Assembly (NCBI RefSeq): GCF_002027705.1 | Contig: NZ_MBTG01000013.1 | Location: 62,001-126,000, forward strand | Direction of reading: 5' to 3' | Source of the DNA: Paenibacillus ferrarius | Lineage (GTDB): Bacteria > Bacillota > Bacilli > Paenibacillales > NBRC-103111 | DNA length: 64,000 bases | Part shown: piece by piece, positions 1 to 64,000 of the stretch | Layout of the letters: each line of letters opens with the position of its first letter | Numbering within the stretch: the first letter of the stretch is position 1 | Translations under genes and position numbers: made by a program | The notes under the pieces: model-generated | What the model saw: only the letters and a program-made list of their open reading frames with translations | What the model was told of the DNA's origin: nothing | Database searches by the model: none

Positions 1-1883
1 AACTGAACACGATCTTCTGGTACGCCAATTTCGGCAAAACGTTCGACAACTCCGTCTATGTGGAGACGACAGCGGACGAAATGCGAACAAAATTCATGTA
101 CGATCTGCTTTATGTTCTGGGCATGGATAATACGCCGAAGAAGGTTCAGTACATGACTGGCCTCGTCGGCTTGTATGAGCAAGCGCTCCAAATTGCGCCT
201 GGACTCGCTGATACGATCAAGCCTGACGGGACGCTTTTCCATCATCAAGGAGTGTACTTGAATGCATATGGCGATCATGCGATACACAACACGGCCTTGA
301 TCGCTTACTTCCTGAGCGGAACTCCTTATGCCCTGTCCGACAGCGTATTCAATAATATCAAAAAAGCACTGCTCACACTGGAGCTGGCCTCCAATAAATA
401 TGCCATGCCTGTCGGTGCGACCGGACGTTTCCCCGCAGCAACAAGCCCGCTTACGAGCCTACAGGGATACGCCTATCTAGCTATGGCCACAACTCCAATA
501 GACACGGAACTCGCCTCGACTTTCATGAGACTGTGGGACCCGCAATCCAAAGTACTGCAAGGCCTTTTCCGACAATCCGACTCGTACGGCGTTGAGTATC
601 TGGATACGCTCGGCGGTCTGCAGCTCGCAGACAACCTGGCGAAGGCAGGTTTCGCTGCGAAGGCAAATCCGCAAGGGTACTGGGTCATGCCGTACGGCGC
701 AATGGCCGTTAACCGAATTAATGACCGTCTAGTCGGAATTAAAGGTTGGAGCTACTATGCCTGGGACTTCGAAGCCTCTGACAATCAAAATATATACGGC
801 CGATATCAAAATTATGGCAATATGCAAATTCTACAGAATGGACTGACGTCTGGAATTATCGAAAGCGGGATAAATGTAGAAAACGGATGGGATTGGAACC
901 GCTGGCCAGGTACGACGGTGCAGCACTTGTCACTGGCTGAACTTGCTTCGACTAACGGTCCGATGAACTCTTATTCGGACAGCAAATTCGTAGGAGGCGT
1001 TTCGTCTCAAAACAAATATGGCGTTTTCGCCATGAAACTGCATGATACCGTCTATGATCCCAGCTTCCGCGCGAACAAATCGGCCTTCTTTTTTGGCGAT
1101 AAAATTGTCAGCTTAGGCTCGGATATTCAAAATATGGATTCCGCGCACAATACAGAAACCACCTTGTTCCAATCCTACATGCCTAGCACCTCAATGCCAT
1201 TTTGGTTCAATTCAACAACCTCCGTAGTCAGCGCGACGTATACGAGTACGATCACGAGTCCAACCCCGGCTTGGATCGTCGATCCTTACGGCAATGGCTA
1301 TGTGCTGCCGAATGCGGCCGGCACTGTGATCACGCGCGGGGGGCAAAATTCCAAGAACAACGCGGGCACTAAAAATACGTCTGGCAATTACACGACCGCC
1401 TATATCAATCATGGTTCTGCACCGGCATCGGCCGGCTACGAGTATGCCATCAAAGTAGGGGCAGGCCCACAGGGGACGGCCAATTTCGCGAACAACATGC
1501 AATACACTGTTCTGCAAAAAAACAGCAATGCTCATATTGTTAAAAACACGGAGCCGGGCAAGGAGATTACCGGTTACGCCATATTTAACAGCAGTGTGCC
1601 GGTCAACCAGGGATTGATTCTAAGCAGCAGCGATCCGATCATCGCGATGGTTCAGTCCATTAGCGCGAACGAAGCCATGCTGAGCGTGGCCGATCCCGAT
1701 CTGCGGATTGCCGCAGAACTGAGTCCGAGCGCCATGAAAAAGGACACGCTCCTATTAAACGGCAAATGGCGTTTGAAAGCCGCCAGCAGCGAAGCGCGCG
1801 TGATCAGCACAAGCGGGACGACGACGACCGTAGAATTTGACACCGTACATGGCAAGTCGATTGACATCACACTAGTGAAATAA
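1..1883 (+). CDS. Polysaccharide lyase family 8, chondroitinase ABC-like (5' end missing)
   Basis: The reading frame is open from base 3 to the TAA at 1881-1883, so the gene starts left of the window; the GTG at 60 is only an internal codon. PL8 enzymes cleave uronic-acid polysaccharides (chondroitin, hyaluronate, xanthan) by beta-elimination and are normally secreted. From memory the stretch DGTLFHHQGVYLNAY followed by GTPY and NNIKKAL resembles the catalytic region of Proteus chondroitinase ABC, with a candidate His (about in-window residue 81), Tyr (89) and Arg in GATGRFP (142). Further on come GWDWNRWPGTTV, a KIVSLGSDI beta-sandwich segment and TETTLFQ, all typical of the central and C-terminal PL8 domains. 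The C-terminal third is beta-rich. Exact substrate cannot be told. No partner gene is visible; a strong terminator follows 16 bases after the stop. Confidence 0.85.
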   Translation, partial: LNTIFWYANFGKTFDNSVYVETTADEMRTKFMYDLLYVLGMDNTPKKVQYMTGLVGLYEQALQIAPGLADTIKPDGTLFHHQGVYLNAYGDHAIHNTALIAYFLSGTPYALSDSVFNNIKKALLTLELASNKYAMPVGATGRFPAATSPLTSLQGYAYLAMATTPIDTELASTFMRLWDPQSKVLQGLFRQSDSYGVEYLDTLGGLQLADNLAKAGFAAKANPQGYWVMPYGAMAVNRINDRLVGIKGWSYYAWDFEASDNQNIYGRYQNYGNMQILQNGLTSGIIESGINVENGWDWNRWPGTTVQHLSLAELASTNGPMNSYSDSKFVGGVSSQNKYGVFAMKLHDTVYDPSFRANKSAFFFGDKIVSLGSDIQNMDSAHNTETTLFQSYMPSTSMPFWFNSTTSVVSATYTSTITSPTPAWIVDPYGNGYVLPNAAGTVITRGGQNSKNNAGTKNTSGNYTTAYINHGSAPASAGYEYAIKVGAGPQGTANFANNMQYTVLQKNSNAHIVKNTEPGKEITGYAIFNSSVPVNQGLILSSSDPIIAMVQSISANEAMLSVADPDLRIAAELSPSAMKKDTLLLNGKWRLKAASSEARVISTSGTTTTVEFDTVHGKSIDITLVK

Positions 1884-1898
1884 GGGCGCACAACCCAA

Positions 1899-1927
1899 AA
1901 AAACTATCCAGCAGCTGGATAGTTTTT
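1899..1927. terminator. Bidirectional intrinsic terminator
   Basis: A perfect 13-bp stem (1899-1911 pairing with 1915-1927, loop CAG) has A-run and T-run on its two sides. It separates the convergent lyase and DUF1003 genes and can serve both. Confidence 0.9.
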
Positions 1928-1930
1928 CGT

Positions 1931-2461
1931 TTATTTACTTTCTAACAGCCTTTTAATCGCCTCTAAGTCTTCCTTCACTTCTTTCCTAAATACAGCAAAA
2001 TCATCTTCCAGTCTATGCAAATGTCCTTGGATATCTCCAATTTCTTGCTCTGCTTTGTAATTAATGGCAAAGTCCACCATCGTCTCTTTTTTATCTCTAG
2101 TCGCTTGTCTATTTTGACTCATCATGATGATCGGAGCTTGAAAGCCGGCAAGAAAGGATAAGACCAAATTCAACAGTATAAAAGGAGACTCATCGAAATG
2201 TATCATTTTCGTAAAAGAAAGAGAATTAATAATAATCCACAAAGCAAGAACGCAAAAAAAGAGATTAATGAATTTCCAACTGCCGCCAAAAGAAGCTATC
2301 TTATCGGCAAGTTTATCTGACCATTTGGTCGACCGTGCGTATTCCTCATTCAATTGCTGGTGAATATGACTTTCAAATTCATCTACTAAACGATTTACCC
2401 GAGCACCATACTCATTTAAATCATGAACAGCACTCGCTTGTCCCTTAGAATCTTGTGACAT
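1931..2461 (-). CDS. DUF1003 family membrane protein
   Basis: A 176-residue protein with the DUF1003 pattern: a soluble N-terminal segment, then FGGSWKFINLFF leading into a first membrane helix (about 62-82), a second helix (about 93-114, ending LAGFQAPIIMMSQNRQA), and a charged C-terminal tail (about 130-175) with heptad spacing that suggests a coiled coil. The family is widespread and its function is not established. The ATG is preceded by AAAAGGGG with normal spacing. It stands alone, convergent to the lyase gene, sharing the terminator at 1899-1927. Confidence 0.85.
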   Translation of the reverse strand: MSQDSKGQASAVHDLNEYGARVNRLVDEFESHIHQQLNEEYARSTKWSDKLADKIASFGGSWKFINLFFCVLALWIIINSLSFTKMIHFDESPFILLNLVLSFLAGFQAPIIMMSQNRQATRDKKETMVDFAINYKAEQEIGDIQGHLHRLEDDFAVFRKEVKEDLEAIKRLLESK

Positions 2462-2686
2462 TGCCCAGCCCCTTTTGTTTATTCGCCATTTTCGCTTAGT
2501 ATTTAAGTATCATTTTAGTTCCGTCATGCACCATGTTTATACATCTTCTTACCATTTCCTCTTGAAAAATGCAACTTCTTTTTACTCGTATCCCTTTAGG
2601 ACTGAGTCTCTACCTACCCTATCTACTTTGGTTTTCACCAGCAGCAGCGTTGCCGCGCCTCCAAGAAAGTCCCCACAGGAACACCG

Positions 2687-2723
2687 AAAAAAAGAAGTCT
2701 CCTATTTATTGAATAGGAAACCC
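2687..2723 (-). terminator. Terminator of the small XRE gene
   Basis: Read on the minus strand, a hairpin with stem bases 2712-2723 and 2695-2706 (some G-U pairs, loop 2707-2711) is followed by seven T residues (complement of 2687-2693). It lies 20 bases after the stop of the 2743-2955 gene. The rest of 2462-2742 shows no gene I can support. Confidence 0.7.
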
Positions 2724-2742
2724 CTTTAATGGTTGAATGAAC

Positions 2743-2955
2743 TTACAATAACTCAATTTTGAACAAGTCCTCCAGATCTTTGCCTAGCAAGTCACTCAGT
2801 TTTTTGGCAGTTGCCGGCCCTACAGATTTAATTGATCTTTCAAGTAAGCTGACATAAGCATGGCTTAATCCCGAATGCTTCGCCAGCTCTCTTTGGGAAT
2901 ATCCCTTTATAACTCTTGCTTTAACGAATTCATCGGTTTTGGCCATTATTTTCAT
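2743..2955 (-). CDS. Small XRE-family helix-turn-helix regulator
   Basis: A 70-residue protein that is almost entirely a Cro/C1-type helix-turn-helix: VKARVIKGYSQRELAKHSGL followed by SHAYVSLLERS and a C-terminal helix KKLSDLLGKDLEDLF. It has no ligand or dimerisation domain beyond this fold, so it probably acts as a simple dimeric repressor. The ATG at 2955 has GGGAG upstream; a second in-frame ATG (residue 4) is also possible. A sigma-A-like promoter with a repeated TGCAACCAT motif lies upstream (3046-3084), consistent with autoregulation. Target genes are unknown; neither flanking gene is an evident partner. Confidence 0.85.
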   Translation of the reverse strand: MKIMAKTDEFVKARVIKGYSQRELAKHSGLSHAYVSLLERSIKSVGPATAKKLSDLLGKDLEDLFKIELL

Positions 2956-3045
2956 ACCCCTACTCCCTTTTCCTTCATGTGTAAAACAGCAAATTCAATG
3001 TGATGTGGTGGTCTCATCACTATCACGTTCTCATTCTGTTCCCCT

Positions 3046-3094
3046 TGCAACCATTATACCATTATTTTTTACTAATGCAACCATATTTGTTTAC
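3046..3094 (-). promoter_or_regulatory. Promoter and candidate operator of the small XRE gene
   Basis: On the minus strand, -35 TTGCAT (3075-3080) and -10 TATAAT (3053-3058) are separated by 16 bp. The 9-mer TGCAACCAT occurs at 3046-3054 and 3076-3084 on the plus strand, flanking the -10 region, and GTTTAC lies at 3089-3094. The remainder of 2956-3178 holds nothing else recognisable. Confidence 0.55.
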
Positions 3095-3178
3095 CTTAGT
3101 AATCAAAGTTAAGAGTTTGAGAATTTCTGGATTCCTTGTGAATAGCGAAATTTACGCCCCTCATTGCTAAAACATCCC

Positions 3179-4027
3179 CTAATCCAGATCATTTAACTTG
3201 CTCAGCAGAAGCCTCACCTTGGAATCCGTATCCGAATCTTGAGCCGGTGTGTACACACTGCATCTTAAATCTGTTCGCCCCTGCACTTGAAGCGTCGTCA
3301 AATCGAACAGCATTTTTCCTACTTTGGCATGGCGGAATTCAATGAATACCTCCGGTGCTGAGCTAACGTCGCTTTGGTCCCAGAACGTACGAAAATCTTT
3401 GTTTTGCTCACTTATCTTCTCGATAAACTCGCTGTACCAGTTATCGGCTACATATTGTCCGTAATAAGAGCGAAACATAGCAAGGAAACCTTTAACAAAA
3501 TCACTCCAGTTCACTGCCAACGTCTTTAATTCTTTTCTTGTGAACAACAGCCAGATCATATTCCTTTGTTCGGGAGGAATAAGGGCAAAGTCGAGGAATA
3601 TCGCTGCTGCCGCTTGATTCCATCCGACAATGTTGCATCTGCGATCCGAAATAATCGTGGGACAATCATGCAGCTCGTTCAGAATCCTGCTGAGTGCTGG
3701 GCTAATGGTTGGGGGCTTATCTTCAAAGGTGGTTGGTGCCGGCTGCTCAAGAGCGAGCATAAAAAGATACTGACGCTCATCTTCATTCAGCTGCAAAGCC
3801 AGTGCAATACGATCCAATACTTGGACCGACATCTTAATTTCCCTGCCCTGCTCCAACCAGGTATACCAGGTTGTAGAGACCCCGGCTATTGCGGCCACTT
3901 CTTCCCGGCGCAGGCCGGGAGTTCGTCTGCGCCCTCCACTCAGGATGCCCGCTTCACTAGGCTGAATTCTCGCTCGATGGGCTGTCAGAAACCCAGATAA
4001 GGCTTGAAGCCGTTCCTTGGCATTCAT
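3179..4027 (-). CDS. MmyB-like XRE transcriptional regulator
   Basis: A 282-residue regulator. Residues about 5-75 form a helix-turn-helix with the MmyB-family signature RRRTPGLRREEVAAIAGVS and WYTWLEQGR; residues about 108-280 match the MmyB-type ligand-binding domain (CNIVGWNQAAAAIF, a Trp-rich middle, and C-terminal VQGRTDLRCSVYTP). A structurally characterised family member was reported to bind a fatty acid in this domain (established knowledge, recalled). I chose the ATG at 4027 because AAGGAGG sits 6 bases upstream; the frame stays open to 4246 but that extension has no ribosome site and unlikely composition. Its neighbour, transcribed divergently, is a fatty-acid-type ketosynthase, which fits a lipid-sensing regulator. 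A TTATACCAGTATAA palindrome overlaps its own -10. Confidence 0.85.
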   Translation of the reverse strand: MNAKERLQALSGFLTAHRARIQPSEAGILSGGRRRTPGLRREEVAAIAGVSTTWYTWLEQGREIKMSVQVLDRIALALQLNEDERQYLFMLALEQPAPTTFEDKPPTISPALSRILNELHDCPTIISDRRCNIVGWNQAAAAIFLDFALIPPEQRNMIWLLFTRKELKTLAVNWSDFVKGFLAMFRSYYGQYVADNWYSEFIEKISEQNKDFRTFWDQSDVSSAPEVFIEFRHAKVGKMLFDLTTLQVQGRTDLRCSVYTPAQDSDTDSKVRLLLSKLNDLD

Positions 4028-4060
4028 CGTTTTCCTCCTTGGACATGAATCATAGCAGTC

Positions 4061-4089
4061 ATTATACCAGTATAAACCATAACTTGTAA
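4061..4089 (-). promoter_or_regulatory. Promoter and palindromic operator of the MmyB-like gene
   Basis: Minus-strand -10 TATAAT (4061-4066) and weak -35 TTACAA (4084-4089) with a 17-bp spacer. The 14-bp palindrome TTATACCAGTATAA (4062-4075) covers the -10, as expected for an autorepressor site. No good promoter for the divergent ketosynthase gene was evident in the remaining 50 bases. Confidence 0.5.
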
Positions 4090-4142
4090 TAGGATAACAT
4101 ATGTGACAATCTAATAGCATAACACGTAAGGAGGAACACGAA

Positions 4143-5378
4143 ATGAAACGAGTCGTTATTACAGGCATGGGTGTTATTACACCGATAGGCAATGATGTAG
4201 ATACTTTCTGGAGCAATCTGACAAATGGCAAATCAGGCATCTCCAAAATCGACCATATGGATGTTTCCGCTTATAAAACAGACTTTGCAGGCGTTGTCCG
4301 AGATTTTGATGCCGAGGCCGCTGTCGGGCGGCGGGATGTGCGTCGAATGGATCGTTACTGCCAATTCGCCGTGGCCGCGGCCAAGCAAGCCTTAGACGAT
4401 GCAGGTTTGGTCATTGATGCAAGCAATGAGGAACGTGTCGGCGTCTATATCGGTTCGGGAATTGGCGGGATTCAGACGATTCTGGACAATTACCGCACGC
4501 TGCTTAACCGTGGGCCAAGCCGTGTCAGCCCCACGGTGGTGCCGATGATGATCGCTAATATGGCCGCAGCGCAGGTCAGCATTTTGTATGGGGCGAAGGG
4601 CCCGACTCTCGCTCCAGTTACGGCTTGCGCCACCGGCAATAATGCGATTGGCGAAGCCTTTAAGCTGATCCAGCGCGGAGGCGCAGACGCCGTCATTGCC
4701 GGCGGCGCCGAAGCGACGGTCACCGACCTAGCGCTGGCCGGCTTCGGCAACGCGACGGCGCTGTCGACGCGCTGTGACGCGCCGGAGCAGGCGAGCCGCC
4801 CGTTCGACGCGCAGCGGGACGGCTTCGTCTCCGCCGAAGGAGCCGGCGTGCTCGTGCTCGAGTCGCTCGAGCATGCCGAGCGGCGAGGAGCCAAAATCCA
4901 TGCCGAAGTCGTCGGCTATGGTTCTACCTCGGACGCCTACCACATCGTGGCGACGGATCCAACAGGCGCGGGGGCGTTCCGAGCCATGCGCGATGCTGTC
5001 TCGGACGCCGGGATTGCGGCGGAGGAGATCAACACGATCAACGCGCATGCGACGAGCACGATCGCTGGCGATCTCTCGGAGACGCTGGCCATCAAGCAGC
5101 TGCTTGGCAGCGCTGCCTACCAGGTGCCCATCTCGGCCAATAAGTCGATGCTTGGCCATATGCTTGGCGCAGCCGGGGGGGTTGAGGCCGTAGCGCTGAT
5201 CAGAACTCTGCAGGACAACTTGATCCCGCCTACGATCAATTTGGAAAATCCGGATCCTGTATGCGATTTGGATTATGTGCCGCTTGTTGCAAGACGAGCT
5301 TCACTTCAATACGGCTTATCCAGCTCATTTGGATTCGGCGGTCATAACGCCGTGCTTATTTTCAAAAAATACGAATAA
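4143..5378 (+). CDS. fabF: Beta-ketoacyl-ACP synthase II-like (FabF family)
   Basis: A full-length 411-residue ketosynthase of the thiolase fold that condenses malonyl-ACP with acyl-ACP in fatty acid elongation. Catalytic residues are in place: Cys162 in VTACATGNN, His302 in NAHATST, Lys334 and His339 in ANKSMLGHMLGAAGG; the C-terminal SSSFGFGGHNAVL glycine loop is present. AAGGAGG precedes the ATG. It stands apart from any other fab gene, so it may be a second, regulated FabF or serve a specialised lipid rather than be the housekeeping enzyme. The middle of the gene (about 4650-5180) is much richer in G+C than the surroundings, which creates long open antisense frames that are not genes. Divergent from the MmyB-like regulator. 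Confidence 0.88.
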   Translation: MKRVVITGMGVITPIGNDVDTFWSNLTNGKSGISKIDHMDVSAYKTDFAGVVRDFDAEAAVGRRDVRRMDRYCQFAVAAAKQALDDAGLVIDASNEERVGVYIGSGIGGIQTILDNYRTLLNRGPSRVSPTVVPMMIANMAAAQVSILYGAKGPTLAPVTACATGNNAIGEAFKLIQRGGADAVIAGGAEATVTDLALAGFGNATALSTRCDAPEQASRPFDAQRDGFVSAEGAGVLVLESLEHAERRGAKIHAEVVGYGSTSDAYHIVATDPTGAGAFRAMRDAVSDAGIAAEEINTINAHATSTIAGDLSETLAIKQLLGSAAYQVPISANKSMLGHMLGAAGGVEAVALIRTLQDNLIPPTINLENPDPVCDLDYVPLVARRASLQYGLSSSFGFGGHNAVLIFKKYE

Positions 5379-5405
5379 AAGACATGAAATTTTCTCCCCT
5401 CCTAA

Positions 5406-5460
5406 TTGTAATTACTTTAGTAAACTGTTACTATTAAATTGTTTACTAATGTTTACTTTT
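5406..5460 (+). promoter_or_regulatory. Promoter with inverted repeat upstream of the second XRE gene
   Basis: A -35-like TTGTAA (5406-5411) and -10-like TACTAT (5429-5434) have 17-bp spacing. TTAGTAAAC (5417-5425) and GTTTACTAA (5441-5449) form a perfect 9-bp inverted repeat with a 15-base spacer, straddling the -10, and another GTTTAC lies at 5451-5456. This is the arrangement expected of an autoregulatory operator. Confidence 0.5.
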
Positions 5461-5479
5461 GTTGTGAGGGTGAGAATCC

Positions 5480-5869
5480 ATGTATTTCTACGATAAATTA
5501 AAAGATATGCGCAAATTAAAAGGGTTCACGATACGCGAGCTTGCTGATCGTTCAGGGGTTTCCGCAGCCTATATCTCGCAGCTGGAGAACGGGAATCGCG
5601 GTATCCCCTCTCCCGAAGTGTTAATGAAGCTGTCCGAGGGACTCAACACTTCCTATTCCGAGCTTATGGACATTGCCGGCTATCTGGAATCTTCGCCATC
5701 CACCGAAAATTTCCAAAGCAATCCCGTCAATTTGCGGCGTTTTCTCCGGGATAACGAGCTCATGTTCGATGGTGTGCTGCTTACCGATGATGACAAAGAA
5801 TGGGTTGAACGTATGCTGACTGTCCTTTTCTGGAAAGAGCGGCAATCTGCGAGAAGTGATAAGCAGTAA
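5480..5869 (+). CDS. XRE-family transcriptional regulator
   Basis: A 129-residue protein. Residues 5-62 are a Cro/C1 helix-turn-helix (KLKDMRKLKGFTIRELADRS, GVSAAYISQLENG, then SPEVLMKLSEGLNTSYSELM). The C-terminal half ends DDKEWVERMLTVLFW, a short motif seen in several Bacillales XRE regulators and probably used in oligomerisation. The start is the ATG with GTGAGGGTGAG upstream. The inverted repeat at 5417-5449 lies in its own promoter, so negative autoregulation is likely. It follows the FabF-like gene by about 100 bases on the same strand but has its own promoter. Confidence 0.85.
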   Translation: MYFYDKLKDMRKLKGFTIRELADRSGVSAAYISQLENGNRGIPSPEVLMKLSEGLNTSYSELMDIAGYLESSPSTENFQSNPVNLRRFLRDNELMFDGVLLTDDDKEWVERMLTVLFWKERQSARSDKQ

Positions 5870-5944
5870 ACGATTGAAGCAATTGGCAGTGAACATGATA
5901 AACCTGCAAATATGCATCTTTTATCCCCTGAAAACGACACTTTC

Positions 5945-6085
5945 AAGAAAATTCCTGCGATTCTGCATGCTTTTGGCGACTTTTCTTCATTTCTGGAGGA
6001 AAAAGCTTAAAATGCCTGCATTTTTGCAGGCATTTTCATTTTCCGCGCGATTTCACCAAAAATTCCTGCACAATCGCAGGTTTTT
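5945..6085. repeat. Cluster of CCTGC/GCAGG hairpin repeats
   Basis: Within the 447-base gap 5870-6316 the motif ATTCCTGC recurs at about 5951 and 6061, with a third GCCTGCA/TGCAGGC copy inside the hairpin at 6009-6036. Each copy can fold on itself (CCTGC with GCAGG or a partial match). An open frame at 5856-6209 crosses it but is Phe/Leu-rich, overlaps the XRE gene and has no ribosome site, so I do not call it. Confidence 0.5.
6009..6036 (+). terminator. Intrinsic terminator downstream of the XRE gene
   Basis: A perfect 12-bp stem (6009-6020 with 6025-6036, TTTT loop) bounded by A and T runs. It is 140 bases after the XRE stop and could work on either strand. Confidence 0.65.
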
Positions 6086-6252
6086 CATCCCTCTGAGACT
6101 TCAGACTACCCTCTTTCCGCATAAGTCCAAATCACGCAAACTAATATCCAAGCCAGTCAACGCCGAACTCTCTATACTCTTTACACTCATTACACAATTT
6201 ACACAATAATCCAAATAAACATCATCCACTGCTCGAGTTCAAACAAACTAAA

Positions 6253-6292
6253 ATAACCTCCAACCCCACGCTAACGCGGAGTAGAAGGTTAT
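6253..6292 (-). terminator. Terminator of the phosphoesterase operon
   Basis: Minus-strand hairpin with an 18-pair stem (one mismatch, several G-U pairs; ATAACCT at one end pairing with AGGTTAT) followed by TTTT, 24 bases after the stop of the phosphoesterase gene. Confidence 0.7.
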
Positions 6293-6316
6293 CCTTTGTC
6301 TTATCCCTTGCCAATT

Positions 6317-7039
6317 TCATTTGACAAAACCATTCCGAATTATGCTGATCATCATTTCCGCATTCGGGTAGTTTGCTTCTTCGTACTGCTTGACGACCTC
6401 TTCAACGGGATAGGAAATGCGCTCGATGGAAGTGCTGAGATTCCCTCGCTGAATGTCAATGATCACATAAGCGGCTTTGGGCAGCCCATCAAATGGAAGT
6501 CCGACACTTCCCACATTGATTAGTGTTTTACCGTCCAAATAGCGAATGTAAGGCCTGTGAATATGCGCATAAATGTAGACATCAGCTTCTGAGCCGGACA
6601 TCAGCTTGGTTTTCAGGACTTCATCGCCTGCGCCTGGCAGCACGATCTCGAATAGGCTGTCTGGCGTTGCATGAAAGGCATGAATGTTAAAGCCTTCAAT
6701 TTCCAATTTCAACTCGGTGGGCAAATCTTCCAAATAGGCGATGTCTGCTGAGTCCAGCTGAGCTGCCGTCCATTCCCGTTCTTGCCTCATCATCGCAATA
6801 GCCTGTTCAGGAACTTCTCCTTGATTCACGCCGCGAATCACCCATTCATCGGCATTGCCTTTAATCACCTGCGTCTGCAAGGAACGAATCAAGGCAAGGG
6901 ATCGTTTCGGATTTGGCCCGCGGTAGCATAAATCTCCAAGCACATAAATCTGATCAATCTGCTTCTGGGTGATATCCGCCAATACCGCTTCAAGCGCCAG
7001 TGAGTTCCCATGGATGTCCGATATAAAAGCTATTCTCAC
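6317..7039 (-). CDS. Calcineurin-like metallophosphoesterase
   Basis: A 240-residue cytosolic enzyme with the dinuclear metal motifs of the metallophosphatase superfamily: SDIHGN at the N terminus (residues 7-12), GDLCYRGPNP, GNADEW in place of the usual GNHD, a His in HAFHATP, and AHIHRPY near the C terminus. The family hydrolyses phosphomono- or diesters; the substrate here cannot be inferred. The start is GTG at 7039, chosen because GGGGGATTAGGC precedes it. It is the last gene of a tight three-gene operon with the Dabb protein (21-base gap) and the UPF0173 hydrolase. The Asn-Ala replacement of the GNHD histidine (GNAD) also occurs in other members and does not by itself imply inactivity. 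Confidence 0.85.
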   Translation of the reverse strand: MRIAFISDIHGNSLALEAVLADITQKQIDQIYVLGDLCYRGPNPKRSLALIRSLQTQVIKGNADEWVIRGVNQGEVPEQAIAMMRQEREWTAAQLDSADIAYLEDLPTELKLEIEGFNIHAFHATPDSLFEIVLPGAGDEVLKTKLMSGSEADVYIYAHIHRPYIRYLDGKTLINVGSVGLPFDGLPKAAYVIIDIQRGNLSTSIERISYPVEEVVKQYEEANYPNAEMMISIIRNGFVK

Positions 7040-7060
7040 GCCTAATCCCCCTGATTCCGA

Positions 7061-7366
7061 CTATTTCTTGATTGGATAATCAATCACGATCACATTGTCA
7101 ACCAACCCATCAATGGATTTCACGAACTGCTGATGCAACGGATGCGGGCCATATTGCCGCAATGACTCTTGATCTTGAAACGTCACGCGAAGACCGATGG
7201 AATATCCCTGAATGTGGTCCGTTTCTTCGGTTTCATTGCTGCCCGCTGTGATCTCAACGATGCCGGGAATTTGCTGCTTGAAAGCTAACAAGGTTTCGAT
7301 CAACTCTTGCTCTTTCTGTGCGTCTAATGGCTGCTTAAATTTAAATGAGACCAAATGTTCAAACAT
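7061..7366 (-). CDS. Dabb family (stress-responsive A/B barrel) protein
   Basis: A 101-residue protein fitting the dimeric alpha/beta-barrel (Dabb) family: MFEHLVSFKFKQ at the N terminus, a helix rich in Glu/Gln, GIVEITAGSN, a hydrophobic strand SIGLRVTFQD, then the family-typical YGPHPLHQQFVKSI and C-terminal strand DNVIVIDYPI. Members are small soluble homodimers, some stress-induced and some enzymes on polyketides; no specific role can be given. It lies between the UPF0173 hydrolase (26 bases upstream) and the phosphoesterase (21 bases downstream), so it is cotranscribed with them. Confidence 0.85.
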   Translation of the reverse strand: MFEHLVSFKFKQPLDAQKEQELIETLLAFKQQIPGIVEITAGSNETEETDHIQGYSIGLRVTFQDQESLRQYGPHPLHQQFVKSIDGLVDNVIVIDYPIKK

Positions 7367-7392
7367 CCTGGTTTATCCCCTTTTCACTCATT

Positions 7393-8082
7393 TTAGAATT
7401 CCAAACTTTGTCCTGGTTCCATAACTTGTCCCTTGATGCCCTCAGAAGATAGGCTTTGTACAAAAGCATGAGGGTCCTGCTCAATAATCGGGAATGTATC
7501 ATAATGCATGGGAATAACCATTTTGGCTTGCAGAAAACGGGCAGCGATAACAGCATCGCTAGGCCCCATGGTGAAGTTATCGCCAATCGGCAGGAACGCC
7601 AAATCAATGTTATGTAAGTTGCCGATGAGCTGCATATCCCCAAAAAGCCCTGTGTCCCCGGCGTGATAAATCGTTTTGCCCTCCGCTTGGATTAGAAAAC
7701 CGCTGGCCATTCCGGCATAAATGCTTTCTTGCGTGCCCGGCGGGTTATAGGAAGAATCGTGCAGGGCGGGTGTCATTTTTATTTTACCAAAAGGAAACTC
7801 AAACGAACCTCCGATACCCATCGGATGTGTTTTGGCCCCTTGAAAAGCCAGATATCGGCAAAGATCATTCGGAGCGATAATTGTAGCTTGATTACGTTCA
7901 GCAATCTCTAAAGAATCACCCAGATGGTCATTATGACCATGCGTGACCAGAATATAGCTTACCTTGATGTCTTCCGGCTTCACAATCGCCTTAGGATTAT
8001 GACGCAAGAATGGATCTATGATGATCGCATGCTCTTTGAATCGAATCTCTATACAGCTTTGGCCATGAAAAGTAAGGTTCAT
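7393..8082 (-). CDS. UPF0173 metal-dependent hydrolase (metallo-beta-lactamase fold)
   Basis: A 229-residue protein of the metallo-beta-lactamase superfamily, UPF0173 group. It begins MNLTFHGQSCIEI, the family's usual first strand, carries the zinc motif THGHNDHLGD (about residue 55), the second metal ligand HAGDTGLFGD, and a third GAHxx-type region near IPMHYDTFP. I start it at 8082 because GGAGG lies 9 bases upstream; the frame remains open to 8136 but that 18-residue extension is highly charged and without a ribosome site. First gene of the operon with the Dabb protein and phosphoesterase. Physiological substrate of this group is not established. Confidence 0.88.
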   Translation of the reverse strand: MNLTFHGQSCIEIRFKEHAIIIDPFLRHNPKAIVKPEDIKVSYILVTHGHNDHLGDSLEIAERNQATIIAPNDLCRYLAFQGAKTHPMGIGGSFEFPFGKIKMTPALHDSSYNPPGTQESIYAGMASGFLIQAEGKTIYHAGDTGLFGDMQLIGNLHNIDLAFLPIGDNFTMGPSDAVIAARFLQAKMVIPMHYDTFPIIEQDPHAFVQSLSSEGIKGQVMEPGQSLEF

Positions 8083-8186
8083 CTCCGTATGCCTCCGTCT
8101 TTCATCATTTTTTTGGTTGTCTTGCTTCTTCATCATCTATTTTAACATATTTTATTTGCCAAATTAAAAAGTCATCTTTATACTAT

Positions 8187-8220
8187 ACATAGATATACGA
8201 TGCATAGATAATCTATATAT
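8187..8220 (+). promoter_or_regulatory. Candidate operator of the PadR-HAAS/FtsW operon
   Basis: Between the divergent UPF0173 and PadR genes, CATAGATA occurs twice 14 bases apart (about 8189 and 8203) and ATAGATAATCTAT (8204-8216) is a palindrome. PadR-type repressors usually bind AT-rich dyads in their own promoter; the assignment is inference. Confidence 0.4.
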
Positions 8221-8243
8221 TTAAACAAAGGAGCCTCCCTCGC

Positions 8244-8576
8244 ATGAAAATCAATAAGGAACTTATGAAAGGAAGTACTGTCATTCTCATTCTGACGCTC
8301 TTGAACCGCAAGGACATGTATGGCTACGAGATGACCAAAGAGATGGAGACGCATACGGATGGGGTTTTCACCCTTAAGGAAGGCACTTTGTATCCCATTC
8401 TTCATACACTTGAATCAGAGAAATACGTCGAAGCGTACTGGGACGAAAAAGAGGGGCGCAAACGGAAGTATTATCGCATCACGAAGAGCGGCAAGGCCGA
8501 ACTTGGTCTGAAGAAGGAAGAATGGCAGCTTTTCCGCAGCACCGTTGAACGCGTGATTGGCGAGGGAGGCGTATGA
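8244..8576 (+). CDS. PadR-family transcriptional regulator
   Basis: A 110-residue winged-helix protein of the PadR family (short, PadR-s2 size). It shows the signature NRKDMYGYEMTKEME, then GTLYPILHTLESEKYVEAYWDE, the wing GRKRKYYRITKSGKAEL, and a C-terminal helix for dimerisation. AAAGGAG precedes the ATG by 11 bases. Its stop overlaps the start of the downstream HAAS-FtsW gene by four bases (8573-8576), so the two are translationally coupled. In Firmicutes PadR genes are very often paired with a HAAS-domain membrane protein; the regulator probably represses this operon until an envelope signal or drug is sensed. Confidence 0.92.
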   Translation: MKINKELMKGSTVILILTLLNRKDMYGYEMTKEMETHTDGVFTLKEGTLYPILHTLESEKYVEAYWDEKEGRKRKYYRITKSGKAELGLKKEEWQLFRSTVERVIGEGGV

Positions 8577-9922
8577 TGCAGCTCAAATATGAGGAAAACA
8601 TCCGCGAGTTTTTGAAGCAAGTCCTCTCGCATATCCGGGCTAAAGAAGTTCATCGCGAGGTGCGAATGGAGCTTGAAAGTCACTTGCAAGATATCATTGA
8701 GGAGAAATTAAGCAAAGGGATTGCGCTGAACACGGCCATTCAAGAAGCCATCAGCCAGATGGGAGCTCCTGAATTGATAGGCGCACAGTTTCACAAGGTG
8801 CATCGGCCTCGGACCGATTGGAAGCTGCTTGCCCTTATGGCTGTGTTTATGCTGTTTGGCCTTCTCGCCGTTTTTGCCGCTCAAGTCTCGCTCAGCGAAC
8901 GAATACCCTTTAATCAGATTGGTATGAAGCAAGTTATCTATACGATTGTTGGCGTAGCACTCATGCTCACCATTAGCTTTGCAAACTATCAGAAACTAGC
9001 CAAATACTCGTGGACTTTATACTTCGGAACACTTCTTCTCCTGCTTTACGCCATCATGACGGGAGGCAGGGTAAACGGGTTACATAGTTATTTGCAAATC
9101 GGAGTAATAGCTCTTAATTTCGTCTCTCTTTCCCCCTACTTCATCTTGCTGTCATTAGCAGGCATATGGAGCACTTCATCCAAAGTAAAAAGCAACGAAT
9201 CGTTCATCCGCTCAATGGCTCGTAAGGTTTGGATTAACTTTGGCATCGTTATACTTCCCAGTATTATTATCCTAAAAGCACACTCCATCGTAGATTTTGT
9301 GATCTTTATTGTGGGATGCATGGTTATGCTGCTTGTATTAAAAACAAAACGAAGCATCTTTCTTGCCCATATTAGCTTGCTATTTGGAACCATACTGTTC
9401 GTAATGCTAAAAGAAACTTACCTTTCTTATCGTATTGGGCGTTTGACCGCCTTTTTAAATCCAAACGAAGATCCACTAGGAACCAACTATGTCCTCAACC
9501 AATCCAAAAAAGCGATCGAATCCGCCGGCTGGTGGGGACATGGCTTCGGGGCATCACTCAACACACTGCCTGAATTTCATTCCACTATGATGTTCCCGTT
9601 TCTCATCTATTGCTTCGGATGGCTTGCGGGCATCTTGATCCTAATGTTGGTCATTCTATTCATCTTCCATTCGCTGCAAATCAGCAAAAAGGTGCACGAC
9701 CCCTACGGGAAAGCTTTGATTTCTAGTCTACTTGCTCTATTTGTGATTCAGTTTATTTGGCCTATGCTCATGTCGTTTGGATGGGCGCCGCTAAGCTCTT
9801 TCTCAATTCCCTTTATCAGCTATCAGGGCGCTCATGGCGTCTTTCAATTCGCCGCTATCGGCGTTATTCTAAGTGTTTACAGACGCAAGGACATCATTCC
9901 CAGCATCTCAAAATCGAAATAA
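8573..9922 (+). CDS. HAAS domain fused to FtsW/RodA/SpoVE-like membrane protein
   Basis: A 449-residue protein. Residues about 1-80 are a HAAS-type helical domain (EVHREVRMELESHLQDIIEEKLSKG, AIQEAISQMGAPELIGAQF); residues about 83-440 carry roughly ten membrane helices of the SEDS family (FtsW/RodA/SpoVE), with the recognisable loop RLTAFLNPNEDPLGTNYVLNQSKKAI and GWWGHGFG. SEDS proteins polymerise peptidoglycan from lipid II. In the region that normally reads LPExHTDFIF, with the catalytic Asp, this protein has LPEFHSTMMF (His336-Ser337-Thr338), and the following GEELG is replaced, so the polymerase residue appears lost. It may be a sensor or decoy rather than an enzyme. Overlaps and follows the PadR gene. 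Confidence 0.85.
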   Translation: MMQLKYEENIREFLKQVLSHIRAKEVHREVRMELESHLQDIIEEKLSKGIALNTAIQEAISQMGAPELIGAQFHKVHRPRTDWKLLALMAVFMLFGLLAVFAAQVSLSERIPFNQIGMKQVIYTIVGVALMLTISFANYQKLAKYSWTLYFGTLLLLLYAIMTGGRVNGLHSYLQIGVIALNFVSLSPYFILLSLAGIWSTSSKVKSNESFIRSMARKVWINFGIVILPSIIILKAHSIVDFVIFIVGCMVMLLVLKTKRSIFLAHISLLFGTILFVMLKETYLSYRIGRLTAFLNPNEDPLGTNYVLNQSKKAIESAGWWGHGFGASLNTLPEFHSTMMFPFLIYCFGWLAGILILMLVILFIFHSLQISKKVHDPYGKALISSLLALFVIQFIWPMLMSFGWAPLSSFSIPFISYQGAHGVFQFAAIGVILSVYRRKDIIPSISKSK

Positions 9923-9941
9923 TCTCCCGCTTCATAAAATC

Positions 9942-9978
9942 AAAGTCCCCCATCGGATCACTTCCATTGGCGGACTTT
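9942..9978. terminator. Bidirectional terminator
   Basis: AAAGTCC (9942-9948) pairs with GGACTTT (9972-9978), extended by a CCA/TGG inner stem, with T runs on the plus side. It lies between the convergent HAAS-FtsW and DNA ligase genes and overlaps the ligase stop codon. Confidence 0.65.
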
Positions 9979-10883
9979 TAGCTTTCCCATACACATTCCT
10001 CAGACCTCTTATCCCGTAACAAACCGCGGAACACGGTCATTCTTAACTGATGCGTGTCTGTTCGATCCCGATAATCGATCCTACAACACAATTCCGGCCT
10101 AATCCACTGCGTCTTCACTTCTTTGACGGTATGCAGCTCTTTGCTTAAAGAAAGGATCAAATCCTTGTCCGCCTGGCTAAAACCGTCTGAAACCAGACCA
10201 ACTGGCTTATTTTTCACTGTCCTAAAATTTAACCCGATGATTAACGAGAAAGGTTCCTCGCGGTATCCGAGAATCATTACATCAATCGTTTTGTCATGTT
10301 TTATTTTCAACCAATCTGGGCTTACCGTATCCTGTATGTACTTTGAATTCTTACGCTTGGCGACGATCCCTTCCATGTTGCGTTCTTTCATTAAACTTGC
10401 AAGTATCGTGCCCTTGCCTTCAACAGACATCGTAGCCATCAGGCTTGACGAAGTATCGACGATAGCGGACAAGCGCTTTTTCCTTTCGCTCAGCGGCTCA
10501 TTCCAACATTCTTTCTCAGCAAGCAAGATATCGAAGGCAACGAATACAGCTGGATGGGTGAGGACCGCCTGTTTGATTTTAGCTGAAAGACTGATTCGAC
10601 CACGATAGGCAAAATCATCAAAGACAGGCCTTCCGCCCCGCAACACAATCCCCTCACAGTCCAAAATAACCGCATAAGCTTTGATGGATTTCGCCACTTC
10701 CTTTAATTCAGGAAATTTGGCTGTCACCAATTGTCCATCACGTGTATAAGCCTCTATACGCTCCCCTTGCTTGTGGAGGAGAATCCGTCCCCCATCCCAC
10801 TTGGGTTCAAACAGATAATCATCATCATCAAAAGCCTCATCCCCGCTAGCGACGAGCATCGGTTTAATCGAAGTGAATAACAC
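9978..10883 (-). CDS. ATP-dependent DNA ligase (LigD-ligase-domain type)
   Basis: A 301-residue polypeptide carrying the nucleotidyltransferase motifs of ATP-dependent DNA ligases: motif I EPKWDGGR with the adenylated Lys (about residue 32), DCEGIVLRGG, FVAFDILL, motif IV MEGIVAKRKNSKY and motif V DWLKIKH, followed by an OB-fold half (VMILGYREEP, GLNFRTVK, ELCCRIDYRDRT). It seals nicked DNA using ATP. There is no polymerase or nuclease domain and no Ku gene nearby, so it is either a partner of a distant Ku or an accessory repair ligase. The start is GTG at 10883, set by AGGAGGTG seven bases upstream; an in-frame ATG at 10904 lies on the far side of that ribosome site and is rejected. Confidence 0.88.
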   Translation of the reverse strand: MLFTSIKPMLVASGDEAFDDDDYLFEPKWDGGRILLHKQGERIEAYTRDGQLVTAKFPELKEVAKSIKAYAVILDCEGIVLRGGRPVFDDFAYRGRISLSAKIKQAVLTHPAVFVAFDILLAEKECWNEPLSERKKRLSAIVDTSSSLMATMSVEGKGTILASLMKERNMEGIVAKRKNSKYIQDTVSPDWLKIKHDKTIDVMILGYREEPFSLIIGLNFRTVKNKPVGLVSDGFSQADKDLILSLSKELHTVKEVKTQWIRPELCCRIDYRDRTDTHQLRMTVFRGLLRDKRSEECVWES

Positions 10884-11047
10884 GACAACACCTCCTAAGA
10901 TCATTGTCGGGTTTTTGAGTAGCTTCTAAACGAACAGTACGATTTCATTTTCACCCTTGGCTTCTGGGCGGGTTAAGGTGTTTTCTATAGCTGAGGAGGA
11001 ACTACGATACGCTATTTCATGAAAACAAGCTGCATATACACGCGAAA

Positions 11048-11174
11048 AGGAACTGGAGTCCCCTATTTAGGAATTTCAACTCGTTTTAGAGCCAAATGTA
11101 CCAAATAAGGGACCACAGTTCCGTCTGACCTGCTGATTCACCACTTATAAGCCAAATAACGTACCACAGTTCCG
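11048..11174. repeat. Three copies of a 23-base intergenic repeat
   Basis: Two direct copies at 11101-11123 and 11152-11174 share CCAAATAA and CCACAGTTCCG; a third, inverted copy lies at 11048-11071 (complement reads CCTAAATAGG then a GACTCCAGTTCC end). The copies are about 51 bases apart. They occupy the gap 10905-11413, where I see no gene. Confidence 0.7.
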
Positions 11175-11212
11175 TTTCAGCTCATTTCTGACTTGCCATG
11201 CACGTGCACATG

Positions 11213-11397
<185 letters not shown>

Positions 11398-11413
11398 ACT
11401 CCCCAAAGCTCAC

Positions 11414-12511
11414 CTATTCGACCCTTGCCCGCAATGTCTGATCCAGCCATTCAAACGCATCGCCAAGCACCTGTTTAGGGATATGCCCATACCGGTCGCC
11501 CAGTGATACTTCAAACGAACAGCTTGATTCGTCGCTTTCTCTGAGATAAGCAGTTAAACCTACCCCGCAAGCTTCGTACATGGCGATCAGAATAGCTTCC
11601 AGCTCCTCTTTCGGAACGTGGATATGGACATGAAACATGTTCGTTACCGGCAGCAGCGGCAGCGTTTCAACGGCATGACAGTGATTGTATCGTTCCGCCA
11701 ACTCTTTCGCTTCTTCGTAGTATTGACCCATTTTCGATTGGCGCTGCTTAAAATAATATTCTGCACTTAAAATATAGGGATATAAGCTGATTAAATCTCC
11801 GCCATGCCGCCTTTTCCAGATCTTGGACTCTTGCGTGAATGCCTCATCACCGGCAAGAACCGCTCCCGCGATTCCGCCAATCCCTTTGTAGAAGGACATA
11901 TAGACACTATCAAAAAGTGCGCATATCTCGGCTGCTGACTTCTGGTAATAAGGGAGAATCTCCAGCAATCTGGCACCATCGAGATGCAGCTTGATGCCTT
12001 TCTCGCGACAATAGCTCGAAATAGCTTCTAATTCCTCGTAGTCCGGCAGTTGACCACCGATCTCGCGTTGAGGCAGCTCCAGCAGTAAGCAGGCGATATC
12101 CTCCTTCAGCTCACGTACATCCTCGAGCCGGATCAGTTTGTCCTCATCTGTCAGTAAGACGGCTTCAATGTGATGCAACTGCTTTAGCCCGTCTTCTTCG
12201 TGGATCTCTAAATGACATAAAGGGTGATAGGCTACTCGTTTGACCCCTTTGGCATCGCACCAAATTCGCAAAGCGATTTGCTGCGCCATCGTGCCGCTAG
12301 GGAAAAACACGGCGGACTCTTTGCCGAAGAAAGCAGCCATTTCCGCTTGGAAGTCTTCAATCACTTTCCCTTTGCCATATTGATCACTGTCCAGCTCATC
12401 TTCATAGTGATTCAAAGCTTCTTTTAGCACTTGAATATTTCTTTTGCCGTGACCGCCGATCGGATAAGCCGTTTGCAGAAATGCTTGCTGTAAGGAATTC
12501 GTTGTCGTCAT
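11414..12511 (-). CDS. Low-specificity threonine aldolase-like PLP enzyme
   Basis: A 365-residue fold-type I PLP enzyme of the beta-eliminating lyase/threonine aldolase family, which splits threonine or allo-threonine to glycine and acetaldehyde. Features: DQYGKGKVIEDFQAEMAAFFGKESAVFFPSGTMAQ (substrate and PLP phosphate loop), KLHLDGARLLE with the PLP-stacking Asp, and the Schiff-base Lys in YMSFYKGIGGIAGAVLAGD, followed by RRHGGDLISLYPY. AAAGGAG precedes the ATG. The family is homotetrameric and cytosolic. It stands alone; its divergent neighbour is the Rieske protein gene. Confidence 0.88.
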   Translation of the reverse strand: MTTTNSLQQAFLQTAYPIGGHGKRNIQVLKEALNHYEDELDSDQYGKGKVIEDFQAEMAAFFGKESAVFFPSGTMAQQIALRIWCDAKGVKRVAYHPLCHLEIHEEDGLKQLHHIEAVLLTDEDKLIRLEDVRELKEDIACLLLELPQREIGGQLPDYEELEAISSYCREKGIKLHLDGARLLEILPYYQKSAAEICALFDSVYMSFYKGIGGIAGAVLAGDEAFTQESKIWKRRHGGDLISLYPYILSAEYYFKQRQSKMGQYYEEAKELAERYNHCHAVETLPLLPVTNMFHVHIHVPKEELEAILIAMYEACGVGLTAYLRESDESSCSFEVSLGDRYGHIPKQVLGDAFEWLDQTLRARVE

Positions 12512-12614
12512 TTGTTAATTTCTCCTTTATGGTAGCCTTGCTCCTCAGACTTGGGTTAAAATGAACGTTAGCTTACAAAATGAGCTTATTCTATGCAAAA
12601 AGGGGATTCCCATC

Positions 12615-12908
12615 ATGAAAGAAATCCTGCTCGGAACCAAAGATCAATTTACAACCTTCCCAGCGGAGGTGCATGTACAAGGCAGAGCCTATTTTCTTAC
12701 AGAGGCTGACGGTACTTATCAGCTGCTATCGAGTGTCTGCCCCCATTCCGGTTACACGATAGAACTGGAGAACGGTGAGCTTGAGTGTCCGATGCATGGA
12801 TGGACATTTGAACTGCATACGGGACGCTGTCATAATGTCCCCAGTGCTCGACTAGCCTCCTATGACGTAATCCATAAAGACAGCAGCCTTTTCGCCATCA
12901 TGGCCTAA
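12615..12908 (+). CDS. Rieske [2Fe-2S] domain protein
   Basis: A 97-residue single-domain Rieske ferredoxin-like protein. The cluster ligands are clear: Cys42-Pro-His44 (SVCPHSG) and Cys58-Pro-Met-His61 (LECPMHGWTFEL), with a normal 13-residue spacing between. Such proteins are electron carriers for oxygenases or nitrite-reductase-type systems; no oxygenase is nearby. I start at 12615, where AAGGGG lies upstream; an in-frame ATG at 12561 has no ribosome site and its product would add an atypical segment. The closest relatives by pattern are NirD- or BphF-type proteins, but function cannot be assigned from sequence alone. Confidence 0.88.
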   Translation: MKEILLGTKDQFTTFPAEVHVQGRAYFLTEADGTYQLLSSVCPHSGYTIELENGELECPMHGWTFELHTGRCHNVPSARLASYDVIHKDSSLFAIMA

Positions 12909-12943
12909 CAAGCCTCTCCAGTATATTTTACCAATGGTCAAGC

Positions 12944-12964
12944 TATAATAACAGCTGTTATTAT
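12944..12964 (+). promoter_or_regulatory. 20-bp perfect palindrome upstream of the APC permease
   Basis: ATAATAACAGCTGTTATTAT (12945-12964) is a perfect palindrome 24 bases before the permease ATG and overlaps a TATAAT box (12944-12949). It could be an operator; it lacks the T-run of a terminator on the plus strand. Confidence 0.5.
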
Positions 12965-12988
12965 CCTTTATCTGCGTATAGGAGAGCT

Positions 12989-14347
12989 ATGACGAAACAA
13001 AAGAAAAATAAACCCGCCGCCAAGCTGGCTTGGTGGCAATTGTCTTTGCTGGGCGTGGCTTGTACGATTGGCACCGGTTTTTTTCTGGGCTCGGGCATCG
13101 GCATGACCATGGGCGGCGGGTCCGTCATTTTCATGTTTGCACTTGCGGCCTTTGGAACTTATATGGTCTATGATGTTTTGGCGAAAATGACACAAGCAGA
13201 CCCGCAGCAAGGCTCTTTTCAAACCTATGCCAAAAAAGCCTTTGGCCGCTCGGCAGGCTTTGCCAATGGTTGGGTCTACTGGAGTTCAGAGCTTCTGATT
13301 ATGGGAAGCCAGCTTACTGCCTTATCACTCTTTTCCCGTTTCTGGCTGCCAGCGATCCCCATGTGGGTATTCGCCTGTCTATATGCCATCTTAGGCTTAG
13401 GTGTCATCTTGGCCGGCAATCAAGCTTTTGAACGCACAGAGCGCGTCTTTGCCTTAATTAAAATATCCGCTATCCTCATGTTTCTCGTCATTGCAGGTGC
13501 CGCGGTATTGGGATTTATCTCTGGAAGTACTCATCAACCTCATTTTCCTACGACAAAAGAAGCCTTTTTACCTTCAGGTCCGCTTGGGGCTTGGTCCTCT
13601 TTCATTTATGCGTACTATGCTTTTGGCGGCATTGAAATCTTGGGACTGATGGCCACAAGGCTGAAGCGGCCTGAGGAGGCTCAAAAAGCAGGGAATGTGA
13701 TGCTTCTCGTATTAACTGCCCTTTATATCGCATCACTCATTCTGGCTTTAACACTGCTGCCCCTGGGTGCCGTGCAAGACAAAGAGAGCCCTTTCCAGGC
13801 GGCTCTTGGCGCTTACCGCCTTCCATTCGTCCCTCATGTATTCAATGCCATTCTGATCATAGCTGGCTTCTCAACCATGGTCGCCTCTTTGTTTGCCGTA
13901 ACCACCATTCTCGTGACTATGGCACAAGATCAGGATGCCCCTTCTATCTTTGCCAAACGTACCAAAGGGATTCGACAAATGCCGCTTCCAGCCATTGGAT
14001 TTACGACTGGCGGTATTGCGCTTGCTGTTCTAATGGCCCTTCTATTGCCGGAGAAGCTGTATGCTTATGTCAGTACCGCGGCTAGTATTATGCTGCTTTT
14101 GAACTGGCTTTTTATCCTGCTCTCTTCCGGTCAATTGCTGCAGCTCACCCTTTGGGGCAAGCTGAAACGGTATATCGGGATGCTTCTTATCCTCACCGCG
14201 ATCACAGGAACCCTATTTCATTCGACTAGCCGTCCCGGTTTCTGGGCTAGTCTTCTTTTTATCGTGATCATCGGCTTAGTTACCTTCGGTATGAGCTTCA
14301 AATGGAGAAAACAAAGACTCAGCCAACAAGAACATGAAATGCTTTGA
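12989..14347 (+). CDS. APC-family amino acid permease
   Basis: A 452-residue integral membrane protein with about twelve helices and the APC-superfamily first-helix motif LSLLGVACTIGTGFFLGSGI, which forms the unwound substrate site. Other family marks are AKKAFGRSAGFANGWVYW and a helix-6 region SSFIYAYYAFGGIEILGLMATRLKRPEEAQK. It should import an amino acid or gamma-aminobutyrate-like compound with protons; the substrate is not predictable. TAGGAG precedes the ATG. The gene's 3' end overlaps the convergent LysE-type exporter by 29 bases (14319-14347), an import/export pairing that may be accidental. Confidence 0.88.
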   Translation: MTKQKKNKPAAKLAWWQLSLLGVACTIGTGFFLGSGIGMTMGGGSVIFMFALAAFGTYMVYDVLAKMTQADPQQGSFQTYAKKAFGRSAGFANGWVYWSSELLIMGSQLTALSLFSRFWLPAIPMWVFACLYAILGLGVILAGNQAFERTERVFALIKISAILMFLVIAGAAVLGFISGSTHQPHFPTTKEAFLPSGPLGAWSSFIYAYYAFGGIEILGLMATRLKRPEEAQKAGNVMLLVLTALYIASLILALTLLPLGAVQDKESPFQAALGAYRLPFVPHVFNAILIIAGFSTMVASLFAVTTILVTMAQDQDAPSIFAKRTKGIRQMPLPAIGFTTGGIALAVLMALLLPEKLYAYVSTAASIMLLLNWLFILLSSGQLLQLTLWGKLKRYIGMLLILTAITGTLFHSTSRPGFWASLLFIVIIGLVTFGMSFKWRKQRLSQQEHEML

Positions 14348-14945
14348 ATCCGAAATGCAGGCCAAAGCCAATTAAGGATAATCCCGAAATGATCGATATG
14401 ACGGAAAGCGAGCGGGGCGTAAGAAAATGTTTGAAGGTGCTCGCCAAAGAAGCCATAAAGAGATCCCATACAATAATTCCTATGAACAACATCCCCGTAT
14501 ACAACAGAACGTGATTTCTATCGAATTCAGCTATTGTTTCTGCTAAAACAGACCCGTAAATCCCCACCCAAAAGAGAATAGACAGCGGGCTTGTAATTGA
14601 CATGATAAACCCGGCGAAAAACGATTTGGCCATCGTTTCTTCTGACTTGTAGTCATCCTTCTGGAGCTTCCCGGCGCCGATTAAGCTTTCAACTCCCGTG
14701 TATAACAAAATAAAGCAGCCAAAAATCCACAGAAAAGTTTTCATGAATGGCGTTGTCAGAAAATGCACGAGTCCGAAGTAAATCAGGATGATCAAGATGA
14801 CATCAGCCAACATACCTCCAATCCCAACAAGCCACGCATGAAGAAAACCCCGCTTTATCCCTCTATCCAGCATAGCGGCATTAATGGGCCCAATCGGTGC
14901 CGACAGAGATATGCCTAAAAGCAAAAAACTAAGCATCGTTTGCAA
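14319..14945 (-). CDS. LysE/RhtB-family amino acid exporter
   Basis: A 208-residue, six-helix membrane protein with the LysE-family opening FLLLGISLSAPIGPINAAMLDRGIKRGF and the internal repeat-like FFAGFIMSITSPLSILFWVGIYG. The family exports amino acids such as lysine, homoserine or threonine. The start is uncertain: a TTG at 14945 has GGGTGAG four bases away and gives the family's usual N-terminal length, while an ATG at 14936 is the alternative. Convergent with the APC permease and divergent from the MerR/TipAS gene; no operon partner. Confidence 0.88.
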   Translation of the reverse strand: MQTMLSFLLLGISLSAPIGPINAAMLDRGIKRGFLHAWLVGIGGMLADVILIILIYFGLVHFLTTPFMKTFLWIFGCFILLYTGVESLIGAGKLQKDDYKSEETMAKSFFAGFIMSITSPLSILFWVGIYGSVLAETIAEFDRNHVLLYTGMLFIGIIVWDLFMASLASTFKHFLTPRSLSVISIISGLSLIGFGLHFGFKAFHVLVG

Positions 14946-15035
14946 TTAACTCACCCATTCATTGATTGATTCAAAGCTTGTATCATCCTATTCTAAGGCA
15001 ATAGCTTGTATACCCAATCAGCACTAAAAAAGTGG

Positions 15036-15066
15036 TTGACATTCACGCTGCGTAAAGCTGTACAGT
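15036..15066 (+). promoter_or_regulatory. MerR-type promoter with 19-bp spacer
   Basis: TTGACA (15036-15041) and TACAGT (15061-15066) are 19 bp apart, the overlong spacing that MerR activators correct by twisting DNA. The spacer contains the near-dyad TTCACGC/GCGTAAA. This directly precedes the MerR/TipAS gene, so autoactivation is very likely. Confidence 0.8.
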
Positions 15067-15088
15067 TAAGTTGTCAGGAGGCGAACAG

Positions 15089-15853
15089 ATGGAATATACC
15101 ATACAACATTTGGCTCAGTTGGCTGGAGTCAGCACCCGAACACTGCGATACTATGATGAAATTGCAATTCTTAAGCCGGCAAGAATTAATTCATCCGGGT
15201 ATCGCATCTATGGCCAGGCGGAAGTTGACAGGCTGCAGCAAATTATGTTTTACAGAGAACTAGATGTTCCTCTGGATCGCATTAAGGAGATGATTTCTGC
15301 GCCTACGTTCAATGGAAGCCGCGCGCTCAAAGAACATCATCAACAGCTCCTCAACAGAAGAAATCAATTAAATGTATTGATTGCAAACGTTGAAAAAACA
15401 ATTGCACTTTCAGAAGGGAGCATCACCATGGCAAATAAAGAGAAGTTCGAAGGTTTCAAACAAAAGCTGATCGACGATAACGAGGCGAAATACGGGAAAG
15501 AAATTCGAGAGCGCTATGGCAATGATAAAGTGAATACGTCCAATAACAAACTGAAAAATATGACACAAGAACAATATGACGAAGCTGCTCGGTTAGCAAG
15601 CGAAGTCCTCACAACCTTGGCAGAAGCTTTTCAAACAGGTGATCCTTCCAGTGACCTCGCGCAACAAGCAGCTGACTTGCACAAAACATGGTTATCCTGC
15701 TATTGGAGCAACTATACCAAAGAAGCGCATGCTGGTGTAGCACAAATGTATGTCGACGATGAACGGTTCAGAGCCTACTATGATGAAAAGCAGCCAGGCT
15801 TGGCAGCATTTCTGCGAGATGCGATCCAAATCTACACAGGAGTTAAACCATAA
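15089..15853 (+). CDS. MerR-family regulator with TipAS drug-binding domain
   Basis: A 254-residue activator. Residues 1-70 are the MerR winged helix (YTIQHLAQLAGVSTRTLRYYDEIAILKPARINSSGYRIYG), followed by a long coiled-coil dimerisation helix (about 75-115) and a TipAS/antibiotic-recognition domain (about 125-250: FEGFKQKLIDDNEAKYG, then QAADLHKTWLSCYWSNYTKEAHAGVAQMYVDDERFRAYYD, and FLRDAIQIYTG). Relatives such as TipAL, Mta and SkgA respond to drugs or stress. The ATG at 15089 is set by CAGGAGG eight bases before. A 19-bp-spacer promoter lies upstream. The next gene, convergent, is a MATE efflux pump, but the divergent LysE exporter is the more likely cotarget by position. Confidence 0.9.
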   Translation: MEYTIQHLAQLAGVSTRTLRYYDEIAILKPARINSSGYRIYGQAEVDRLQQIMFYRELDVPLDRIKEMISAPTFNGSRALKEHHQQLLNRRNQLNVLIANVEKTIALSEGSITMANKEKFEGFKQKLIDDNEAKYGKEIRERYGNDKVNTSNNKLKNMTQEQYDEAARLASEVLTTLAEAFQTGDPSSDLAQQAADLHKTWLSCYWSNYTKEAHAGVAQMYVDDERFRAYYDEKQPGLAAFLRDAIQIYTGVKP

Positions 15854-15916
15854 AGTCATGTGTCTTATAGACACTAGCATTATTCCTAACAGCTCCGTCA
15901 TGTCATAGCCAAACCA

Positions 15917-15953
15917 AAAACACAGATCCCCGATAAAAGGGTCTGTGTTTTTT
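15917..15953. terminator. Terminator between MerR/TipAS and MATE genes
   Basis: AAAACACAGA pairs with TCTGTGTTTT with an inner CCC/GGG stem (one bulged T); six T residues follow on the plus strand. Works for the MerR gene and possibly for the convergent MATE gene. Confidence 0.8.
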
Positions 15954-15961
15954 GGGGAGTA

Positions 15962-17338
15962 CTATTCAGTAAGAACCACGCCAACAGGTTTGACGAGTGC
16001 TTTGCTTTTCCAAGCTCCACTTTTCCAGCGAAGATACATCAGGATGCCCCGCAGCCATTCATCGACTACAAAAGCAATCCAGATCCCCAACAATCCCATG
16101 CCCAGATGAATTCCGAGCCAATAAGCGAGCGGTACCGCAACACCCCACATGGAGATAACGCCCATAAAAACAGGGAATTTAGCATCTCCGGCGGCCCGCA
16201 GGGAATTGATGACCACGAGATTGAAGGTGCGCCCAGGCTCCAAGATGATCGAAAGCAGCAAGATCGTTGATCCCATTGCGATAATGTCCGGATTGTCCGT
16301 GAATAATCCAAGCAGATCTTTGCGGAAAATAGCCGCAATGCCAACCACGACAAAAGTGACAACAAAACAAATGCGCAGACTCTTTAGCAAGCGATGATAT
16401 GCTGCTTTGAATTCTCCTGCTCCGACCATATGACCGATAATAATCTCGGTCCCCATGCCGATCGCCATCCCGAGTGCCATGAAATAGTTCGTTACGTTCA
16501 TAACATAGACATGCGTGCTCAAAGCAGCCTGCCCAATGATATTGACGAAGCTGACAATCATCAAATACTGTGACTGCCAAGACAAATGCTCGCCCGCTGA
16601 CGGCAGCCCAATGCTTAGGATCTGTTTCACAATCCGGCTGTCAAAGGTGATGTAGTCTTTTAACCGAATGGGTGCAGGGATTCTACGATATAGAATAACA
16701 ATAAGTACGATAAGTCCAAGCAGCCGACTTACGATGGTTGAAACCGCAGCACCAGTGACTCCTAGCTCCGGAAATCCTAAGTTACCGAAGATAAGCAGAC
16801 TGTTTCCCACGACATGAATGATGTTCACGCCAAGAGTAACATACATAACATCTCTAGTTTGCCCGTTCGAACGCAAGACAGAAGAAATAGCGTAGGATAA
16901 AGCTTCAACCCAAATGAATGCACCAATCAAAGTTAAATATTTCTTGGCAATTGCAACCTGGCCTGGGTCCAAATTCATCAAACGCATCAATGATTCACCA
17001 AAAACGACTAAAACAATACTTACGATAATACCAAAAATCAAGTTAATTGTGATCGCCAGCGCTGAAATACGGCTCGCTTCTTTCTTGCGGCCTGCCCCCA
17101 GATTCTGAGCGACTGCCACGCTAGTTCCGATGCCAACGAAACCAAACATCAGAATACAAAACACAATAATTTCATTCGCCAAGCCAACCGCGCCAGTGAC
17201 TTGATCCGATATTCGACTTAGCATAAACACATCGGCAGTTCCCAGCATCATCCGCAGAACGGAATCAACGAAGATCGGCCATGTGACCGCGAACAGACTA
17301 AGCTTTTTCCAAGATGCTATTGTTTCTGTGTCTTTCAC
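15962..17338 (-). CDS. MATE-family multidrug/sodium antiporter
   Basis: A 458-residue membrane protein with twelve predicted helices arranged as two six-helix halves, typical of MATE pumps that expel cationic compounds against sodium or protons. Family features include LRMMLGTADVFMLSRISDQVTGAVGLANEI in helix 1-2, AVAQNLGAGRKKEASRISALA, and in the second half IGLPSAGEHLSWQSQYL and AIGMGTEIIIGHMVGAGEFKAAYHR. The start is GTG at 17338 with AAGGAG eight bases upstream. Monocistronic between two terminator-containing gaps. Substrates cannot be inferred. Confidence 0.9.
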   Translation of the reverse strand: MKDTETIASWKKLSLFAVTWPIFVDSVLRMMLGTADVFMLSRISDQVTGAVGLANEIIVFCILMFGFVGIGTSVAVAQNLGAGRKKEASRISALAITINLIFGIIVSIVLVVFGESLMRLMNLDPGQVAIAKKYLTLIGAFIWVEALSYAISSVLRSNGQTRDVMYVTLGVNIIHVVGNSLLIFGNLGFPELGVTGAAVSTIVSRLLGLIVLIVILYRRIPAPIRLKDYITFDSRIVKQILSIGLPSAGEHLSWQSQYLMIVSFVNIIGQAALSTHVYVMNVTNYFMALGMAIGMGTEIIIGHMVGAGEFKAAYHRLLKSLRICFVVTFVVVGIAAIFRKDLLGLFTDNPDIIAMGSTILLLSIILEPGRTFNLVVINSLRAAGDAKFPVFMGVISMWGVAVPLAYWLGIHLGMGLLGIWIAFVVDEWLRGILMYLRWKSGAWKSKALVKPVGVVLTE

Positions 17339-17413
17339 TTCGTATGCTCCTTACTATCAAATGCTTTTAGTTTAGGTTACGTAAGCGATTTCAGTCAAAT
17401 GCTAGTAATAACC

Positions 17414-17454
17414 ATAAAAAAACCATCAACCCATTCAGCATGGCATTGATGGTT
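17414..17454 (-). terminator. Terminator of the Gfo/Idh-epimerase operon
   Basis: Minus-strand 9-bp stem (17446-17454 with 17421-17429) followed by seven T (complement of 17414-17420), 19 bases after the oxidoreductase stop. Confidence 0.85.
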
Positions 17455-17472
17455 CGTATTCATTTCTTGCGG

Positions 17473-18492
17473 TTATTTGACTTGTACCCAAGCGCCGCGG
17501 CTGTCTGCTGATGCGATCTCTGCAACCGCAATCTCAATACTGTCAAGCGTGCTGTAAGCCGTTTCCGTTGGAATAACTTCGCCTTGAATCAACGTTTCAA
17601 CGAAATATTTGATTTCTTGGTAATAACCCATTTCCGCAGAAATCTCTGGTTGAAAGCCTCCGCCTTCATTCAAATTCACTTTCAGAGTATTTCCTTGGAA
17701 AATGATATTTCCTTTTTCAAAATTAACGCGGAACTGCATATCGAATCCATAATCGCCTTCGAGTGTCCAGTCGGCTTGCGCATTAATAACTTTGCCATCC
17801 TCGTACAAATAGTTGGTGGAGACAACATCGTAACCGCTGCCAGGCACGACATTTTTCGCCAAGCACGAAACAGATTCCGGTTTGCCGAACAACCAATTGA
17901 TCGTATCAATATCATGAACATGCATATCCAGCAAAGCTCCGCCGCTCTTATCCTTCTCGATCAGCCACGGTCCCCAAGTTGGCGTAGCGCCGCCACGGTA
18001 GAAATAACCGGATAACACTTTGCCATATGTTTGTTCTTCCACCGCTTGCTTCAGATACACGTAAGCAGGCCAGAATCGCAAGCATTGTCCGATCAATAAC
18101 TGTTTCCCGTTAGCTTCTGCGGCTTGGATCATTTCCTGGCATTCTTCCGCATTCAGTGCCATCGGCTTTTCACATAACACATGAACACCGTGATTCAGAC
18201 ATTGAACTGAAATTTCTTTGTGCAAATACGTAGGCAGTGTAATGCTGACACAATCCAATTGCTCTTTCTCGAGCATCTCGGCAACACTTGTATATTTATG
18301 AAATTGGCTGAAATCAACGCTTGAACCTGTCGTCTCAATATTGCCGCCAGACCCTTGACCTGTAAGCTTAGTCTCATCGATATCACATAGAGCGACCAGC
18401 TTGATTGGAACGCCTTCCGCTTCAAGGCGAACATAATTATCAATGTGCGTACGCCCCATAAAACCTACTCCGATTAATCCGACTCTCAGCAT
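17473..18492 (-). CDS. Gfo/Idh/MocA-family NAD(P)-dependent oxidoreductase
   Basis: A 339-residue sugar or inositol dehydrogenase-type enzyme. The N-terminal Rossmann fold begins MLRVGLIGVGFMGRTHIDNY (GxGxxG with the family histidine), followed by LPTYLHKEIS and HVLCEKPMALNAEECQEM with the catalytic EKP lysine. The C-terminal half has the alpha/beta substrate domain with GGALLDMHVHDIDTINWLFG, whose Asp/His pair is usual for substrate oxidation. It is the second gene of an operon, two bases after the isomerase/epimerase stop, controlled probably by the divergent AraC regulator. The pair suggests catabolism of an unusual sugar, inositol or a modified glycoside. Confidence 0.9.
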   Translation of the reverse strand: MLRVGLIGVGFMGRTHIDNYVRLEAEGVPIKLVALCDIDETKLTGQGSGGNIETTGSSVDFSQFHKYTSVAEMLEKEQLDCVSITLPTYLHKEISVQCLNHGVHVLCEKPMALNAEECQEMIQAAEANGKQLLIGQCLRFWPAYVYLKQAVEEQTYGKVLSGYFYRGGATPTWGPWLIEKDKSGGALLDMHVHDIDTINWLFGKPESVSCLAKNVVPGSGYDVVSTNYLYEDGKVINAQADWTLEGDYGFDMQFRVNFEKGNIIFQGNTLKVNLNEGGGFQPEISAEMGYYQEIKYFVETLIQGEVIPTETAYSTLDSIEIAVAEIASADSRGAWVQVK

Positions 18493-18494
18493 GA

Positions 18495-19337
18495 TTAGTT
18501 CCTCCCTAGGATTGCATTCATAGCACCTGATGTATTGAAAATGATTTGTTCCCCGTAATGGGTATAACCCGGAATCATTTCTGCAATAACGTAATCGTCA
18601 TAGCCGATCGCTTCGAGAGCTTTCACGACTTCTGGATAATTCACATCACCGGCAAGCAAATCTACGAAGCCATGCAAGCCTCCAGCTGTGCGGCGATAGT
18701 CTTTGAAATGCACTTTTTTGATTCGTTTATTCAAAATAGCAATCCAATGCTCAGGGTAACCGGAGTAGAGTACATTCCCTACATCAAAGTAAGCGCCAAC
18801 AAATGGAGAGTTGATTTTATCAATAAAGTCTCTCATTTCTAAAGGAGACAGCAAAAATTTGTTCCATACATTTTCGATTCCAATTGAAACGTTTTGAGTT
18901 TTGGCTTCAACAGAAAGCTCCTTCAGCGCTTCCAAAGCATAGTCGTAAGCCTGATCGTAAGGTACAACCTCCGCATCGGGGATGAAATCTACCCCAACGG
19001 CTCCCGGCACGACAAGAATCGTATCCACACCAAGAATCGCTGCAAACTCAAGCTGTTTTTTGACGATCGCTTTCGCCTTCTCACGGATCTGCGCATTGCT
19101 GCTTGTTAAGGAATAAGTCCAATATAAACCACTAGCTAGGCTGCTGATGGCAATACCCGTTTCATCCGCTAGCTGACGGTAACCTTTGATTTCTTCTGCT
19201 GTGCTTTCCAGGCTCAACTCACCAGTCTCATTCAATGCGAGCTCAATCCCATCGAATCCAGCGTCTTTCGCTAATGCAATCGCTTCTTTCACTTTCAGTG
19301 AACTTGGAAATGACCAAATATTGATTCCTTTTTTCAT
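18495..19337 (-). CDS. Sugar phosphate isomerase/epimerase (xylose isomerase-like TIM barrel)
   Basis: A 280-residue member of the AP endonuclease-2/xylose isomerase-like barrel family. Features are KKGINIWSFPSSL at the N terminus, FDGIELALNETGELS, LGVDTILVVPGAVGVDF, the metal-binding IGIENVWNKF, GAYFDVGNVLYSGYPEHW, KKVHFKDYRR and C-terminal YVIAEMIPGY. The conserved Glu/Asp/His/Glu metal set is therefore present. It probably isomerises or epimerises a ketose, or dehydrates an inosose-like compound. The ATG at 19337 is preceded by GGAGGAG; the frame is open to 19361 but without a site. First gene of the operon with the oxidoreductase. Confidence 0.88.
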   Translation of the reverse strand: MKKGINIWSFPSSLKVKEAIALAKDAGFDGIELALNETGELSLESTAEEIKGYRQLADETGIAISSLASGLYWTYSLTSSNAQIREKAKAIVKKQLEFAAILGVDTILVVPGAVGVDFIPDAEVVPYDQAYDYALEALKELSVEAKTQNVSIGIENVWNKFLLSPLEMRDFIDKINSPFVGAYFDVGNVLYSGYPEHWIAILNKRIKKVHFKDYRRTAGGLHGFVDLLAGDVNYPEVVKALEAIGYDDYVIAEMIPGYTHYGEQIIFNTSGAMNAILGRN

Positions 19338-19363
19338 CGTTATCTCCTCCGTCTCTATCATTT

Positions 19364-19392
19364 ATTATAGAAGAGTACATACCGAGAATATT
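19364..19392 (-). promoter_or_regulatory. Promoter of the isomerase-oxidoreductase operon
   Basis: Minus-strand -10 TATAAT (19364-19369) with no good -35 at 17 bp (AATATT, 19387-19392). A consensus -10 with a weak -35 fits an activator-dependent promoter, as would suit the divergent AraC regulator. Confidence 0.4.
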
Positions 19393-19486
19393 TACCTAAA
19401 AAGCCGATTTATTTGCACTTTCCAAAAACGAGTATGTTAAAATTGAGGATGCATTCATTTAACCTGAAACAGAAAGGTCGGACAGC

Positions 19487-20395
19487 ATGAAATTTCCACG
19501 CTTGCAGCTTCAAGAGTCACTAATCATTCAAAACCTTATTTCCTTTCATTATTTCGAATATGCCAAAGGGTATGTTTTTGAGGGAGAGCAGCATGACTTT
19601 TGGGAGTTGCTGTACGTCGATAAAGGCGAAGTTGAGGTGCGTGCCGATGATCAGGTCCATACGCTGCGCCAGGGGAATATGATCTTTCATAAACCAGAGG
19701 AATTCCATACCGTTAGTGTGAAGCATGAACATAAGCCGCCAAATCTGATTGTCATTTCATTCGAATGCGTATCCGCGGCAATGTCCCATTTTGAGAATAA
19801 AATCATTGCTTTAGGCGATCGGGAACGCAATATGCTTTCCTTGATTATCCAAGAAGGATTTCAAGCTTTCCTGCCACCTTTTGATCAATCCGCCGTTCAT
19901 CACCTGGCTAGAAATCCGTCTGCGCCATTTGGCTCTGAACAAGTCATCAAATCCAACTTAGAGCTGCTGCTCATTACTTTAATCAGGCATCAAGACCAAT
20001 CATTCATCCAAGAGACCGTGAAGCAGTCTTCGCTGCAAAAAGAAAAAGCTGAACAACGAATTGTTCAGCAAATTATAACCTATATGCAAGCCAATCTCTC
20101 GCAATCTTTCACCCAAGATCACTTATGTCAAACTTTTCACTTGGGCAAAAGCCGCTTAAAGGAGCTCTTCCAAACGCAATTGCAAACCAGTGTCATGGAA
20201 ACCTTCAAGTCTCTCAAGATCGAGCAAGCCAAAACATTGATTCGCGAAGAACCCTACAATTTCACAGAAATTGCTGCAATGCTTGGCTATACGAGCATAC
20301 ACTATTTCTCGAGGGACTTTAAGAAAGCGGTTGGCATGTCTCCCTCTGATTACGCCAAATCGGTCAAAGCCCGTGTTCAGCGGGATCAGAATTAA
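19487..20395 (+). CDS. AraC-family transcriptional regulator
   Basis: A 302-residue regulator with an N-terminal cupin sensor (about 15-110: FWELLYVDKGEVEVRADDQVHTLRQGNMIFHKPEEFHTV) and two C-terminal helix-turn-helices (about 195-295: FTQDHLCQTFHLGKSRLKELFQTQLQ and EIAAMLGYTSIHYFSRDFKKAVGMSPSDYAKS), the standard AraC layout. The cupin probably binds a sugar. It is divergent from the isomerase/epimerase-oxidoreductase operon with a 149-base gap, so it should control that operon. AAAGG precedes the ATG. Its 3' end overlaps the convergent secreted-protein gene by four bases, so no terminator separates them. Confidence 0.9.
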   Translation: MKFPRLQLQESLIIQNLISFHYFEYAKGYVFEGEQHDFWELLYVDKGEVEVRADDQVHTLRQGNMIFHKPEEFHTVSVKHEHKPPNLIVISFECVSAAMSHFENKIIALGDRERNMLSLIIQEGFQAFLPPFDQSAVHHLARNPSAPFGSEQVIKSNLELLLITLIRHQDQSFIQETVKQSSLQKEKAEQRIVQQIITYMQANLSQSFTQDHLCQTFHLGKSRLKELFQTQLQTSVMETFKSLKIEQAKTLIREEPYNFTEIAAMLGYTSIHYFSRDFKKAVGMSPSDYAKSVKARVQRDQN

Positions 20396-22116
20396 CCCTT
20401 AATCACTTTCACCAATCGTTTCGAAGTCCCATTTGGAGTTTCAATCGTTTCATACACGTTCACAGTGTACGGATAGCTAACTTGATCAGTCGTAATGTTC
20501 GATGCATCAATCGTTTGAACACCGCTGATTAATTTATTCGCTCCTGTGAACGCCGCATCCTTCGAACCTACCACACGTCCGGCACTATCCACGATTTCAA
20601 ATCTTAATTTGGAGAAATTGTTGTCTACGACAACATTCTCTTTTTGCGTAATCCCCAAGTCAAGTCGGAACTTGTACGAATACGTCAATTGTGGCGTCGT
20701 CTGCGTGCTTACAGTGACATCTTTGAATACCAGATCAAACGGATATAAGGAAATCGTTGAATCTGTTCCTTCTTTCTGAACGTCGGTTTGCAGAGCAGCA
20801 ATCGTCGTTGTGTAAGGCGCCGCGGCTGCTGCATCAAGCAGCTTCATAGAGAAGCTTGTGCCCGCTTCTGTTTGCGGAACTACATAGGCATAGCTGACCA
20901 CGTAGCTTAAGCCCGGATTCAACATCGTCGTCACATTCGATTGACGTGCTCCTTGATACGTAACCCCTTGGGAACTCACCAATTCAGATTGGAAATTCGG
21001 TGTCGCAATAGGCGCACTGCTCGTATTCGTTAATTTGAACTTAGCCACCGCTGTTTGATAACCCTCGCCTGGATTCTCATGAAGATGAAGTTCCATCAAT
21101 GATACTTGTGTTTGCTTATCCACAACTTTCGTTAATGGATCAAATGCAATAGGTTGGCCGATCGTATAAGGCACAGCAGTTGATTTCTCTTGATCCGCTT
21201 TTGGCCAGCTAATTGCTAGTTTTCCCGTTGCTAGAGTCGTTGCTGGACCTTGACCTTCACCTTTAGGTGCGAATGAATCCGTAGACAGCACAACCAAATT
21301 CGTTAAAGTCACACCATTTTCAACCGGGATCGCATAATGAAGATATTTCTTCTCTCCGGCTTCCAAAGTTACAGATTCTGCTTCGGAACGTTTGCCTTCG
21401 TAGTTTTTCACTTCGGATTGAGCATCCATGCGGAAGGCAGGTACCGTTTCTCGACCTTCACCAGGATTACTGGCCAAGACCGTAACTACAGCTACACGGC
21501 CTGTTGCCGTATCCTGCATGGAAGCTTCAACTGTGGAATAAGTTAAACCGGAATTAACGCCTGGAATCGTAAAGGATTGGCCCCAAGCCAAGTTGCCCAA
21601 ATTTTGCAAAGCGGCTGTTCCTGTCCCGCCATACCAAACGGACGCCGTAGGCATAGTAAGCAGTGTAGTTTCTACTTTAGGGTAGGAGTAGATATCTACA
21701 TTTACAAATGAAAGCTGACTGACTTGACCGATTTCTTTGCTGTCAATCGAAGTCATATATACAAGCTCGCCGATCTCTTTGGGCTGCAATGTTTCTTTGT
21801 TCCCTGCGCTAGGTTTCAGTGTATAAGAAACACCGCTTGTTGTTTGCAACCTCAGCTCATGTTCAGGCACTCTGTTCTGAGTCGTACCTCCGTTATACAA
21901 TCGAACAGTAACAGCAAGCTGGGAGCCGGACGCTGTTGGCGTCACGGCTACACTTTTAATTGCTGCTCGGATATCATTAGTCAGTCCGTAATTTACAGTA
22001 GGAGCCGAAGTTACAGCCGATCCCGCATCAGCTGCCCAAGCGGTCATGCCGCCTTGAACGAGCATCGTACCCAGTACAATAGCAGTCAGGCTTGTTTTCC
22101 ATGGATTCTTTTTCAT
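20392..22116 (-). CDS. Secreted beta-sandwich-repeat protein linked to the RND pump
   Basis: A 574-residue protein not assigned to a family I can name. It has a clear signal peptide (KKNPWKTSLTAIVLGTMLVQGGMTAWA, cleavage near residue 29). The mature part seems to hold three or four similar modules of about 110-130 residues, each with a strand such as LAVTVRLYNGG, VAVVTVLASNPGEG or AVAKFKLTNTSS followed by a polar strand, a hydrophobic YxMTS/HYAIPV/SYAYVVP strand and a final strand; this suggests immunoglobulin-like or DUF4352-like folds. GGAGAG precedes the ATG. It is the last gene of the operon after the adaptor lipoprotein and RND pump, so it may be an extracellular part of that export system. 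Confidence 0.75.
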   Translation of the reverse strand: MKKNPWKTSLTAIVLGTMLVQGGMTAWAADAGSAVTSAPTVNYGLTNDIRAAIKSVAVTPTASGSQLAVTVRLYNGGTTQNRVPEHELRLQTTSGVSYTLKPSAGNKETLQPKEIGELVYMTSIDSKEIGQVSQLSFVNVDIYSYPKVETTLLTMPTASVWYGGTGTAALQNLGNLAWGQSFTIPGVNSGLTYSTVEASMQDTATGRVAVVTVLASNPGEGRETVPAFRMDAQSEVKNYEGKRSEAESVTLEAGEKKYLHYAIPVENGVTLTNLVVLSTDSFAPKGEGQGPATTLATGKLAISWPKADQEKSTAVPYTIGQPIAFDPLTKVVDKQTQVSLMELHLHENPGEGYQTAVAKFKLTNTSSAPIATPNFQSELVSSQGVTYQGARQSNVTTMLNPGLSYVVSYAYVVPQTEAGTSFSMKLLDAAAAAPYTTTIAALQTDVQKEGTDSTISLYPFDLVFKDVTVSTQTTPQLTYSYKFRLDLGITQKENVVVDNNFSKLRFEIVDSAGRVVGSKDAAFTGANKLISGVQTIDASNITTDQVSYPYTVNVYETIETPNGTSKRLVKVIKG

Positions 22117-22171
22117 TTATTTACTCTCCTTCATATGAAGTGTTCACAGATGTCTATTCGTTCTCTGATGT

Positions 22172-23470
22172 TTATTTCTTGGCTTCAGGTGTCGCAGACG
22201 GAGCTGCTGAAGCAGCAGCATCTACCTTTTGTCCGTCTTTCAACGTGTTTTGCCCCGTTACAACTAGATTCTCGCCATCTTTTACACCTTCAAGCACTTC
22301 CTGATACTCGCCATTAATACGGCCCAATTTTACTTTCCGTTTCGAGTATTGATCGCCTTGTTTAACAAAAACAAACGTATCTGACTCTTCCCGAATAACG
22401 CTCAAAGTAGGAATCGCAACTACTTTCTCTTCCGTTTCAGTCGTCAACTGCACCATGAACCGGGTACCAGGCTGCAGCTTATGATCCGCGTTGGCTACCT
22501 CCAGCTCTAACGTGTACGTTTTGGTTGCAGCACTCATAATTGGTGCCAGGTAGCTGATTTTGGCTGTTCCCTTTTTGTCGGGTTGATCCGGATTATAGTA
22601 AACAAGCTCTTGTTTGCCTTTCACAAGCTGGTAGTTCGTTTCGGATAGCTCCGTTTTAATTTTAATAGGATCAATCTGCTGCACTTGACCTACTTTGCCT
22701 GCCGCGGCATTCACCGATTGTCCAACTACGACATTAAAGTCCGTTAAAATGCCACTGCTTGGCGCTTTAATCTCATAATTTTCTAAGGAGCGATTTGCAT
22801 CATCCAGAGCCAAGGTTGCTGATTCAGCTTGCGTCAGAATGGATGAGATTGAATCTGAGTTGTCGAATGCGGACAGCTTGCTTCGAGCCGCATCCAAATT
22901 CATCTGCGCGTTGTCCAGCGCTTGTTTCACTTGATCCACTTGATGCTGAACGACAAGTCCTGCATCATAATCATTGCGCGTTTTATTATAATCTTGCTGA
23001 GCATTGGTAAGGGCAGTTTGTGACCGCGTCACGTTGTCCGCCAAATCTTTGCGGTTGTTTACTTTGTTGTCTTTGGCTTGCTGCAAGGACTCTTGTGCGC
23101 TTCTTAAGGACAGCTCACTCTTGCGTTTGTTTGACAGGGCATCCTTATTGTCAAGAACGAAGAGGACATCGCCCTTTTGAACATACTCACCGCGGTTTTT
23201 CAGAACTTCGGTTACCTCGCCATTCGCTTTGGCTACGACATCCAGCGTCGTACCTGCCGCTACATCTGCAACCTGTTCAATCGGATTGCTGATTTTCTGT
23301 TTCTTAATATCTTCTGTTTTAATCGTTCGCGGCGCTAATTGAACGGTTGCTGCCCCTTTTGCCCCTGGTGCTGAACAAGCTGAGGCGAGGACCGCGGCTG
23401 CTGTCAGCAGCGCGATCACTCCCATCGAGCGATATTTGAATTTACGTTTCCGAGAACTATCGTTAATCAT
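22172..23470 (-). CDS. RND efflux adaptor (membrane fusion protein), lipoprotein
   Basis: A 432-residue HlyD/MFP-type adaptor. The N terminus is a lipoprotein signal (LLTAAAVLASACSAPG, lipidated Cys about residue 32). The barrel/lipoyl halves are split by a long helical hairpin (about 120-215: SLRSAQESLQQAKDNK through TRNDYDAGLVVQHQVDQVKQALDNAQMNLDAARSKL); GTTLDVVAKANGEVTEVLKNRGEYVQKGDVLFVLDN and the later YEIKAPSSGILTDFNVVVGQSV are the lipoyl motifs. AGGAGG precedes the ATG. The product should anchor on the outer face of the membrane and work with the RND pump encoded 12 bases upstream. The C terminus is Ala/Pro-rich. Confidence 0.9.
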   Translation of the reverse strand: MINDSSRKRKFKYRSMGVIALLTAAAVLASACSAPGAKGAATVQLAPRTIKTEDIKKQKISNPIEQVADVAAGTTLDVVAKANGEVTEVLKNRGEYVQKGDVLFVLDNKDALSNKRKSELSLRSAQESLQQAKDNKVNNRKDLADNVTRSQTALTNAQQDYNKTRNDYDAGLVVQHQVDQVKQALDNAQMNLDAARSKLSAFDNSDSISSILTQAESATLALDDANRSLENYEIKAPSSGILTDFNVVVGQSVNAAAGKVGQVQQIDPIKIKTELSETNYQLVKGKQELVYYNPDQPDKKGTAKISYLAPIMSAATKTYTLELEVANADHKLQPGTRFMVQLTTETEEKVVAIPTLSVIREESDTFVFVKQGDQYSKRKVKLGRINGEYQEVLEGVKDGENLVVTGQNTLKDGQKVDAAASAAPSATPEAKK

Positions 23471-23481
23471 CTATGTGCCTC

Positions 23482-26400
23482 CTATACCTCTAACGTACTT
23501 GTTGTTGTTTGTTCGGAACCTTTTTTGCGTTTGAACATACGACCAAAACGATTCTTCATGCTTTCTATCAATTCATAAACGATAGGCACGACAACGAGTG
23601 TCAGTAAAGTTGAAGTAATCAAACCACCGATAACAACAACGCCCAATCCTTTACCGATTAACCCGCCTTCAGCGGAAATCCCTAAAGCTAAAGGTACGAG
23701 GGCCATAATTGTAGCGCCTGCGGTCATAATAATCGGACGAAGTCTTACTTTCCCTGCTTCGATTAAGGCATGACGTACTGTATATCCTTCTTCGCGCAAT
23801 TGCTGCGCACGGTCGATTAAGACAATGGCATTCGTTACAACGATACCGATAAGCATGAGGAAACCAATCATGGATGTTACGGTGAGTGGTTCTCTCGCAA
23901 TAACAAGTCCGAGCAGTCCCCCAATAACAGCGAGCGGTAAAGAGAATAGAATCGCGAAAGGCGCGCTGGCATTACCAAAAGCCAATACCATGATCAAGTA
24001 AACAACGAATATGGCAGCTGCCATAGCAACGAACAATTGTTTGAAGCTGTCGTTAACATCATCCGACACGCCTTTAACTTTCGGCGTTACGCCTTCTGGC
24101 AATTGAACTTCTTTCAATGCAGCGCTTAGCTTAGCGCTGACGGCTGTTTTATTTTTATCGTTAATTTTCGCTGTAACTTTGACAAGCTGCTGCTGATCTT
24201 CACGCGCCAGTGAAGCGGCGCCTTTAATTTCATTGATTTTCGCAACTTCTTTCAATAATACCTTGGACCCGTTCGCCGCTGTCAATGGGATGTTACCCAT
24301 TTTTTCAAGCGTGTCTTTGTCCACTTTATCGAGAGATACTGTCGTTGTATACACGATATTATCGAATTTCATGTCACCTAAGCTTTGCTTTTGAATCCAA
24401 GCACGAGCGGTATCTCGCACTGACGAGGAGCTTAAGCCATAAGCTCTTGCTTTCTTCTGATCCACTGCGATTTCAATTTCGGTTTTGGCATCACTTAAGT
24501 TATCTGCAACCTCGCTAAGCTCTGGGAAAGTTTGCAGCTTCTCTTTCACCATGCCTGCCGCTTTTTCTAATTGCAGCTGGTCTTCACCTTGCAAGGTGTA
24601 AGCGAAGTCTGTGGATGAAGCGCCAAAGTCACCTTCCATGGACTTGGACTCCACTTCCGAGCCGTTTGGCAATTCCGATAAAATGTACGCCTTCATTTCA
24701 GCTGTTACCAGCGTAGGATCAACTTTATCATTCAATTGAACGAAAATTTGTGAAGCGTACGGTGTGCGTTCATCATCTTTCCCGGCGTAACCGACTAACC
24801 CTTCAACAAATTTAAACACGGGCTCACCCGTCGAATCCTTCGCACCTAAGAAGAAAGTTTCGATTTCTTTGGTTTTTGCATCCGTAGCCTCAAATGAAGT
24901 CGCATACGGCAATTTCAACTGGAAGTACAGCGTTGTCGACGGTTTGGCAGTTGGCAAGAAAGCAACGGACAGGAACGGTACGGTTCCTGCGATCGTAACA
25001 ACGAGCAGCAGCACTGAAATTAATAGTGTTTTAATGCGGTTTTTCAAGCTCCACGTCAACACTTTTTCATAAAATGTTGTTAAACGTGTTGGTGTGTTTT
25101 CATCATGATGTGCCTTGCCTGGCTTACTGCGCAGCACAAGCAGTTTGGACAGCATCGGAATCACGGTTAAAGCCACAATTAAGGAAGATAAAAGGGCACA
25201 TGCGATCGTTAATGCAAAAGGTCTAAAGAATCCGCCGATTACACCTGTTACCAAAGCTAGTGGAGCAAAAACCCCTACAGTGGCAAGCGTTGAAGATGTA
25301 ATGGCCATGGAAACTTGCTTCGTTGCTAACGCGATAACGGATTCTTTGCGTTCTTGCGCTTTTTCCAAGGAAGCATAAATATTCTCAATAACGACAATCG
25401 AGTCATCGACGACGCGTCCTACTGCGATAAATATACCGCCAAGCGTCATCGTATTCAGGGTTAAGCCCAACTGGGACATTAACAGCAAGGTAATCAAGAT
25501 CGACAACGGAATCGAGACGAGAACAATTAACGTCATCCTTACGTTTCTTAGGAAAACCAAAATCATCAAGGATGCCAGAATGGCCCCAACGATACCTTCA
25601 CGCACAAGTCCTGCGATCGATTCCTTAATTTGATCGGCACTGTTATAGGTATTTTTGAAAGTAATATTAGGAAGCGTGTGCTCCCACTCGCCAATCATTT
25701 TCTCAATAGAACCTGAGAATTCTACGGCATTGGCACTGCCAGCTTTGTACAAAATCATACCGATCGCTGGTTTGCCATCTAATCGACCATTGAAGTCTGA
25801 CTCCGTAATGGCCTTTACTTTGGCTACTTGGTTGAGCAGCACGATATCGCCCTTCGGCGTTGTAATCTCCACCTGTTCCAGATCGAATAAGCTGGATAAA
25901 TTACCGGTAACACGCGTCATTTTGTTATTGCCGCTGATTTCGACACTGCCAATCGGACTTGCGGCCGCGGCGGAAGTAATAGCGTTACTCACCATGCCAG
26001 GTGATAGTCCATAAACATCGAGAGCAGAAGCATCCAGCTCGATATCGAGGGACGTGGTTCTAGCACCAATAACGTCCATGTGGTCAATCCCTTTAATGCC
26101 TTCAAGTCCTGGTTTGATTTTATCTTTGAAGGACTTATCAAGCTCGGTTTGACTGACCCCATCATTAGCATAAGCGACTAAATAATTGGATGGAAAGGAT
26201 GCTGCCCCGAATGTGGAGGCCTTCGGCGCTCCTGCTGTGGCTGGAAGCTTAACTTCGGCGAGCATGTCTTGCACAGCTTGCTTTTTCTTATCAATGTCGA
26301 CGTTTTCTTTAAACATGATGATAACCATTGAAAAGTTATCACTCGACGTTGATTGCATCGAATCCAAATCTTCTAGATTAGCTAGCTTTTTTTCGATTGG

Positions 26401-26595
26401 ATCCGTAATTTCATCCATGACATCCTTCGGCGCTCCGGTATACGATGTAGTTACCGCAACTACCGGGAAGGAAACGTTAGGCATGTTCTCAACTTTAAGT
26501 TGTGTAGCTGAATAAAGTCCGCCTACAAAAAGCATGATCATGATTATGAATAATGCCGAAACATTTTTCATAGAAAAGTGTGTAAGTCGATTCAT
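23482..26595 (-). CDS. RND-family efflux transporter (SwrC/AcrB-like)
   Basis: A 1037-residue proton-driven pump of the HAE-type RND family, with two repeats each containing a large extracytoplasmic loop. Visible marks: NRLTHFSMKNVSALFIIMIML (helix 1), DEITDPIEKKLANLEDLDSMQS, GGIFIAVGRVVDDSIVVIENIY with the proton-relay Asp pair in helix 4, and IGFLMLIGIVVTNAIVLIDRAQ in the second half. Related to Bacillus SwrC, which exports surfactin and other amphiphiles. The ATG at 26595 follows GAGGGGAGTAAAGGA; the frame is open to 26664 but that part is poor. First gene of the three-gene export operon; its promoter region carries the direct repeat at 26642-26662. Confidence 0.92.
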   Translation of the reverse strand: MNRLTHFSMKNVSALFIIMIMLFVGGLYSATQLKVENMPNVSFPVVAVTTSYTGAPKDVMDEITDPIEKKLANLEDLDSMQSTSSDNFSMVIIMFKENVDIDKKKQAVQDMLAEVKLPATAGAPKASTFGAASFPSNYLVAYANDGVSQTELDKSFKDKIKPGLEGIKGIDHMDVIGARTTSLDIELDASALDVYGLSPGMVSNAITSAAAASPIGSVEISGNNKMTRVTGNLSSLFDLEQVEITTPKGDIVLLNQVAKVKAITESDFNGRLDGKPAIGMILYKAGSANAVEFSGSIEKMIGEWEHTLPNITFKNTYNSADQIKESIAGLVREGIVGAILASLMILVFLRNVRMTLIVLVSIPLSILITLLLMSQLGLTLNTMTLGGIFIAVGRVVDDSIVVIENIYASLEKAQERKESVIALATKQVSMAITSSTLATVGVFAPLALVTGVIGGFFRPFALTIACALLSSLIVALTVIPMLSKLLVLRSKPGKAHHDENTPTRLTTFYEKVLTWSLKNRIKTLLISVLLLVVTIAGTVPFLSVAFLPTAKPSTTLYFQLKLPYATSFEATDAKTKEIETFFLGAKDSTGEPVFKFVEGLVGYAGKDDERTPYASQIFVQLNDKVDPTLVTAEMKAYILSELPNGSEVESKSMEGDFGASSTDFAYTLQGEDQLQLEKAAGMVKEKLQTFPELSEVADNLSDAKTEIEIAVDQKKARAYGLSSSSVRDTARAWIQKQSLGDMKFDNIVYTTTVSLDKVDKDTLEKMGNIPLTAANGSKVLLKEVAKINEIKGAASLAREDQQQLVKVTAKINDKNKTAVSAKLSAALKEVQLPEGVTPKVKGVSDDVNDSFKQLFVAMAAAIFVVYLIMVLAFGNASAPFAILFSLPLAVIGGLLGLVIAREPLTVTSMIGFLMLIGIVVTNAIVLIDRAQQLREEGYTVRHALIEAGKVRLRPIIMTAGATIMALVPLALGISAEGGLIGKGLGVVVIGGLITSTLLTLVVVPIVYELIESMKNRFGRMFKRKKGSEQTTTSTLEV

Positions 26596-26641
26596 TCCTT
26601 TACTCCCCTCATCAAGTGATTCTATGTATAAGATACAGGTA

Positions 26642-26662
26642 CAATATGAACCCAATATGAAC
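26642..26662 (-). promoter_or_regulatory. Direct repeat, candidate response-regulator site for the RND operon
   Basis: CAATATGAAC occurs at 26642-26651 and 26653-26662 on the plus strand (GTTCATATTG on the minus), an 11-bp period. OmpR/PhoB-type regulators bind such head-to-tail repeats; the gene pair just upstream on the same strand encodes one. Located 47 bases before the pump's ATG. Confidence 0.65.
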
Positions 26663-26663
26663 A

Positions 26664-26704
26664 AATCAAAAAAACCTTGGAAATAAAAATAGCTCCAAGG
26701 TTTT
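26664..26704 (-). terminator. Terminator after the histidine kinase gene
   Basis: Minus-strand AAAACCTTGG/CCAAGGTTTT stem (26695-26704 with 26671-26680) followed by a T run. It separates the two-component genes from the RND operon. Confidence 0.85.
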
Positions 26705-26708
26705 CAGC

Positions 26709-28103
26709 TTATTTCTTATGAGGATTAAACATCACAGGGATCGTAACCGTAAATTGTGTGCCTTGATCCATTTCACTATGCACTTCAATCGTGCCATGAT
26801 GAAGCTCGACAATTTTACGGACAATTGCCAGACCTAACCCGCTTCCATCTGTCTCTCGCTGTCTGGCCGAATCAGCCTTATAGAACCGATCGTAAATCCG
26901 TTCTTGATCCGCAGCCGCGATGCCCCTGCCGGTATCCTGAATCCGAACCCGCACTCGGTCATTGAGCGGCTCCAAACGAATGCGAATCGTGCCTTCTGGC
27001 GGCGTGAATTTAATGGCATTCCCCAATAAATTCATCCAGACTTGGCTTAATTGATCGGCATCTGCTGTTATTTTCACACGCGGAAGCTCTAAATCCAGCT
27101 CCAACTGCTTACTTGACCATTGCGGTTCATAGAAAACAGCCACTCTGCGCAATTGTTCGTCCAAATCATATATCGTTGGGTGAAAAGGATGATGTTCCGA
27201 TTCAAGTGAGGCTAGCTTCAATAAATTTTCGCTTAGGCGGGACAAGCGTTCACTTTCTCGTTCAATGATTTCCAAATAAAAACCCCGCTCGGACTCGTCA
27301 ATTTCGGATCCTCGCAATGCTTTCGAGAAGCCACGTATCGACGTTAGCGGTGACTGAATCTCATGCGAAACATTCGAAACAAAGTCTTGTCTCATCTGCT
27401 CCAGCTGTTTCAACTCGCCTGCCATATGATTGAAGCTTTGTGCAAGCTTCCCTAATTCATCTTTCTGATTGGAGGAAACATGTACATTGAAATTGCCGCG
27501 AGATAGCCGTTCTGTAGCCAGAGTCAGCTTCTTCAGCGGATTTACCAAGTAACGCGAAGCAATCAGTATCAGCAAACTGCCCACAGCAAGCACGATGACA
27601 AGGACGGAAAGAATGATGGTCTGCGCTTGGTGTTTGGCCATATCATTGAAATTGGGATGAATGAATATCGCATAGGTTTTATCTCCGACATGCAGCGGCA
27701 ATCCGATTTTCATGCGATTGAAAGGATCTTTAGGCCTCTCATAATCCAAGCTTTTATAAATGTTTCCAGCAAGGACGTCAGCAACCTCCCATTTCTGAAT
27801 GCGTGGAAGTCCCTTTTTGTCCAATTTAATCGGGGTTGTTGACTCCCCTTGTTCATTGAATAATGTAAAGCTGTAATTCTCATTGAGCCGATTGCTCCCA
27901 GATAGAAAAGAGTCCAAATTCTTCGGTTGTACATCCTGGCTTAAGATAATAATTTGCTTACCCATCGCTAGCATTTCCGCTTGGACGTCACTGGAAACCC
28001 AATTCGTGAACAGCACTGTAGCCAGAGGGAAAGCGACTAAGAGACTGATCACAACGACAGCTAAAAAAGTCAGAACAACTCTCGTATACAGGGACTTAAT
28101 CAT
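26709..28103 (-). CDS. Sensor histidine kinase
   Basis: A 464-residue membrane kinase. A first membrane helix (about 8-33), an extracytoplasmic sensor (about 34-160) and a second helix (about 162-183) precede a HAMP domain (about 184-236), HisKA with the phosphorylated His247 in FVSNVSHEIQSPLTSIRGFS, and an HATPase domain (N box MNLLGNAIKFTP, G boxes DTGRGIAAADQERIYDRFY and GSGLGLAI). The start overlaps the response regulator stop by four bases (28100-28103), so the pair is coupled. The adjacent RND pump and the response-regulator-type direct repeat suggest it senses an envelope or drug stimulus and induces the pump. Confidence 0.93.
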   Translation of the reverse strand: MIKSLYTRVVLTFLAVVVISLLVAFPLATVLFTNWVSSDVQAEMLAMGKQIIILSQDVQPKNLDSFLSGSNRLNENYSFTLFNEQGESTTPIKLDKKGLPRIQKWEVADVLAGNIYKSLDYERPKDPFNRMKIGLPLHVGDKTYAIFIHPNFNDMAKHQAQTIILSVLVIVLAVGSLLILIASRYLVNPLKKLTLATERLSRGNFNVHVSSNQKDELGKLAQSFNHMAGELKQLEQMRQDFVSNVSHEIQSPLTSIRGFSKALRGSEIDESERGFYLEIIERESERLSRLSENLLKLASLESEHHPFHPTIYDLDEQLRRVAVFYEPQWSSKQLELDLELPRVKITADADQLSQVWMNLLGNAIKFTPPEGTIRIRLEPLNDRVRVRIQDTGRGIAAADQERIYDRFYKADSARQRETDGSGLGLAIVRKIVELHHGTIEVHSEMDQGTQFTVTIPVMFNPHKK

Positions 28104-28777
28104 GCTCTCACCTCAAGCCTGTAGCCAAGTCCTCGTATCGTTGCAATTCGAAACTCCTCCGTTACAGGTTCGAACCGTTCACGCAACCGTTTAATATGAA
28201 CATCCACTGTACGTTCATCGCCTTCATAATCCATTCCCCAGATTTGCTCGATCAGTTGAGTACGGGTGAAAATTTGTCCTGGGTAGCTTGCAAGCTTATA
28301 CAGCAGTTCGAACTCTTTTAAAGGCAGCGTTAGACGTTGATCCTGCAACCGAACCTCTAGACTAGTACGATCAATCGTTAACTGGCCCAGAGAAATCGTC
28401 TGAGAAACATTGATGCGGTAGCGTTTCAACAATGCTTTGACACGCATGACCAGCTCAACAGGGTCAAAGGGCTTCACAAGGTAATCGTCCGTGCCTAGCT
28501 GGAAGCCTTTCACCTTATGGACAGACTCGCTCTTGGCTGTCACCATTAGGAGAGGAAGATCGCTGTACTGCGCCCTTAACTCGCGGCATAGCTCCCAACC
28601 ATCCATCAAAGGCATCATCACATCCAGCACGACAAGATCCGCTTGCGTTGTTTCAAGCATTTTAAGTGCTTCTTGCCCATTCTTGGCTTGTATGACCGTC
28701 AAGCCTTCACCAACCAAATAAACGCGAATCAGCTCCCTGATATCTGCGTCATCATCCACCACCATCACTCTGGTCAT
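28100..28777 (-). CDS. OmpR-family response regulator
   Basis: A 225-residue regulator: receiver domain 1-120 (acidic pocket VVDDDADI, phosphorylated Asp52 in LDVMMPLMDGWE, conserved Thr in MVTAK and Lys in YLVKPFDPVEL) and a C-terminal winged helix (about 130-225, LTLPLKEFELLYKLASYPGQIFTRTQLIEQIWG and RTVDVHIKRLRER). I start at 28777, where GGAG lies upstream; the open frame to 28861 reaches into queC and is not used. The gene begins 40 bases after the queC stop on the same strand with no terminator between, so some expression may come from the queuosine operon. Partner of the overlapping histidine kinase. Confidence 0.93.
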   Translation of the reverse strand: MTRVMVVDDDADIRELIRVYLVGEGLTVIQAKNGQEALKMLETTQADLVVLDVMMPLMDGWELCRELRAQYSDLPLLMVTAKSESVHKVKGFQLGTDDYLVKPFDPVELVMRVKALLKRYRINVSQTISLGQLTIDRTSLEVRLQDQRLTLPLKEFELLYKLASYPGQIFTRTQLIEQIWGMDYEGDERTVDVHIKRLRERFEPVTEEFRIATIRGLGYRLEVRA

Positions 28778-28817
28778 GCAACGCTCCGCCTTTCCACCTG
28801 CAAGTGCTTGTACGATA

Positions 28818-29534
28818 TTAAATGAGATATGGGATAGGATCCTTAGAACCTGCTTCTTCAAAACCTTTCAAGCGCAATCGGCAGCTATCACAAACGCCAC
28901 AAGCCTCAGCTTTCCCGTTATAACAAGATGTCGTCAGTTCATAAGGCACGCCAATTTTCAAGCCTTCTTCAATAATCTTGGCTTTGGTCCAATCCATCAG
29001 TGGGGTTTCGATCGTGATGCCTTTGCCTTCCACGCCAACCTTCGTCGCAAGGGCGATCACTTCTTCTACTTTATGAATAAACTCTGGACGGCAATCCGGA
29101 TAGCCGCTGTAATCCAGCGCATTGACTCCGATATAAATAGCTTCTGAGCCCGTTACTTCCGCATAGGATGTGGCAATGGAAAGAAACAGCAAATTGCGCC
29201 CTGGGACATACGTAACTGGAATTTCTGATTCACCTGCATCCGGTTGTTCACTATCCATCACATTAGGTACTTCAATCGTATCATCGGTTAAGGCACTTCC
29301 GCCAAAATCACGCAAGAAATCCAGCTTGATGATCTTATGACGCTTGCTCACACCATAATGTTCAGCCACTTGCTTGGCATTCTCGATTTCAATCTTATGG
29401 CGCTGGCCATAGTCAAAAGATAGCGGATATAGCTCATATCCGGCTTCCTTGGCAAGCCCCATGCAGGTTGTACTATCTAATCCGCCACTTAAAATAATGA
29501 CGGCTCTTTTCTTCGTCACTTCATTGCTGCTCAT
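28818..29534 (-). CDS. queC: 7-cyano-7-deazaguanine synthase
   Basis: A 238-residue QueC enzyme that converts 7-carboxy-7-deazaguanine to preQ0 with ATP and ammonia, in queuosine biosynthesis. The ATP-pyrophosphatase P-loop AVIILSGGLDSTTCMGLAKE is near the N terminus, SFDYGQRHKIE follows, and the C-terminal zinc site is CYNGKAEACGVCDSC. AAAGAGGTG precedes the ATG at 29534; the longer frame to 29615 would overlap queE and has no site. Third enzyme gene after queD and queE; gap to queE 53 bases. Confidence 0.95.
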   Translation of the reverse strand: MSSNEVTKKRAVIILSGGLDSTTCMGLAKEAGYELYPLSFDYGQRHKIEIENAKQVAEHYGVSKRHKIIKLDFLRDFGGSALTDDTIEVPNVMDSEQPDAGESEIPVTYVPGRNLLFLSIATSYAEVTGSEAIYIGVNALDYSGYPDCRPEFIHKVEEVIALATKVGVEGKGITIETPLMDWTKAKIIEEGLKIGVPYELTTSCYNGKAEACGVCDSCRLRLKGFEEAGSKDPIPYLI

Positions 29535-29587
29535 ATCGACACCTCTTTTGTATTCTTGTGTGGCACAAATCCTCAGCGATGTGCTCG

Positions 29588-30268
29588 TTACACTCCGCGC
29601 ATCGCCGGATCCCAAATAATCTTGTGAAGCTGCATATTCAGCTTCACCTTGGACAACCCTGCAGCCAGCATATGCTCGACAAGCTTATGCGGCGGCATCG
29701 TCTCCCACACGGGGCTGAACATCGGCAGCGCCTTCGTTGGATGCTGCTCCAGCACTTCTACCGCGGTGCGGAAGTCAAGTTCGCTGCCGATGACGAACTT
29801 CAGCTCGTCCTGCTCGCGCAGCAGCGCGAAGTTGCTCGTCAGCATCTGCGCCATCTCGCCTGAGTCCGGCAGCTTAAAGTCCATGATGTAGCGCACCTTC
29901 GGCGAAGCTACCCGCTCCACGAACAGGGCAAGGTCGATCGCGCCGTTCGTCTCGATATGCAGGTCATCGACCTGCTCCAGCTCAGCGAGCGCCTCGATTA
30001 AGGCAAGCGACTTCTCGCCGTACAGGAGCGGCTCGCCGCCGGTCAAACAAATATGCCGGGAGCGGAACGAACTGACTTTGCTGACAATCTCAGCAATGGT
30101 CATGACGTTCTCTGCCTCGGCGGGCGGGTAGCTGTATTTGGTGTCACACCATGTACAGCGCAGGTTGCAACCAAAAAGACGGACGAAGACTGTCGGGAAC
30201 CCCGCACGGGTTCCCTCCCCTTCAACCGTCTCGAAGATTTCCACCATCGGAATGCGGTAATCTCGCAT
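29588..30268 (-). CDS. queE: 7-carboxy-7-deazaguanine synthase
   Basis: A 226-residue radical SAM enzyme performing the ring contraction of 6-carboxytetrahydropterin to CDG. The cluster motif CxxxCxxC is CNLRCTWC (Cys34, 38, 41), followed by ICLTGGEPLLYGE and DLHIETNGAIDL. The N terminus IPMVEIFETVEGEGTRAGFPTVFVR is the usual QueE opening. The ATG at 30268 shares its A with the last base of the queD stop (TAATG), so the genes are coupled; GGAGG lies just upstream. The part from about 29650 to 30050 is strikingly G+C-rich compared with the neighbours. Confidence 0.95.
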   Translation of the reverse strand: MRDYRIPMVEIFETVEGEGTRAGFPTVFVRLFGCNLRCTWCDTKYSYPPAEAENVMTIAEIVSKVSSFRSRHICLTGGEPLLYGEKSLALIEALAELEQVDDLHIETNGAIDLALFVERVASPKVRYIMDFKLPDSGEMAQMLTSNFALLREQDELKFVIGSELDFRTAVEVLEQHPTKALPMFSPVWETMPPHKLVEHMLAAGLSKVKLNMQLHKIIWDPAMRGV

Positions 30269-30741
30269 TACAGATCCTCCTCCATCATGGCGCGCGTAAT
30301 CGCCGCGTAACTGGTCGGCGTCTCCCACAAGCGAATCTCTTCCAGCTTAATCGCAGGGAAAAGCTGTTCATTCACAAGCGCTTGATGAATTTCTTCATAC
30401 ATCCAGACGATCATATTTTCAGCCGTCGTATTCATAGCCGGCAGCACATCGTTCAAATATTTATGGTCCAAGCGGTCTATGACGCGTTCCTTGGCAATGC
30501 GTTTAATATCTCCAAAATCTATCGCGATCCCTCGGCTATCTACTTGTCCGCGCATGATGACTTGCAGCTTATAAGTGTGGCCGTGCAGATTTTTACATTT
30601 TCCCTCATAACAATGCAAATGATGCGCACTGTCAAACGTAAACTCTTTGGAAATCAAAACAAATTTGTTGTGATATTTTAATTGGTTCTCTTGGATGTCT
30701 CGCCCCAACATTTGCACATCTCTGGGGATGTCGTAGCTCAT
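30268..30741 (-). CDS. queD: 6-carboxy-5,6,7,8-tetrahydropterin synthase
   Basis: A 157-residue QueD of the 6-pyruvoyltetrahydropterin synthase fold, making 6-carboxytetrahydropterin from dihydroneopterin triphosphate in queuosine biosynthesis. Zinc histidines are His40 in FDSAHHLH and His53/His55 in LHGHTYKL, with catalytic Cys49 in GKCKNLHGH; later come IAIDFGDIK, LDHKYLND, TTAENMIVWMYEEI and the C-terminal LWETPTSYA. GAGGTG precedes the ATG at 30741. No preQ1 riboswitch pattern is visible in the 60 bases upstream. Confidence 0.95.
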   Translation of the reverse strand: MSYDIPRDVQMLGRDIQENQLKYHNKFVLISKEFTFDSAHHLHCYEGKCKNLHGHTYKLQVIMRGQVDSRGIAIDFGDIKRIAKERVIDRLDHKYLNDVLPAMNTTAENMIVWMYEEIHQALVNEQLFPAIKLEEIRLWETPTSYAAITRAMMEEDL

Positions 30742-30803
30742 ATCTATCACCTCATAATTATGAAAAAACAGTACTCTACATGATATCACGAGGAGCACCC
30801 TTC

Positions 30804-31085
30804 TCACAATCCATCTGTCGGATTCCTTCTTCCCTTGTGCGACCAGTCCAAATGGCTGCGAATTTCCTGAATGCGTTCATTCTCACTGCGCAAATCCATT
30901 TCAATCAACGCCGTCAATGTTTCAATTTGACTTACGACCGTTTCGGGGAGTTCCACCTCTTCAACTGATTTCACAATATACAGCAAGCATTGCAAAGTCT
31001 CGTCCATCAGACTCTTTTTCTTTCCTGTTAGAACAACTTCTGACAAAAAAATTAGGTGGCTCAGCTCTTTTTGCGTCAATTTCAA
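30804..31085 (-). CDS. Small protein of unknown function upstream of queD
   Basis: An uncharacterised, probably soluble and helical protein. I favour the TTG at 31085 (AAAGGGG nine bases upstream), giving 93 residues starting KLTQKELSHLIFLSEVVLTGKKK; an ATG at 31094 is too close to that site and one at 31112 lies before it. The sequence alternates charged and aliphatic residues (SLMDETLQCLLYIVKSVEEVELPETVVSQIETLTALIEMDL), consistent with three helices and a short RHS tail. No known motif was recognised. It is 62 bases upstream of queD on the same strand and faces the nitroreductase promoter, so it may lead the queuosine operon. Confidence 0.65.
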   Translation of the reverse strand: MKLTQKELSHLIFLSEVVLTGKKKSLMDETLQCLLYIVKSVEEVELPETVVSQIETLTALIEMDLRSENERIQEIRSHLDWSHKGRRNPTDGL

Positions 31086-31146
31086 GAGGAACATCCCCTT
31101 TCTTCTTTTCATTATCCAACATTTTCCGACATCACGGAAGACTCTC

Positions 31147-31194
31147 TTGACAGCAATAACTATAACATTTATGATTACAGTATTAAATGTTATA
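31147..31194 (+). promoter_or_regulatory. Nitroreductase promoter overlapped by an 11-bp inverted repeat
   Basis: TTGACA (31147-31152) and TATGAT (31170-31175) with a 17-bp spacer form a near-consensus sigma-A promoter. TATAACATTTA (31161-31171) and TAAATGTTATA (31184-31194) are perfect inverted repeats with a 12-base centre, covering the -10 and start site, as a repressor operator would. A 100-base leader follows, including ACTAATATTTAC at 31222-31233. Confidence 0.65.
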
Positions 31195-31301
31195 AAAATG
31201 TTTACAGTTCAGCGGCTTTGTACTAATATTTACAAGGCATGCTTTCTAACCAGATAAAACACACTAAAAAGAATTTATTATCTTTCCTGGAGGGAAACCA
31301 A

Positions 31302-31931
31302 ATGAGTACACAAGTTCAAAACGAAGTATTAAAAGTATTAGAAGAGCGCCATTCCGTAAAGCAATACCAAGCAGGACACCAAATCCCAAAAGAAGTGCTT
31401 GAGCAAATTCTAACAACAACATCCCAAGCTCCATCAGCTTGGAACCTCCAGCATTGGAAGCTTCTCGTTATTGACGATCAAGCTCAAAAAGAAAAATTGC
31501 TTCCTATCGCTTATGGACAAAAACAAATCGTTGAAAGCTCCGTGGTTATCGCTATTCTAGGTGATCTTGAAGCAAACAAAAATGCGGATGCCGTGTTCGG
31601 TCCAGCCGTAGACGCTGGTTTCATGCCGCAAGCGCTGAAAGACAACCTTGTTGCTCAAATCGAAGGCGCTTATCAACACCCGCAAGTCGCTCGCGACGAA
31701 GCTATTCGCAACGCTTCCCTCGCTGCTATGCAGCTTATGGTTGCCGCTAAATCCCTTGGCTATGATACTTGCCCGATGGGCGGCTATGATGCAGGCAAAT
31801 TCATTGAAGCGTTCAACGTGCCATCCCGTTATGTGCCTGTTATGCTTATCAGCCTAGGCCTGGCAGCTGCTCCTGCAAGATCCGCAGGTCGTTTCTCCTT
31901 AGATCAAGTTGTCGTTTCCAACTCTTTCTAA
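31302..31931 (+). CDS. FMN-dependent nitroreductase family protein
   Basis: A 209-residue nitroreductase of the type represented by Bacillus YodC/MhqN and YdgI, reducing nitro compounds or quinones with NAD(P)H and FMN. Marks are EERHSVKQYQAGHQIP (phosphate-binding RxSxR-like loop, here RHSVK), TTSQAPSAWNLQHWKLLVI, NASLAAMQLMVAAKSLGYDTCPMGGYDAG and the C-terminal PVMLISLGLA. The ATG at 31302 follows GGAGGG; an in-frame ATG at 31239 has no site. The strong promoter covered by an inverted repeat suggests repression until a quinone or electrophile is sensed; the repressor is not encoded in the window as far as I can tell. Confidence 0.9.
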   Translation: MSTQVQNEVLKVLEERHSVKQYQAGHQIPKEVLEQILTTTSQAPSAWNLQHWKLLVIDDQAQKEKLLPIAYGQKQIVESSVVIAILGDLEANKNADAVFGPAVDAGFMPQALKDNLVAQIEGAYQHPQVARDEAIRNASLAAMQLMVAAKSLGYDTCPMGGYDAGKFIEAFNVPSRYVPVMLISLGLAAAPARSAGRFSLDQVVVSNSF

Positions 31932-31940
31932 GTTCAAATA

Positions 31941-31987
31941 AAAAAAGGCATGACTTCCATCTAGATATGGAAACTCATGCCTTTTTT
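31941..31987. terminator. Bidirectional terminator after the nitroreductase
   Basis: AAAAAAGGCATGA (31941-31953) pairs with TCATGCCTTTTTT (31975-31987); an inner TTCCAT/ATGGAA stem extends it. Confidence 0.9.
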
Positions 31988-32008
31988 ATATGATTATTTA
32001 AGGATCTA

Positions 32009-33082
32009 TCAATGAAATTGATCGGTTTCAAACCAGATTTCATCAATAAGCTTATTTCTGTAAAGCATCGAGACATTGAAGGTTTCATAGTCTTTTTCCT
32101 TATCCAGTTCATCCAGCAGCAAAGAAGCTATCAGCTCTCGGTCATCAGAATCTCCCGGCTCGCGGAAATCAATGAATCCAGTTAATTGTCGTGAACTAAT
32201 ATCAACAGTTGCAGTACCAATAGGTAATCCGCCGTAGGATTGCTGATAAATTTCATATGTTAATGTATCTCCATCATCCCGGGCCATGACAATCGTATAA
32301 TCATCTGGATTGGGCGGAGTCAAGGCATCTACCTTGATCTCATCAACCAAGTCTAATAAATCAATATGTGTCAACTCGATCGTATCAATTGTTTCTCCCT
32401 TATAAATCATGTTGAAAATAAAGGAATCCGTCTCATCCTCATTGAAATCAGCAACGATCAGCTCCGTTACCAAATCCATCTCTTCCACAAAAGGATCGAA
32501 TTTCCACAACACATCTCCTACCACATCTGAACCATATACATGGGTTGCCACTTCAGCAACCAGCTCCGATTCTTTATCATACACATGGTACTCCACACGA
32601 TTTCTGTTCTCGCCAACAATCACAAGTTCATAGCCTTGATTCTTCTTGCGCTCCTCAATCATATCCATTTGATCCAACCCATAATCCGCATCCATATCCT
32701 CGAAAGGGGTCTCATCACTTACCCACTCAAATTCAACTTCATCCTGATGCAAATCGGCTAAAGCATCCACCTCGAAGATTGCTGGTTGCAAAGCATGATC
32801 TGTGGCGATCACAAAATCATACTCACTATAGCTGACTAACACCTCGCAATCCTTTATGCTGCAAGCGTCAATCACATCCTGAATATAAGACTGTACGAAC
32901 TCGTACACCTTATTCTTGTTTGTAATCGTAATGGACTGCCGCTCCAGATGAATCGAGCCTTTAAGTCGATCCGATTCCCTGTAGACTAGCGTTAACGTAC
33001 CGACAAACTCTCCATTATACATAATATCGCAGACTTCACCGCCTGCTGTTTTCAGGTCAGGTCTAAGCATAATATCGGCCAC
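32009..33082 (-). CDS. Acidic repeat protein of unknown function
   Basis: An unrecognised, strongly acidic cytosolic protein, no signal peptide or membrane helix. It appears to contain three related modules: one from about MYNGEFVGTLTLVYRESDRL, one from YELVIVGENRNRVEYHVYDKES and one from YTIVMARDDGDTLTYEIYQQS, each a beta-hairpin followed by a G-V/T-A strand and a helix rich in Asp/Glu (for example DLVDEIKVD, LIASLLLDELDKEKD). The start is uncertain: GTG at 33082 has GAGGAGG 11 bases upstream, while the frame is open to a TTG at 33145 without a ribosome site. Convergent with the nitroreductase, divergent from the YjcZ-like gene. Function unknown. Confidence 0.7.
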   Translation of the reverse strand: MADIMLRPDLKTAGGEVCDIMYNGEFVGTLTLVYRESDRLKGSIHLERQSITITNKNKVYEFVQSYIQDVIDACSIKDCEVLVSYSEYDFVIATDHALQPAIFEVDALADLHQDEVEFEWVSDETPFEDMDADYGLDQMDMIEERKKNQGYELVIVGENRNRVEYHVYDKESELVAEVATHVYGSDVVGDVLWKFDPFVEEMDLVTELIVADFNEDETDSFIFNMIYKGETIDTIELTHIDLLDLVDEIKVDALTPPNPDDYTIVMARDDGDTLTYEIYQQSYGGLPIGTATVDISSRQLTGFIDFREPGDSDDRELIASLLLDELDKEKDYETFNVSMLYRNKLIDEIWFETDQFH

Positions 33083-33236
33083 GACTTTATTCGCCTCCTC
33101 TACAGATCTTTTGATTCTTCCGTAGATTCCCCCAACATCGACCAAATTATGAGCAATCAGGATAAACGTCTATACACATTTGTCCCCTGGTTCATATCCT
33201 ATCTTATAAACAGCATTTAAAAGGAGGGAATCATAC

Positions 33237-33326
33237 ATGTCCGCTGTCGGAGGATACTCATCGGCTGGTGCCATTCTGGTACTTTTCATTTTGTTGGTAA
33301 TCATTACTAGTGCTTTTGTACTCTAA
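33237..33326 (+). CDS. YjcZ-family sporulation miniprotein
   Basis: A 29-residue peptide, MSAVGGYSSAGAILVLFILL and then VIITSAFVL: a Gly-rich N terminus and one hydrophobic helix, the pattern of the YjcZ/YjcO-like sporulation proteins that many Bacillales annotate only by small-protein searches. AAAAGGAGGGAATCATAC immediately before the ATG is a very strong ribosome site, and a terminator follows at 33337-33371. The gap 33146-33236 holds its presumed promoter. Such peptides are membrane associated and spore-stage expressed in relatives; the exact role is unknown. Confidence 0.85.
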   Translation: MSAVGGYSSAGAILVLFILLVIITSAFVL

Positions 33327-33336
33327 GCAAAAAGCA

Positions 33337-33371
33337 AAGAGACGGTTTCCACCACGTGGAGGCCGTCTCTT
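33337..33371. terminator. Bidirectional terminator
   Basis: AAGAGACGG (33337-33345) pairs with CCGTCTCTT (33363-33371), with an inner TCCAC/GTGGA stem. Lies between the YjcZ-like gene and the convergent glycosyltransferase. Confidence 0.85.
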
Positions 33372-33376
33372 CTTAT

Positions 33377-34810
33377 TTAAGCATGATCCTCATTTAAACG
33401 CTGACGCTCGGATTCGATTGCTGTGAGCTTGGATTTCATTCCTTCGGTTATGTTCGGACGATTCAGATGTTTGATGAAAATCCCTCTGGCTTTGGACAAT
33501 TTCCCGGCACGCATCGCAAGCTCTCCTAACGCAACCTCAGCTTTCCATTCTCCAATCTGGTAATCAGCACTTACGCTGCCGCGATAGCTTGGCAAACAGG
33601 CTAGCGATTTCTTAATACTGCCCTCCGCTAATCGGAGCAAGGCATCTGCTTGTTTCATCCGTACCTGGGCCAAATTAAAATGCATATCCGGAAAATCCGG
33701 ATTTAAGGCTATCGCTTTAAGACAATATGTCTCCGCTTGCGAATAGTCCTTGCGTACCGTCATCATTTGAACAAGGAAATTGTATACGTCAGGCATCCTG
33801 CCGAATGATGGTGTTTGAAGCCCCAATCGTTCTGCTTCCAGCAGCGCAGCTAATGCTTGTTCTTCTTCCCCAGCTCCAAGAGACTCACGACCGTAATATA
33901 GCCAATGTCCAGGATTCTCAGGGTCTTCCTGCGTCATAAGCTTCAATAAGCGAAGATTTCGCTCAAATTTGGCCCTGCTTTGCATAACGGAAGGTTCATA
34001 GCCGTGATGCTGCAGCCTGATTTTCACCGCTCGTCGGTAGATGTCATTGTGAAATATCCCTTTGCTTGTTCCAATCTGCTCATGAACACGTCCAAGAAAT
34101 CTAAGCCCTCGCCGTACGGGGAACATACGAATTTGCGAGAAATCATGGTACACCGTGCCACTGACCTGATTCAAATGCCAAACATGCAATGCAGGAACGA
34201 TGTCCAGATGATGAAATACACCTGCTGCTTCACGAACAGAAGCGATATCGTCGGGCACTAAAACATCATCAGCATCTACCCATATCACCCAGTCCGATTC
34301 CACATGCGGAAGACCGCTATTTCGTGCTGCCGCGAAATCGTCCTCCCATGTAATGGGAATCACCTTCACTTTCGGGTAGCGCGATGCAATCTTTCGTGTT
34401 TCATCCGTTGAAGAATCAACAACAAGAATCTCATCAACCGCGCCTTGCAGGGCCATAATGCACTTGGCAATGTTCGCGGCTTCATTTTGAGTCAGAATGG
34501 CCGCTGCAACCGTTACCTTCGGTACCCTCAGCAATTCATCAATATCTTCTCGTCTCTCCGCAGCAGAAACTTGTTCCAGCCTCTTGTAAATATGATTCAC
34601 CCATTGGGCTTGAGGATCAAGCAGCCAGGCACGATCGAATACGCGCTTGGCCGCTTGGCTTTGATTCTGAAGGAGGAGAGCTTCACCTAACATGACCCAG
34701 AGTTGGGCGTCTAACGGATTATTACTTATGGCTTGTTTTAATACATTCTCGGCCTCTATGAACTGCTGCTGCTGAAATAACTCAATGATTACATCTTGTC
34801 GTTGCTGCAT
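33377..34810 (-). CDS. Glycosyltransferase family 2 protein with TPR repeats
   Basis: A 477-residue cytosolic protein. TPR-like helices at about 1-90 (AENVLKQAISNNPLDAQLWVMLGEALL) precede a GT2 domain (about 98-290) with VAAAILTQNEAANIAKCIMALQG, DEILVVDSSTDETRKIAS, the metal motif VIWVDADDVLVP and the acceptor region FLGRVHEQI; further TPRs follow (AETYCLKAIALNPDFPDMHFNLAQVRMKQ). Transfers a nucleotide sugar to an unknown acceptor, perhaps a protein or wall polymer. Its start is two bases after the stop of the cadherin-like surface protein, with GGAG inside that gene's end, so the two are coupled; the neighbour is a candidate substrate (inference). Confidence 0.9.
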   Translation of the reverse strand: MQQRQDVIIELFQQQQFIEAENVLKQAISNNPLDAQLWVMLGEALLLQNQSQAAKRVFDRAWLLDPQAQWVNHIYKRLEQVSAAERREDIDELLRVPKVTVAAAILTQNEAANIAKCIMALQGAVDEILVVDSSTDETRKIASRYPKVKVIPITWEDDFAAARNSGLPHVESDWVIWVDADDVLVPDDIASVREAAGVFHHLDIVPALHVWHLNQVSGTVYHDFSQIRMFPVRRGLRFLGRVHEQIGTSKGIFHNDIYRRAVKIRLQHHGYEPSVMQSRAKFERNLRLLKLMTQEDPENPGHWLYYGRESLGAGEEEQALAALLEAERLGLQTPSFGRMPDVYNFLVQMMTVRKDYSQAETYCLKAIALNPDFPDMHFNLAQVRMKQADALLRLAEGSIKKSLACLPSYRGSVSADYQIGEWKAEVALGELAMRAGKLSKARGIFIKHLNRPNITEGMKSKLTAIESERQRLNEDHA

Positions 34811-34812
34811 AC

Positions 34813-37536
34813 CTACTCCGTTGGCTTAACAAATGGGACAATAAACTTCCGATTTCCGCTCTGTGCTGCGCCTTTTTCAGGATCAATAATGAATATGGTG
34901 TTGGTATATGTGGTTTCCGCATCTGAAATCCTCATCGTGTAACCACCCGTTTCATATGTAATTTCAGAAACAGTAGTTACCGTTAAATAGTCGAAGAAAT
35001 TACCGGCAAGCGTATCTGCGTCAAATGCTGGGTATAGACGCTTAAAACTTATAGCTGGTTTGTTTGTCCTATCTTCAGGAGTACTGCTTGGTGATATCAC
35101 GTTGATTTTAAAATCGTTTTGATACCAGTCATACTTACTGAGGCTTGATTCAGACATGACTTTCATTTTAGAACTTGTACCAGCTCCGGAAACAGCAGCA
35201 TCGAATTTCAAATAATTTTTTTCATACACAACAGCAGTTACAGAGGAAACATTGCTTGATTTGGCGCTGAGCAAAGTCTGATCTGAACCTAACCCCCAGT
35301 AGCTATTGATGCCCAAAATAAAACTGCTTGTCCCCGCTGCATTGGATTCATACATATTCATTTCATTGTTGATTTGAGGCATTTCATTGTTAATTTGAGG
35401 CATTCCTTCATTATTTCCCTTGTTGATTTCAGGGAATAAAGCATTTTTATTATCAATCTGCACTTTTAATATCGTGGGATCTTGGTGTATAGAATCATAA
35501 GCTTGTATTTCGCGAATGACTGATGAAGAATTGATAACTGAACTTTGTAAAATGCTTCCTGTAACAGGCATTTCGTAAGCCGATCCACTAAATGGCAAAA
35601 TCTTAACTTTATAATGCATATCGTCCGATTCAGGATCTGTAAAAATTTCACTTAAATCAATCTCTGATCCACTAGATAAATGAAGTAACGCGAAACTTGA
35701 ATTATAATCCGGGTTAGAGGCATCCATTGAAAAGTGTTTGACTAGCTCATTTCCAACATTTAATGCAGGAGCCTGGTTAGGAGTATCCGGCAGTTTATTA
35801 ACCGTAACTTTAAAAGTTACTGCCTCAGAATAGCCACCATAGCTGTCCATCGCTTGCACAGTAAATGTGGTCACACCTGCACTAATCGGCTTTATGTACC
35901 AATTGTGATTATCTTCTTTGCGATAAAGCTTAACATAATCATTATCCGAAACAATATCAAGAGATATGGCATCTTCATCTTCATCTATGAAAAAATCTTC
36001 CAAAATCCCTAAACTCATTTCCCCGTTTGTTAATTCAATCGTCCGATCTACAAATGGATTAGGCTGTCCATCGAGTTCCAAAACAGGACTATGATTTTCC
36101 CTTACTGTTACTTGAAAAGAATGAGGTTCCCCTATTCCGCCGCTATTATCCTTTGCAGTTACTGTAAGCGTGGCAGTACCCGCTACCTTCGATCTTAGAC
36201 GTAAAGTTCCTTCAATATCGACAATATCGGCAACTTCTGGATTACTGGAGACTTTCTCAACGGTTATTGGATCGGCATTAGGATCAATAAATAACTCTTC
36301 GATTCTTCCTAAATCTACAAATTGCCCTTCAACTGTACTTCTATTGGTAAACGAATGTCCTTCTTGTAAAATTGGCGCCCCGTTCACTTTCACTCTAAAC
36401 GAAAGCGGAATGGAACTACCTCCACGATTATCGTGGGCAGTCACTGTAAATAATGTTTCTCCTGCTGTATTTGCTTTTAAATACCAACGGTTATCCACTT
36501 TTTTAATCAATGCTGCATAATCATTATCCGTGGTTACAGACAGAGTAATAGGATCCTCGTCTGGATCTGTGAACAATTGTTCCAAGACGCCTAGATCTAC
36601 CTCCACTGCACCATTCTGAATCGTGCGATCCTTGAATGGATTGTCTTGACCATTCAAAGTAAACACTGGAGCATGATTCAGCGTAGGATCTTGAACCGTT
36701 ACTGTAAATGGAGGCAATACTACACTATTTCCATGATTATCAGTTGCTGTAATTGTAAATTCCGTTATCCCAGCACGATTAGCCTTGAGGCTCATACCTG
36801 GAGGTTTGGCTTCAAGTTCAGCAGCATGATCACCTTCCACGTCAACTGCTGATGAACTTACAGTAATGATATCGCCTTCATCCGGGTCAGTAAAATAACT
36901 GGCAAGACTATTTAAATTAATTTCTTCCCCTATAGCAAGATCTTGATTATGAAATGGATTGGTTTGATTTACAAAAGGAGGATGGTTGCCTTCGGTTGTT
37001 CCAGGAATTTTGGCAGGGCCGATTGTGGAGAGAAGATTCTTGACAGAAGCAGCGTCCGTGTAATGAGATGGATCGGCAATCATTTTTTGGACTGTATCTA
37101 CAATGTTGAAACTTCTGGGTTCTGTAGCCGCTGCATCTACAGTCACGTCAAAAACTTCTTTAAATCGTGCCCCATCGTTCCTATAATTTATCGTAAAAGT
37201 TGCTGTTCCGACTGAACCCGGATGAATTTTCAACAAACCAGCCGATTGGTAACTAGCTTCAAAACCAGCAATGCGTGGATTACTCGAGATGATCTCAAAA
37301 TTAGAGGAATAAGTACCGAAGATAGATTTCAAATCGATTATTTTCAACGTGTCGGATAGCGGAACGACCATATTGCTCATTTCATCGACTAATGTAGGTT
37401 CTGTTTCATATGCAGATACATTCAGCTCAAACGGCGTTCCTGCCACAAACGGAATGCTTGCCAACACAGAAGTCAATGCAACTGCAGCTGCTTGCCTCTT
37501 CTTACTTGGCCTTATCTTGTTTCCCAAATTTATCAC
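34813..37536 (-). CDS. Secreted protein with cadherin-like tandem repeats
   Basis: A protein of about 907 residues with an N-terminal Lys/Arg stretch and signal helix (AAAVALTSVLASIPFVAG). Residues about 165-620 hold at least four tandem domains of 95-100 residues, each with NHAPV, NPFKDRTI or similar, a LGILEDFFxDxDED acidic linker, a calcium-binding-like DPDxDxIT and C-terminal FTVTAxDNxGG: bacterial cadherin-like/immunoglobulin repeats usually used in adhesion. A short duplication MPQINNE occurs near residue 715. The start is not firm: GTG at 37536, or a TTG 9 bases downstream with a better-spaced AGGG. No LPXTG or SLH motif was seen. Coupled to the downstream glycosyltransferase. Confidence 0.82.
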   Translation of the reverse strand: MINLGNKIRPSKKRQAAAVALTSVLASIPFVAGTPFELNVSAYETEPTLVDEMSNMVVPLSDTLKIIDLKSIFGTYSSNFEIISSNPRIAGFEASYQSAGLLKIHPGSVGTATFTINYRNDGARFKEVFDVTVDAAATEPRSFNIVDTVQKMIADPSHYTDAASVKNLLSTIGPAKIPGTTEGNHPPFVNQTNPFHNQDLAIGEEINLNSLASYFTDPDEGDIITVSSSAVDVEGDHAAELEAKPPGMSLKANRAGITEFTITATDNHGNSVVLPPFTVTVQDPTLNHAPVFTLNGQDNPFKDRTIQNGAVEVDLGVLEQLFTDPDEDPITLSVTTDNDYAALIKKVDNRWYLKANTAGETLFTVTAHDNRGGSSIPLSFRVKVNGAPILQEGHSFTNRSTVEGQFVDLGRIEELFIDPNADPITVEKVSSNPEVADIVDIEGTLRLRSKVAGTATLTVTAKDNSGGIGEPHSFQVTVRENHSPVLELDGQPNPFVDRTIELTNGEMSLGILEDFFIDEDEDAISLDIVSDNDYVKLYRKEDNHNWYIKPISAGVTTFTVQAMDSYGGYSEAVTFKVTVNKLPDTPNQAPALNVGNELVKHFSMDASNPDYNSSFALLHLSSGSEIDLSEIFTDPESDDMHYKVKILPFSGSAYEMPVTGSILQSSVINSSSVIREIQAYDSIHQDPTILKVQIDNKNALFPEINKGNNEGMPQINNEMPQINNEMNMYESNAAGTSSFILGINSYWGLGSDQTLLSAKSSNVSSVTAVVYEKNYLKFDAAVSGAGTSSKMKVMSESSLSKYDWYQNDFKINVISPSSTPEDRTNKPAISFKRLYPAFDADTLAGNFFDYLTVTTVSEITYETGGYTMRISDAETTYTNTIFIIDPEKGAAQSGNRKFIVPFVKPTE

Positions 37537-37603
37537 ATCCCTGACTAGTATTCATTTCTCTCATTCTATCATACGCTATAATATGGAAACACCCCTGAAA
37601 CGA

Positions 37604-37632
37604 CAAAAATCCCCAAAAAACGAGGATTTTAT
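37604..37632 (-). terminator. Terminator of the Cof phosphatase gene
   Basis: Minus-strand AAAATCC/GGATTTT stem (37624-37630 with 37606-37612) followed by T residues, 13 bases past the stop. It also ends the gap before the surface-protein gene. Confidence 0.6.
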
Positions 37633-37644
37633 CGGAATTTAATA

Positions 37645-38445
37645 TTATAAACAATACTTAACTAAAGCTTCATGCACACCTTGTTCGTTATTAGACGAGG
37701 TAACAGCATCCGCGGCTTTCAACACACCTTCAGGAGAATTGGCCACAGCGATACCCAAGCCAGCAAAATCCATCATTTCCAAATCATTATAATAATTGCC
37801 GATGGCCATAATTTCGCTCGGATCAATCTCCAGAGACGCTGCCAATGCTTTTAGAGCGTTGCCTTTATTAGCCGCTGGGCTCATGACATCAATAAATAAA
37901 TCCCCGCTTCTAATCATCCGCAAATGACCATATAATTGCTGCTCTTCCCATTCCTTCTGAACCTTATCCAAAATATCCGATTGGCCAAAAAGTGTATATT
38001 TCACAATCGGAAGTCCAAGCTCTGATACATCAGTCACCAGTTTGGGAGTTATCAGGAATTTCTTGTACATCTGCTTCTCATACTCACTAATCCGTTCAAT
38101 ATACATATTAAAAGAGGTGCACACATCGAAATGAATCCCCTCTTTTCTCACATAGCCTAGCATAGATTCAATTTCTGGCAATGTAAAAGCGAATTCATTG
38201 ACTAAGGTGAGTCCACGCTCATCTGCATAAACCGTTGCAGCACCATTATGCGTAATCATCGTTCCTTCTAAACCTAACTGCTGAAGAAGAGGCAGCGTAC
38301 TGTCAGGAGCCCTTCCGGTGCACAGCACAATGTGCGCTCCTTGATCATGCACTTCACGAATGGTTTGAATCGTTTGATCAGTCAGTTCATGCTCATCAGT
38401 TAAAAGCGTTCCGTCTACGTCCAGAGCAATTAGTCGATATGTCAA
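37645..38445 (-). CDS. HAD-superfamily Cof-type phosphatase
   Basis: A 266-residue haloacid-dehalogenase phosphatase of the Cof/YkrA type (class IIB cap). Motif I is LIALDVDGTLLTDEH, motif II CTGR, motif III is around the KGNALKAL lysine and motif IV IMAIGNYYNDLEMMDFAGLGIAVANS. Substrates are usually sugar phosphates, nucleotides or cofactor phosphates. I take the TTG at 38445 as the start (AAGGAG 11 bases upstream); the frame stays open to 38511 but that part has no ribosome site. Monocistronic between two terminators. Confidence 0.88.
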   Translation of the reverse strand: MTYRLIALDVDGTLLTDEHELTDQTIQTIREVHDQGAHIVLCTGRAPDSTLPLLQQLGLEGTMITHNGAATVYADERGLTLVNEFAFTLPEIESMLGYVRKEGIHFDVCTSFNMYIERISEYEKQMYKKFLITPKLVTDVSELGLPIVKYTLFGQSDILDKVQKEWEEQQLYGHLRMIRSGDLFIDVMSPAANKGNALKALAASLEIDPSEIMAIGNYYNDLEMMDFAGLGIAVANSPEGVLKAADAVTSSNNEQGVHEALVKYCL

Positions 38446-38522
38446 AGTGTTCTCTCTCCTTGTCTCCCATTTAGATCGTTTAATTGTACCATAGGCCAAC
38501 AGCTTATTCACCGATTTCGTGT

Positions 38523-38551
38523 AAAAAGCAGCTATCCGAAGATAACTGCTT
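38523..38551 (-). terminator. Terminator of the SLH/giant protein operon
   Basis: Minus-strand AAGCAGTTATC stem (38541-38551 with 38526-38536), UUCG loop, followed by TTTTT; five bases after the giant gene's stop. Confidence 0.9.
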
Positions 38552-38555
38552 ACCT

Positions 38556-41500
38556 TTAATGTACTCTATGAACGCCTACTGACTTATTGACATTACCAAT
38601 AATATGGACAGGAATATCCTCCGTTTTGACGGTCCCATTCCGGTAACGAATTCGAAAATGGATCGTTTGCAAGCCTTGCGGCAAGCCCTCCGTAAAAGAT
38701 TGAAATTTCGAGTCAAAAACTTCCCCGACAAACCTAGTCGCGTCCCCTGAGTCAGCAATTAATTTCTCTGAAACATAAAGCGATCTCCCATCTAATCCTA
38801 CTGTATCCAACCATGCAGTAACTTCATCCACAGGAGCAGGCGAGCTTCTACTGGATACCATGAAAATTTCTCCCGAATAAAAGTCTTTTGGTGCTGCGGA
38901 GGTTTGATGTCCGCTTTTTTCATGTATCGCATACCAATTGTCTGTGTACGTTACATCAGATTGGATCGTTAACGGGAGTACGATAATTATTTTGGCAGCA
39001 GTACTGGATACATAACCATCAGATACGGTTAATGAAACTCGGTAGCTGCCAGGCTCAAGGAAACGATCCGTCACATGGGTTTCGGAAAATGACTCCACCG
39101 TCCCGTTCGGCTGCTCTATTCTCCACGAATAAGTTAATGCGTCGCCATCCGGATCATAGGAGGAATTAATTATTTGCACGCGATCCCCTTCCCAAACCGG
39201 TTTTGGGGACCAATCAAAGTCCGCGATAGGCGCCCGGTTGATATAAAACCATGTTTGTGGCGAATAATCAGACCAAATAAACCCATCAAAAACTCTTACG
39301 CGAACACGCAGTTTTTCTCCTGCCGGAAGATTTTGGGCAGCTGCCCAACTTCCCGAATTTGTAGTCGTGCCTTGGTACAAAGGCCCAGTGTCCAACACCA
39401 TGACATCGTTCGTTTCATTTGTAATTTGAAGCTGAAAATAAGTGAATGTTGGATTTGGATCAGGATCATTTTGCTGCCATCCCAAAGTCGGCCTTAGCTC
39501 TGAAAACAGGGTCGGCGCTTCCTGAGTCCCGCTTGGAACAATCATAATGGCAGACGGCGGACGATTGGTAAGGAACCAACCTGTGTTTGACCAATCCGAC
39601 CAGTACTTTCCATCATGTACCCGAACCTGTACCTGCATTGGTTTACCATCATTCGGTAAAGAGGCAATGGGAAATGGATTCTCTGCCGTCCAGGACGTAT
39701 TGCGTGTGTAATAGGAACATCTGTATTTTGAACCAGAATCCGAATCAATACTACACCCATGTTCATATGAACCGCTTTTCAGTGAATCATAGAAATAGCC
39801 ATCTCCGGAAGTATATTTAAGTTGTATCCCATTTTCATCTAAAATACGATATTGCCAGTTTTGGAATACGGTGTCAGCATCAACATCCATTTGGACCCAA
39901 GCAGGTATCAACGAATTCCCTGTAATAGCTGTTGGATTCGCTCGCGTTCCAGAAGGGTAGGTTAACGTCGCCTTAGGCGGAGAACCGCTGCTGACATATT
40001 TCTCATCCCAATCGGACCACAATCCATACTCATCTTGAACTCTTACCCTCACCTTGTATACTTGATTGCTGCTCAACGTCATATAATATGTCTGCGACAT
40101 AGGAACAACGGCTCCATCACTTTTAAAATGGGTCGCTCTCGCAACATTTGGATATGTGTAGCTAACCCAGCGATACTGCGGAGTGCTGTAATAATCATAC
40201 AAATAGAACTGCACATCCAACTCATAAGCTTTAATGACGCTTTCTGCATCATAATCTACGGCATTCCACGTAAAAAGAGGATTGGATGCAACTGAACCAG
40301 ATGGATGAGCATAATCCATACCTGTCGGAGAAGTCAGTTGAACAAAAGGTGCATGATTCACTGGAGGCGCATTTAACCAAATCAAGGCTTCCGCCCAATC
40401 AGACCATGCTCCATATTCATCTTTTACAGCGACTCGGAACGTATACATGCCCATTTCTTTCACACGATGTAGTTGTCCATCAACCGAAGTACCGTCAGGC
40501 AATATATATTCGTATCTTCGATCAACGATTCCACGATTAGAGCAATAGTTGATTCCCGTCCGTTCAGTAGAACATGATCCACTTGGCAGCCATCGATCAG
40601 GATCATAGCTTTGATCAACGTAAGTAACGTTATAATAAATATCTTGATTAACGTTAAGAACAGCAATAGGGCGTCTGTGTATCAATACATTCCTTGCATA
40701 AGGATCAGATTCTGCTTGATACATAGCGAATGTCGGATTGGGATAGGCGTAGCCCGCTGGTGCTGGATCATCCGCCCCGATCAAAGTCATCTTATAGATT
40801 CCGACTTTATCAAGAATTTTCACTGGGCTTCCAGTCACAGCCTGGTTGTGGAAAGCAGAAATCCCGCTTTTTCCATCTTCGGCATCCAGAAATTTGGTTG
40901 AATCCCTATGTTCGTACGTCCATTTATCCTTAACAACCAAATGTGCATCTGCTTCAGGATCATTAAACTCTGTTGTATAGGTTAGCTCTTCCCCCACAAT
41001 ACCTCTGTCATTTATTTTAGTATGATCAACGATAGGAATTTTGACAGAAACATTTCGAAACTGTGAACCAAAACCTCCGACGAATGCCCCGTAAGTACCT
41101 GAAGTAAACGTAGAATCAGTTACATCAAATATCGGTGTTGCTCCTAGTCTAACTTTTATTTTCGATCCTCGAACTGATATTTTAAAATTAGTAAATTCGG
41201 TTGTGTTTAAAGCAATAGGACTTACCCGCAGCTCAGTTCGTACACCGTTTACGATCTTTGATAACGACAAGCGGTTTGAGTTAACTTCAAGCCTGTACAT
41301 ATTATTGTTATTTTGCGCTCTAAAGCTCATACCGGATGGTGTATGAATACTATAGTTTGGACTTGTTTGCAGGAAGTCAAAGTAATAATCAGCATCCGTT
41401 ACCTTCGTATCTTTCTTCAAAATTTGACCCAGCTCGTTTGCACCATAATCAGCATTCGTCGCTACTGTGCCTTTAATTGTATAATAGTAATATTTCTCAT

Positions 41501-44500
41501 AAGAACCCGAATAATCCTCGTCATAACTTGATATGTAGCTGCCTGCACTACAAGGCCCGCAAGATGTGTGAACGATGTTGTATCGTCGGTTCTTTAAATG
41601 ACGCTCATGTGCGATGACATAAAACTCCCCATCTGATCCAAAACCCGCTCCATCAATCGTAAATTGATATTCTTCGTACATAACAGAATAACTTTTCGTA
41701 CTAACAGGCCTTATTCCGGCAGTCGTGTATTCTGCAATTTTAACAGCATATTTGTCTGTTACGACGATTTTATTTAGCCCGTCAACGATAAACACATACC
41801 CATCGGCTGATACGGTAAAGCGAATATCACGCAAAGATTTTCTTTCTGTATATTCCCCGCCATTCAAATAGTTGCTACCGCTATATCTCTCTGCGTCATC
41901 GTAAGGACCTGAACTGATATCAAGCCTTGTAGTTACACCCGTATGCTTATTGTATGAAGTCAAGTAGTTAATCATCGTCCCCTTGTTGCTCATATTGTAG
42001 TTACTGCTGTTACTAGTGTTGTTATAATTGTAATACGTATTCGCATCATCACTATGACCAGTAATAACAACGTCAGCATCTTCGAACAAAGCACCATTAG
42101 TCTGCGGCGGTCTAACAATAGATGCTGTGGGTACTACCGCCCCTGTTTCAACATCTATCCAATCGGAAGTATCTGTACCACCACAGTACCAGCAAACATT
42201 TGGTTTAAACAATACGGCTGGAAGCTTGATTTTCGTTCCATCCTCATTAATTTCCATGATAGATGAAGTACCTACTTGATAGGCATATGTCGGAAGCTGC
42301 ATGTAATTCAAAACACCACTATTGCCATATTCAAAACTTTTTACCCATGAGACGTTCCCGCTTGCATTCTTTCGAGTGTAATCACACCAGTAGCGGTACA
42401 CATCATCATCACTAGAATCATAGTAATAATATCTACAGGACAACGAGTATGTCCCACCTTTAGCGTCATAAGACAAATAGTTGCCCGTATTGCTTGCAGT
42501 TGATGCTGAGCTAAGACCAGTTTCATACGAAACCTTTGGATCAGAAAAAGGCTTTCCAGTGTAAGCATTTATCGTTCCACCGCCTGAATCAGCTGAAATG
42601 ATTGTTACGGGTATTCCGCCTATCGACGCAACACCGTACCTTTTGCCTAGATACTGTGTACTAAAAAGATGTGGCACATAATAGCTATGACCGGCATCCT
42701 TGCCCAAAGTTACCGTAGTGGGAGTAAATATCAAATTTGCAGCAGGAGCGTTGTAGGGAGCTTTGCCATAGTGTGAGGTAAAACCTTTGGTCACCGTGTT
42801 GTAGGTAAGGCCAATATTCTTCACTTTATCTAAGTCTTGGTTCGTTAAGCTAGAGCCTTGCCATTGATCACCAAAGGCCATGAGCATTTCACTCTCGTTT
42901 ATCGTGTTGAAAAGTGGAGGCTCCGGGTTTGCGCTAGTTACCGTAAATGAAACTTCAGGAGAATCATTTGTAATGGAAATAAGAAATGATTTCGTATCTG
43001 TCAGCCCCCAATCTTCCGTTGTTTGGACTGTAATTCGATAATTGCCGACCGCAGCTGCAGGTAATGATGTGTACCCACCAACGGTCAACGGAATAAGTAC
43101 ACTGGAATGTTCCTCGAAATTCCCGTCATTATCACTATCATACTGGTAGCTAGCCGTTGTAGAAACGATGAGGTCACCATCAGGACTATATGACATATCC
43201 TTAAAAGGCACGCTCCCACGAACTGCTACAAGCGGTAAATTAATTAAAGCTACCGGTGCTTTGTCTTCGACAACATTGATTTGTTTGATCGCCATATTCT
43301 CAGGCAGACTTCTTACACCACGATTATCACTAACTTCTAACGTTATTGTTTCAAAACCGATATTCGGATAAACCGATCGTTTATTCGTCCAAAATTCCTG
43401 TTCAATTGTTCTGTTTTTTGCAGGTTTACTGCATGCGCCATTGATGGCATTAGCTGCCAATGGTCTGTTCTGAACTACACGACTGGGGACGTTAATACAA
43501 GGAATTGGTTCGGGGCGCATAATATGAATGGTTGCGTCTTTTTGTGTACAAGCACCTAGTTGATCGCACATACGGGCTGTGATTGTATGATCACCAACGG
43601 AATTGGGAGCGGTTAGCCAAGTTAACTTGTCTTCTCCTTTTAAATAACCTTGGGATGGGAAGCTTTTGATCCATGCACTTGTGCTTTCTGCAAACCGCCA
43701 CTCAAAAGTAACCAGATCATCATCAGGATCGTAATGATTGGGGGCTACTTCTGGCAATAGCCGCACGTTAAGTCTATCTCCAACAACGGTACCCGGAATC
43801 GGCGTCCGACTATAATAATCCGCATCCGGGAACCACCCAATTTCAAACTGTGGCGGGCGGTTTGGAGGCTTAGAACCAATGGTAAACGTCCCCGTTCCAA
43901 AATAGGAGGTTCCTCCGCAGCTGTCTTCCAGCTTGTATTCAATCAGGACACTGCCACTTTCCATATTCCCTGGGTATCCAAGATAACCCATCATCCCATA
44001 AGCAAAAATGGACATATCATTAGTAGAAGCTGCTGTTAAGCTGCTCCAACCATACTGGACATAACCGCCTGTCGATTGTGATAAAACGAACCTTCCTCTC
44101 ACAGGCGTACAACCTGATGGAATCGTCCAATCCGCTTGAATGATGTTGTTTTCTTTCCAAGATATTGAAGGCTTATCCGCTCTAGTGGTACCACTAAAAT
44201 TCCCACCAGTAGGTGAACATGATGCTTGAGGGGTTATGATTTGGTTCAACGTGTTGTTAGATGAACTTGTTTCGGAGATTGTATCACTGGAATCAACCAC
44301 AAGAGTTAAACTCTTGGTTCCATTGAATGTATAGGGGATCATTTCTGTAATTATCTGCCCAGAGCTAACTCCAGAGGTGTAGGTGAAGGTTTTGAATACT
44401 GTGCCATCAGCAGCTAAAGTCACATTAAAAGTGGAGCCACTCGGGATACTTATGCCGAGATTTTTGAACTTGATTGTGACATTGGTGCTGATATTGACAG

Positions 44501-45563
44501 CGACGCAAGAACCAGCGTCGATCGAAATGGAGGCGAGGTCGGGTTTGACTGATGGGGTGTAGGTTACGTCGATAGACATTTGGTATTTGTAGGTGGTTCC
44601 TTGCCAGATGGCGTTTGCGTACATAAGATAGTTTCGGAGTAATCCTCCTGATCCATCTGAATCATCTTTATCTTCAATCTGACCCTCAGGAACATATCCA
44701 TCTAACAACATCATCGTTCGAACCATGCCGGTACCTTTACTATCCCCTTTACCGTAAGCTAATGGTGCTGCACCATACCCTGAGCTGGGTTTCTCAGCTT
44801 TAAAAATACTGATAGTATTCTGATCAAGTTTATTACCATCAGTAATATCGGCATCAGTACCAGTTAAATTTGCAGAAGACTCGGACAGGAACCAGAAGTT
44901 TGGCCTACCAACGGAATACGCAGTAGTTACTGCATAACCCTCTTTAAAATAATCTGCTACTTGGTCTCCACTAGCCTCATTAACTAAATAAAGAGATGAT
45001 TGGTAAGTATACCTTAAATCTGGACCAAACGTTGACGGATCTGTGTAATTAAATGATTCACTAGTATACCTTTTTCTACCATTTGTCGGTATCTTTCCAG
45101 GGAAAGGAGATTTGCTACTACCATCATTAAATCCATCAAACTCAATAGGGTACGGTGTTTTCGTAGCATCATGCTCCCATATCGTTCCTTTAGGTTGTCG
45201 ATAAATTTGATGCATAGGTTTTGTTTGGGACTTTCCATAAACTATGGTATTACCTCCACCGAGCACTAGCAATTTTATCGAACTGGAATTAAATGTTGCA
45301 GTACCACCAGACCCTCCTTGATTATTCAAAGATACCCCAGTAATTGTACCAGCAACTAAACTGCTAACATCCTTTTCAAAATCTTTAGTTGGTGTTGATG
45401 AATACTGAGGTGAAACAAAAGTTTTACTATAAGTCCCTAGTTCGAAATTGTAATAAAGTTTTACTGTGCTTGCTGCTTCTACATTTGCGGGTTCAAAGAA
45501 CGATAGTAATAGTTCCAAAAGCAGCAATAAGAGCATTGCACGATGAATGAATTCACGCAGCAT
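38556..45563 (-). CDS. Giant multidomain secreted protein (CARDB, PKD and FnIII-like domains)
   Basis: A 2335-residue protein with a signal peptide (AMLLLLLLELLLSFFEPANVEA). Then an unassigned N-terminal domain; a CARDB domain (about 345-450: IDAGSCVAVNISTNVTIKFKNLG, SDTISETSSSNNTLNQI); PKD- or Ig-like domains; a Gly/Asn/Tyr-rich middle resembling a beta-propeller or lectin-like part including MYRLEVNSNRLSLSKIVNGV; and repeats with VRVRVQDEYGLWSDW, VQVRVHDGKYWSDWS and LRVRVRVFDGFIWSDYS; a PKD domain (APIADFDWSPKPVWEGDRV) near the C terminus. I count 18 cysteines, two as CxxC pairs (CWYC, CGPC), unusual for a Gram-positive secreted protein. GGAGG precedes the ATG. Operon with the upstream SLH protein (11-base gap). 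No anchor motif of its own. Confidence 0.88.
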   Translation of the reverse strand: MLREFIHRAMLLLLLLELLLSFFEPANVEAASTVKLYYNFELGTYSKTFVSPQYSSTPTKDFEKDVSSLVAGTITGVSLNNQGGSGGTATFNSSSIKLLVLGGGNTIVYGKSQTKPMHQIYRQPKGTIWEHDATKTPYPIEFDGFNDGSSKSPFPGKIPTNGRKRYTSESFNYTDPSTFGPDLRYTYQSSLYLVNEASGDQVADYFKEGYAVTTAYSVGRPNFWFLSESSANLTGTDADITDGNKLDQNTISIFKAEKPSSGYGAAPLAYGKGDSKGTGMVRTMMLLDGYVPEGQIEDKDDSDGSGGLLRNYLMYANAIWQGTTYKYQMSIDVTYTPSVKPDLASISIDAGSCVAVNISTNVTIKFKNLGISIPSGSTFNVTLAADGTVFKTFTYTSGVSSGQIITEMIPYTFNGTKSLTLVVDSSDTISETSSSNNTLNQIITPQASCSPTGGNFSGTTRADKPSISWKENNIIQADWTIPSGCTPVRGRFVLSQSTGGYVQYGWSSLTAASTNDMSIFAYGMMGYLGYPGNMESGSVLIEYKLEDSCGGTSYFGTGTFTIGSKPPNRPPQFEIGWFPDADYYSRTPIPGTVVGDRLNVRLLPEVAPNHYDPDDDLVTFEWRFAESTSAWIKSFPSQGYLKGEDKLTWLTAPNSVGDHTITARMCDQLGACTQKDATIHIMRPEPIPCINVPSRVVQNRPLAANAINGACSKPAKNRTIEQEFWTNKRSVYPNIGFETITLEVSDNRGVRSLPENMAIKQINVVEDKAPVALINLPLVAVRGSVPFKDMSYSPDGDLIVSTTASYQYDSDNDGNFEEHSSVLIPLTVGGYTSLPAAAVGNYRITVQTTEDWGLTDTKSFLISITNDSPEVSFTVTSANPEPPLFNTINESEMLMAFGDQWQGSSLTNQDLDKVKNIGLTYNTVTKGFTSHYGKAPYNAPAANLIFTPTTVTLGKDAGHSYYVPHLFSTQYLGKRYGVASIGGIPVTIISADSGGGTINAYTGKPFSDPKVSYETGLSSASTASNTGNYLSYDAKGGTYSLSCRYYYYDSSDDDVYRYWCDYTRKNASGNVSWVKSFEYGNSGVLNYMQLPTYAYQVGTSSIMEINEDGTKIKLPAVLFKPNVCWYCGGTDTSDWIDVETGAVVPTASIVRPPQTNGALFEDADVVITGHSDDANTYYNYNNTSNSSNYNMSNKGTMINYLTSYNKHTGVTTRLDISSGPYDDAERYSGSNYLNGGEYTERKSLRDIRFTVSADGYVFIVDGLNKIVVTDKYAVKIAEYTTAGIRPVSTKSYSVMYEEYQFTIDGAGFGSDGEFYVIAHERHLKNRRYNIVHTSCGPCSAGSYISSYDEDYSGSYEKYYYYTIKGTVATNADYGANELGQILKKDTKVTDADYYFDFLQTSPNYSIHTPSGMSFRAQNNNNMYRLEVNSNRLSLSKIVNGVRTELRVSPIALNTTEFTNFKISVRGSKIKVRLGATPIFDVTDSTFTSGTYGAFVGGFGSQFRNVSVKIPIVDHTKINDRGIVGEELTYTTEFNDPEADAHLVVKDKWTYEHRDSTKFLDAEDGKSGISAFHNQAVTGSPVKILDKVGIYKMTLIGADDPAPAGYAYPNPTFAMYQAESDPYARNVLIHRRPIAVLNVNQDIYYNVTYVDQSYDPDRWLPSGSCSTERTGINYCSNRGIVDRRYEYILPDGTSVDGQLHRVKEMGMYTFRVAVKDEYGAWSDWAEALIWLNAPPVNHAPFVQLTSPTGMDYAHPSGSVASNPLFTWNAVDYDAESVIKAYELDVQFYLYDYYSTPQYRWVSYTYPNVARATHFKSDGAVVPMSQTYYMTLSSNQVYKVRVRVQDEYGLWSDWDEKYVSSGSPPKATLTYPSGTRANPTAITGNSLIPAWVQMDVDADTVFQNWQYRILDENGIQLKYTSGDGYFYDSLKSGSYEHGCSIDSDSGSKYRCSYYTRNTSWTAENPFPIASLPNDGKPMQVQVRVHDGKYWSDWSNTGWFLTNRPPSAIMIVPSGTQEAPTLFSELRPTLGWQQNDPDPNPTFTYFQLQITNETNDVMVLDTGPLYQGTTTNSGSWAAAQNLPAGEKLRVRVRVFDGFIWSDYSPQTWFYINRAPIADFDWSPKPVWEGDRVQIINSSYDPDGDALTYSWRIEQPNGTVESFSETHVTDRFLEPGSYRVSLTVSDGYVSSTAAKIIIVLPLTIQSDVTYTDNWYAIHEKSGHQTSAAPKDFYSGEIFMVSSRSSPAPVDEVTAWLDTVGLDGRSLYVSEKLIADSGDATRFVGEVFDSKFQSFTEGLPQGLQTIHFRIRYRNGTVKTEDIPVHIIGNVNKSVGVHRVH

Positions 45564-45574
45564 TCAACAGCCTC

Positions 45575-46621
45575 CTATTTCTCCGCCAATGTTGTATGTT
45601 TTCCTAAGATGTCAAAAACAAGTCTATCATTAGCAATTCTATTCGGCAGAGTATATGCTACAAATCCTTCATGTATTTGCGGCTTTTCAAAACTAATCCA
45701 ACGTGTAAGCTGATGATCTAATAGCAAAAGATGATTCGTGGTATCCAGTTGGGTTAATACTTGATATGGGTGTAGATCTTGAATACTGGCTGCACCTTCA
45801 GTTGAAACTACAGTAAAGTTTGCAAAGATTACCTTATTATCCGTTCTACTAGTTTCGTTAGACCAAGTACTCATCTTGACCATCTTCATATAAGGATCAT
45901 CCACATCAGCAGGATCAGCCACAATCAACTTATTCAACCTAACCGTAACACCCTCTGCATAAGTCCAGGTGGTTCCTATTTCTCTGGGCTTCAAACCCAA
46001 CATCGTTCCAACGTTGCTTCCCGTTTCATCGATCTCAGCTTTACTTGCCGCATACTTGTCAACAGGCAGCTTGTCACCCCGTTTTACAGAAAGAATACGT
46101 TCAATCATTGTAATTGCCTGCGCACGTGTACTTGTTCCATATGTATCCAAGTCCGTTGTACTTACACCATGTATCAATCCAAACGAGGTTGCTTCGCGCA
46201 TTGTGCCTTTTAACGCTTTATTCGTGCTTTTTACAGAAAGCATGGCCATCTCGTAGCGCTGCAAAGGCTCAGCGTATCCTTCCGGGAATATATCAGGGAT
46301 AACCCCTTTCTCTTTGAGTCGCTCCACATAGGGTTTGTACCAACCATCGCCATCAACTTTGGTTACTAACTCTCCTGCTGCAACTGCTGCCATCTTAATA
46401 AATTCAGCTCGAGTAATGGAGGTGTCCGGTTTAAAGCTTCCATCCGCATACCCATCCACATAGCCTGATTTGACAGCTGCTTGAATGGCTTGCTCGGACC
46501 AATGACCAGAGATATCCTTGAATCGTTCCCCTTCCTGTGCCATAGAACTATAAGCATCATACCCAAGAGATAATACACAGAGAGCTGCAACTACAATTAA
46601 AATTAAGCCTTTCTTCTTCAC
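45575..46621 (-). CDS. S-layer-homology domain protein
   Basis: A 348-residue secreted protein. The start is GTG at 46621 (GAGGGG nine bases upstream), followed by a signal peptide (GLILIVVAALCVLSLGYDAYSSMA). Three SLH motifs follow: FKDISGHWSEQAIQAAVKSG with YADGSFKPDTSITRAEFIKM, a degenerate copy in GWYKPYVERLKEKGVIPD, and SFGLIHGVSTTDLDTYGTSTRAQAITMIERIL. These bind pyruvylated wall polymer. Residues about 230-348 are a beta-rich domain of unknown role. The downstream giant protein has no anchor, so this protein may fix it to the cell wall (inference). An 8-bp perfect palindrome lies at 46640-46658 in its leader. Confidence 0.88.
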   Translation of the reverse strand: MKKKGLILIVVAALCVLSLGYDAYSSMAQEGERFKDISGHWSEQAIQAAVKSGYVDGYADGSFKPDTSITRAEFIKMAAVAAGELVTKVDGDGWYKPYVERLKEKGVIPDIFPEGYAEPLQRYEMAMLSVKSTNKALKGTMREATSFGLIHGVSTTDLDTYGTSTRAQAITMIERILSVKRGDKLPVDKYAASKAEIDETGSNVGTMLGLKPREIGTTWTYAEGVTVRLNKLIVADPADVDDPYMKMVKMSTWSNETSRTDNKVIFANFTVVSTEGAASIQDLHPYQVLTQLDTTNHLLLLDHQLTRWISFEKPQIHEGFVAYTLPNRIANDRLVFDILGKHTTLAEK

Positions 46622-46639
46622 TTTACATCCCCTCTTCCT

Positions 46640-46658
46640 TTTATATTCATAATATAAA
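46640..46658 (-). promoter_or_regulatory. Palindrome upstream of the SLH gene
   Basis: TTTATATT (46640-46647), spacer CAT, and AATATAAA (46651-46658) form a perfect 8-bp inverted repeat just upstream of the ribosome site. It may be an operator or an mRNA stem; no clear -35/-10 pair was found nearby. Confidence 0.4.
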
Positions 46659-46751
46659 TATACAAAATATGACTTCATCATTATCGGTAGTATCTCATTA
46701 TTTCGCCATCAACGTCTACCTTATTTATCCATAAAATCCAAATTAAACAAC

Positions 46752-46800
46752 AAAAAACCGCCCTACAATCGCTTAACACTCAGCGAGAGTACAGGCGGTT
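46752..46800 (-). terminator. Terminator after the pseudouridine synthase
   Basis: AACCGCC (46756-46762) pairs with GGCGGTT (46794-46800), with an inner TCGCT/AGCGA stem; on the minus strand six T follow. It is 75 bases past the stop. Confidence 0.75.
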
Positions 46801-46874
46801 CTTCCGCACGTTCACAACCCAAAATCTTCTAAACCAAAAATACCATATGTTAGTATTTTTGTAAATCTATTATT

Positions 46875-47630
46875 TTAGCCTTCGAGCGTTGTATGAGCAT
46901 GCTGCAAAGCAAGAAGTTCTTCCTTCGTCAGCTCTCTCGCCTGACCTAATTCCAAATTCGGATCAAGGACAAGCGGGCCCATGGAGATGCGTTTCAAGTA
47001 AGACACCCTTTTGCCAACTGCTTGGAACATACGCTTTACTTGATGGAACTTGCCTTCCATGATCGTAAGCTCAATTTCGGAGAATTCACCATTCGACTCG
47101 TTCCCGCTCTTCAAAATTTTCAAAATACCAGGCAGCGTTTCATAGCCATCATCTAAGGTGACACCTTGGGAAAAAGCTTCGCGATCTGATTCCGTAACTT
47201 CCCACTCCACTTTGGCAAAGTAGGTTTTGGGAACATGTTTACGCGGCGAAAGAAGATTATGCGCGAGTTTGCCATCATTGGTTAACAGAAGGAAGCCTTC
47301 TGTATCTTTGTCCAGTCGTCCGACCGGGAAAACTTCGAATGGCGCATAAACGTCATCTAACAGATCAACAACCGTGCGATCACGATTGTCTTCAGTAGCA
47401 GAGACGACTCCCTGCGGCTTATTCATCATCAGATAGACGAACTCACGGTAAAGCACTGCTTCACCATTCACCTTGATGACATCCGTTTCAGGATTCACTT
47501 GCATACCGCTGTCTTTGACTTTCACGCCGTTGACATAAATCGCGCCTTCTTTGGCCAGGCGTTTGAGTTCAGAGCGCGTGCCGATGCCCACATGAGCGAG
47601 TATTTTATCGAGCCTTTGTGTTTGTTTCAT
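46875..47630 (-). CDS. RsuA/RluB-family pseudouridine synthase
   Basis: A 251-residue rRNA pseudouridine synthase. An N-terminal S4 RNA-binding domain (RLDKILAHVGIGTRSELKRLAKEGAIYVNG) is followed by the catalytic domain: LMMNKPQGVVSATED, then PVGRLDKDTEGFLLLTNDG with the catalytic Asp, and KFHQVKRMFQAVG. Family members modify 16S U516 (RsuA) or 23S positions (RluB/E/F); the target here is not certain. ATG at 47630 lies six bases after the RsmF-type gene stop, so it is cotranscribed with that methyltransferase. Confidence 0.92.
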   Translation of the reverse strand: MKQTQRLDKILAHVGIGTRSELKRLAKEGAIYVNGVKVKDSGMQVNPETDVIKVNGEAVLYREFVYLMMNKPQGVVSATEDNRDRTVVDLLDDVYAPFEVFPVGRLDKDTEGFLLLTNDGKLAHNLLSPRKHVPKTYFAKVEWEVTESDREAFSQGVTLDDGYETLPGILKILKSGNESNGEFSEIELTIMEGKFHQVKRMFQAVGKRVSYLKRISMGPLVLDPNLELGQARELTKEELLALQHAHTTLEG

Positions 47631-47636
47631 GACCGC

Positions 47637-49175
47637 TTAGGTCCACCTCCAGCCGGGCGGGTATTCGTTCTTGAGCATCCCGTCGTGCCATTTGCCCCAG
47701 CCGACGGGATGGTCGTCAATGCAGACCAGGCAGTAGCCTTTGGCTGCCTGGGTCACTTCCACGTCGCGGATGAGCTCGCTCTCCGCGACTTCGAGCGTCT
47801 CGCCCTTCAGGTAACGAAGGGCTCGCTCGTCGCTCGAAGCCAAGCTCAGCGCTCGCTTGGCTTCGCGCAAGCGCAGTCCCATGGCTAGCGCATGGGACGG
47901 TTCGAATCGGCCGCGATGCAGCGCGCCGATGTACCAGCCTGGCCGCACGACTTTCAGTCCGTGCAGCTCGGGCAAGCCCTCCGGCGACGCATACGCATGC
48001 TCGCCGTAACAGACGAGCCGCCCAGCGGCAAAGGGCTCGCTGCACAGCAGCTCGCCCGCGAACGCCTGCAGCGGCTCCAAGCTTACAGCCGGCCGCGGCG
48101 CTATATCAGCGCGGCCCTTCCCCCGCAGCGCCTCACGGCCGCTGCGCTTCCTTCCACTCGACGCCGACACGAAGTCGGCGTCACGCTCGCCATCACTACC
48201 CGCAGCACCATCACTACCCACATCACCATTTCCAAGCCCACGCTGCAAAACAGCAACATAATGCCCCTCGCCCTTCAGACGATGCGGCCACAATCTTGCT
48301 GTTCCAGCTACCGCCTCCATAGAGCGAGACGAATAAGCGCCTTCTTCACACCAAGGAGCTCTCAGCCAATCCGGCCGTCCCGCACTAAATTGATCAACTG
48401 GTACCACGTTGAAATCCAGATGTTTATCCAGAAATTCAGCAATCTGGGCTTCATTTTCCTCCGGTGAAAACGTACAGGTTGAATAGACAATTCTGCCTCC
48501 TGGGGCAAGCATCTGAGCTGCTTGTTCAAGCAGTTCCCTCTGCATCACAGCAAATTCCTGAACGGAATGACGTTCCCACTGCTGCATCATTTCTTCTTCC
48601 TTGCGGAACATGCCTTCTCCTGAACAGGGAGCATCAATTAAAATTTTATCAAAATACCCGTTAAATACAGTTAACATTCTTCCCGGCTTCTCGTTCAGAA
48701 CAACAGCATTCCTAACACCGAGCAGCTCCAAATTTTTCACTAATGCCTTGACTCGATCAGAATGGATATCATTCACAACAAGCACGCCTTCACCTTGCAT
48801 TTTGGCTGCAATCTGTGTAGACTTGCCGCCTGGCGCTGCGCAAAGGTCAAGCACACGCTCTCCTGGTTCAACCTGAAGCAGCTCTACCGGCGCCATAGCG
48901 CTTGGCTCTTGAATGTAATATAGACCTGCATGATAGTAAGGATGCTTCCCCGGGCGTTCCCCCTCTTCATAATAGAAGCCGTCAGCAGCCCAAGGCACCT
49001 TGCTCAGCGTGAAAGGACTTCGGGCCGCGAACTCTTCCTTACTAATTTTAGCCGTATTCACTCGCAACCCGAACAATCTGGCTTCATCATAAGATGCCAG
49101 AAATTGTTCAAATTCGTCTGCGCCCAATAAATCCATCATTTTAGTCTTAAATAGCTCAGGTAACTGCTTCGTCAT
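47637..49175 (-). CDS. RsmF-type rRNA (cytosine-C5) methyltransferase
   Basis: A 512-residue methyltransferase of the NOL1/NOP2/sun family. The SAM-binding motif is VLDLCAAPGGKSTQIA, the first catalytic Cys lies in DAPCSGEGMFRKEEE and the second in YSTCTFSPEENE. An N-terminal PUA-like part (FGLRVNTAKISKEEF) and a C-terminal RsmF-type domain (LKVVRPGWYIGALHRGRFEPSHALAMGL) frame it. Between the catalytic and C-terminal domains is a low-complexity Gly/Asp/Ser/Arg linker (about residues 315-365). The DNA from about 47640 to 48240 is far richer in G+C than the 5' half. Cotranscribed with the pseudouridine synthase. Confidence 0.9.
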   Translation of the reverse strand: MTKQLPELFKTKMMDLLGADEFEQFLASYDEARLFGLRVNTAKISKEEFAARSPFTLSKVPWAADGFYYEEGERPGKHPYYHAGLYYIQEPSAMAPVELLQVEPGERVLDLCAAPGGKSTQIAAKMQGEGVLVVNDIHSDRVKALVKNLELLGVRNAVVLNEKPGRMLTVFNGYFDKILIDAPCSGEGMFRKEEEMMQQWERHSVQEFAVMQRELLEQAAQMLAPGGRIVYSTCTFSPEENEAQIAEFLDKHLDFNVVPVDQFSAGRPDWLRAPWCEEGAYSSRSMEAVAGTARLWPHRLKGEGHYVAVLQRGLGNGDVGSDGAAGSDGERDADFVSASSGRKRSGREALRGKGRADIAPRPAVSLEPLQAFAGELLCSEPFAAGRLVCYGEHAYASPEGLPELHGLKVVRPGWYIGALHRGRFEPSHALAMGLRLREAKRALSLASSDERALRYLKGETLEVAESELIRDVEVTQAAKGYCLVCIDDHPVGWGKWHDGMLKNEYPPGWRWT

Positions 49176-49380
49176 TCAACATCTTCGCTTTCTTAGTTAA
49201 TCTATATCTGTTCAATCTATCATACTCGCACAGATGATCCGTTTTCCATTCTTTCAATAACCTATCGGTATTATAGCTGAACTGTCACGAAACAGCCAAT
49301 AATTTTCAAAATCCAAACAGGATATGCTATACTTTTCATAGAAGATATGTAGATAGTAAACATCATAAAGAGGTGCATGA

Positions 49381-49890
49381 ATGAAGAAGCTGCTTATTTA
49401 TCTTGGCATTGTTGTCGTTTTATTCGGGGGCTTATATTTGGTTAATCAGCAATCGACCAAAACATCGGACAAAGCAAATGCGGGCAATCCTTATGGCGTC
49501 GCGGCGTCCAAACTCAATCCGGAAACGGTAAAGCAATTGAACGACCCTAACTATCAGAACTTGATTCTTCCCAAAGATTTGGATCAAAGGCTGAAGAACA
49601 AAGAAACATTTTTCCAATATTATTACGCGTCAACCTGCCCACACTGCAAAATTACCACACCTGTACTAGTTCCGTTAGAAAAAGAGCTCAATATTGACGT
49701 AAAACAGTTCAATTTAGAAGAATTCAAGGATGGTTGGCAAAAATATAACATCGAATCCACACCTACCCTCGTCTATTACAAAAATGGTGTAGAAGTTGAT
49801 CGTATGGTTGGCGGCGTTCCTGAACAAGGCTCCACAGGCGGCAACACTCCTGAAATGTTCAAATCTTTTTTCCAAAAGTATAAAGGCTAA
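49381..49890 (+). CDS. Membrane-anchored thioredoxin-like protein
   Basis: A 169-residue protein with one N-terminal membrane anchor (LLIYLGIVVVLFGGLYLV, about 4-21) and an extracytoplasmic thioredoxin fold. The redox motif is Cys86-Pro-His-Cys89 (ASTCPHCKIT), the CPHC of DsbA-like oxidants, and TPTLVYYKNG carries the cis-proline. It probably oxidises or isomerises thiols in secreted proteins; the cysteine-rich giant protein in this window is a possible client (inference). Monocistronic, ending in the perfect-palindrome terminator at 49900-49925. Confidence 0.9.
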   Translation: MKKLLIYLGIVVVLFGGLYLVNQQSTKTSDKANAGNPYGVAASKLNPETVKQLNDPNYQNLILPKDLDQRLKNKETFFQYYYASTCPHCKITTPVLVPLEKELNIDVKQFNLEEFKDGWQKYNIESTPTLVYYKNGVEVDRMVGGVPEQGSTGGNTPEMFKSFFQKYKG

Positions 49891-49899
49891 TAGATGAGC

Positions 49900-49925
49900 A
49901 AAAGCAGCGGATATCCGCTGCTTTT
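49900..49925. terminator. Bidirectional terminator, perfect palindrome
   Basis: AAAAGCAGCGGAT (49900-49912) and ATCCGCTGCTTTT (49913-49925) form a 13-bp stem with no extra loop bases, T run on the plus side. Serves the thioredoxin gene and the convergent germination operon. Confidence 0.85.
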
Positions 49926-51038
49926 TCATTTGCCAAGCTTCTTCGTTTTTTTTCGATAATAAGCCAAAGCCAATAAGATCAAAGGAATAACCAGCCCGAA
50001 GGTGCCTGAATAGAAAACCCAAATTTTCGAGGCGAACTGAATAAAGTACGCAACATCCGGATAAGAAACAATAGAAAGTACGATTAAAATCATCCCCAAA
50101 GGCAAATAAAGCTGTTTGACCTCCTTCAGCCTAAAAATCTCGCCAAATGTCATTGTAGCGGCATAGAAGCAGATCGTTAATTTAAAGTAGATCGTAATGA
50201 ACCAAATCCCTGCCATAATAACTTCCAGACGTTCCAGAAAGGAACCGATGCTAATTTTTTTAGCCAAACTATAGCTTGGGTACATTTGCACGGCCGTCAG
50301 TTTATCACCCAACACAAGAATGGAAAAAAGGGAAATAAGAACCAGCAAACTTCCTCCGATCGAGACGCCAATGAGAAATGACTTGCCTAGCTTTTTCGTT
50401 TTTTTCACAAAAGGTATGATCATTAAGAAGACAACAAGCTCCAAATATGGCGTACCGATTAGCGGGACGGATGCCCGAATAATAGGCTTCACCCCATAGC
50501 CAAACACGGGCAGCAAAAATTTGGGGTCAAATTGGAACGGCAGAAATATGAACATAAGAAAGAAAAACAGCAGGACCCAAGGCAGAAAAATTTCTGATGT
50601 TCGCGTAAACGTCTCCAAACCATTTCGGATACCGAGTATAACAATCGTTAAGAAAAAGATATGCGTGAATTGTAAAGGCGTATCCACCAATACCTGTGTT
50701 GTGATGAAATCCCCCAAATTTCGCAAGACAAGCGCAGCCAGAATAAAGAAAAAGCAAAAATACAGAAAAGAGACTCCTTTTCCCAGCCATTTCCCCATCA
50801 ACTCTTCACAATACGCAACAAGGGTTTTGCCTGCGAACCGACTTCCCAATGCGTAGAAAAGGACGACCAGCAGTAATCCTACTAGCAAACCCAAAAGCGC
50901 TGCAATCCAAGCATCTGTTTTGGCCTCATAGGCGAGTCCCGAAGGTGCAATAAGAATGGAGCTGCCAACGGTAAAAAGAATCGTGAGGATCGTGAACTGA
51001 TGAACGCCAATTCTGCCTTTCTCGATCATTGGATACAC
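49926..51038 (-). CDS. Spore germination protein, GerAB/GerKB-type permease
   Basis: A 370-residue membrane protein of the endospore germinant receptor B subunit (APC-like) with about ten helices: FTILTILFTVGSSILIAPSGLAYEAKTDAWIAALLGLLVGLLLVVLF, YLELVVFLMIIPFVKK and SIVSYPDVAYFIQFA. It binds nutrient germinants in the inner spore membrane. It is the last gene of the operon (order A-C-D-B, like gerK), two bases after the small D-subunit stop. The C-terminal tail is basic (YYRKKTKKLGK). Confidence 0.92.
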   Translation of the reverse strand: MYPMIEKGRIGVHQFTILTILFTVGSSILIAPSGLAYEAKTDAWIAALLGLLVGLLLVVLFYALGSRFAGKTLVAYCEELMGKWLGKGVSFLYFCFFFILAALVLRNLGDFITTQVLVDTPLQFTHIFFLTIVILGIRNGLETFTRTSEIFLPWVLLFFFLMFIFLPFQFDPKFLLPVFGYGVKPIIRASVPLIGTPYLELVVFLMIIPFVKKTKKLGKSFLIGVSIGGSLLVLISLFSILVLGDKLTAVQMYPSYSLAKKISIGSFLERLEVIMAGIWFITIYFKLTICFYAATMTFGEIFRLKEVKQLYLPLGMILIVLSIVSYPDVAYFIQFASKIWVFYSGTFGLVIPLILLALAYYRKKTKKLGK

Positions 51039-51040
51039 CT

Positions 51041-51274
51041 CTACTTTAAGATACCGAAAACAAAATCACTAATTGGCTTATAAATAAACGTAAGCCAATC
51101 CATTGGATTAGGAAAAGGCATGCGTAATTCTAACAAAATACTTAGTAGGGTTCCTATGAGAAGGACCGTAAAGAAGATCCAAATCTCCATAGTTAGCTTT
51201 TTACGAAATAAAGCGGGACTTTCAATCAAAGCAATTATGGAACCGATTAATATCGTCGTAATGGACGTTAACAC
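51041..51274 (-). CDS. Small two-helix germination protein (GerD-subunit-like)
   Basis: A 77-residue membrane protein: GTG at 51274, with GAGGAG ten bases upstream inside the end of the GerAC gene. Two hydrophobic helices (TSITTILIGSIIALIESP and IWIFFTVLLIGTLLSILLELR) and a short tail. Several Bacillus and Paenibacillus germination operons encode such roughly 75-residue, two-helix D subunits that tune receptor response (recalled literature on B. megaterium/subtilis D proteins). A longer frame to 51301 would overlap GerAC by 20 bases and has no site. Located between GerAC and GerAB. Confidence 0.75.
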   Translation of the reverse strand: MLTSITTILIGSIIALIESPALFRKKLTMEIWIFFTVLLIGTLLSILLELRMPFPNPMDWLTFIYKPISDFVFGILK

Positions 51275-51281
51275 AATAAAT

Positions 51282-52478
51282 TCACTCCTCAGGCCGCTCA
51301 ATCAGGGAGTTATTGATTGTTCCTAAGCGGCGAATCTGTATGTTAACATCAATGTTCACTTTTAACTTTGCAAACTCATTTTCCCAATCTGACTTTAGTC
51401 GAGTCCATGTTTTAGGGGCTTCATCTTCAATCGCTTCGCCAAATCCGAAAATGTCGGCCTTATTCTCTTTTGCTTTTTGGATGACAGCATACATGACCTT
51501 GGTCAAATTTGCTTTGGCAATCCCCTCTAATTCCGAAATCGTTTGTGGATCAAGTAAATTAATATGACATTGAACCTCACTCACATTTTCTTCCACAAAG
51601 ACATGAATATTAATTTCCGGCTTGCCATTAACAATTTTCCCTTTCATTTTTGTTTTTTCTCTTATAATTTCAAGCGTTAATGTTCCGCCTTCAGGACAAG
51701 TTAGATGCCCCATTGTGCTTTTCACATTTCCCATAATGTAGTTATAGCCCTTGCTTTCGTCCTCATTCAGCCAATCAACCAATTTATCTTGTTTGAAGAG
51801 AGCTAAACCGGAATACTCTAATATGGATGAAGGTGAGGTTTCATTTAAATTGGTTCTGGACTCCCCTTTTTTACTGTATCCTTTGATCACAAGTCCCGTA
51901 AGCACTGCTTCTCTTGTTGGATCTCCCAAATTCGTTAAAAATCGATCCAATTGAACACTGACCGTAGGTGACCAAGATTTTTCAGATGTTTCCAAAGTCT
52001 TAAACATTTTATTTGCCGGAATTCGTTCAATTGGCGTCAAAACTTTCAGTACTTTACTGGCCGTAGTGCCTTTGGCGACAATGATATAGAAATCCGATCG
52101 GACTTCGTGATCTCTGGATACACCATCCATCACTTTATTGATGCCTTGACGCGCTAAATCTTCGCCAATGACTAGAATTCGCAAATGAGAAGCAAAAATT
52201 TTCCGGGGAGCCATGGTAGTCAGCTTGCGAACAGCCTCTAACGTCGAAACCCCAGTAGCTGAAAGGGTCGTTATTGGCGTGCTGTAGCCACTTCCCTTTT
52301 TGGCAGCTACCTCGCTCGGATTCACAATTTGCGCTGTCACCAAATATTGCTTGCCGCTCGTATCAAACCCAATACCTACCGTAATAGCCAAATCATTCAA
52401 CTCATGTCGATCCCAGCAGCCGGAAAGTACAAAACCAAGTAAGATGAGTATGCAACTCATACACCCCAATCTCTTCAT
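51282..52478 (-). CDS. Spore germination lipoprotein, GerAC/GerKC type
   Basis: A 398-residue Ger(x)C family lipoprotein. The signal ends in the lipobox LSGCWDRHELNDLA, followed by ITVGIGFDTSGKQYLVTAQIVNPSEV, ASHLRILVIGEDLARQGINKVMDGVSRDHEVRSD and the C-terminal YAVIQKAKENKADIFGFGEAIEDEAPKTW, all typical. It is the outer C subunit of the germinant receptor. Follows GerAA with an 18-base gap; the D-subunit site lies in its last codons. Confidence 0.93.
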   Translation of the reverse strand: MKRLGCMSCILILLGFVLSGCWDRHELNDLAITVGIGFDTSGKQYLVTAQIVNPSEVAAKKGSGYSTPITTLSATGVSTLEAVRKLTTMAPRKIFASHLRILVIGEDLARQGINKVMDGVSRDHEVRSDFYIIVAKGTTASKVLKVLTPIERIPANKMFKTLETSEKSWSPTVSVQLDRFLTNLGDPTREAVLTGLVIKGYSKKGESRTNLNETSPSSILEYSGLALFKQDKLVDWLNEDESKGYNYIMGNVKSTMGHLTCPEGGTLTLEIIREKTKMKGKIVNGKPEINIHVFVEENVSEVQCHINLLDPQTISELEGIAKANLTKVMYAVIQKAKENKADIFGFGEAIEDEAPKTWTRLKSDWENEFAKLKVNIDVNIQIRRLGTINNSLIERPEE

Positions 52479-52496
52479 ATGGCTATGCCCTCCTTT

Positions 52497-54095
52497 TTAC
52501 TTGCTCTTCGGCTTTGAGAGTGGAGCATTGTTCTCACGAATTTGATTCTTAGGACTGATGAAACGCGGTCTGGAGAAAAGTCCCCACTGGGGAAGTCTTA
52601 GTATCGTATCTTTCTGATCCGCTAGCACAAAGGGAGCCATTGGCGACATATAAGGCACACCAAATGACCGTAAGTTGCACAAATGCTGAACCATTCCGAT
52701 TAAGCCAACTGTGATTCCGAATAAGCCAAAGGTTGCTGCAAAGATCATCAGAATGAATCGCAAAATACGAATTGGAATCCCCATGCTGAACGAAGGAATA
52801 ACAAAATTCGATATTGCAGTAATCGCAACAACAATAACCATTGCCGGTGATACTAATCCCGCATCCACCGCTCCTTGACCGATAACCAGAGCGCCAACGA
52901 TTGAGACAGCTTGACCTACTGTTTTGGGAAGACGAACACCAGCTTCACGCAGGATTTCGAAGGTCACTTCCATCAAGAGGGCCTCAACAAAGGCAGGGAA
53001 TGGGATTCCCTCTCGCTGTGCCGCCAAGTTAAAAAGCAAAGAGCTCGGCACCAGTTCTTGATGAAACGTAGTTACCGCGATATAGAATGAAGGGGCCATC
53101 AATGAGATAAAAAAACAAATATAGCGCAAAATGCGAATCAGCGTGGCAAATTCGGCCCGTTGATAGTAATCTTCCGAAGATTGAAAAAACTGAATAAACA
53201 AGGCAGGCGCCTCCAGAACGAAAGGAGTCCCATCAACAAATATGGCTACTCGACCTTCCAAGAGTCCTGCAGCAATGACATCGGGTCTTTCCGTATTATA
53301 AAGGGTAGGAAATGGCGTGAAAGTTTCATCCTGAATAAGTTCCTCGATATTTCCGCTTTCCAATATCCCGTCAATATCAATGCGATGAAGTCTGAGTCTT
53401 ACTTCTTCCACAATTTTGTCGTTCGCTATGCCATGAATGTGCATCATCGAAACGCTCGTTTGTGTGACTCGGCCGATACTGATTGATTCCAGCCACAAAT
53501 TGGGACTTTTAATACGTTTGCGAATGAGCGATATGTTGGTGCCAATGGATTCTGTGAAGCCATCGCGTGGTCCTCTTACAACAGCTTGGGTGGTAGGCTC
53601 CTCCACAGAACGTTGATCTCCACCACCAGTGTTTACCGACAACGCAAGGGGATACCCGCTCATGAAAATAATCGTGTCACCGCTTAACATGCTTTGGCAA
53701 ATGTCATCAAACGTCTCCAGTGTATTTACTTCTCCACTGGCTTGAAGAATGTTCTTCACTAAGTCGGGATATACATAGAAGCCTGTGTTCATTTCTTCAA
53801 TCAGTTGAGCTGATCGGGTATTCAGCGTAGACATCATTTCTTGAAAAAACGTTTTGTTCACCTGCTGTTCAAGAAAAACGTAGCCAAAGGTATGGTTGGT
53901 CTCTACATCTATGCACAATTCGCCAGAACTAATATCCGAGCTGTTCCCGAAGATCGTTCTAATTTCCGCAATATTCAATGCGATATCCTGAAATAGACTC
54001 ATTTGCAGCAGCGGCTGCTGGACATTTTCGGAAGTAACCGTTGGTATTCGCTCACGATTAAATATTTCATGCAGCGTTTTCTTCCAGGTTAGCAT
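52497..54095 (-). CDS. Spore germination protein, GerAA/GerKA type
   Basis: A receptor A subunit of 532 residues starting at the ATG at 54095 (GGTGGTGGCGAACAA upstream); the frame is open from another ATG at 54119 without a site. The large N-terminal soluble part contains DTIIFMSGYPLALSVNTGGGDQRSVEEPTTQAVVRGPRDGFTESI, then FVDGTPFVLEAPALFIQFFQSSEDYYQRAEFATLIRILRYI leads into five or six helices (PSFYIAVTTFHQELVPSSL, VSIVGALVIGQGAVDAGLVSPAMVIVVAITAISNFVIPSF). First gene of the operon. I found no convincing sigma-G promoter in the 100 bases upstream. Confidence 0.93.
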   Translation of the reverse strand: MLTWKKTLHEIFNRERIPTVTSENVQQPLLQMSLFQDIALNIAEIRTIFGNSSDISSGELCIDVETNHTFGYVFLEQQVNKTFFQEMMSTLNTRSAQLIEEMNTGFYVYPDLVKNILQASGEVNTLETFDDICQSMLSGDTIIFMSGYPLALSVNTGGGDQRSVEEPTTQAVVRGPRDGFTESIGTNISLIRKRIKSPNLWLESISIGRVTQTSVSMMHIHGIANDKIVEEVRLRLHRIDIDGILESGNIEELIQDETFTPFPTLYNTERPDVIAAGLLEGRVAIFVDGTPFVLEAPALFIQFFQSSEDYYQRAEFATLIRILRYICFFISLMAPSFYIAVTTFHQELVPSSLLFNLAAQREGIPFPAFVEALLMEVTFEILREAGVRLPKTVGQAVSIVGALVIGQGAVDAGLVSPAMVIVVAITAISNFVIPSFSMGIPIRILRFILMIFAATFGLFGITVGLIGMVQHLCNLRSFGVPYMSPMAPFVLADQKDTILRLPQWGLFSRPRFISPKNQIRENNAPLSKPKSK

Positions 54096-54204
54096 TTGTT
54101 CGCCACCACCAAACTTCATGGAATTACATATGTCTTAAGGGAAAGTTTTCCCAAACTGCGGAAAATTATGTATCTATTTTTTCCCCAGCTGCATCTTGTG
54201 AAAC

Positions 54205-54236
54205 CAAAAAGACTCCGCACCTTGTTGGCGGGAGTC
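54205..54236 (-). terminator. Terminator of the pyrD-sasB-DUF309 operon
   Basis: Minus-strand GACTCCCGC/GCGGAGTC stem (54228-54236 with 54211-54218, one bulge) followed by TTTTTGG, about 20 bases after the DUF309 stop. Confidence 0.75.
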
Positions 54237-54256
54237 CTATTGGTTTGCTTTTATGC

Positions 54257-54682
54257 TTAATCTTGCGCTTCTTCCTCATGTTGTGGCGGATCAAGCCTAA
54301 TCTCCACTAGAAGGTCCTCAAGCTCTATATCTAGGATCTGAATATCCAGATCATAAGGTGCAAAGGGTTCGTCTGCGATGCGCACAAGCTTCGATAAATA
54401 AAGCTCACTATCTTGAATTAATCTATTCAAATCAATTCCGAGTGAATCCCCAGGGTAAGGAGCAAGCTTATCTAAACCAGCACGAAAGAGCTTGATAGAA
54501 CCGCTCATGTTGCCATTCGCATGATGATAAAGGCCCACTGCAATCTGCAGTAGACCCTGATACAAAGGGTTTCGGCCTTCCTCCAGCCAAAGCTCCTCCA
54601 TCACTTCATGGCACTCGAAATAATCGCGCAGATCATTGAAATAATACAAGTACGCCACATACAAACGATCGTAGCTTGCCAT
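54257..54682 (-). CDS. DUF309 family protein
   Basis: A 141-residue helical protein with the DUF309 core RDYFECHEVMEELWLEEGRNPLYQGLLQIAVGLYHHANGN, then GSIKLFRAGLDKLAPYPGDSLGIDLNRLI. The His/Glu pattern (HEVMEELW) suggests a metal-binding or four-helix fold, but function is unknown. The ATG at 54682 is three bases after the sasB stop; the C-terminal tail is acidic. Last gene of the operon. Confidence 0.88.
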   Translation of the reverse strand: MASYDRLYVAYLYYFNDLRDYFECHEVMEELWLEEGRNPLYQGLLQIAVGLYHHANGNMSGSIKLFRAGLDKLAPYPGDSLGIDLNRLIQDSELYLSKLVRIADEPFAPYDLDIQILDIELEDLLVEIRLDPPQHEEEAQD

Positions 54683-54685
54683 AAC

Positions 54686-55480
54686 TTAGTTATGTTCCCC
54701 TTTGGCTCTGGAGATTGCTGCTTCAATATCGGATGACAAGTCGCTAAGCCCATCTTCCGTCTCCCAAATCTCATTAAATCTGAGCTGAAATTGCGCGGCT
54801 TCTCGAACACGGTGATAGAAATAAAGCTCCTGAATGTTGTTGAGGACCTTATTCACCAGATTCGAGTTGTCTTCGAACATTTTCTGTGATTCAACAATCT
54901 CGCCGCGAATGCTGGACATTTCTTGGTCTAATAAATAAGCTGCTTCCGCCGCTTTACTTAGACGCGCTCTAACGTCGGATGGCAGTTGTTCTTTATATTT
55001 ATAATTCAACGAATGCTCAATCGTAGCCCAGAAGTTCATGGCAAGCGTCCGAATTTGCACCTCGGCTAGAATTCGCTTCATCCCTAAAGCGGTTTGTACT
55101 GGATATTCGATAATAATATGAAAACTACGATAGCCGCTCGGCTTCTTGTTGGTCACATAATCTTTCTCATAGACGACATTCATGTCCTGTCTACTGCGAA
55201 TCAGTACGGCAAGCCGCTCGATGTCTTCTACGAACTGACACATAATCCGGATGCCGGCAATGTCTTCAATTCCTGACTCCAACTGATCCATTGGCACGTT
55301 TAAACGCTGTGCTTTCTCCAGCACGCTAGATATTTTTTTGACACGTCCTGTTACAAATTCAATCGGAGCGTATTCTTCCCTGCTTTTAAGTTCGCCACGC
55401 AATGTTTTGAACTTTACTTTCAATTCTTCTACTGCTTGTTCATAGGGCAGGAGAAATTTTTTCCAGTCTCGTCCATCCAT
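54686..55480 (-). CDS. sasB: Small alarmone synthetase, RelQ/YjbM-type (p)ppGpp synthetase
   Basis: A 264-residue RelA/SpoT synthetase-domain protein without hydrolase or TGS domains. It reads like Bacillus YjbM (SasB): DWKKFLLPYEQAVEELKVKFKTLRGELK, PIEFVTGRVKKISSVLEKAQ, IAGIRIMCQFVEDI, the ATP site KPSGYRSFHIIIEYP and RILAEVQIRTLAMNFWATIEHSLNYKYKEQLP. It makes pppGpp/ppGpp (or pGpp) from GTP/GDP and ATP. Compared with about 211 residues for YjbM it has a roughly 50-residue C-terminal extension. Start ATG at 55480, with GGAGGATACAAGG upstream; an upstream ATG at 55495 has no site. Between pyrD and the DUF309 gene. Confidence 0.9.
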   Translation of the reverse strand: MDGRDWKKFLLPYEQAVEELKVKFKTLRGELKSREEYAPIEFVTGRVKKISSVLEKAQRLNVPMDQLESGIEDIAGIRIMCQFVEDIERLAVLIRSRQDMNVVYEKDYVTNKKPSGYRSFHIIIEYPVQTALGMKRILAEVQIRTLAMNFWATIEHSLNYKYKEQLPSDVRARLSKAAEAAYLLDQEMSSIRGEIVESQKMFEDNSNLVNKVLNNIQELYFYHRVREAAQFQLRFNEIWETEDGLSDLSSDIEAAISRAKGEHN

Positions 55481-55506
55481 CCTTGTATCCTCCATTTCGA
55501 ATGAAG

Positions 55507-56604
55507 TCAGTTCTGATCTGCACCGATTGCCTGGGAAATATGTGTGTACCCGTCCCTCTGCAGCAGCTCTTGCAGACCTTTATTGAGTCTGTTCAGTAGG
55601 CCGGGACCTTCATAGATAAATCCGGTATAAACTTCAACTAAACTAGCGCCGGCTTTTATTTTGTCATAAGCATCTTGTGCAGTGAAAATTCCACCCGCTC
55701 CAATAATCGGAAGTTTACCTTCCGTCAATTGATAGACGCGTTTAATGACTTCCGTTGAACGTTCAGTGAGAGGTCTCCCACTTAAGCCGCCTGCTTGACC
55801 GCGGTTTGTGTGCACAAGCCCGTCTCTGCTAAGTGTTGTATTGGTCGCAATAATGCCCGAAATACCGCTGTCTTTAATTGCATGCACGGTTAATTCCAGC
55901 TCTGCATCCGTGAGATCGGGAGCAATTTTAACCAAAACAGGTTTACCTGTGCCACCGCTCTTTTGCTGTTGAAGCTGCATCTCGGCTGTAACCGCATCAA
56001 GCAATCGCTTCAAATCATTCCCATGCTGTAAATTACGCAAATCCGGTGTATTTGGTGAGCTGATATTCACTACAAAGAAATCTCCATATGTATATAACTC
56101 CCGAATGCATGCCCGATAGTCTTCTTCTGCTTGTTCATTCGGCGTTATTTTATTCTTGCCTATATTAATGGCTACCGGAATATCTCGTTTTCCTGTCTTC
56201 TGCAGGTTCCGTGCCATCTCATCTGTACCAACATTATTAAAACCCATACGGTTGATTAACGCCTTATCTTCCGGAAGACGAAATAGCCGCGGCAGCTCAT
56301 TGCCCGGTTGTGGCTTTGGTGTAATTGTTCCTACTTCCATGAAACCAAAACCAAGTTGTGAAAATCCTTTGATTGCCTTCGCATTTTTGTCTAATCCAGC
56401 GGCTAGCCCGATCGGATTGGCGAACTGCAAGCCCCATAATTGCTGGGCCATCTTGGATGAAGGCGCTACGCCATACATAGATTTGAGCAATTGTTTTCCC
56501 CCAGGAAAACGACTTACGGCACTAAGGCCGTCAATGGTTAAATGATGTGCTTTTTCCGGATCCATTCGGAACAAAAGCGGTTTTCCTAACTTCTCATACA
56601 GCAT
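55507..56604 (-). CDS. pyrD: Dihydroorotate dehydrogenase (quinone), class 2
   Basis: A 365-residue FMN enzyme oxidising dihydroorotate to orotate with quinone, for pyrimidine synthesis. The class-2 N-terminal membrane-association helix (LYEKLGKPLLFRMDPEKAHHLTIDGL) is present, followed by FANPIGLAAGLDKNAKAI, GFGFMEVGTITPKPQPGN, the catalytic-Ser loop NISSPNTPDLRNLQ and GGIFTAQDAYDKIKAGASLVEVYTGF. Many Firmicutes use class 1B PyrD with PyrK instead. First gene of the operon with sasB and DUF309, 26 bases before sasB. Confidence 0.93.
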   Translation of the reverse strand: MLYEKLGKPLLFRMDPEKAHHLTIDGLSAVSRFPGGKQLLKSMYGVAPSSKMAQQLWGLQFANPIGLAAGLDKNAKAIKGFSQLGFGFMEVGTITPKPQPGNELPRLFRLPEDKALINRMGFNNVGTDEMARNLQKTGKRDIPVAINIGKNKITPNEQAEEDYRACIRELYTYGDFFVVNISSPNTPDLRNLQHGNDLKRLLDAVTAEMQLQQQKSGGTGKPVLVKIAPDLTDAELELTVHAIKDSGISGIIATNTTLSRDGLVHTNRGQAGGLSGRPLTERSTEVIKRVYQLTEGKLPIIGAGGIFTAQDAYDKIKAGASLVEVYTGFIYEGPGLLNRLNKGLQELLQRDGYTHISQAIGADQN

Positions 56605-56702
56605 GTCCTATGCACTCCGTTCTGTAATGACTCTATCAGACAGTTTAGCTGACAATGTGCAAATATGCAATCCACTGTAAAGCCAAAACCCTTTTTTCAA
56701 AC

Positions 56703-56737
56703 AAAAAATCCCCGCTCCATTAAGGTTGCAAGGGAAT
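56703..56737 (-). terminator. Terminator of the PTS-antiterminator operon
   Basis: Minus-strand hairpin ATTCCC...GGGGAT with an inner GC/CC stem, followed by TTTTTTG, about 20 bases past the antiterminator stop. Confidence 0.65.
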
Positions 56738-56757
56738 CTATTCAGGCTATACCGCCA

Positions 56758-57591
56758 TTATACTTCTGTACGTTGAAGCAGTCTCTCAAGATGCATCGTC
56801 AAGTAGCCGGTTTCGTCATCAGGCACTTCCAGCTGCAGGGAATCGCTAAGCATCAGAGATAGTACTTTGGCTTTGACATACGTGTCCCCGTACTCTTCTT
56901 TTATTTTACCCAGCAAAGAATTTTGCAGCGTCTTTTTTTGCTTAACCCGCTCAATGACACCTTTCAAATGACTTATGAACCGCAAGGTTGAGAATGAATC
57001 ATCGAAATTAAAGCCTAATTCTTTGGCAGATTCAATGGTCTGTGACACCACTCTGACGACGGCTAAGGAATCCGCTGCTTGCTCTTTTTTGCGGGCACTG
57101 TTGAAGTGCATCGTCAGGAACGCAATTTCATCCTCAGGCAATTTAACATCCAGATGTTCATTTAGAAAATCAACTGCTTTTTTGGCGACCTTGTATTCTT
57201 CCGGATACATATAGCCGATTTCGTACGCAAAAGGATTCGTAATGAAAATCCCGCGTTTTTGGCGCTCCACAGCAAAATTGATATGATCAACTAAGGAAGC
57301 ATGAATCGTTTCCGAGAAGTCACCTTCCAGCATGCTTTGGGCATAGGCGATGACTTCCTCCGTGATCCCAATAATCTTCACATCAACCGCATTTAGGATT
57401 TGCTCATAGTTCCTAAGCACTTCTGACGTATGCAGCAGAAACTCTTGTGTGATTTCGGCTTCATTAATAAGCATGCCCGGTGTTTTCTTGAATCCGATCC
57501 CTTTGCCGAAAGCAATCGAATTTTTCCCGGATGTCAAATGCGCCATCACGACATTATGCGATAGAACATGAATGATTGTTCTTTCAATCAT
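56758..57591 (-). CDS. glcT: BglG/GlcT-family transcription antiterminator
   Basis: A 277-residue PTS-regulated antiterminator: N-terminal RNA-binding CAT domain (about 1-55, HVLSHNVVMAHLTSGKNSIAFGKGIGFKKTPG), PRD1 (about 70-170, with HINFAVERQKRG and FLTMHFNSARK) and PRD2 (about 180-275, with ISHLKGVIERVKQ and LTMHLERLLQ). It binds RAT RNA hairpins to stop leader terminators, and is controlled by PTS phosphorylation of PRD histidines. GGAGGTG precedes the ATG. It is 17 bases downstream of the EIICB gene. No clear RAT was found before that gene, but a RAT-like hairpin precedes the ABC operon at 62614-62641; the exact substrate is inferred from the neighbour. Confidence 0.85.
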   Translation of the reverse strand: MIERTIIHVLSHNVVMAHLTSGKNSIAFGKGIGFKKTPGMLINEAEITQEFLLHTSEVLRNYEQILNAVDVKIIGITEEVIAYAQSMLEGDFSETIHASLVDHINFAVERQKRGIFITNPFAYEIGYMYPEEYKVAKKAVDFLNEHLDVKLPEDEIAFLTMHFNSARKKEQAADSLAVVRVVSQTIESAKELGFNFDDSFSTLRFISHLKGVIERVKQKKTLQNSLLGKIKEEYGDTYVKAKVLSLMLSDSLQLEVPDDETGYLTMHLERLLQRTEV

Positions 57592-57608
57592 AAGACACCT
57601 CCGCGTTC

Positions 57609-59066
57609 TTAGGCTTGTCCTGATTTGTCTTTTTGTAAGCTGAGCATCGGTTTAATACTTTCACGAATTTGTTCGGATTCCGTACCAAATACAACATGCA
57701 CATTGCCGTTGCCAAGCCTGATGACGCCAATGGCGCCTAGCTCTTTGAGCTCGCTGTCCAGAACTAGCTGATCTTCTTTCACAAGCAGCCGCAGCCGAGT
57801 TATGCAAGCATCTATGGAGAGTATGTTCGCCGCTCCGCCAATATGCCTTAAAATGCTGGATGGACGATCCTCCTTCACTTTCACCTTGCTTGCCTCTGCC
57901 TCCTCTGTTTCTATGGCAGCCGTCTCCTCTTTGCTGGAGGCTTTGAGCGGGAAGAAATGCAAATAAATCCGAAAGGTCACATAGTAGAGAATGAAGTAGC
58001 CTACGCCAACAAGAAGAATCCAGTAAGGTTTCGTAGATACATGCCAATTCAGAACAAAATCGATAAAGCCTGCCGAGAAACCAAAGCCCATTTTGACTTG
58101 AAGCATATTCATTAGAAGCATAGAAAAGCCATTCAAAACGGCATGTATCACGTACAATCCCGGTGCTACGAACATAAAAGCAAATTCAATGGGTTCCGTT
58201 ATGCCTGTTAAGAAGCTCGTCAATCCAGCACTGAGCATGACCGGAACGATCAATTGTCGATTAGCGGAAGAGGTGCTTCGTATAATAGCAAAAGCAGCAG
58301 CTGGAAGACCGAACATAATGACGGGATAAAATCCGGTCATGAACATCCCGGCATCTGGATCTCCTGCGAAAAAACGCGAGATATCGCCGTGCACGATTTT
58401 CCCAGTCGCTGTCGTATAGTCCCCGATCTGAAACCAGGCAATGTTATTAATAATATGATGCAGACCTGTTGGAATCAGCAGTCGATTTATTACCCCGTAG
58501 ATGAACACACCTATATTTCCGTTATCCACAATCCATAAACCGATGATACTGATGCCCTTCTGCACCGGAGGCCAGATATAGCCCATTAATACGCCTAGAA
58601 AAACCATAGCCAGCGATGTCAATAAAGGTACAAATCGCTTGCCCCCGAAAAATCCGAGCGCCTTCGGCAGCTTAATATGCTGGAATCTGTTAAAAAACAC
58701 AGCGGATATTCCACCAACAAGCATTCCGCCCAGTACGCCCATGTCCAGCCGATCGGCAGATTCTGTTCCCGTTTGGGAAAGCTGCAGGACATTGTTAAAC
58801 ACCAAATAACCAACCGTTGCAGCTAATGCTGCAATTCCGTCTCCTGATGTCAGTCCGATGGCAATGCCAATCGCGAAGATTAAAGGCAGATTATCGAAGA
58901 TAGCGCTTCCGCCTGACTCAAAGATGTGAGCCATATGCATCAGGAAGGGATCTTCAAAAGTCATTTTACCGATACGCAATAAAATAGATGCCGCCGGCAG
59001 CACCGCAATCGGGATCATTAACGAACGCCCAATTTTTTGTAATGTATACATTAGTCTCATGTTCAT
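57609..59066 (-). CDS. PTS EIICB component, glucose/N-acetylglucosamine type
   Basis: A 485-residue membrane transporter of the glucose superfamily. The EIIC part (about 1-375, eight to ten helices) holds the substrate-site signature SFLTGITEPIEFAFMF and GLHHIINNIAWFQIG; after a charged Glu/Lys-rich linker, the EIIB part (about 410-480) has the phosphorylated Cys in ILSIDACITRLRLLV. There is no EIIA domain, which must come from elsewhere, as in NagP-type IICB. AAAGGTG precedes the ATG. A weak sigma-A-like promoter is at about 59128-59156. Substrate could be glucose, N-acetylglucosamine or glucosamine. Confidence 0.9.
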   Translation of the reverse strand: MNMRLMYTLQKIGRSLMIPIAVLPAASILLRIGKMTFEDPFLMHMAHIFESGGSAIFDNLPLIFAIGIAIGLTSGDGIAALAATVGYLVFNNVLQLSQTGTESADRLDMGVLGGMLVGGISAVFFNRFQHIKLPKALGFFGGKRFVPLLTSLAMVFLGVLMGYIWPPVQKGISIIGLWIVDNGNIGVFIYGVINRLLIPTGLHHIINNIAWFQIGDYTTATGKIVHGDISRFFAGDPDAGMFMTGFYPVIMFGLPAAAFAIIRSTSSANRQLIVPVMLSAGLTSFLTGITEPIEFAFMFVAPGLYVIHAVLNGFSMLLMNMLQVKMGFGFSAGFIDFVLNWHVSTKPYWILLVGVGYFILYYVTFRIYLHFFPLKASSKEETAAIETEEAEASKVKVKEDRPSSILRHIGGAANILSIDACITRLRLLVKEDQLVLDSELKELGAIGVIRLGNGNVHVVFGTESEQIRESIKPMLSLQKDKSGQA

Positions 59067-59141
59067 GTTCGTTCACCTTTAAGCCCACAAGTTTGGCCGT
59101 TTCTTGTTTGCTCTTGCCTATATCCCAATTATAGTAGAAAG

Positions 59142-59183
59142 AACACCCTCCTGAAAGGATAAAATCCTCTAGGATAAGGTGTT
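59142..59183 (-). terminator. Hairpin between the ABC permease and EIICB genes
   Basis: AACACC (59142-59147) pairs with GGTGTT (59178-59183) around an inner ATCCT/AGGAT-type palindrome, followed on the minus strand by CTTTCT. It may end ABC transcription or act as partial read-through. The EIICB -10 TATAAT (minus, 59128-59133) lies just beyond. Confidence 0.45.
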
Positions 59184-59207
59184 TTTTCTATGCTCTTCCA
59201 TATATTG

Positions 59208-60047
59208 TTATTTCACAGCTCCAGCGGTAATACCGGTTGCAATCTGGCGTTGGAAAATCATATATACGATCAATGTCGGAACCGTTGTGATCAGAAGGCC
59301 GGCGAATAACGGGCCCCACTCTGTGCGATATTGCATTTCTGCCTGCATCACAGCAAGACCGATTGGCAGCGTATACTTCGTTGGATCACTGTTAATAACA
59401 ACACCCAGGAAGTACTCGTTCCAGTTGTTCAGCATATTCGTAATCATAACCGTAATCAAGCCCGGTTGTGACAAAGGCAGCATGACGCGGAAGAATGTTC
59501 CGTAGTGGGAAGTTCCGTCAATAATGGCTGCTTCTTCAATCTCTTTCGGCAATGACTTATAGAACCCTACGAGCAAGAAAATACCAAAAGGAAGGTTCAG
59601 TGCCGCGTACACAAGGATTAATCCGATTAAAGAATCCGTCAAATGCAAATCACTCAACAAGAAGAACAGTGGAATCAAGGCAAGTGCGAACGGTATCATC
59701 ATCGAAGCAATGTAAATGGTATAAAGGAGTTTGCTTGCTTTAAAATCATACCTAGCTAAGATATAGGCCGTCATAGCAGCTAGGATCATACCAAGCAGGG
59801 TACTTCCAACCGTCACGACGATCGAATTTGTAAAATAAGTGCTAAAGTTATATTTACTCCAAACATAGGAGAAGTTTTCCCAAAGCAGCGGGAATTTCGG
59901 TAAAGCCCATGGGGCATTTAAGAAAAATTGCTCATTATTCTTGAGTGCATCGAGCAGTGTCCAAATCAATGGATACAGTACCGCTACGCTCCATATCAGA
60001 AGAATGATCCACACAAGCAGTTTAGCTAACGGATTTTTGATGACCAT
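59208..60047 (-). CDS. Carbohydrate ABC importer permease (MalG family)
   Basis: A 279-residue inner-membrane permease with six helices and the ABC2-type importer EAA loop GFYKSLPKEIEEAAIIDGTSHYGTFFRVMLPLSQPGL, which contacts the ATPase. N-terminal LAKLLVWIILLIWSVAVLYPLIWTLLDALK is typical of MalG partners. It follows the MalF-type permease after a 42-base gap. No ATPase gene is present, so it probably uses a shared MsmX-type ATPase encoded elsewhere. Confidence 0.92.
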   Translation of the reverse strand: MVIKNPLAKLLVWIILLIWSVAVLYPLIWTLLDALKNNEQFFLNAPWALPKFPLLWENFSYVWSKYNFSTYFTNSIVVTVGSTLLGMILAAMTAYILARYDFKASKLLYTIYIASMMIPFALALIPLFFLLSDLHLTDSLIGLILVYAALNLPFGIFLLVGFYKSLPKEIEEAAIIDGTSHYGTFFRVMLPLSQPGLITVMITNMLNNWNEYFLGVVINSDPTKYTLPIGLAVMQAEMQYRTEWGPLFAGLLITTVPTLIVYMIFQRQIATGITAGAVK

Positions 60048-60089
60048 ACGATGGCTCCCCCTTCTTCAGTATCAGGTTCTTAGATGACC

Positions 60090-60995
60090 TTAATGCATTT
60101 CGATTGTTTCTTGGCGCATCACACGCTGCAGGACAAGCGTCGTTATCAGTGAGATGATGAGAATCAACACGCCGATGGCTGCTCCGTAACCGAAATGATA
60201 TTGTTGAAATGCCATCCGATACAGGTAAGATCCCATTACTTGGGTCGTATTATCTGGCTGTCCGCCATTCGTCATCAACTGAACAATAACAAATGACCCG
60301 TTAAGTGTTGTTATCACGATATTGACAATAGAAACTTTAATTTGCTCCCAGATGAGCGGCATGGTGATATTGCGGAATTGCGACCATTGACCGGCTCCGT
60401 CTATATTAGCTGCCTCATAATAGGAAGCAGGAATATTCACGATTGCTGCAATCATCAAGATCATATAGAAACCAATACCTGCCCAAATGGTTGGAGGTAG
60501 AAGCATCCAGATTGTATGTTGAGTAAATCCTAGCCAAGTAATATCGACTTTTTCACTTGTAAAGAGCGACAAGAACGCGTTCAAGAATCCAATTTGCGGG
60601 TTGTAGATGAAATTCCAAAGCACACCGATAACAACAACCGAAATTACATTTGGAATAAAGAAGATCGCTCGGAAGAAGCCGGATCCCTTGAGGTTGAAAC
60701 GAGTTAATGCAACTGCGAAGAAAGTCGCCAAAATCATAATCCCAATGACTTTGCCAACAACTAGGAAGTAGTCATTCCCAATGGCTCTAAGAATAATGGG
60801 ATCTTTAAATAATTCTACAAAGTTATCGAAGCCAATAAAGGTACTATTCTCCGACATTCCTGACCAATCATAGAATGACTTCTGCAAAGCCTGTATAACA
60901 GGATAGATCGTAAATACACAGAAGAACAGAAAAGTCGGAATGATGAATGAAGCGATGAACAAATTCCGTTTCCACATTTTTGAGTTGGTCTTCAT
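60090..60995 (-). CDS. Carbohydrate ABC importer permease (MalF family)
   Basis: A 301-residue permease with six helices: FIASFIIPTFLFFCVFTIYPVIQALQKSFYDWSG, then FFRAIFFIPNVISVVVIGVLWNFIYNP and the EAA-loop PASYYEAANIDGAGQWSQFRNITMPLIWEQI. Partner of the MalG-type permease. The start (ATG, 60995) lies after an intercistronic hairpin (61025-61063) that separates it from the binding-protein gene. Confidence 0.92.
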   Translation of the reverse strand: MKTNSKMWKRNLFIASFIIPTFLFFCVFTIYPVIQALQKSFYDWSGMSENSTFIGFDNFVELFKDPIILRAIGNDYFLVVGKVIGIMILATFFAVALTRFNLKGSGFFRAIFFIPNVISVVVIGVLWNFIYNPQIGFLNAFLSLFTSEKVDITWLGFTQHTIWMLLPPTIWAGIGFYMILMIAAIVNIPASYYEAANIDGAGQWSQFRNITMPLIWEQIKVSIVNIVITTLNGSFVIVQLMTNGGQPDNTTQVMGSYLYRMAFQQYHFGYGAAIGVLILIISLITTLVLQRVMRQETIEMH

Positions 60996-61024
60996 TCTAT
61001 CCTCACCGTCCTATCATTAAAATG

Positions 61025-61063
61025 GCGGAGAACTCTAAGGCTTTCACCTCGCTAGTTCTCCGC
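61025..61063 (-). promoter_or_regulatory. Intercistronic hairpin in the ABC operon
   Basis: A perfect 10-bp stem (GCGGAGAACT, 61025-61034, with AGTTCTCCGC, 61054-61063) and a 19-base loop lies between the binding-protein stop and the permease start. No T run follows on the minus strand, so it is more likely an mRNA 3'-end stabiliser or partial terminator that favours the binding protein. Confidence 0.7.
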
Positions 61064-61080
61064 ACTGCTTCATTCAATTA

Positions 61081-62442
61081 TTATTTCTTTTGTTTCGCTA
61101 CAACGTCTGTAACACGTTTAACCCACTCTTCAGGCTTAATCGTTCCGATGGTCAAAGCTACTGTCGCATCTTGCATAGCTTTGTCTACGTCAGCCGCGAA
61201 GGACACGGTAGGTACAACAATGGTATCAGGGGAAGACAAGAATTTCGCTGCATCTTTTACAAAGTTAGGCGCTTTGGAAGAACTGATGTCACCTTTGATG
61301 TTGGAAGGCGCACCGCTAAGCTCTGCCCACTGAGAAGCTTGAGTTTTGGAGAATACGAACTGCATGAACGCTTTCGCTGCATCTTTGTTTTTCGCTTTTT
61401 TCGCAATAGCGAATGTCGAAGTTGACGTATTAGCTACCACTTTTCCACCTTTATCCTGCGTGATGGATGGGATGAATCCGAAGTCGAAGCTAGCTGGAAC
61501 GTCTTTCGCCATTTCGTTTGGCAGCCATAGACCGTTCGGGATGAAGGCATCTTTGTGTTGAAGGAATAAGGATTGGGAATCCGTGTGATTGATTTGTACG
61601 GATGCTTTATCGATGAATCCTTTGTCACGAAGTTGAACGATTTTGTCCAAACCTTTCAAGATTGCTGGACTTTTCCAAGCATCTAGGTTGTTTGAAGCCA
61701 TATCTTGCAGCAATTTGTAGTCGTTGTTGTTCGCCGATACAATCGCTGGATACAAGACAGAACCATTGATGTAGTAAGGGTATTTACCTGTATGAATGAA
61801 AGGATTAATGCCCGCTGCTTTAATCGTATCGCTGACTTTCAAGAAATCTTCGAAATCTTTAGGCTCAGCCCAACCTTTGTCTTTGAACAAAGCTTTGTCA
61901 TAGAAGATACCCCATGAACTCATAACGAATGGGATGTTGTAGATTTTGCCATCGTATTGCGGCGGTTGCTGCGCAAGCAGATCAAGAATTTTATCACCGT
62001 CAACGTTTTTCGCATCTTTCAGCCAGTCAGTCAAATCTTCCAGCTGACCGTCTGTCACCATTTGGCGATCGAACAACTCAGGTCCATCAATATATACGAA
62101 ATCAGGTGGGTTACCAGCGATCCAACGGGGTTTCATTTGTTCGTTGATTTTTGGTCCCGCACTTTCTTTAATTTTCAAATCAGGATTTGCTGCTTGGAAA
62201 TCAGCAATTACTTTTTTCCACCATTTGTCGCCATAACCGCCAACAAAGTACTGGATTTCAAAATCACCAGTTAATTTTTTGGCGCCCGCAGGTGTTGCCG
62301 TCGCAGCTGCTGTTGCTGCTGCCGTTGGCGCTGTTGTCGCTGCCGGTTTTGTTGTTTCTGTTGGTGATGCTTTACCACAGCCTGCAGCTACAAGTACCAT
62401 AGATGCAGCCAAGCCCATTGTTGACCATTTCTTCATATTCAT
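61081..62442 (-). CDS. Extracellular carbohydrate-binding lipoprotein (SBP family 1)
   Basis: A 453-residue ABC substrate-binding lipoprotein: signal and lipobox ASMVLVAAGCGKA (Cys about 22), an Ala/Thr-rich tether (TTKPAATTAPTAAATAAATATPAG), then a MalE-like two-lobe fold with FEIQYFVGGYGDKWWKKVIADFQAANPDLKI, KPRWIAGNPPDFVYIDGPELFD, NIPFVMSSWGIFYDKALF and AKAFMQFVFSKTQASQWAEL. Trp and Tyr-rich lobes suggest an oligosaccharide ligand. It is the first gene of the importer operon, with a long leader (about 62443-62690) carrying a terminator and RAT-like stem. Confidence 0.92.
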   Translation of the reverse strand: MNMKKWSTMGLAASMVLVAAGCGKASPTETTKPAATTAPTAAATAAATATPAGAKKLTGDFEIQYFVGGYGDKWWKKVIADFQAANPDLKIKESAGPKINEQMKPRWIAGNPPDFVYIDGPELFDRQMVTDGQLEDLTDWLKDAKNVDGDKILDLLAQQPPQYDGKIYNIPFVMSSWGIFYDKALFKDKGWAEPKDFEDFLKVSDTIKAAGINPFIHTGKYPYYINGSVLYPAIVSANNNDYKLLQDMASNNLDAWKSPAILKGLDKIVQLRDKGFIDKASVQINHTDSQSLFLQHKDAFIPNGLWLPNEMAKDVPASFDFGFIPSITQDKGGKVVANTSTSTFAIAKKAKNKDAAKAFMQFVFSKTQASQWAELSGAPSNIKGDISSSKAPNFVKDAAKFLSSPDTIVVPTVSFAADVDKAMQDATVALTIGTIKPEEWVKRVTDVVAKQKK

Positions 62443-62573
62443 GTGTTCATCTTCTCCCTTTTTTAATCTGATTGTTTGATTGTTATTTATGGAGTAGCGT
62501 GTAACTTCGGTTAAACTTGCCTAATGATTTGAGTGACCAACCCCTTTCATCCATTAAAAATCGGAAAAATAAA

Positions 62574-62628
62574 AAGGGCATAGTTATAGAAGAAAGTGTT
62601 GCTTTCCTTCTAATAACTAATGCCCTTA
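62574..62628 (-). terminator. Intrinsic terminator in the leader of the ABC importer operon
   Basis: An inverted repeat spans 62574-62628 (AAGGGCAT-AGTTAT-AGAAG pairing with CTTCT-ATAACT-ATGCCCTT) with a TGTTG loop near 62597-62601. On the minus strand it is followed by TTTTTATTTTT. It lies about 130 bases before the binding-protein ATG and downstream of the promoter at 62687-62715, so it would stop leader transcription unless prevented. Confidence 0.8.
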
Positions 62629-62641
62629 CGGTAACATGTTA
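62614..62641 (-). promoter_or_regulatory. RAT-like antiterminator hairpin
   Basis: On the minus strand this reads TAAC-ATG-TTA-CC-GTAA-GG-G-CAT-TA-GTTA: a short stem CC/GG with GTAA tetraloop, internal loop TTA/G, stem ATG/CAT, bulge TA, outer stem TAAC/GTTA. The arrangement GTTA-(stem)-GCA resembles the ribonucleic antiterminator core (GTTACTGC...GCAGGCA). Its 3' half (62614-62628) overlaps the terminator's 5' arm, making the two structures exclusive. The upper stem is shorter than usual, so this is a candidate. Confidence 0.4.
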
Positions 62642-62686
62642 TTAAAACTGACATATTTAATTGTTTCGCGTTTCTCGTGTGATTAA

Positions 62687-62715
62687 ATCTTACAACAAAA
62701 TGACATGGTCGTCAA
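62687..62715 (-). promoter_or_regulatory. Promoter of the ABC importer operon
   Basis: Minus-strand TTGACG (62710-62715) and TAAGAT (62687-62692) with a 17-bp spacer. Transcription would start near 62680, giving a 240-base leader before the binding-protein gene. I see no gene in 62443-62816. Confidence 0.65.
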
Positions 62716-62816
62716 TACACTTTTTTTTATTTTCTTTAACCATTCATATTCTATGAAGCACACTACTTATGCTATGATAGATCATATCTTTTAATCCTAG
62801 GAAAAGGGTGATTCTT

Positions 62817-62951
62817 ATGTCCAAACGCAAACCAATTTCTGTGAATCGCAAAGCCAAAGACGAAGTAAACAAGAAAGCAATCATTTGGACCGGATCCATT
62901 TTTCTTGTTGTTATAATCGCCATGACGTTACTGCTCATTTTGAACAAATGA
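62817..62951 (+). CDS. Small membrane protein of unknown function
   Basis: A 44-residue peptide: a basic N-terminal half (SKRKPISVNRKAKDEVNKK) and one membrane helix (IIWTGSIFLVVIIAMTLLL). GAAAAGGGTG precedes the ATG by six bases, and the composition is coherent. It is divergent from the ABC importer operon and its promoter shares that gap. The membrane-anchored basic tail is typical of small bacterial proteins, but nothing more specific can be said. Confidence 0.65.
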   Translation: MSKRKPISVNRKAKDEVNKKAIIWTGSIFLVVIIAMTLLLILNK

Positions 62952-63044
62952 CGCAGACAGAAATGATTGAATTCATCATATTTTGAATTGTAATCGCTTT
63001 CGCTTTTCTTGTCAAGAAATTACTTTTCAGCAATTTAAGACTTC

Positions 63045-63085
63045 ATACGGAAGCCGTCCGCAACCAATTCGGACGGCTTCCGTAT
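63045..63085. terminator. Strong hairpin between the small membrane gene and L,D-transpeptidase gene
   Basis: A perfect 16-bp stem (63045-63060 with 63070-63085, nine-base loop). The T content after it is modest on both strands, so termination efficiency is uncertain, but its location fits a shared terminator. Confidence 0.6.
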
Positions 63086-63098
63086 GTTTGCCTTACAA

Positions 63099-64000
63099 TC
63101 AATCCAGCCATTTATATTTCTTGCCTGGATTGTCATCCTTCGTTTGCAAAGGAAGCGTGAAAGACTGATCCGGCTTTCCTCTGCCAGCACCCGTTCCAGG
63201 CCCCCCTCCGCTCGGACTGCTGCTTCCCTCCGATTCCGGCGGCAATATCCCTTTGCCAATCGTCACTTTCGTTTCGTGAGGAACCATGTTATACAGTTCT
63301 TCAACGTCAGCTTGCAGCATACGAACACAGCCGTGCGACTCATCTTTGCCAACACTGGACGGTTTATTCGTTCCGTGGATGGCATACAGCGTATCCGACA
63401 AGGTCATTCCTCGGCTGCCGAACTCCCCATTGGATTTCCCATTCGGATTCCGAACCTTCTCGCTAATGACAAACTCACCTTGCGGTGTTTTTTCGGCTCC
63501 TAATCCAACCGGATATTTGCGTATAATAATGTTCCCGCTCACAAGCGCCAATTGATGTTTATCCGTATCAATCAGAATGCTGAGCGGTTCACGAAGCGGA
63601 TCAGCCGATGACTTCGGTTGCGTATTGGCGGGCGACGCTGGCTCTTTGGTCGTTTGTTGAGGTGTGTCCTTTGTCTCCGTTGCTGGTTTCGCATCCAGCG
63701 GCTTCCCAGACTTCGCACTTTCATTCAATCTACTAACAACTTGCGGAAATATTTCTTGCATCTCAGGCGTCAGTCCGGGCAGCAAGTTATCCGGGTATGG
63801 CTTGGTTAATTGCTCTGGCTTCTCAGGCATGGCGCCGGTTTTCTTCTGATACGCTTGGACGGCGCTTTGAAGAACAATCGCTTGTTCACGATCTCTCATC
63901 CAGGTCGTGATAACCGGGGTCAACGCCGTACTATCCGCAATCTGACAGGAACAAATCTGTGACTGATAATACTTAAGCTCAGCGGATTTCCCGCCTTCTG
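63099..64000 (-). CDS. L,D-transpeptidase (YkuD domain), 5' end beyond window
   Basis: The minus-strand frame is open past base 64000 (no stop and no convincing start in the visible region; the TTG at 63923 is internal), so the N terminus is missing. The visible 300 residues include a Gln/Glu-rich helical part, a Pro/Thr/Ala-rich linker and a YkuD catalytic domain: ILIDTDKHQLALVSGN, KTPQGEFVISEKVRNPNG, YAIHGTNKPSSVGKDESHGCVRM with the catalytic His and Cys. It forms 3-3 cross-links or attaches proteins in peptidoglycan, outside the membrane. The tail is Gly/Pro-rich (SGGGPGTGAGRGKPD). Confidence 0.88.
   Translation of the reverse strand, partial: EGGKSAELKYYQSQICSCQIADSTALTPVITTWMRDREQAIVLQSAVQAYQKKTGAMPEKPEQLTKPYPDNLLPGLTPEMQEIFPQVVSRLNESAKSGKPLDAKPATETKDTPQQTTKEPASPANTQPKSSADPLREPLSILIDTDKHQLALVSGNIIIRKYPVGLGAEKTPQGEFVISEKVRNPNGKSNGEFGSRGMTLSDTLYAIHGTNKPSSVGKDESHGCVRMLQADVEELYNMVPHETKVTIGKGILPPESEGSSSPSGGGPGTGAGRGKPDQSFTLPLQTKDDNPGKKYKWLD

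Follow-up and report, generated by a model that had tools for sequence, protein, structure and literature searches.

A variant RAT-type hairpin ahead of ABC importer genes in Paenibacillus ferrarius and its probable role in antitermination

Known RAT systems and the Paenibacillus locus

RAT-type antitermination is usually taught as a device by which a PTS controls its own genes. A CAT dimer binds the RAT hairpin and blocks termination, and EII phosphorylates PRD1 when the sugar is absent. Antiterminators controlled through PRDs carry conserved phosphoryl-acceptor histidines, two per PRD. Competition between RAT and terminator, combined with PRD control, operates in the bgl, sac and lic operons under BglG, SacY and LicT, acting on PTS and hydrolase genes for beta-glucosides or sucrose. 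In glcT-ptsG loci the RAT lies between the two genes and likewise competes with a terminator. This Bacillus-type system employs a CAT-PRD-PRD protein and a RAT with the core ACGUGUUA-C..G-GCAUGAGU, two 6-nt internal loops and a 4-5-bp upper stem, CUGAU/AUCAG.

The nearest studied system is NagY-NagE of Enterococcus faecalis, an antiterminator paired with a NagE PTS. Its nagY-nagE operon contains a RAT that overlaps a terminator, is bound with a Kd of 4.18 nM and has the published sequence TTTCATGTGACTAGATAATACTAGGCATGGAA, and hylA is a further target (PMC9981650, PMC12502629). Seven ABC transporters were among the genes lowered in a nagY mutant, and a putative RAT accompanies 23 of the 26 direct targets; the available portions of these accounts describe no RAT-headed ABC operon (PMC9981650, PMC12502629). 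The bgl RAT of C. acetobutylicum has been given as 5'-GGATTGTTACTG-N6or7-CAGGCGAGACC-3' (PMC12628678). In Thermoanaerobacter X514, a BglG-family regulator was proposed, from an expression network, for xylose ABC genes, and neither a RAT nor a terminator is described in the available part of that report (PMC3192829). A literature search in which subscription journals were poorly covered, and many sources available only in part, yielded no report that places a RAT ahead of either an ABC operon or an NRPS gene.

The locus considered here lies in the window, that is, the whole 64,000-nucleotide stretch of Paenibacillus ferrarius DNA that was analysed (contig NZ_MBTG01000013.1, positions 62,001 to 126,000), in whose numbering coordinates are given. 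Its minus strand carries a run of five genes encoding an NgcE-like binding protein, two permeases, a PTS EIICB and a CAT-PRD-PRD antiterminator, all within the window (Table 1). As in the GlcT/ptsG system, a CAT-PRD-PRD protein accompanies a RAT with the same type of core and two 6-nt internal loops, but here the RAT precedes an ABC importer, its upper stem has 2 bp plus a tetraloop, and the antiterminator, unlike GlcT proper, scores under the GlcT cut-off. RAT-terminator competition and PRD control would be common to this locus and the LicT, SacY and BglG systems, whose loop bases differ. In the published NagY sequence the internal-loop bases (ATGTGA, GCATG) are similar to those in the window, whereas the upper stem is long. 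The Thermoanaerobacter proposal resembles the present case in that a BglG-family protein is thought to act on an ABC importer. Compared with known RATs, the new elements are ABC importers as a target class and a short, GNRA-capped upper stem; the same switch here would head an ATP-driven importer.

The leader very probably acts as an antitermination switch of the BglG/SacY/GlcT kind, controlling the ABC importer, the PTS permease and the antiterminator itself. This reading is preferred because the two hairpins exclude each other, are conserved and covary, the element is akin to glcT-ptsG RATs and occurs one-to-one with the antiterminator, the PRD histidines are conserved, and independent ABC units have RATs of their own. 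Transcription would start near 62680 and stop by default at the terminator (62625-62565). During uptake of the cognate PTS sugar, EIICB would cease to phosphorylate the first PRD of the antiterminator, which would then form an active dimer, bind the RAT hairpin (62643-62612) and stabilise it. The stabilised RAT would remove the 5' arm of the terminator, and polymerase would read into the ABC genes. Binding by the candidate antiterminator, the phosphorylation logic and read-through are modelled here on known systems. Gene content suggests GlcNAc or chitobiose as the inducing sugar, the NgcE- and NagE-type models being matched below their cut-offs, and GlcNAc flux may induce an importer for chitobiose or a similar sugar. 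The flux of one transporter would then set the amount of another, unrelated importer, perhaps for a longer form of the same sugar. This would be simple wiring for the use of chitin fragments, with free GlcNAc as the signal that allows chitobiose uptake.

Table 1. Genes and RNA elements of the locus, in window coordinates
Feature	Position	Strand	Remarks
Sigma-A-like promoter	62687..62715	-	TTGACG-17-TAAGAT; TTGACG kept in 30 leaders
RAT-type antiterminator hairpin	62612..62643	-	6-bp lower stem AATAAC/GTTATT
Intrinsic terminator	62565..62625	-	5' arm = RAT 3' half
ABC solute-binding protein	61081..62442	-	nearest NCBIfam model NgcE (GlcNAc/diacetylchitobiose), below cut-off; ATG at 62442
Hairpin between binding-protein and first permease genes	61025..61063	-	-23.2 kcal/mol, z -5.4
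ABC permease (BPD_transp_1)	60090..60995	-	
ABC permease (BPD_transp_1)	59208..60047	-	
Hairpin, then TACTATAAT, in permease-EIICB gap	59135..59190	-	-25.6 kcal/mol, z -3.4
PTS EIICB, NagE/Glc-type	57609..59066	-	nearest NCBIfam models GlcNAc-type IIBC and GlcB
Antiterminator, CAT_RBD and two PRD	56758..57591	-	nearest NCBIfam model GlcT

Hairpins and promoter of the leader

An earlier note on this DNA had described a sigma-A-like promoter, a leader terminator and a RAT-like hairpin overlapping the 5' arm of that terminator, and all three elements were confirmed in place. The window site has the lower stem, the RUGUUA and GCAUNA internal loops (here ATGTTA and GCATTA) and the closing C-G of the RAT family, together with the family's overlap between hairpin and terminator 5' arm in a leader. 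The 14 nt at 62625-62612 belong to both the RAT 3' half and that arm; the two hairpins are therefore mutually exclusive. The upper stem is CC/GG capped by GTAA, and with 2 bp instead of at least 4 bp the RAT is called a variant; the longer stem is typical of the known RATs compared, is not known to be required and is thus non-defining. The earlier note had been rightly cautious on this point. The window has a single copy of the core TGTNAC-N(3-14)-GGCATNAG (N = T, A or G), where 200 shuffles lead one to expect 0.075; a loose RAT pattern has five matches in the organism's own genome, the short CC-N4-GG form being present only in that of the window.

The terminator is a 50-nt hairpin (62625-62576) followed by TTTTTATTTTT. 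The leader (62680-62560) folds with -29.1 kcal/mol, the mean of its shuffles being -15.5, and none of 200 shuffles folds as well; a simple terminator scan of the window did not list it. Forcing the RAT to form costs the leader 15 kcal/mol in stability relative to the fold with the terminator, and the folding energy of the RAT alone is unremarkable, as 11 of 200 shuffles of the 36-nt segment fold as well. The RAT would therefore need a protein in order to form.

The TTGACG of the promoter is invariant in 30 distinct aligned orthologous leaders. In 54 of the 56 sites assembled below, the 120 nt preceding the RAT core include TTGAC; the exceptions are L212 and L213. A promoter scan of the window returned 20 sites against 22.4 in shuffles, i.e., no excess over chance. 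The promoter also contains an inverted repeat, TGAC-N6-GTCA (62714-62701, minus strand), and ATGTCA recurs in the leader just 5' of the RAT (62654-62649, minus strand), in a block kept in most leaders of the genus; these elements could possibly serve a DNA-binding regulator or have a role in the RNA.

An Rfam search gave no family match at gathering score. Nine weak matches (E 0.7 to 8, with E up to 10 allowed), among them snR52, RAGATH-6, miRNAs, CRISPR repeats, STnc410 and the like, lay far below the gathering scores and were judged to be chance; none is a RAT family. The leader DNA had no match when searched against plasmids.

Conservation, covariation and kinship with glcT-ptsG RATs

The block is carried with few changes by 30 distinct orthologous binding-protein leaders, 29 from the genus of the window and one from another. 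Together with nine further leaders (eight from other genera) and 17 further sites, they make up the 56 sites analysed. By origin, these are the 61 sites of a wide search pattern minus six rejected ones, plus a site with a 5-nt loop at locus L180 found by covariance model R2; a second site copy at the end of L180 duplicates the L207 site and was not counted. The six rejected sites (G283, G295, G298, G299, G336, G418) were dismissed as chance for want of a GNRA loop and of a four-T run in the 78 bases downstream, and four of them are alike and resemble coding DNA. Only 29 of the 56 sites are distinct over 32 nt, since many come from near-identical relatives, and close kin are also present among the distinct ones. 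Alignment A3 comprises 55 sites with flanks (37 distinct rows), the 5-nt-loop site being left out. A reversed control pattern found 1 site in the strict search and 3 in the wide search of 392 genomes.

Within the genus the block is nearly invariant, so that conservation alone proves no hairpin, and the terminator might be an ordinary constitutive attenuator preceded by a merely conserved sequence. This is highly improbable: between genera, a change in one strand of the lower stem is matched by one in the other, the internal loops hardly vary, and the 3' strand that takes part in the RAT also keeps its pairing in the terminator. The lower stem appears as AATAAC/GTTATT, TTTAAC/GTTAAA and CATAAC/GTTATG, with three pairs changing on both sides. 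Over the 37 distinct rows, 97.0% of pairing cells are paired against 88.2% in shuffles, and double-change cells number 18 against 5.2; neither value is reached in any of 500 shuffles. For the lower stem, 95.9% of cells are paired, and sliding the structure by 1 to 3 columns lowers overall pairing from 97.0% to 15-49%. The lower stem is complete, with six pairs, in 50 of the 56 sites; four sites have five pairs, and the remaining two have three and four. The upper-stem pairs never vary and give no covariation signal; CC/GG was built into the search patterns, which makes the alignment no test of the upper stem. The wide pattern left the loop bases free, and even so 53 of 56 sites, or 26 of 29 distinct ones, have a GNRA upper loop (GUAA 21, GCAA 19, GAAA 10, GAGA 2, GCGA 1; the others are AUAA, AAAA and GCUGA).

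One of the tests set beforehand for the proposal was whether homologous leaders keep the overlap, and they do: of the 14 shared nucleotides, 11 or more are paired in the terminator fold at 54 of the 56 sites and 10 at the other two. By a loose count of at least four T within 20-70 nt past the core, all 56 sites have a T-tail; an earlier count of 38/56 was spoilt by extra 3' hairpins.

Kinship with known RATs was assessed by a covariance model, R1, whose training set consisted solely of 24 distinct glcT-ptsG RATs chosen independently of the window. The glcT loci came from an NCBIfam GlcT search of 151 genomes of the class, and a glcT-type RAT lies downstream of glcT in 30 of 30 loci fetched. 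These RATs were picked by pattern, and R1 inherits the fixed core of that pattern. With filters off, the top match of R1 in the window is 62645-62609 on the minus strand, with 21.5 bits and an E-value of 0.0033 that is rough owing to a short calibration; the next match reaches 2.7. The covariance search proposed in the earlier note thus places the leader first in the window, with an independent model. Common to glcT RATs and the window are AC-RUGUUA-C ... G-GCAUNA-GU, a 6-bp lower stem and internal loops of 6 nt on both sides; the upper stem reads CUGAU-UCG-AUCAG in most glcT RATs versus CC-GUAA-GG in the window. Over the whole own genome (9.2 Mb), R1 reported nothing at E <= 10, with 150 of 4726 candidates scored, and the E-value of the window site would be near 0.5 by our own scaling to that genome. 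Model R2 gave one site at E <= 1 in the same genome and found one of 30 RATs in the glcT-ptsG loci, weakly (18.2 bits, E 0.56). The canonical model R1 detects the short variant, whereas R2 mostly misses the glcT-ptsG RATs.

The antiterminator and its probable targets

The antiterminator contains the Pfam domains CAT_RBD and two PRD. GlcT (NF047357) is its best family model at 240.2 bits, under the cut-off of 320; the protein is GlcT-like, not GlcT. It is 100% identical to a protein of P. alba LMG 31323. Besides the CAT domain and two PRDs, it has the histidines expected of a PRD-controlled antiterminator: H103, H162, H208 and H267 are invariant in 27 of 27 aligned antiterminators, which are a chosen part of those fetched. 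The own genome has one CAT_RBD gene, and this lies in the RAT-headed gene run. Two genomes contain a second antiterminator, 86-88% identical to that of the window (L134, which is the locus of L025, and L135/L027). Neither copy has this operon's ABC and PTS genes as neighbours; L134 adjoins a GH20 gene, and R2 found no RAT near either of them.

The co-occurrence of protein and RNA was followed through a sample of 392 genomes from the order, taken out of a larger set. The antiterminator is present at E <= 1e-80 in 43 of them, with 60-100% identity. A strict RAT pattern hits 40 genomes, one site each, all within these 43, and the remaining three carriers (G481, G527, G530) have a RAT by model R2, giving 43/43; in the 349 genomes without the antiterminator, the strict pattern found no site. 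The wide pattern found its 61 sites in 55 genomes, adding 12 beyond the 43. Six of these (G215, G216, G506, G526, G491, G498) have a more distant CAT protein, so that a CAT_RBD gene also accompanies the RAT-headed ABC unit in these genomes; in the other six, the match lacks both a terminator and a GNRA loop. This distribution bears on whether the hairpin is bound by something else, either a small molecule, as in a riboswitch, or an unrelated RNA-binding protein. In favour of this, known RATs have longer upper stems, and internal loops that never change might be a binding site of any kind. However, the bases that do not vary agree with glcT-ptsG RATs (ACRUGUUA-C..G-GCAUNAGU), the site follows the antiterminator through the genomes, and Rfam offers no family for it at gathering score, which makes another ligand very unlikely.

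Classified by downstream gene, the 56 sites precede ABC genes in 49 cases, PTS EIICB in 2, hexosaminidase in 2 and NRPS genes in 3. A single RAT stands ahead of all three gene sets, ABC, PTS and antiterminator, at 41 of the 49 ABC-linked sites (30 in the genus of the window, plus G221, G262, G229-G232, G036, G222, G031, G407 and G530); 37 of them were checked gene by gene and four, in the genus, by the positions of binding protein and antiterminator only. In such runs the RAT might serve the PTS and antiterminator genes, with the ABC genes as passengers inserted between RAT and PTS gene, since cotranscription cannot separate target from passenger and PTS genes are the classical targets of this antiterminator family. 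In eight genomes, however, the ABC genes form a separate unit with its own RAT and terminator, and TTGAC lies upstream in six of the eight. The unit lies right behind a RAT-EIICB-antiterminator unit in G481 and G527, behind an antiterminator-EIICB unit in G215 and G216, divergent from the antiterminator unit in G506 and G498, and on a different contig from the antiterminator in G526 and G491. Conversely, no RAT was found at three ABC paralogue loci without a neighbouring antiterminator unit (L136, L137, L138). The separate units argue that the ABC importer is a target in its own right, and together with the RAT-less paralogues they leave the passenger explanation improbable. The suggestion in the earlier note that the antiterminator may control the ABC importer is thereby supported, as antiterminator, RAT and ABC genes occur together even where the ABC unit stands apart.

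L137 (G000:C2) and L138 (G000:C16) are two further ABC operons of the own genome, with binding proteins about 57% and 51% identical to that of the window. At L133/L057 (G029), the binding-protein and second permease genes each align in two pieces, as from frameshifts or assembly errors, and the RAT-terminator is intact.

Several genomes with a separate ABC unit also carry a RAT in the antiterminator or PTS unit. R1 matches before the antiterminator gene in G215, G506, G498, G526 and G491 (loci L212, L216/L247, L219, L245 and L246), and in G481 and G527 a RAT lies before the PTS gene; no RAT was found in the antiterminator leader of G216. The upper stems of the antiterminator-leader RATs are CTAG/CTAG in G506 and G498, like that of the published NagY RAT, CTTCAA/TTGAAG in G526 and G491, and short in G215. 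Since a single CAT_RBD gene was found in G506, G498, G526 and G491 alongside both stem types, one protein would serve both. The 2-bp GNRA-capped RAT hints that a CAT domain can dispense with a long upper stem as long as the lower stem and internal loops are kept. The CAT protein of G526 (L245:2487-3095, plus strand; 202 aa according to the ORF list) apparently has one PRD, as does an alike gene in L246 (G491). In L245 this gene is followed by a 169-aa ORF resembling EIIA and then by EIICB, with a 6-bp-upper-stem RAT upstream.

In the window itself, the ABC genes, the PTS gene and the antiterminator gene look like one operon with the RAT at its head, and coupling of PTS and ABC uptake would therefore occur here by cotranscription. 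NgcE is the best NCBIfam match of the binding protein at 243.9 bits, under the cut-off of 399.65 bits, so that the protein falls outside NgcE proper. EIICB reaches 519.9 bits with GlcNAc-type IIBC (cut-off 553.2) and 490.6 bits with GlcB (cut-off 591.8), and no EIIA domain was found in it. The hairpin between the binding-protein and first permease genes perhaps stabilises the mRNA or attenuates transcription in part. In the gap from the second permease to EIICB (59205-59120, minus strand), the strong hairpin and the TACTATAAT motif make an internal attenuator and a second promoter before the PTS gene possible. Cotranscription of the PTS and antiterminator genes may thus be weaker, and these genes may have a basal promoter of their own; the switch would need one to start up. 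The permease-EIICB gap measures 133-145 in 26 measured loci of the genus (a script count, stop codon included, as for the values that follow), 142 in G221, 144 in G262, and 21 to 61 in the remaining nine loci with the five-gene run.

On balance, we lean towards a wider role for the switch. An antiterminator that senses a PTS would, in two families of the order, run a regulon through short GNRA-capped RATs, with the ABC importer as main member and with recruitment of the switch to chitin-sugar hydrolases and, in three genera, to NRPS genes; amino-sugar uptake would then gate a second transport system and natural-product synthesis. A short RAT with terminator precedes a GH20 hexosaminidase in G026 (L214:4672-4715, minus strand) and a large NAGidase-domain protein in G498 (L220:1746-1789, plus strand), and these targets, with the GH20 gene beside the L134 paralogue, point to GlcNAc polymers. 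In Streptomyces, amino-sugar sensing is linked to secondary metabolism through DasR, and NRPS leaders with a short RAT and terminator, found at three sites in three genera, make such a link directly testable in Firmicutes. In G017 (L215:4464-4507, minus strand), the RAT precedes an NRPS with condensation, AMP-binding, methyltransferase and PP-binding domains, 1498 aa long and open at the end of the stretch; the lower stem is poor, with three of six pairs. In G036 (L204:1500-1543, minus strand), the RAT is followed by panD and then by an NRPS of 4306 aa, and a 22-nt core is common to the G017 and G036 sites. At the third site, in G407 (L169:3118-3161, plus strand), only a truncated condensation-domain remnant of 147 aa is left.
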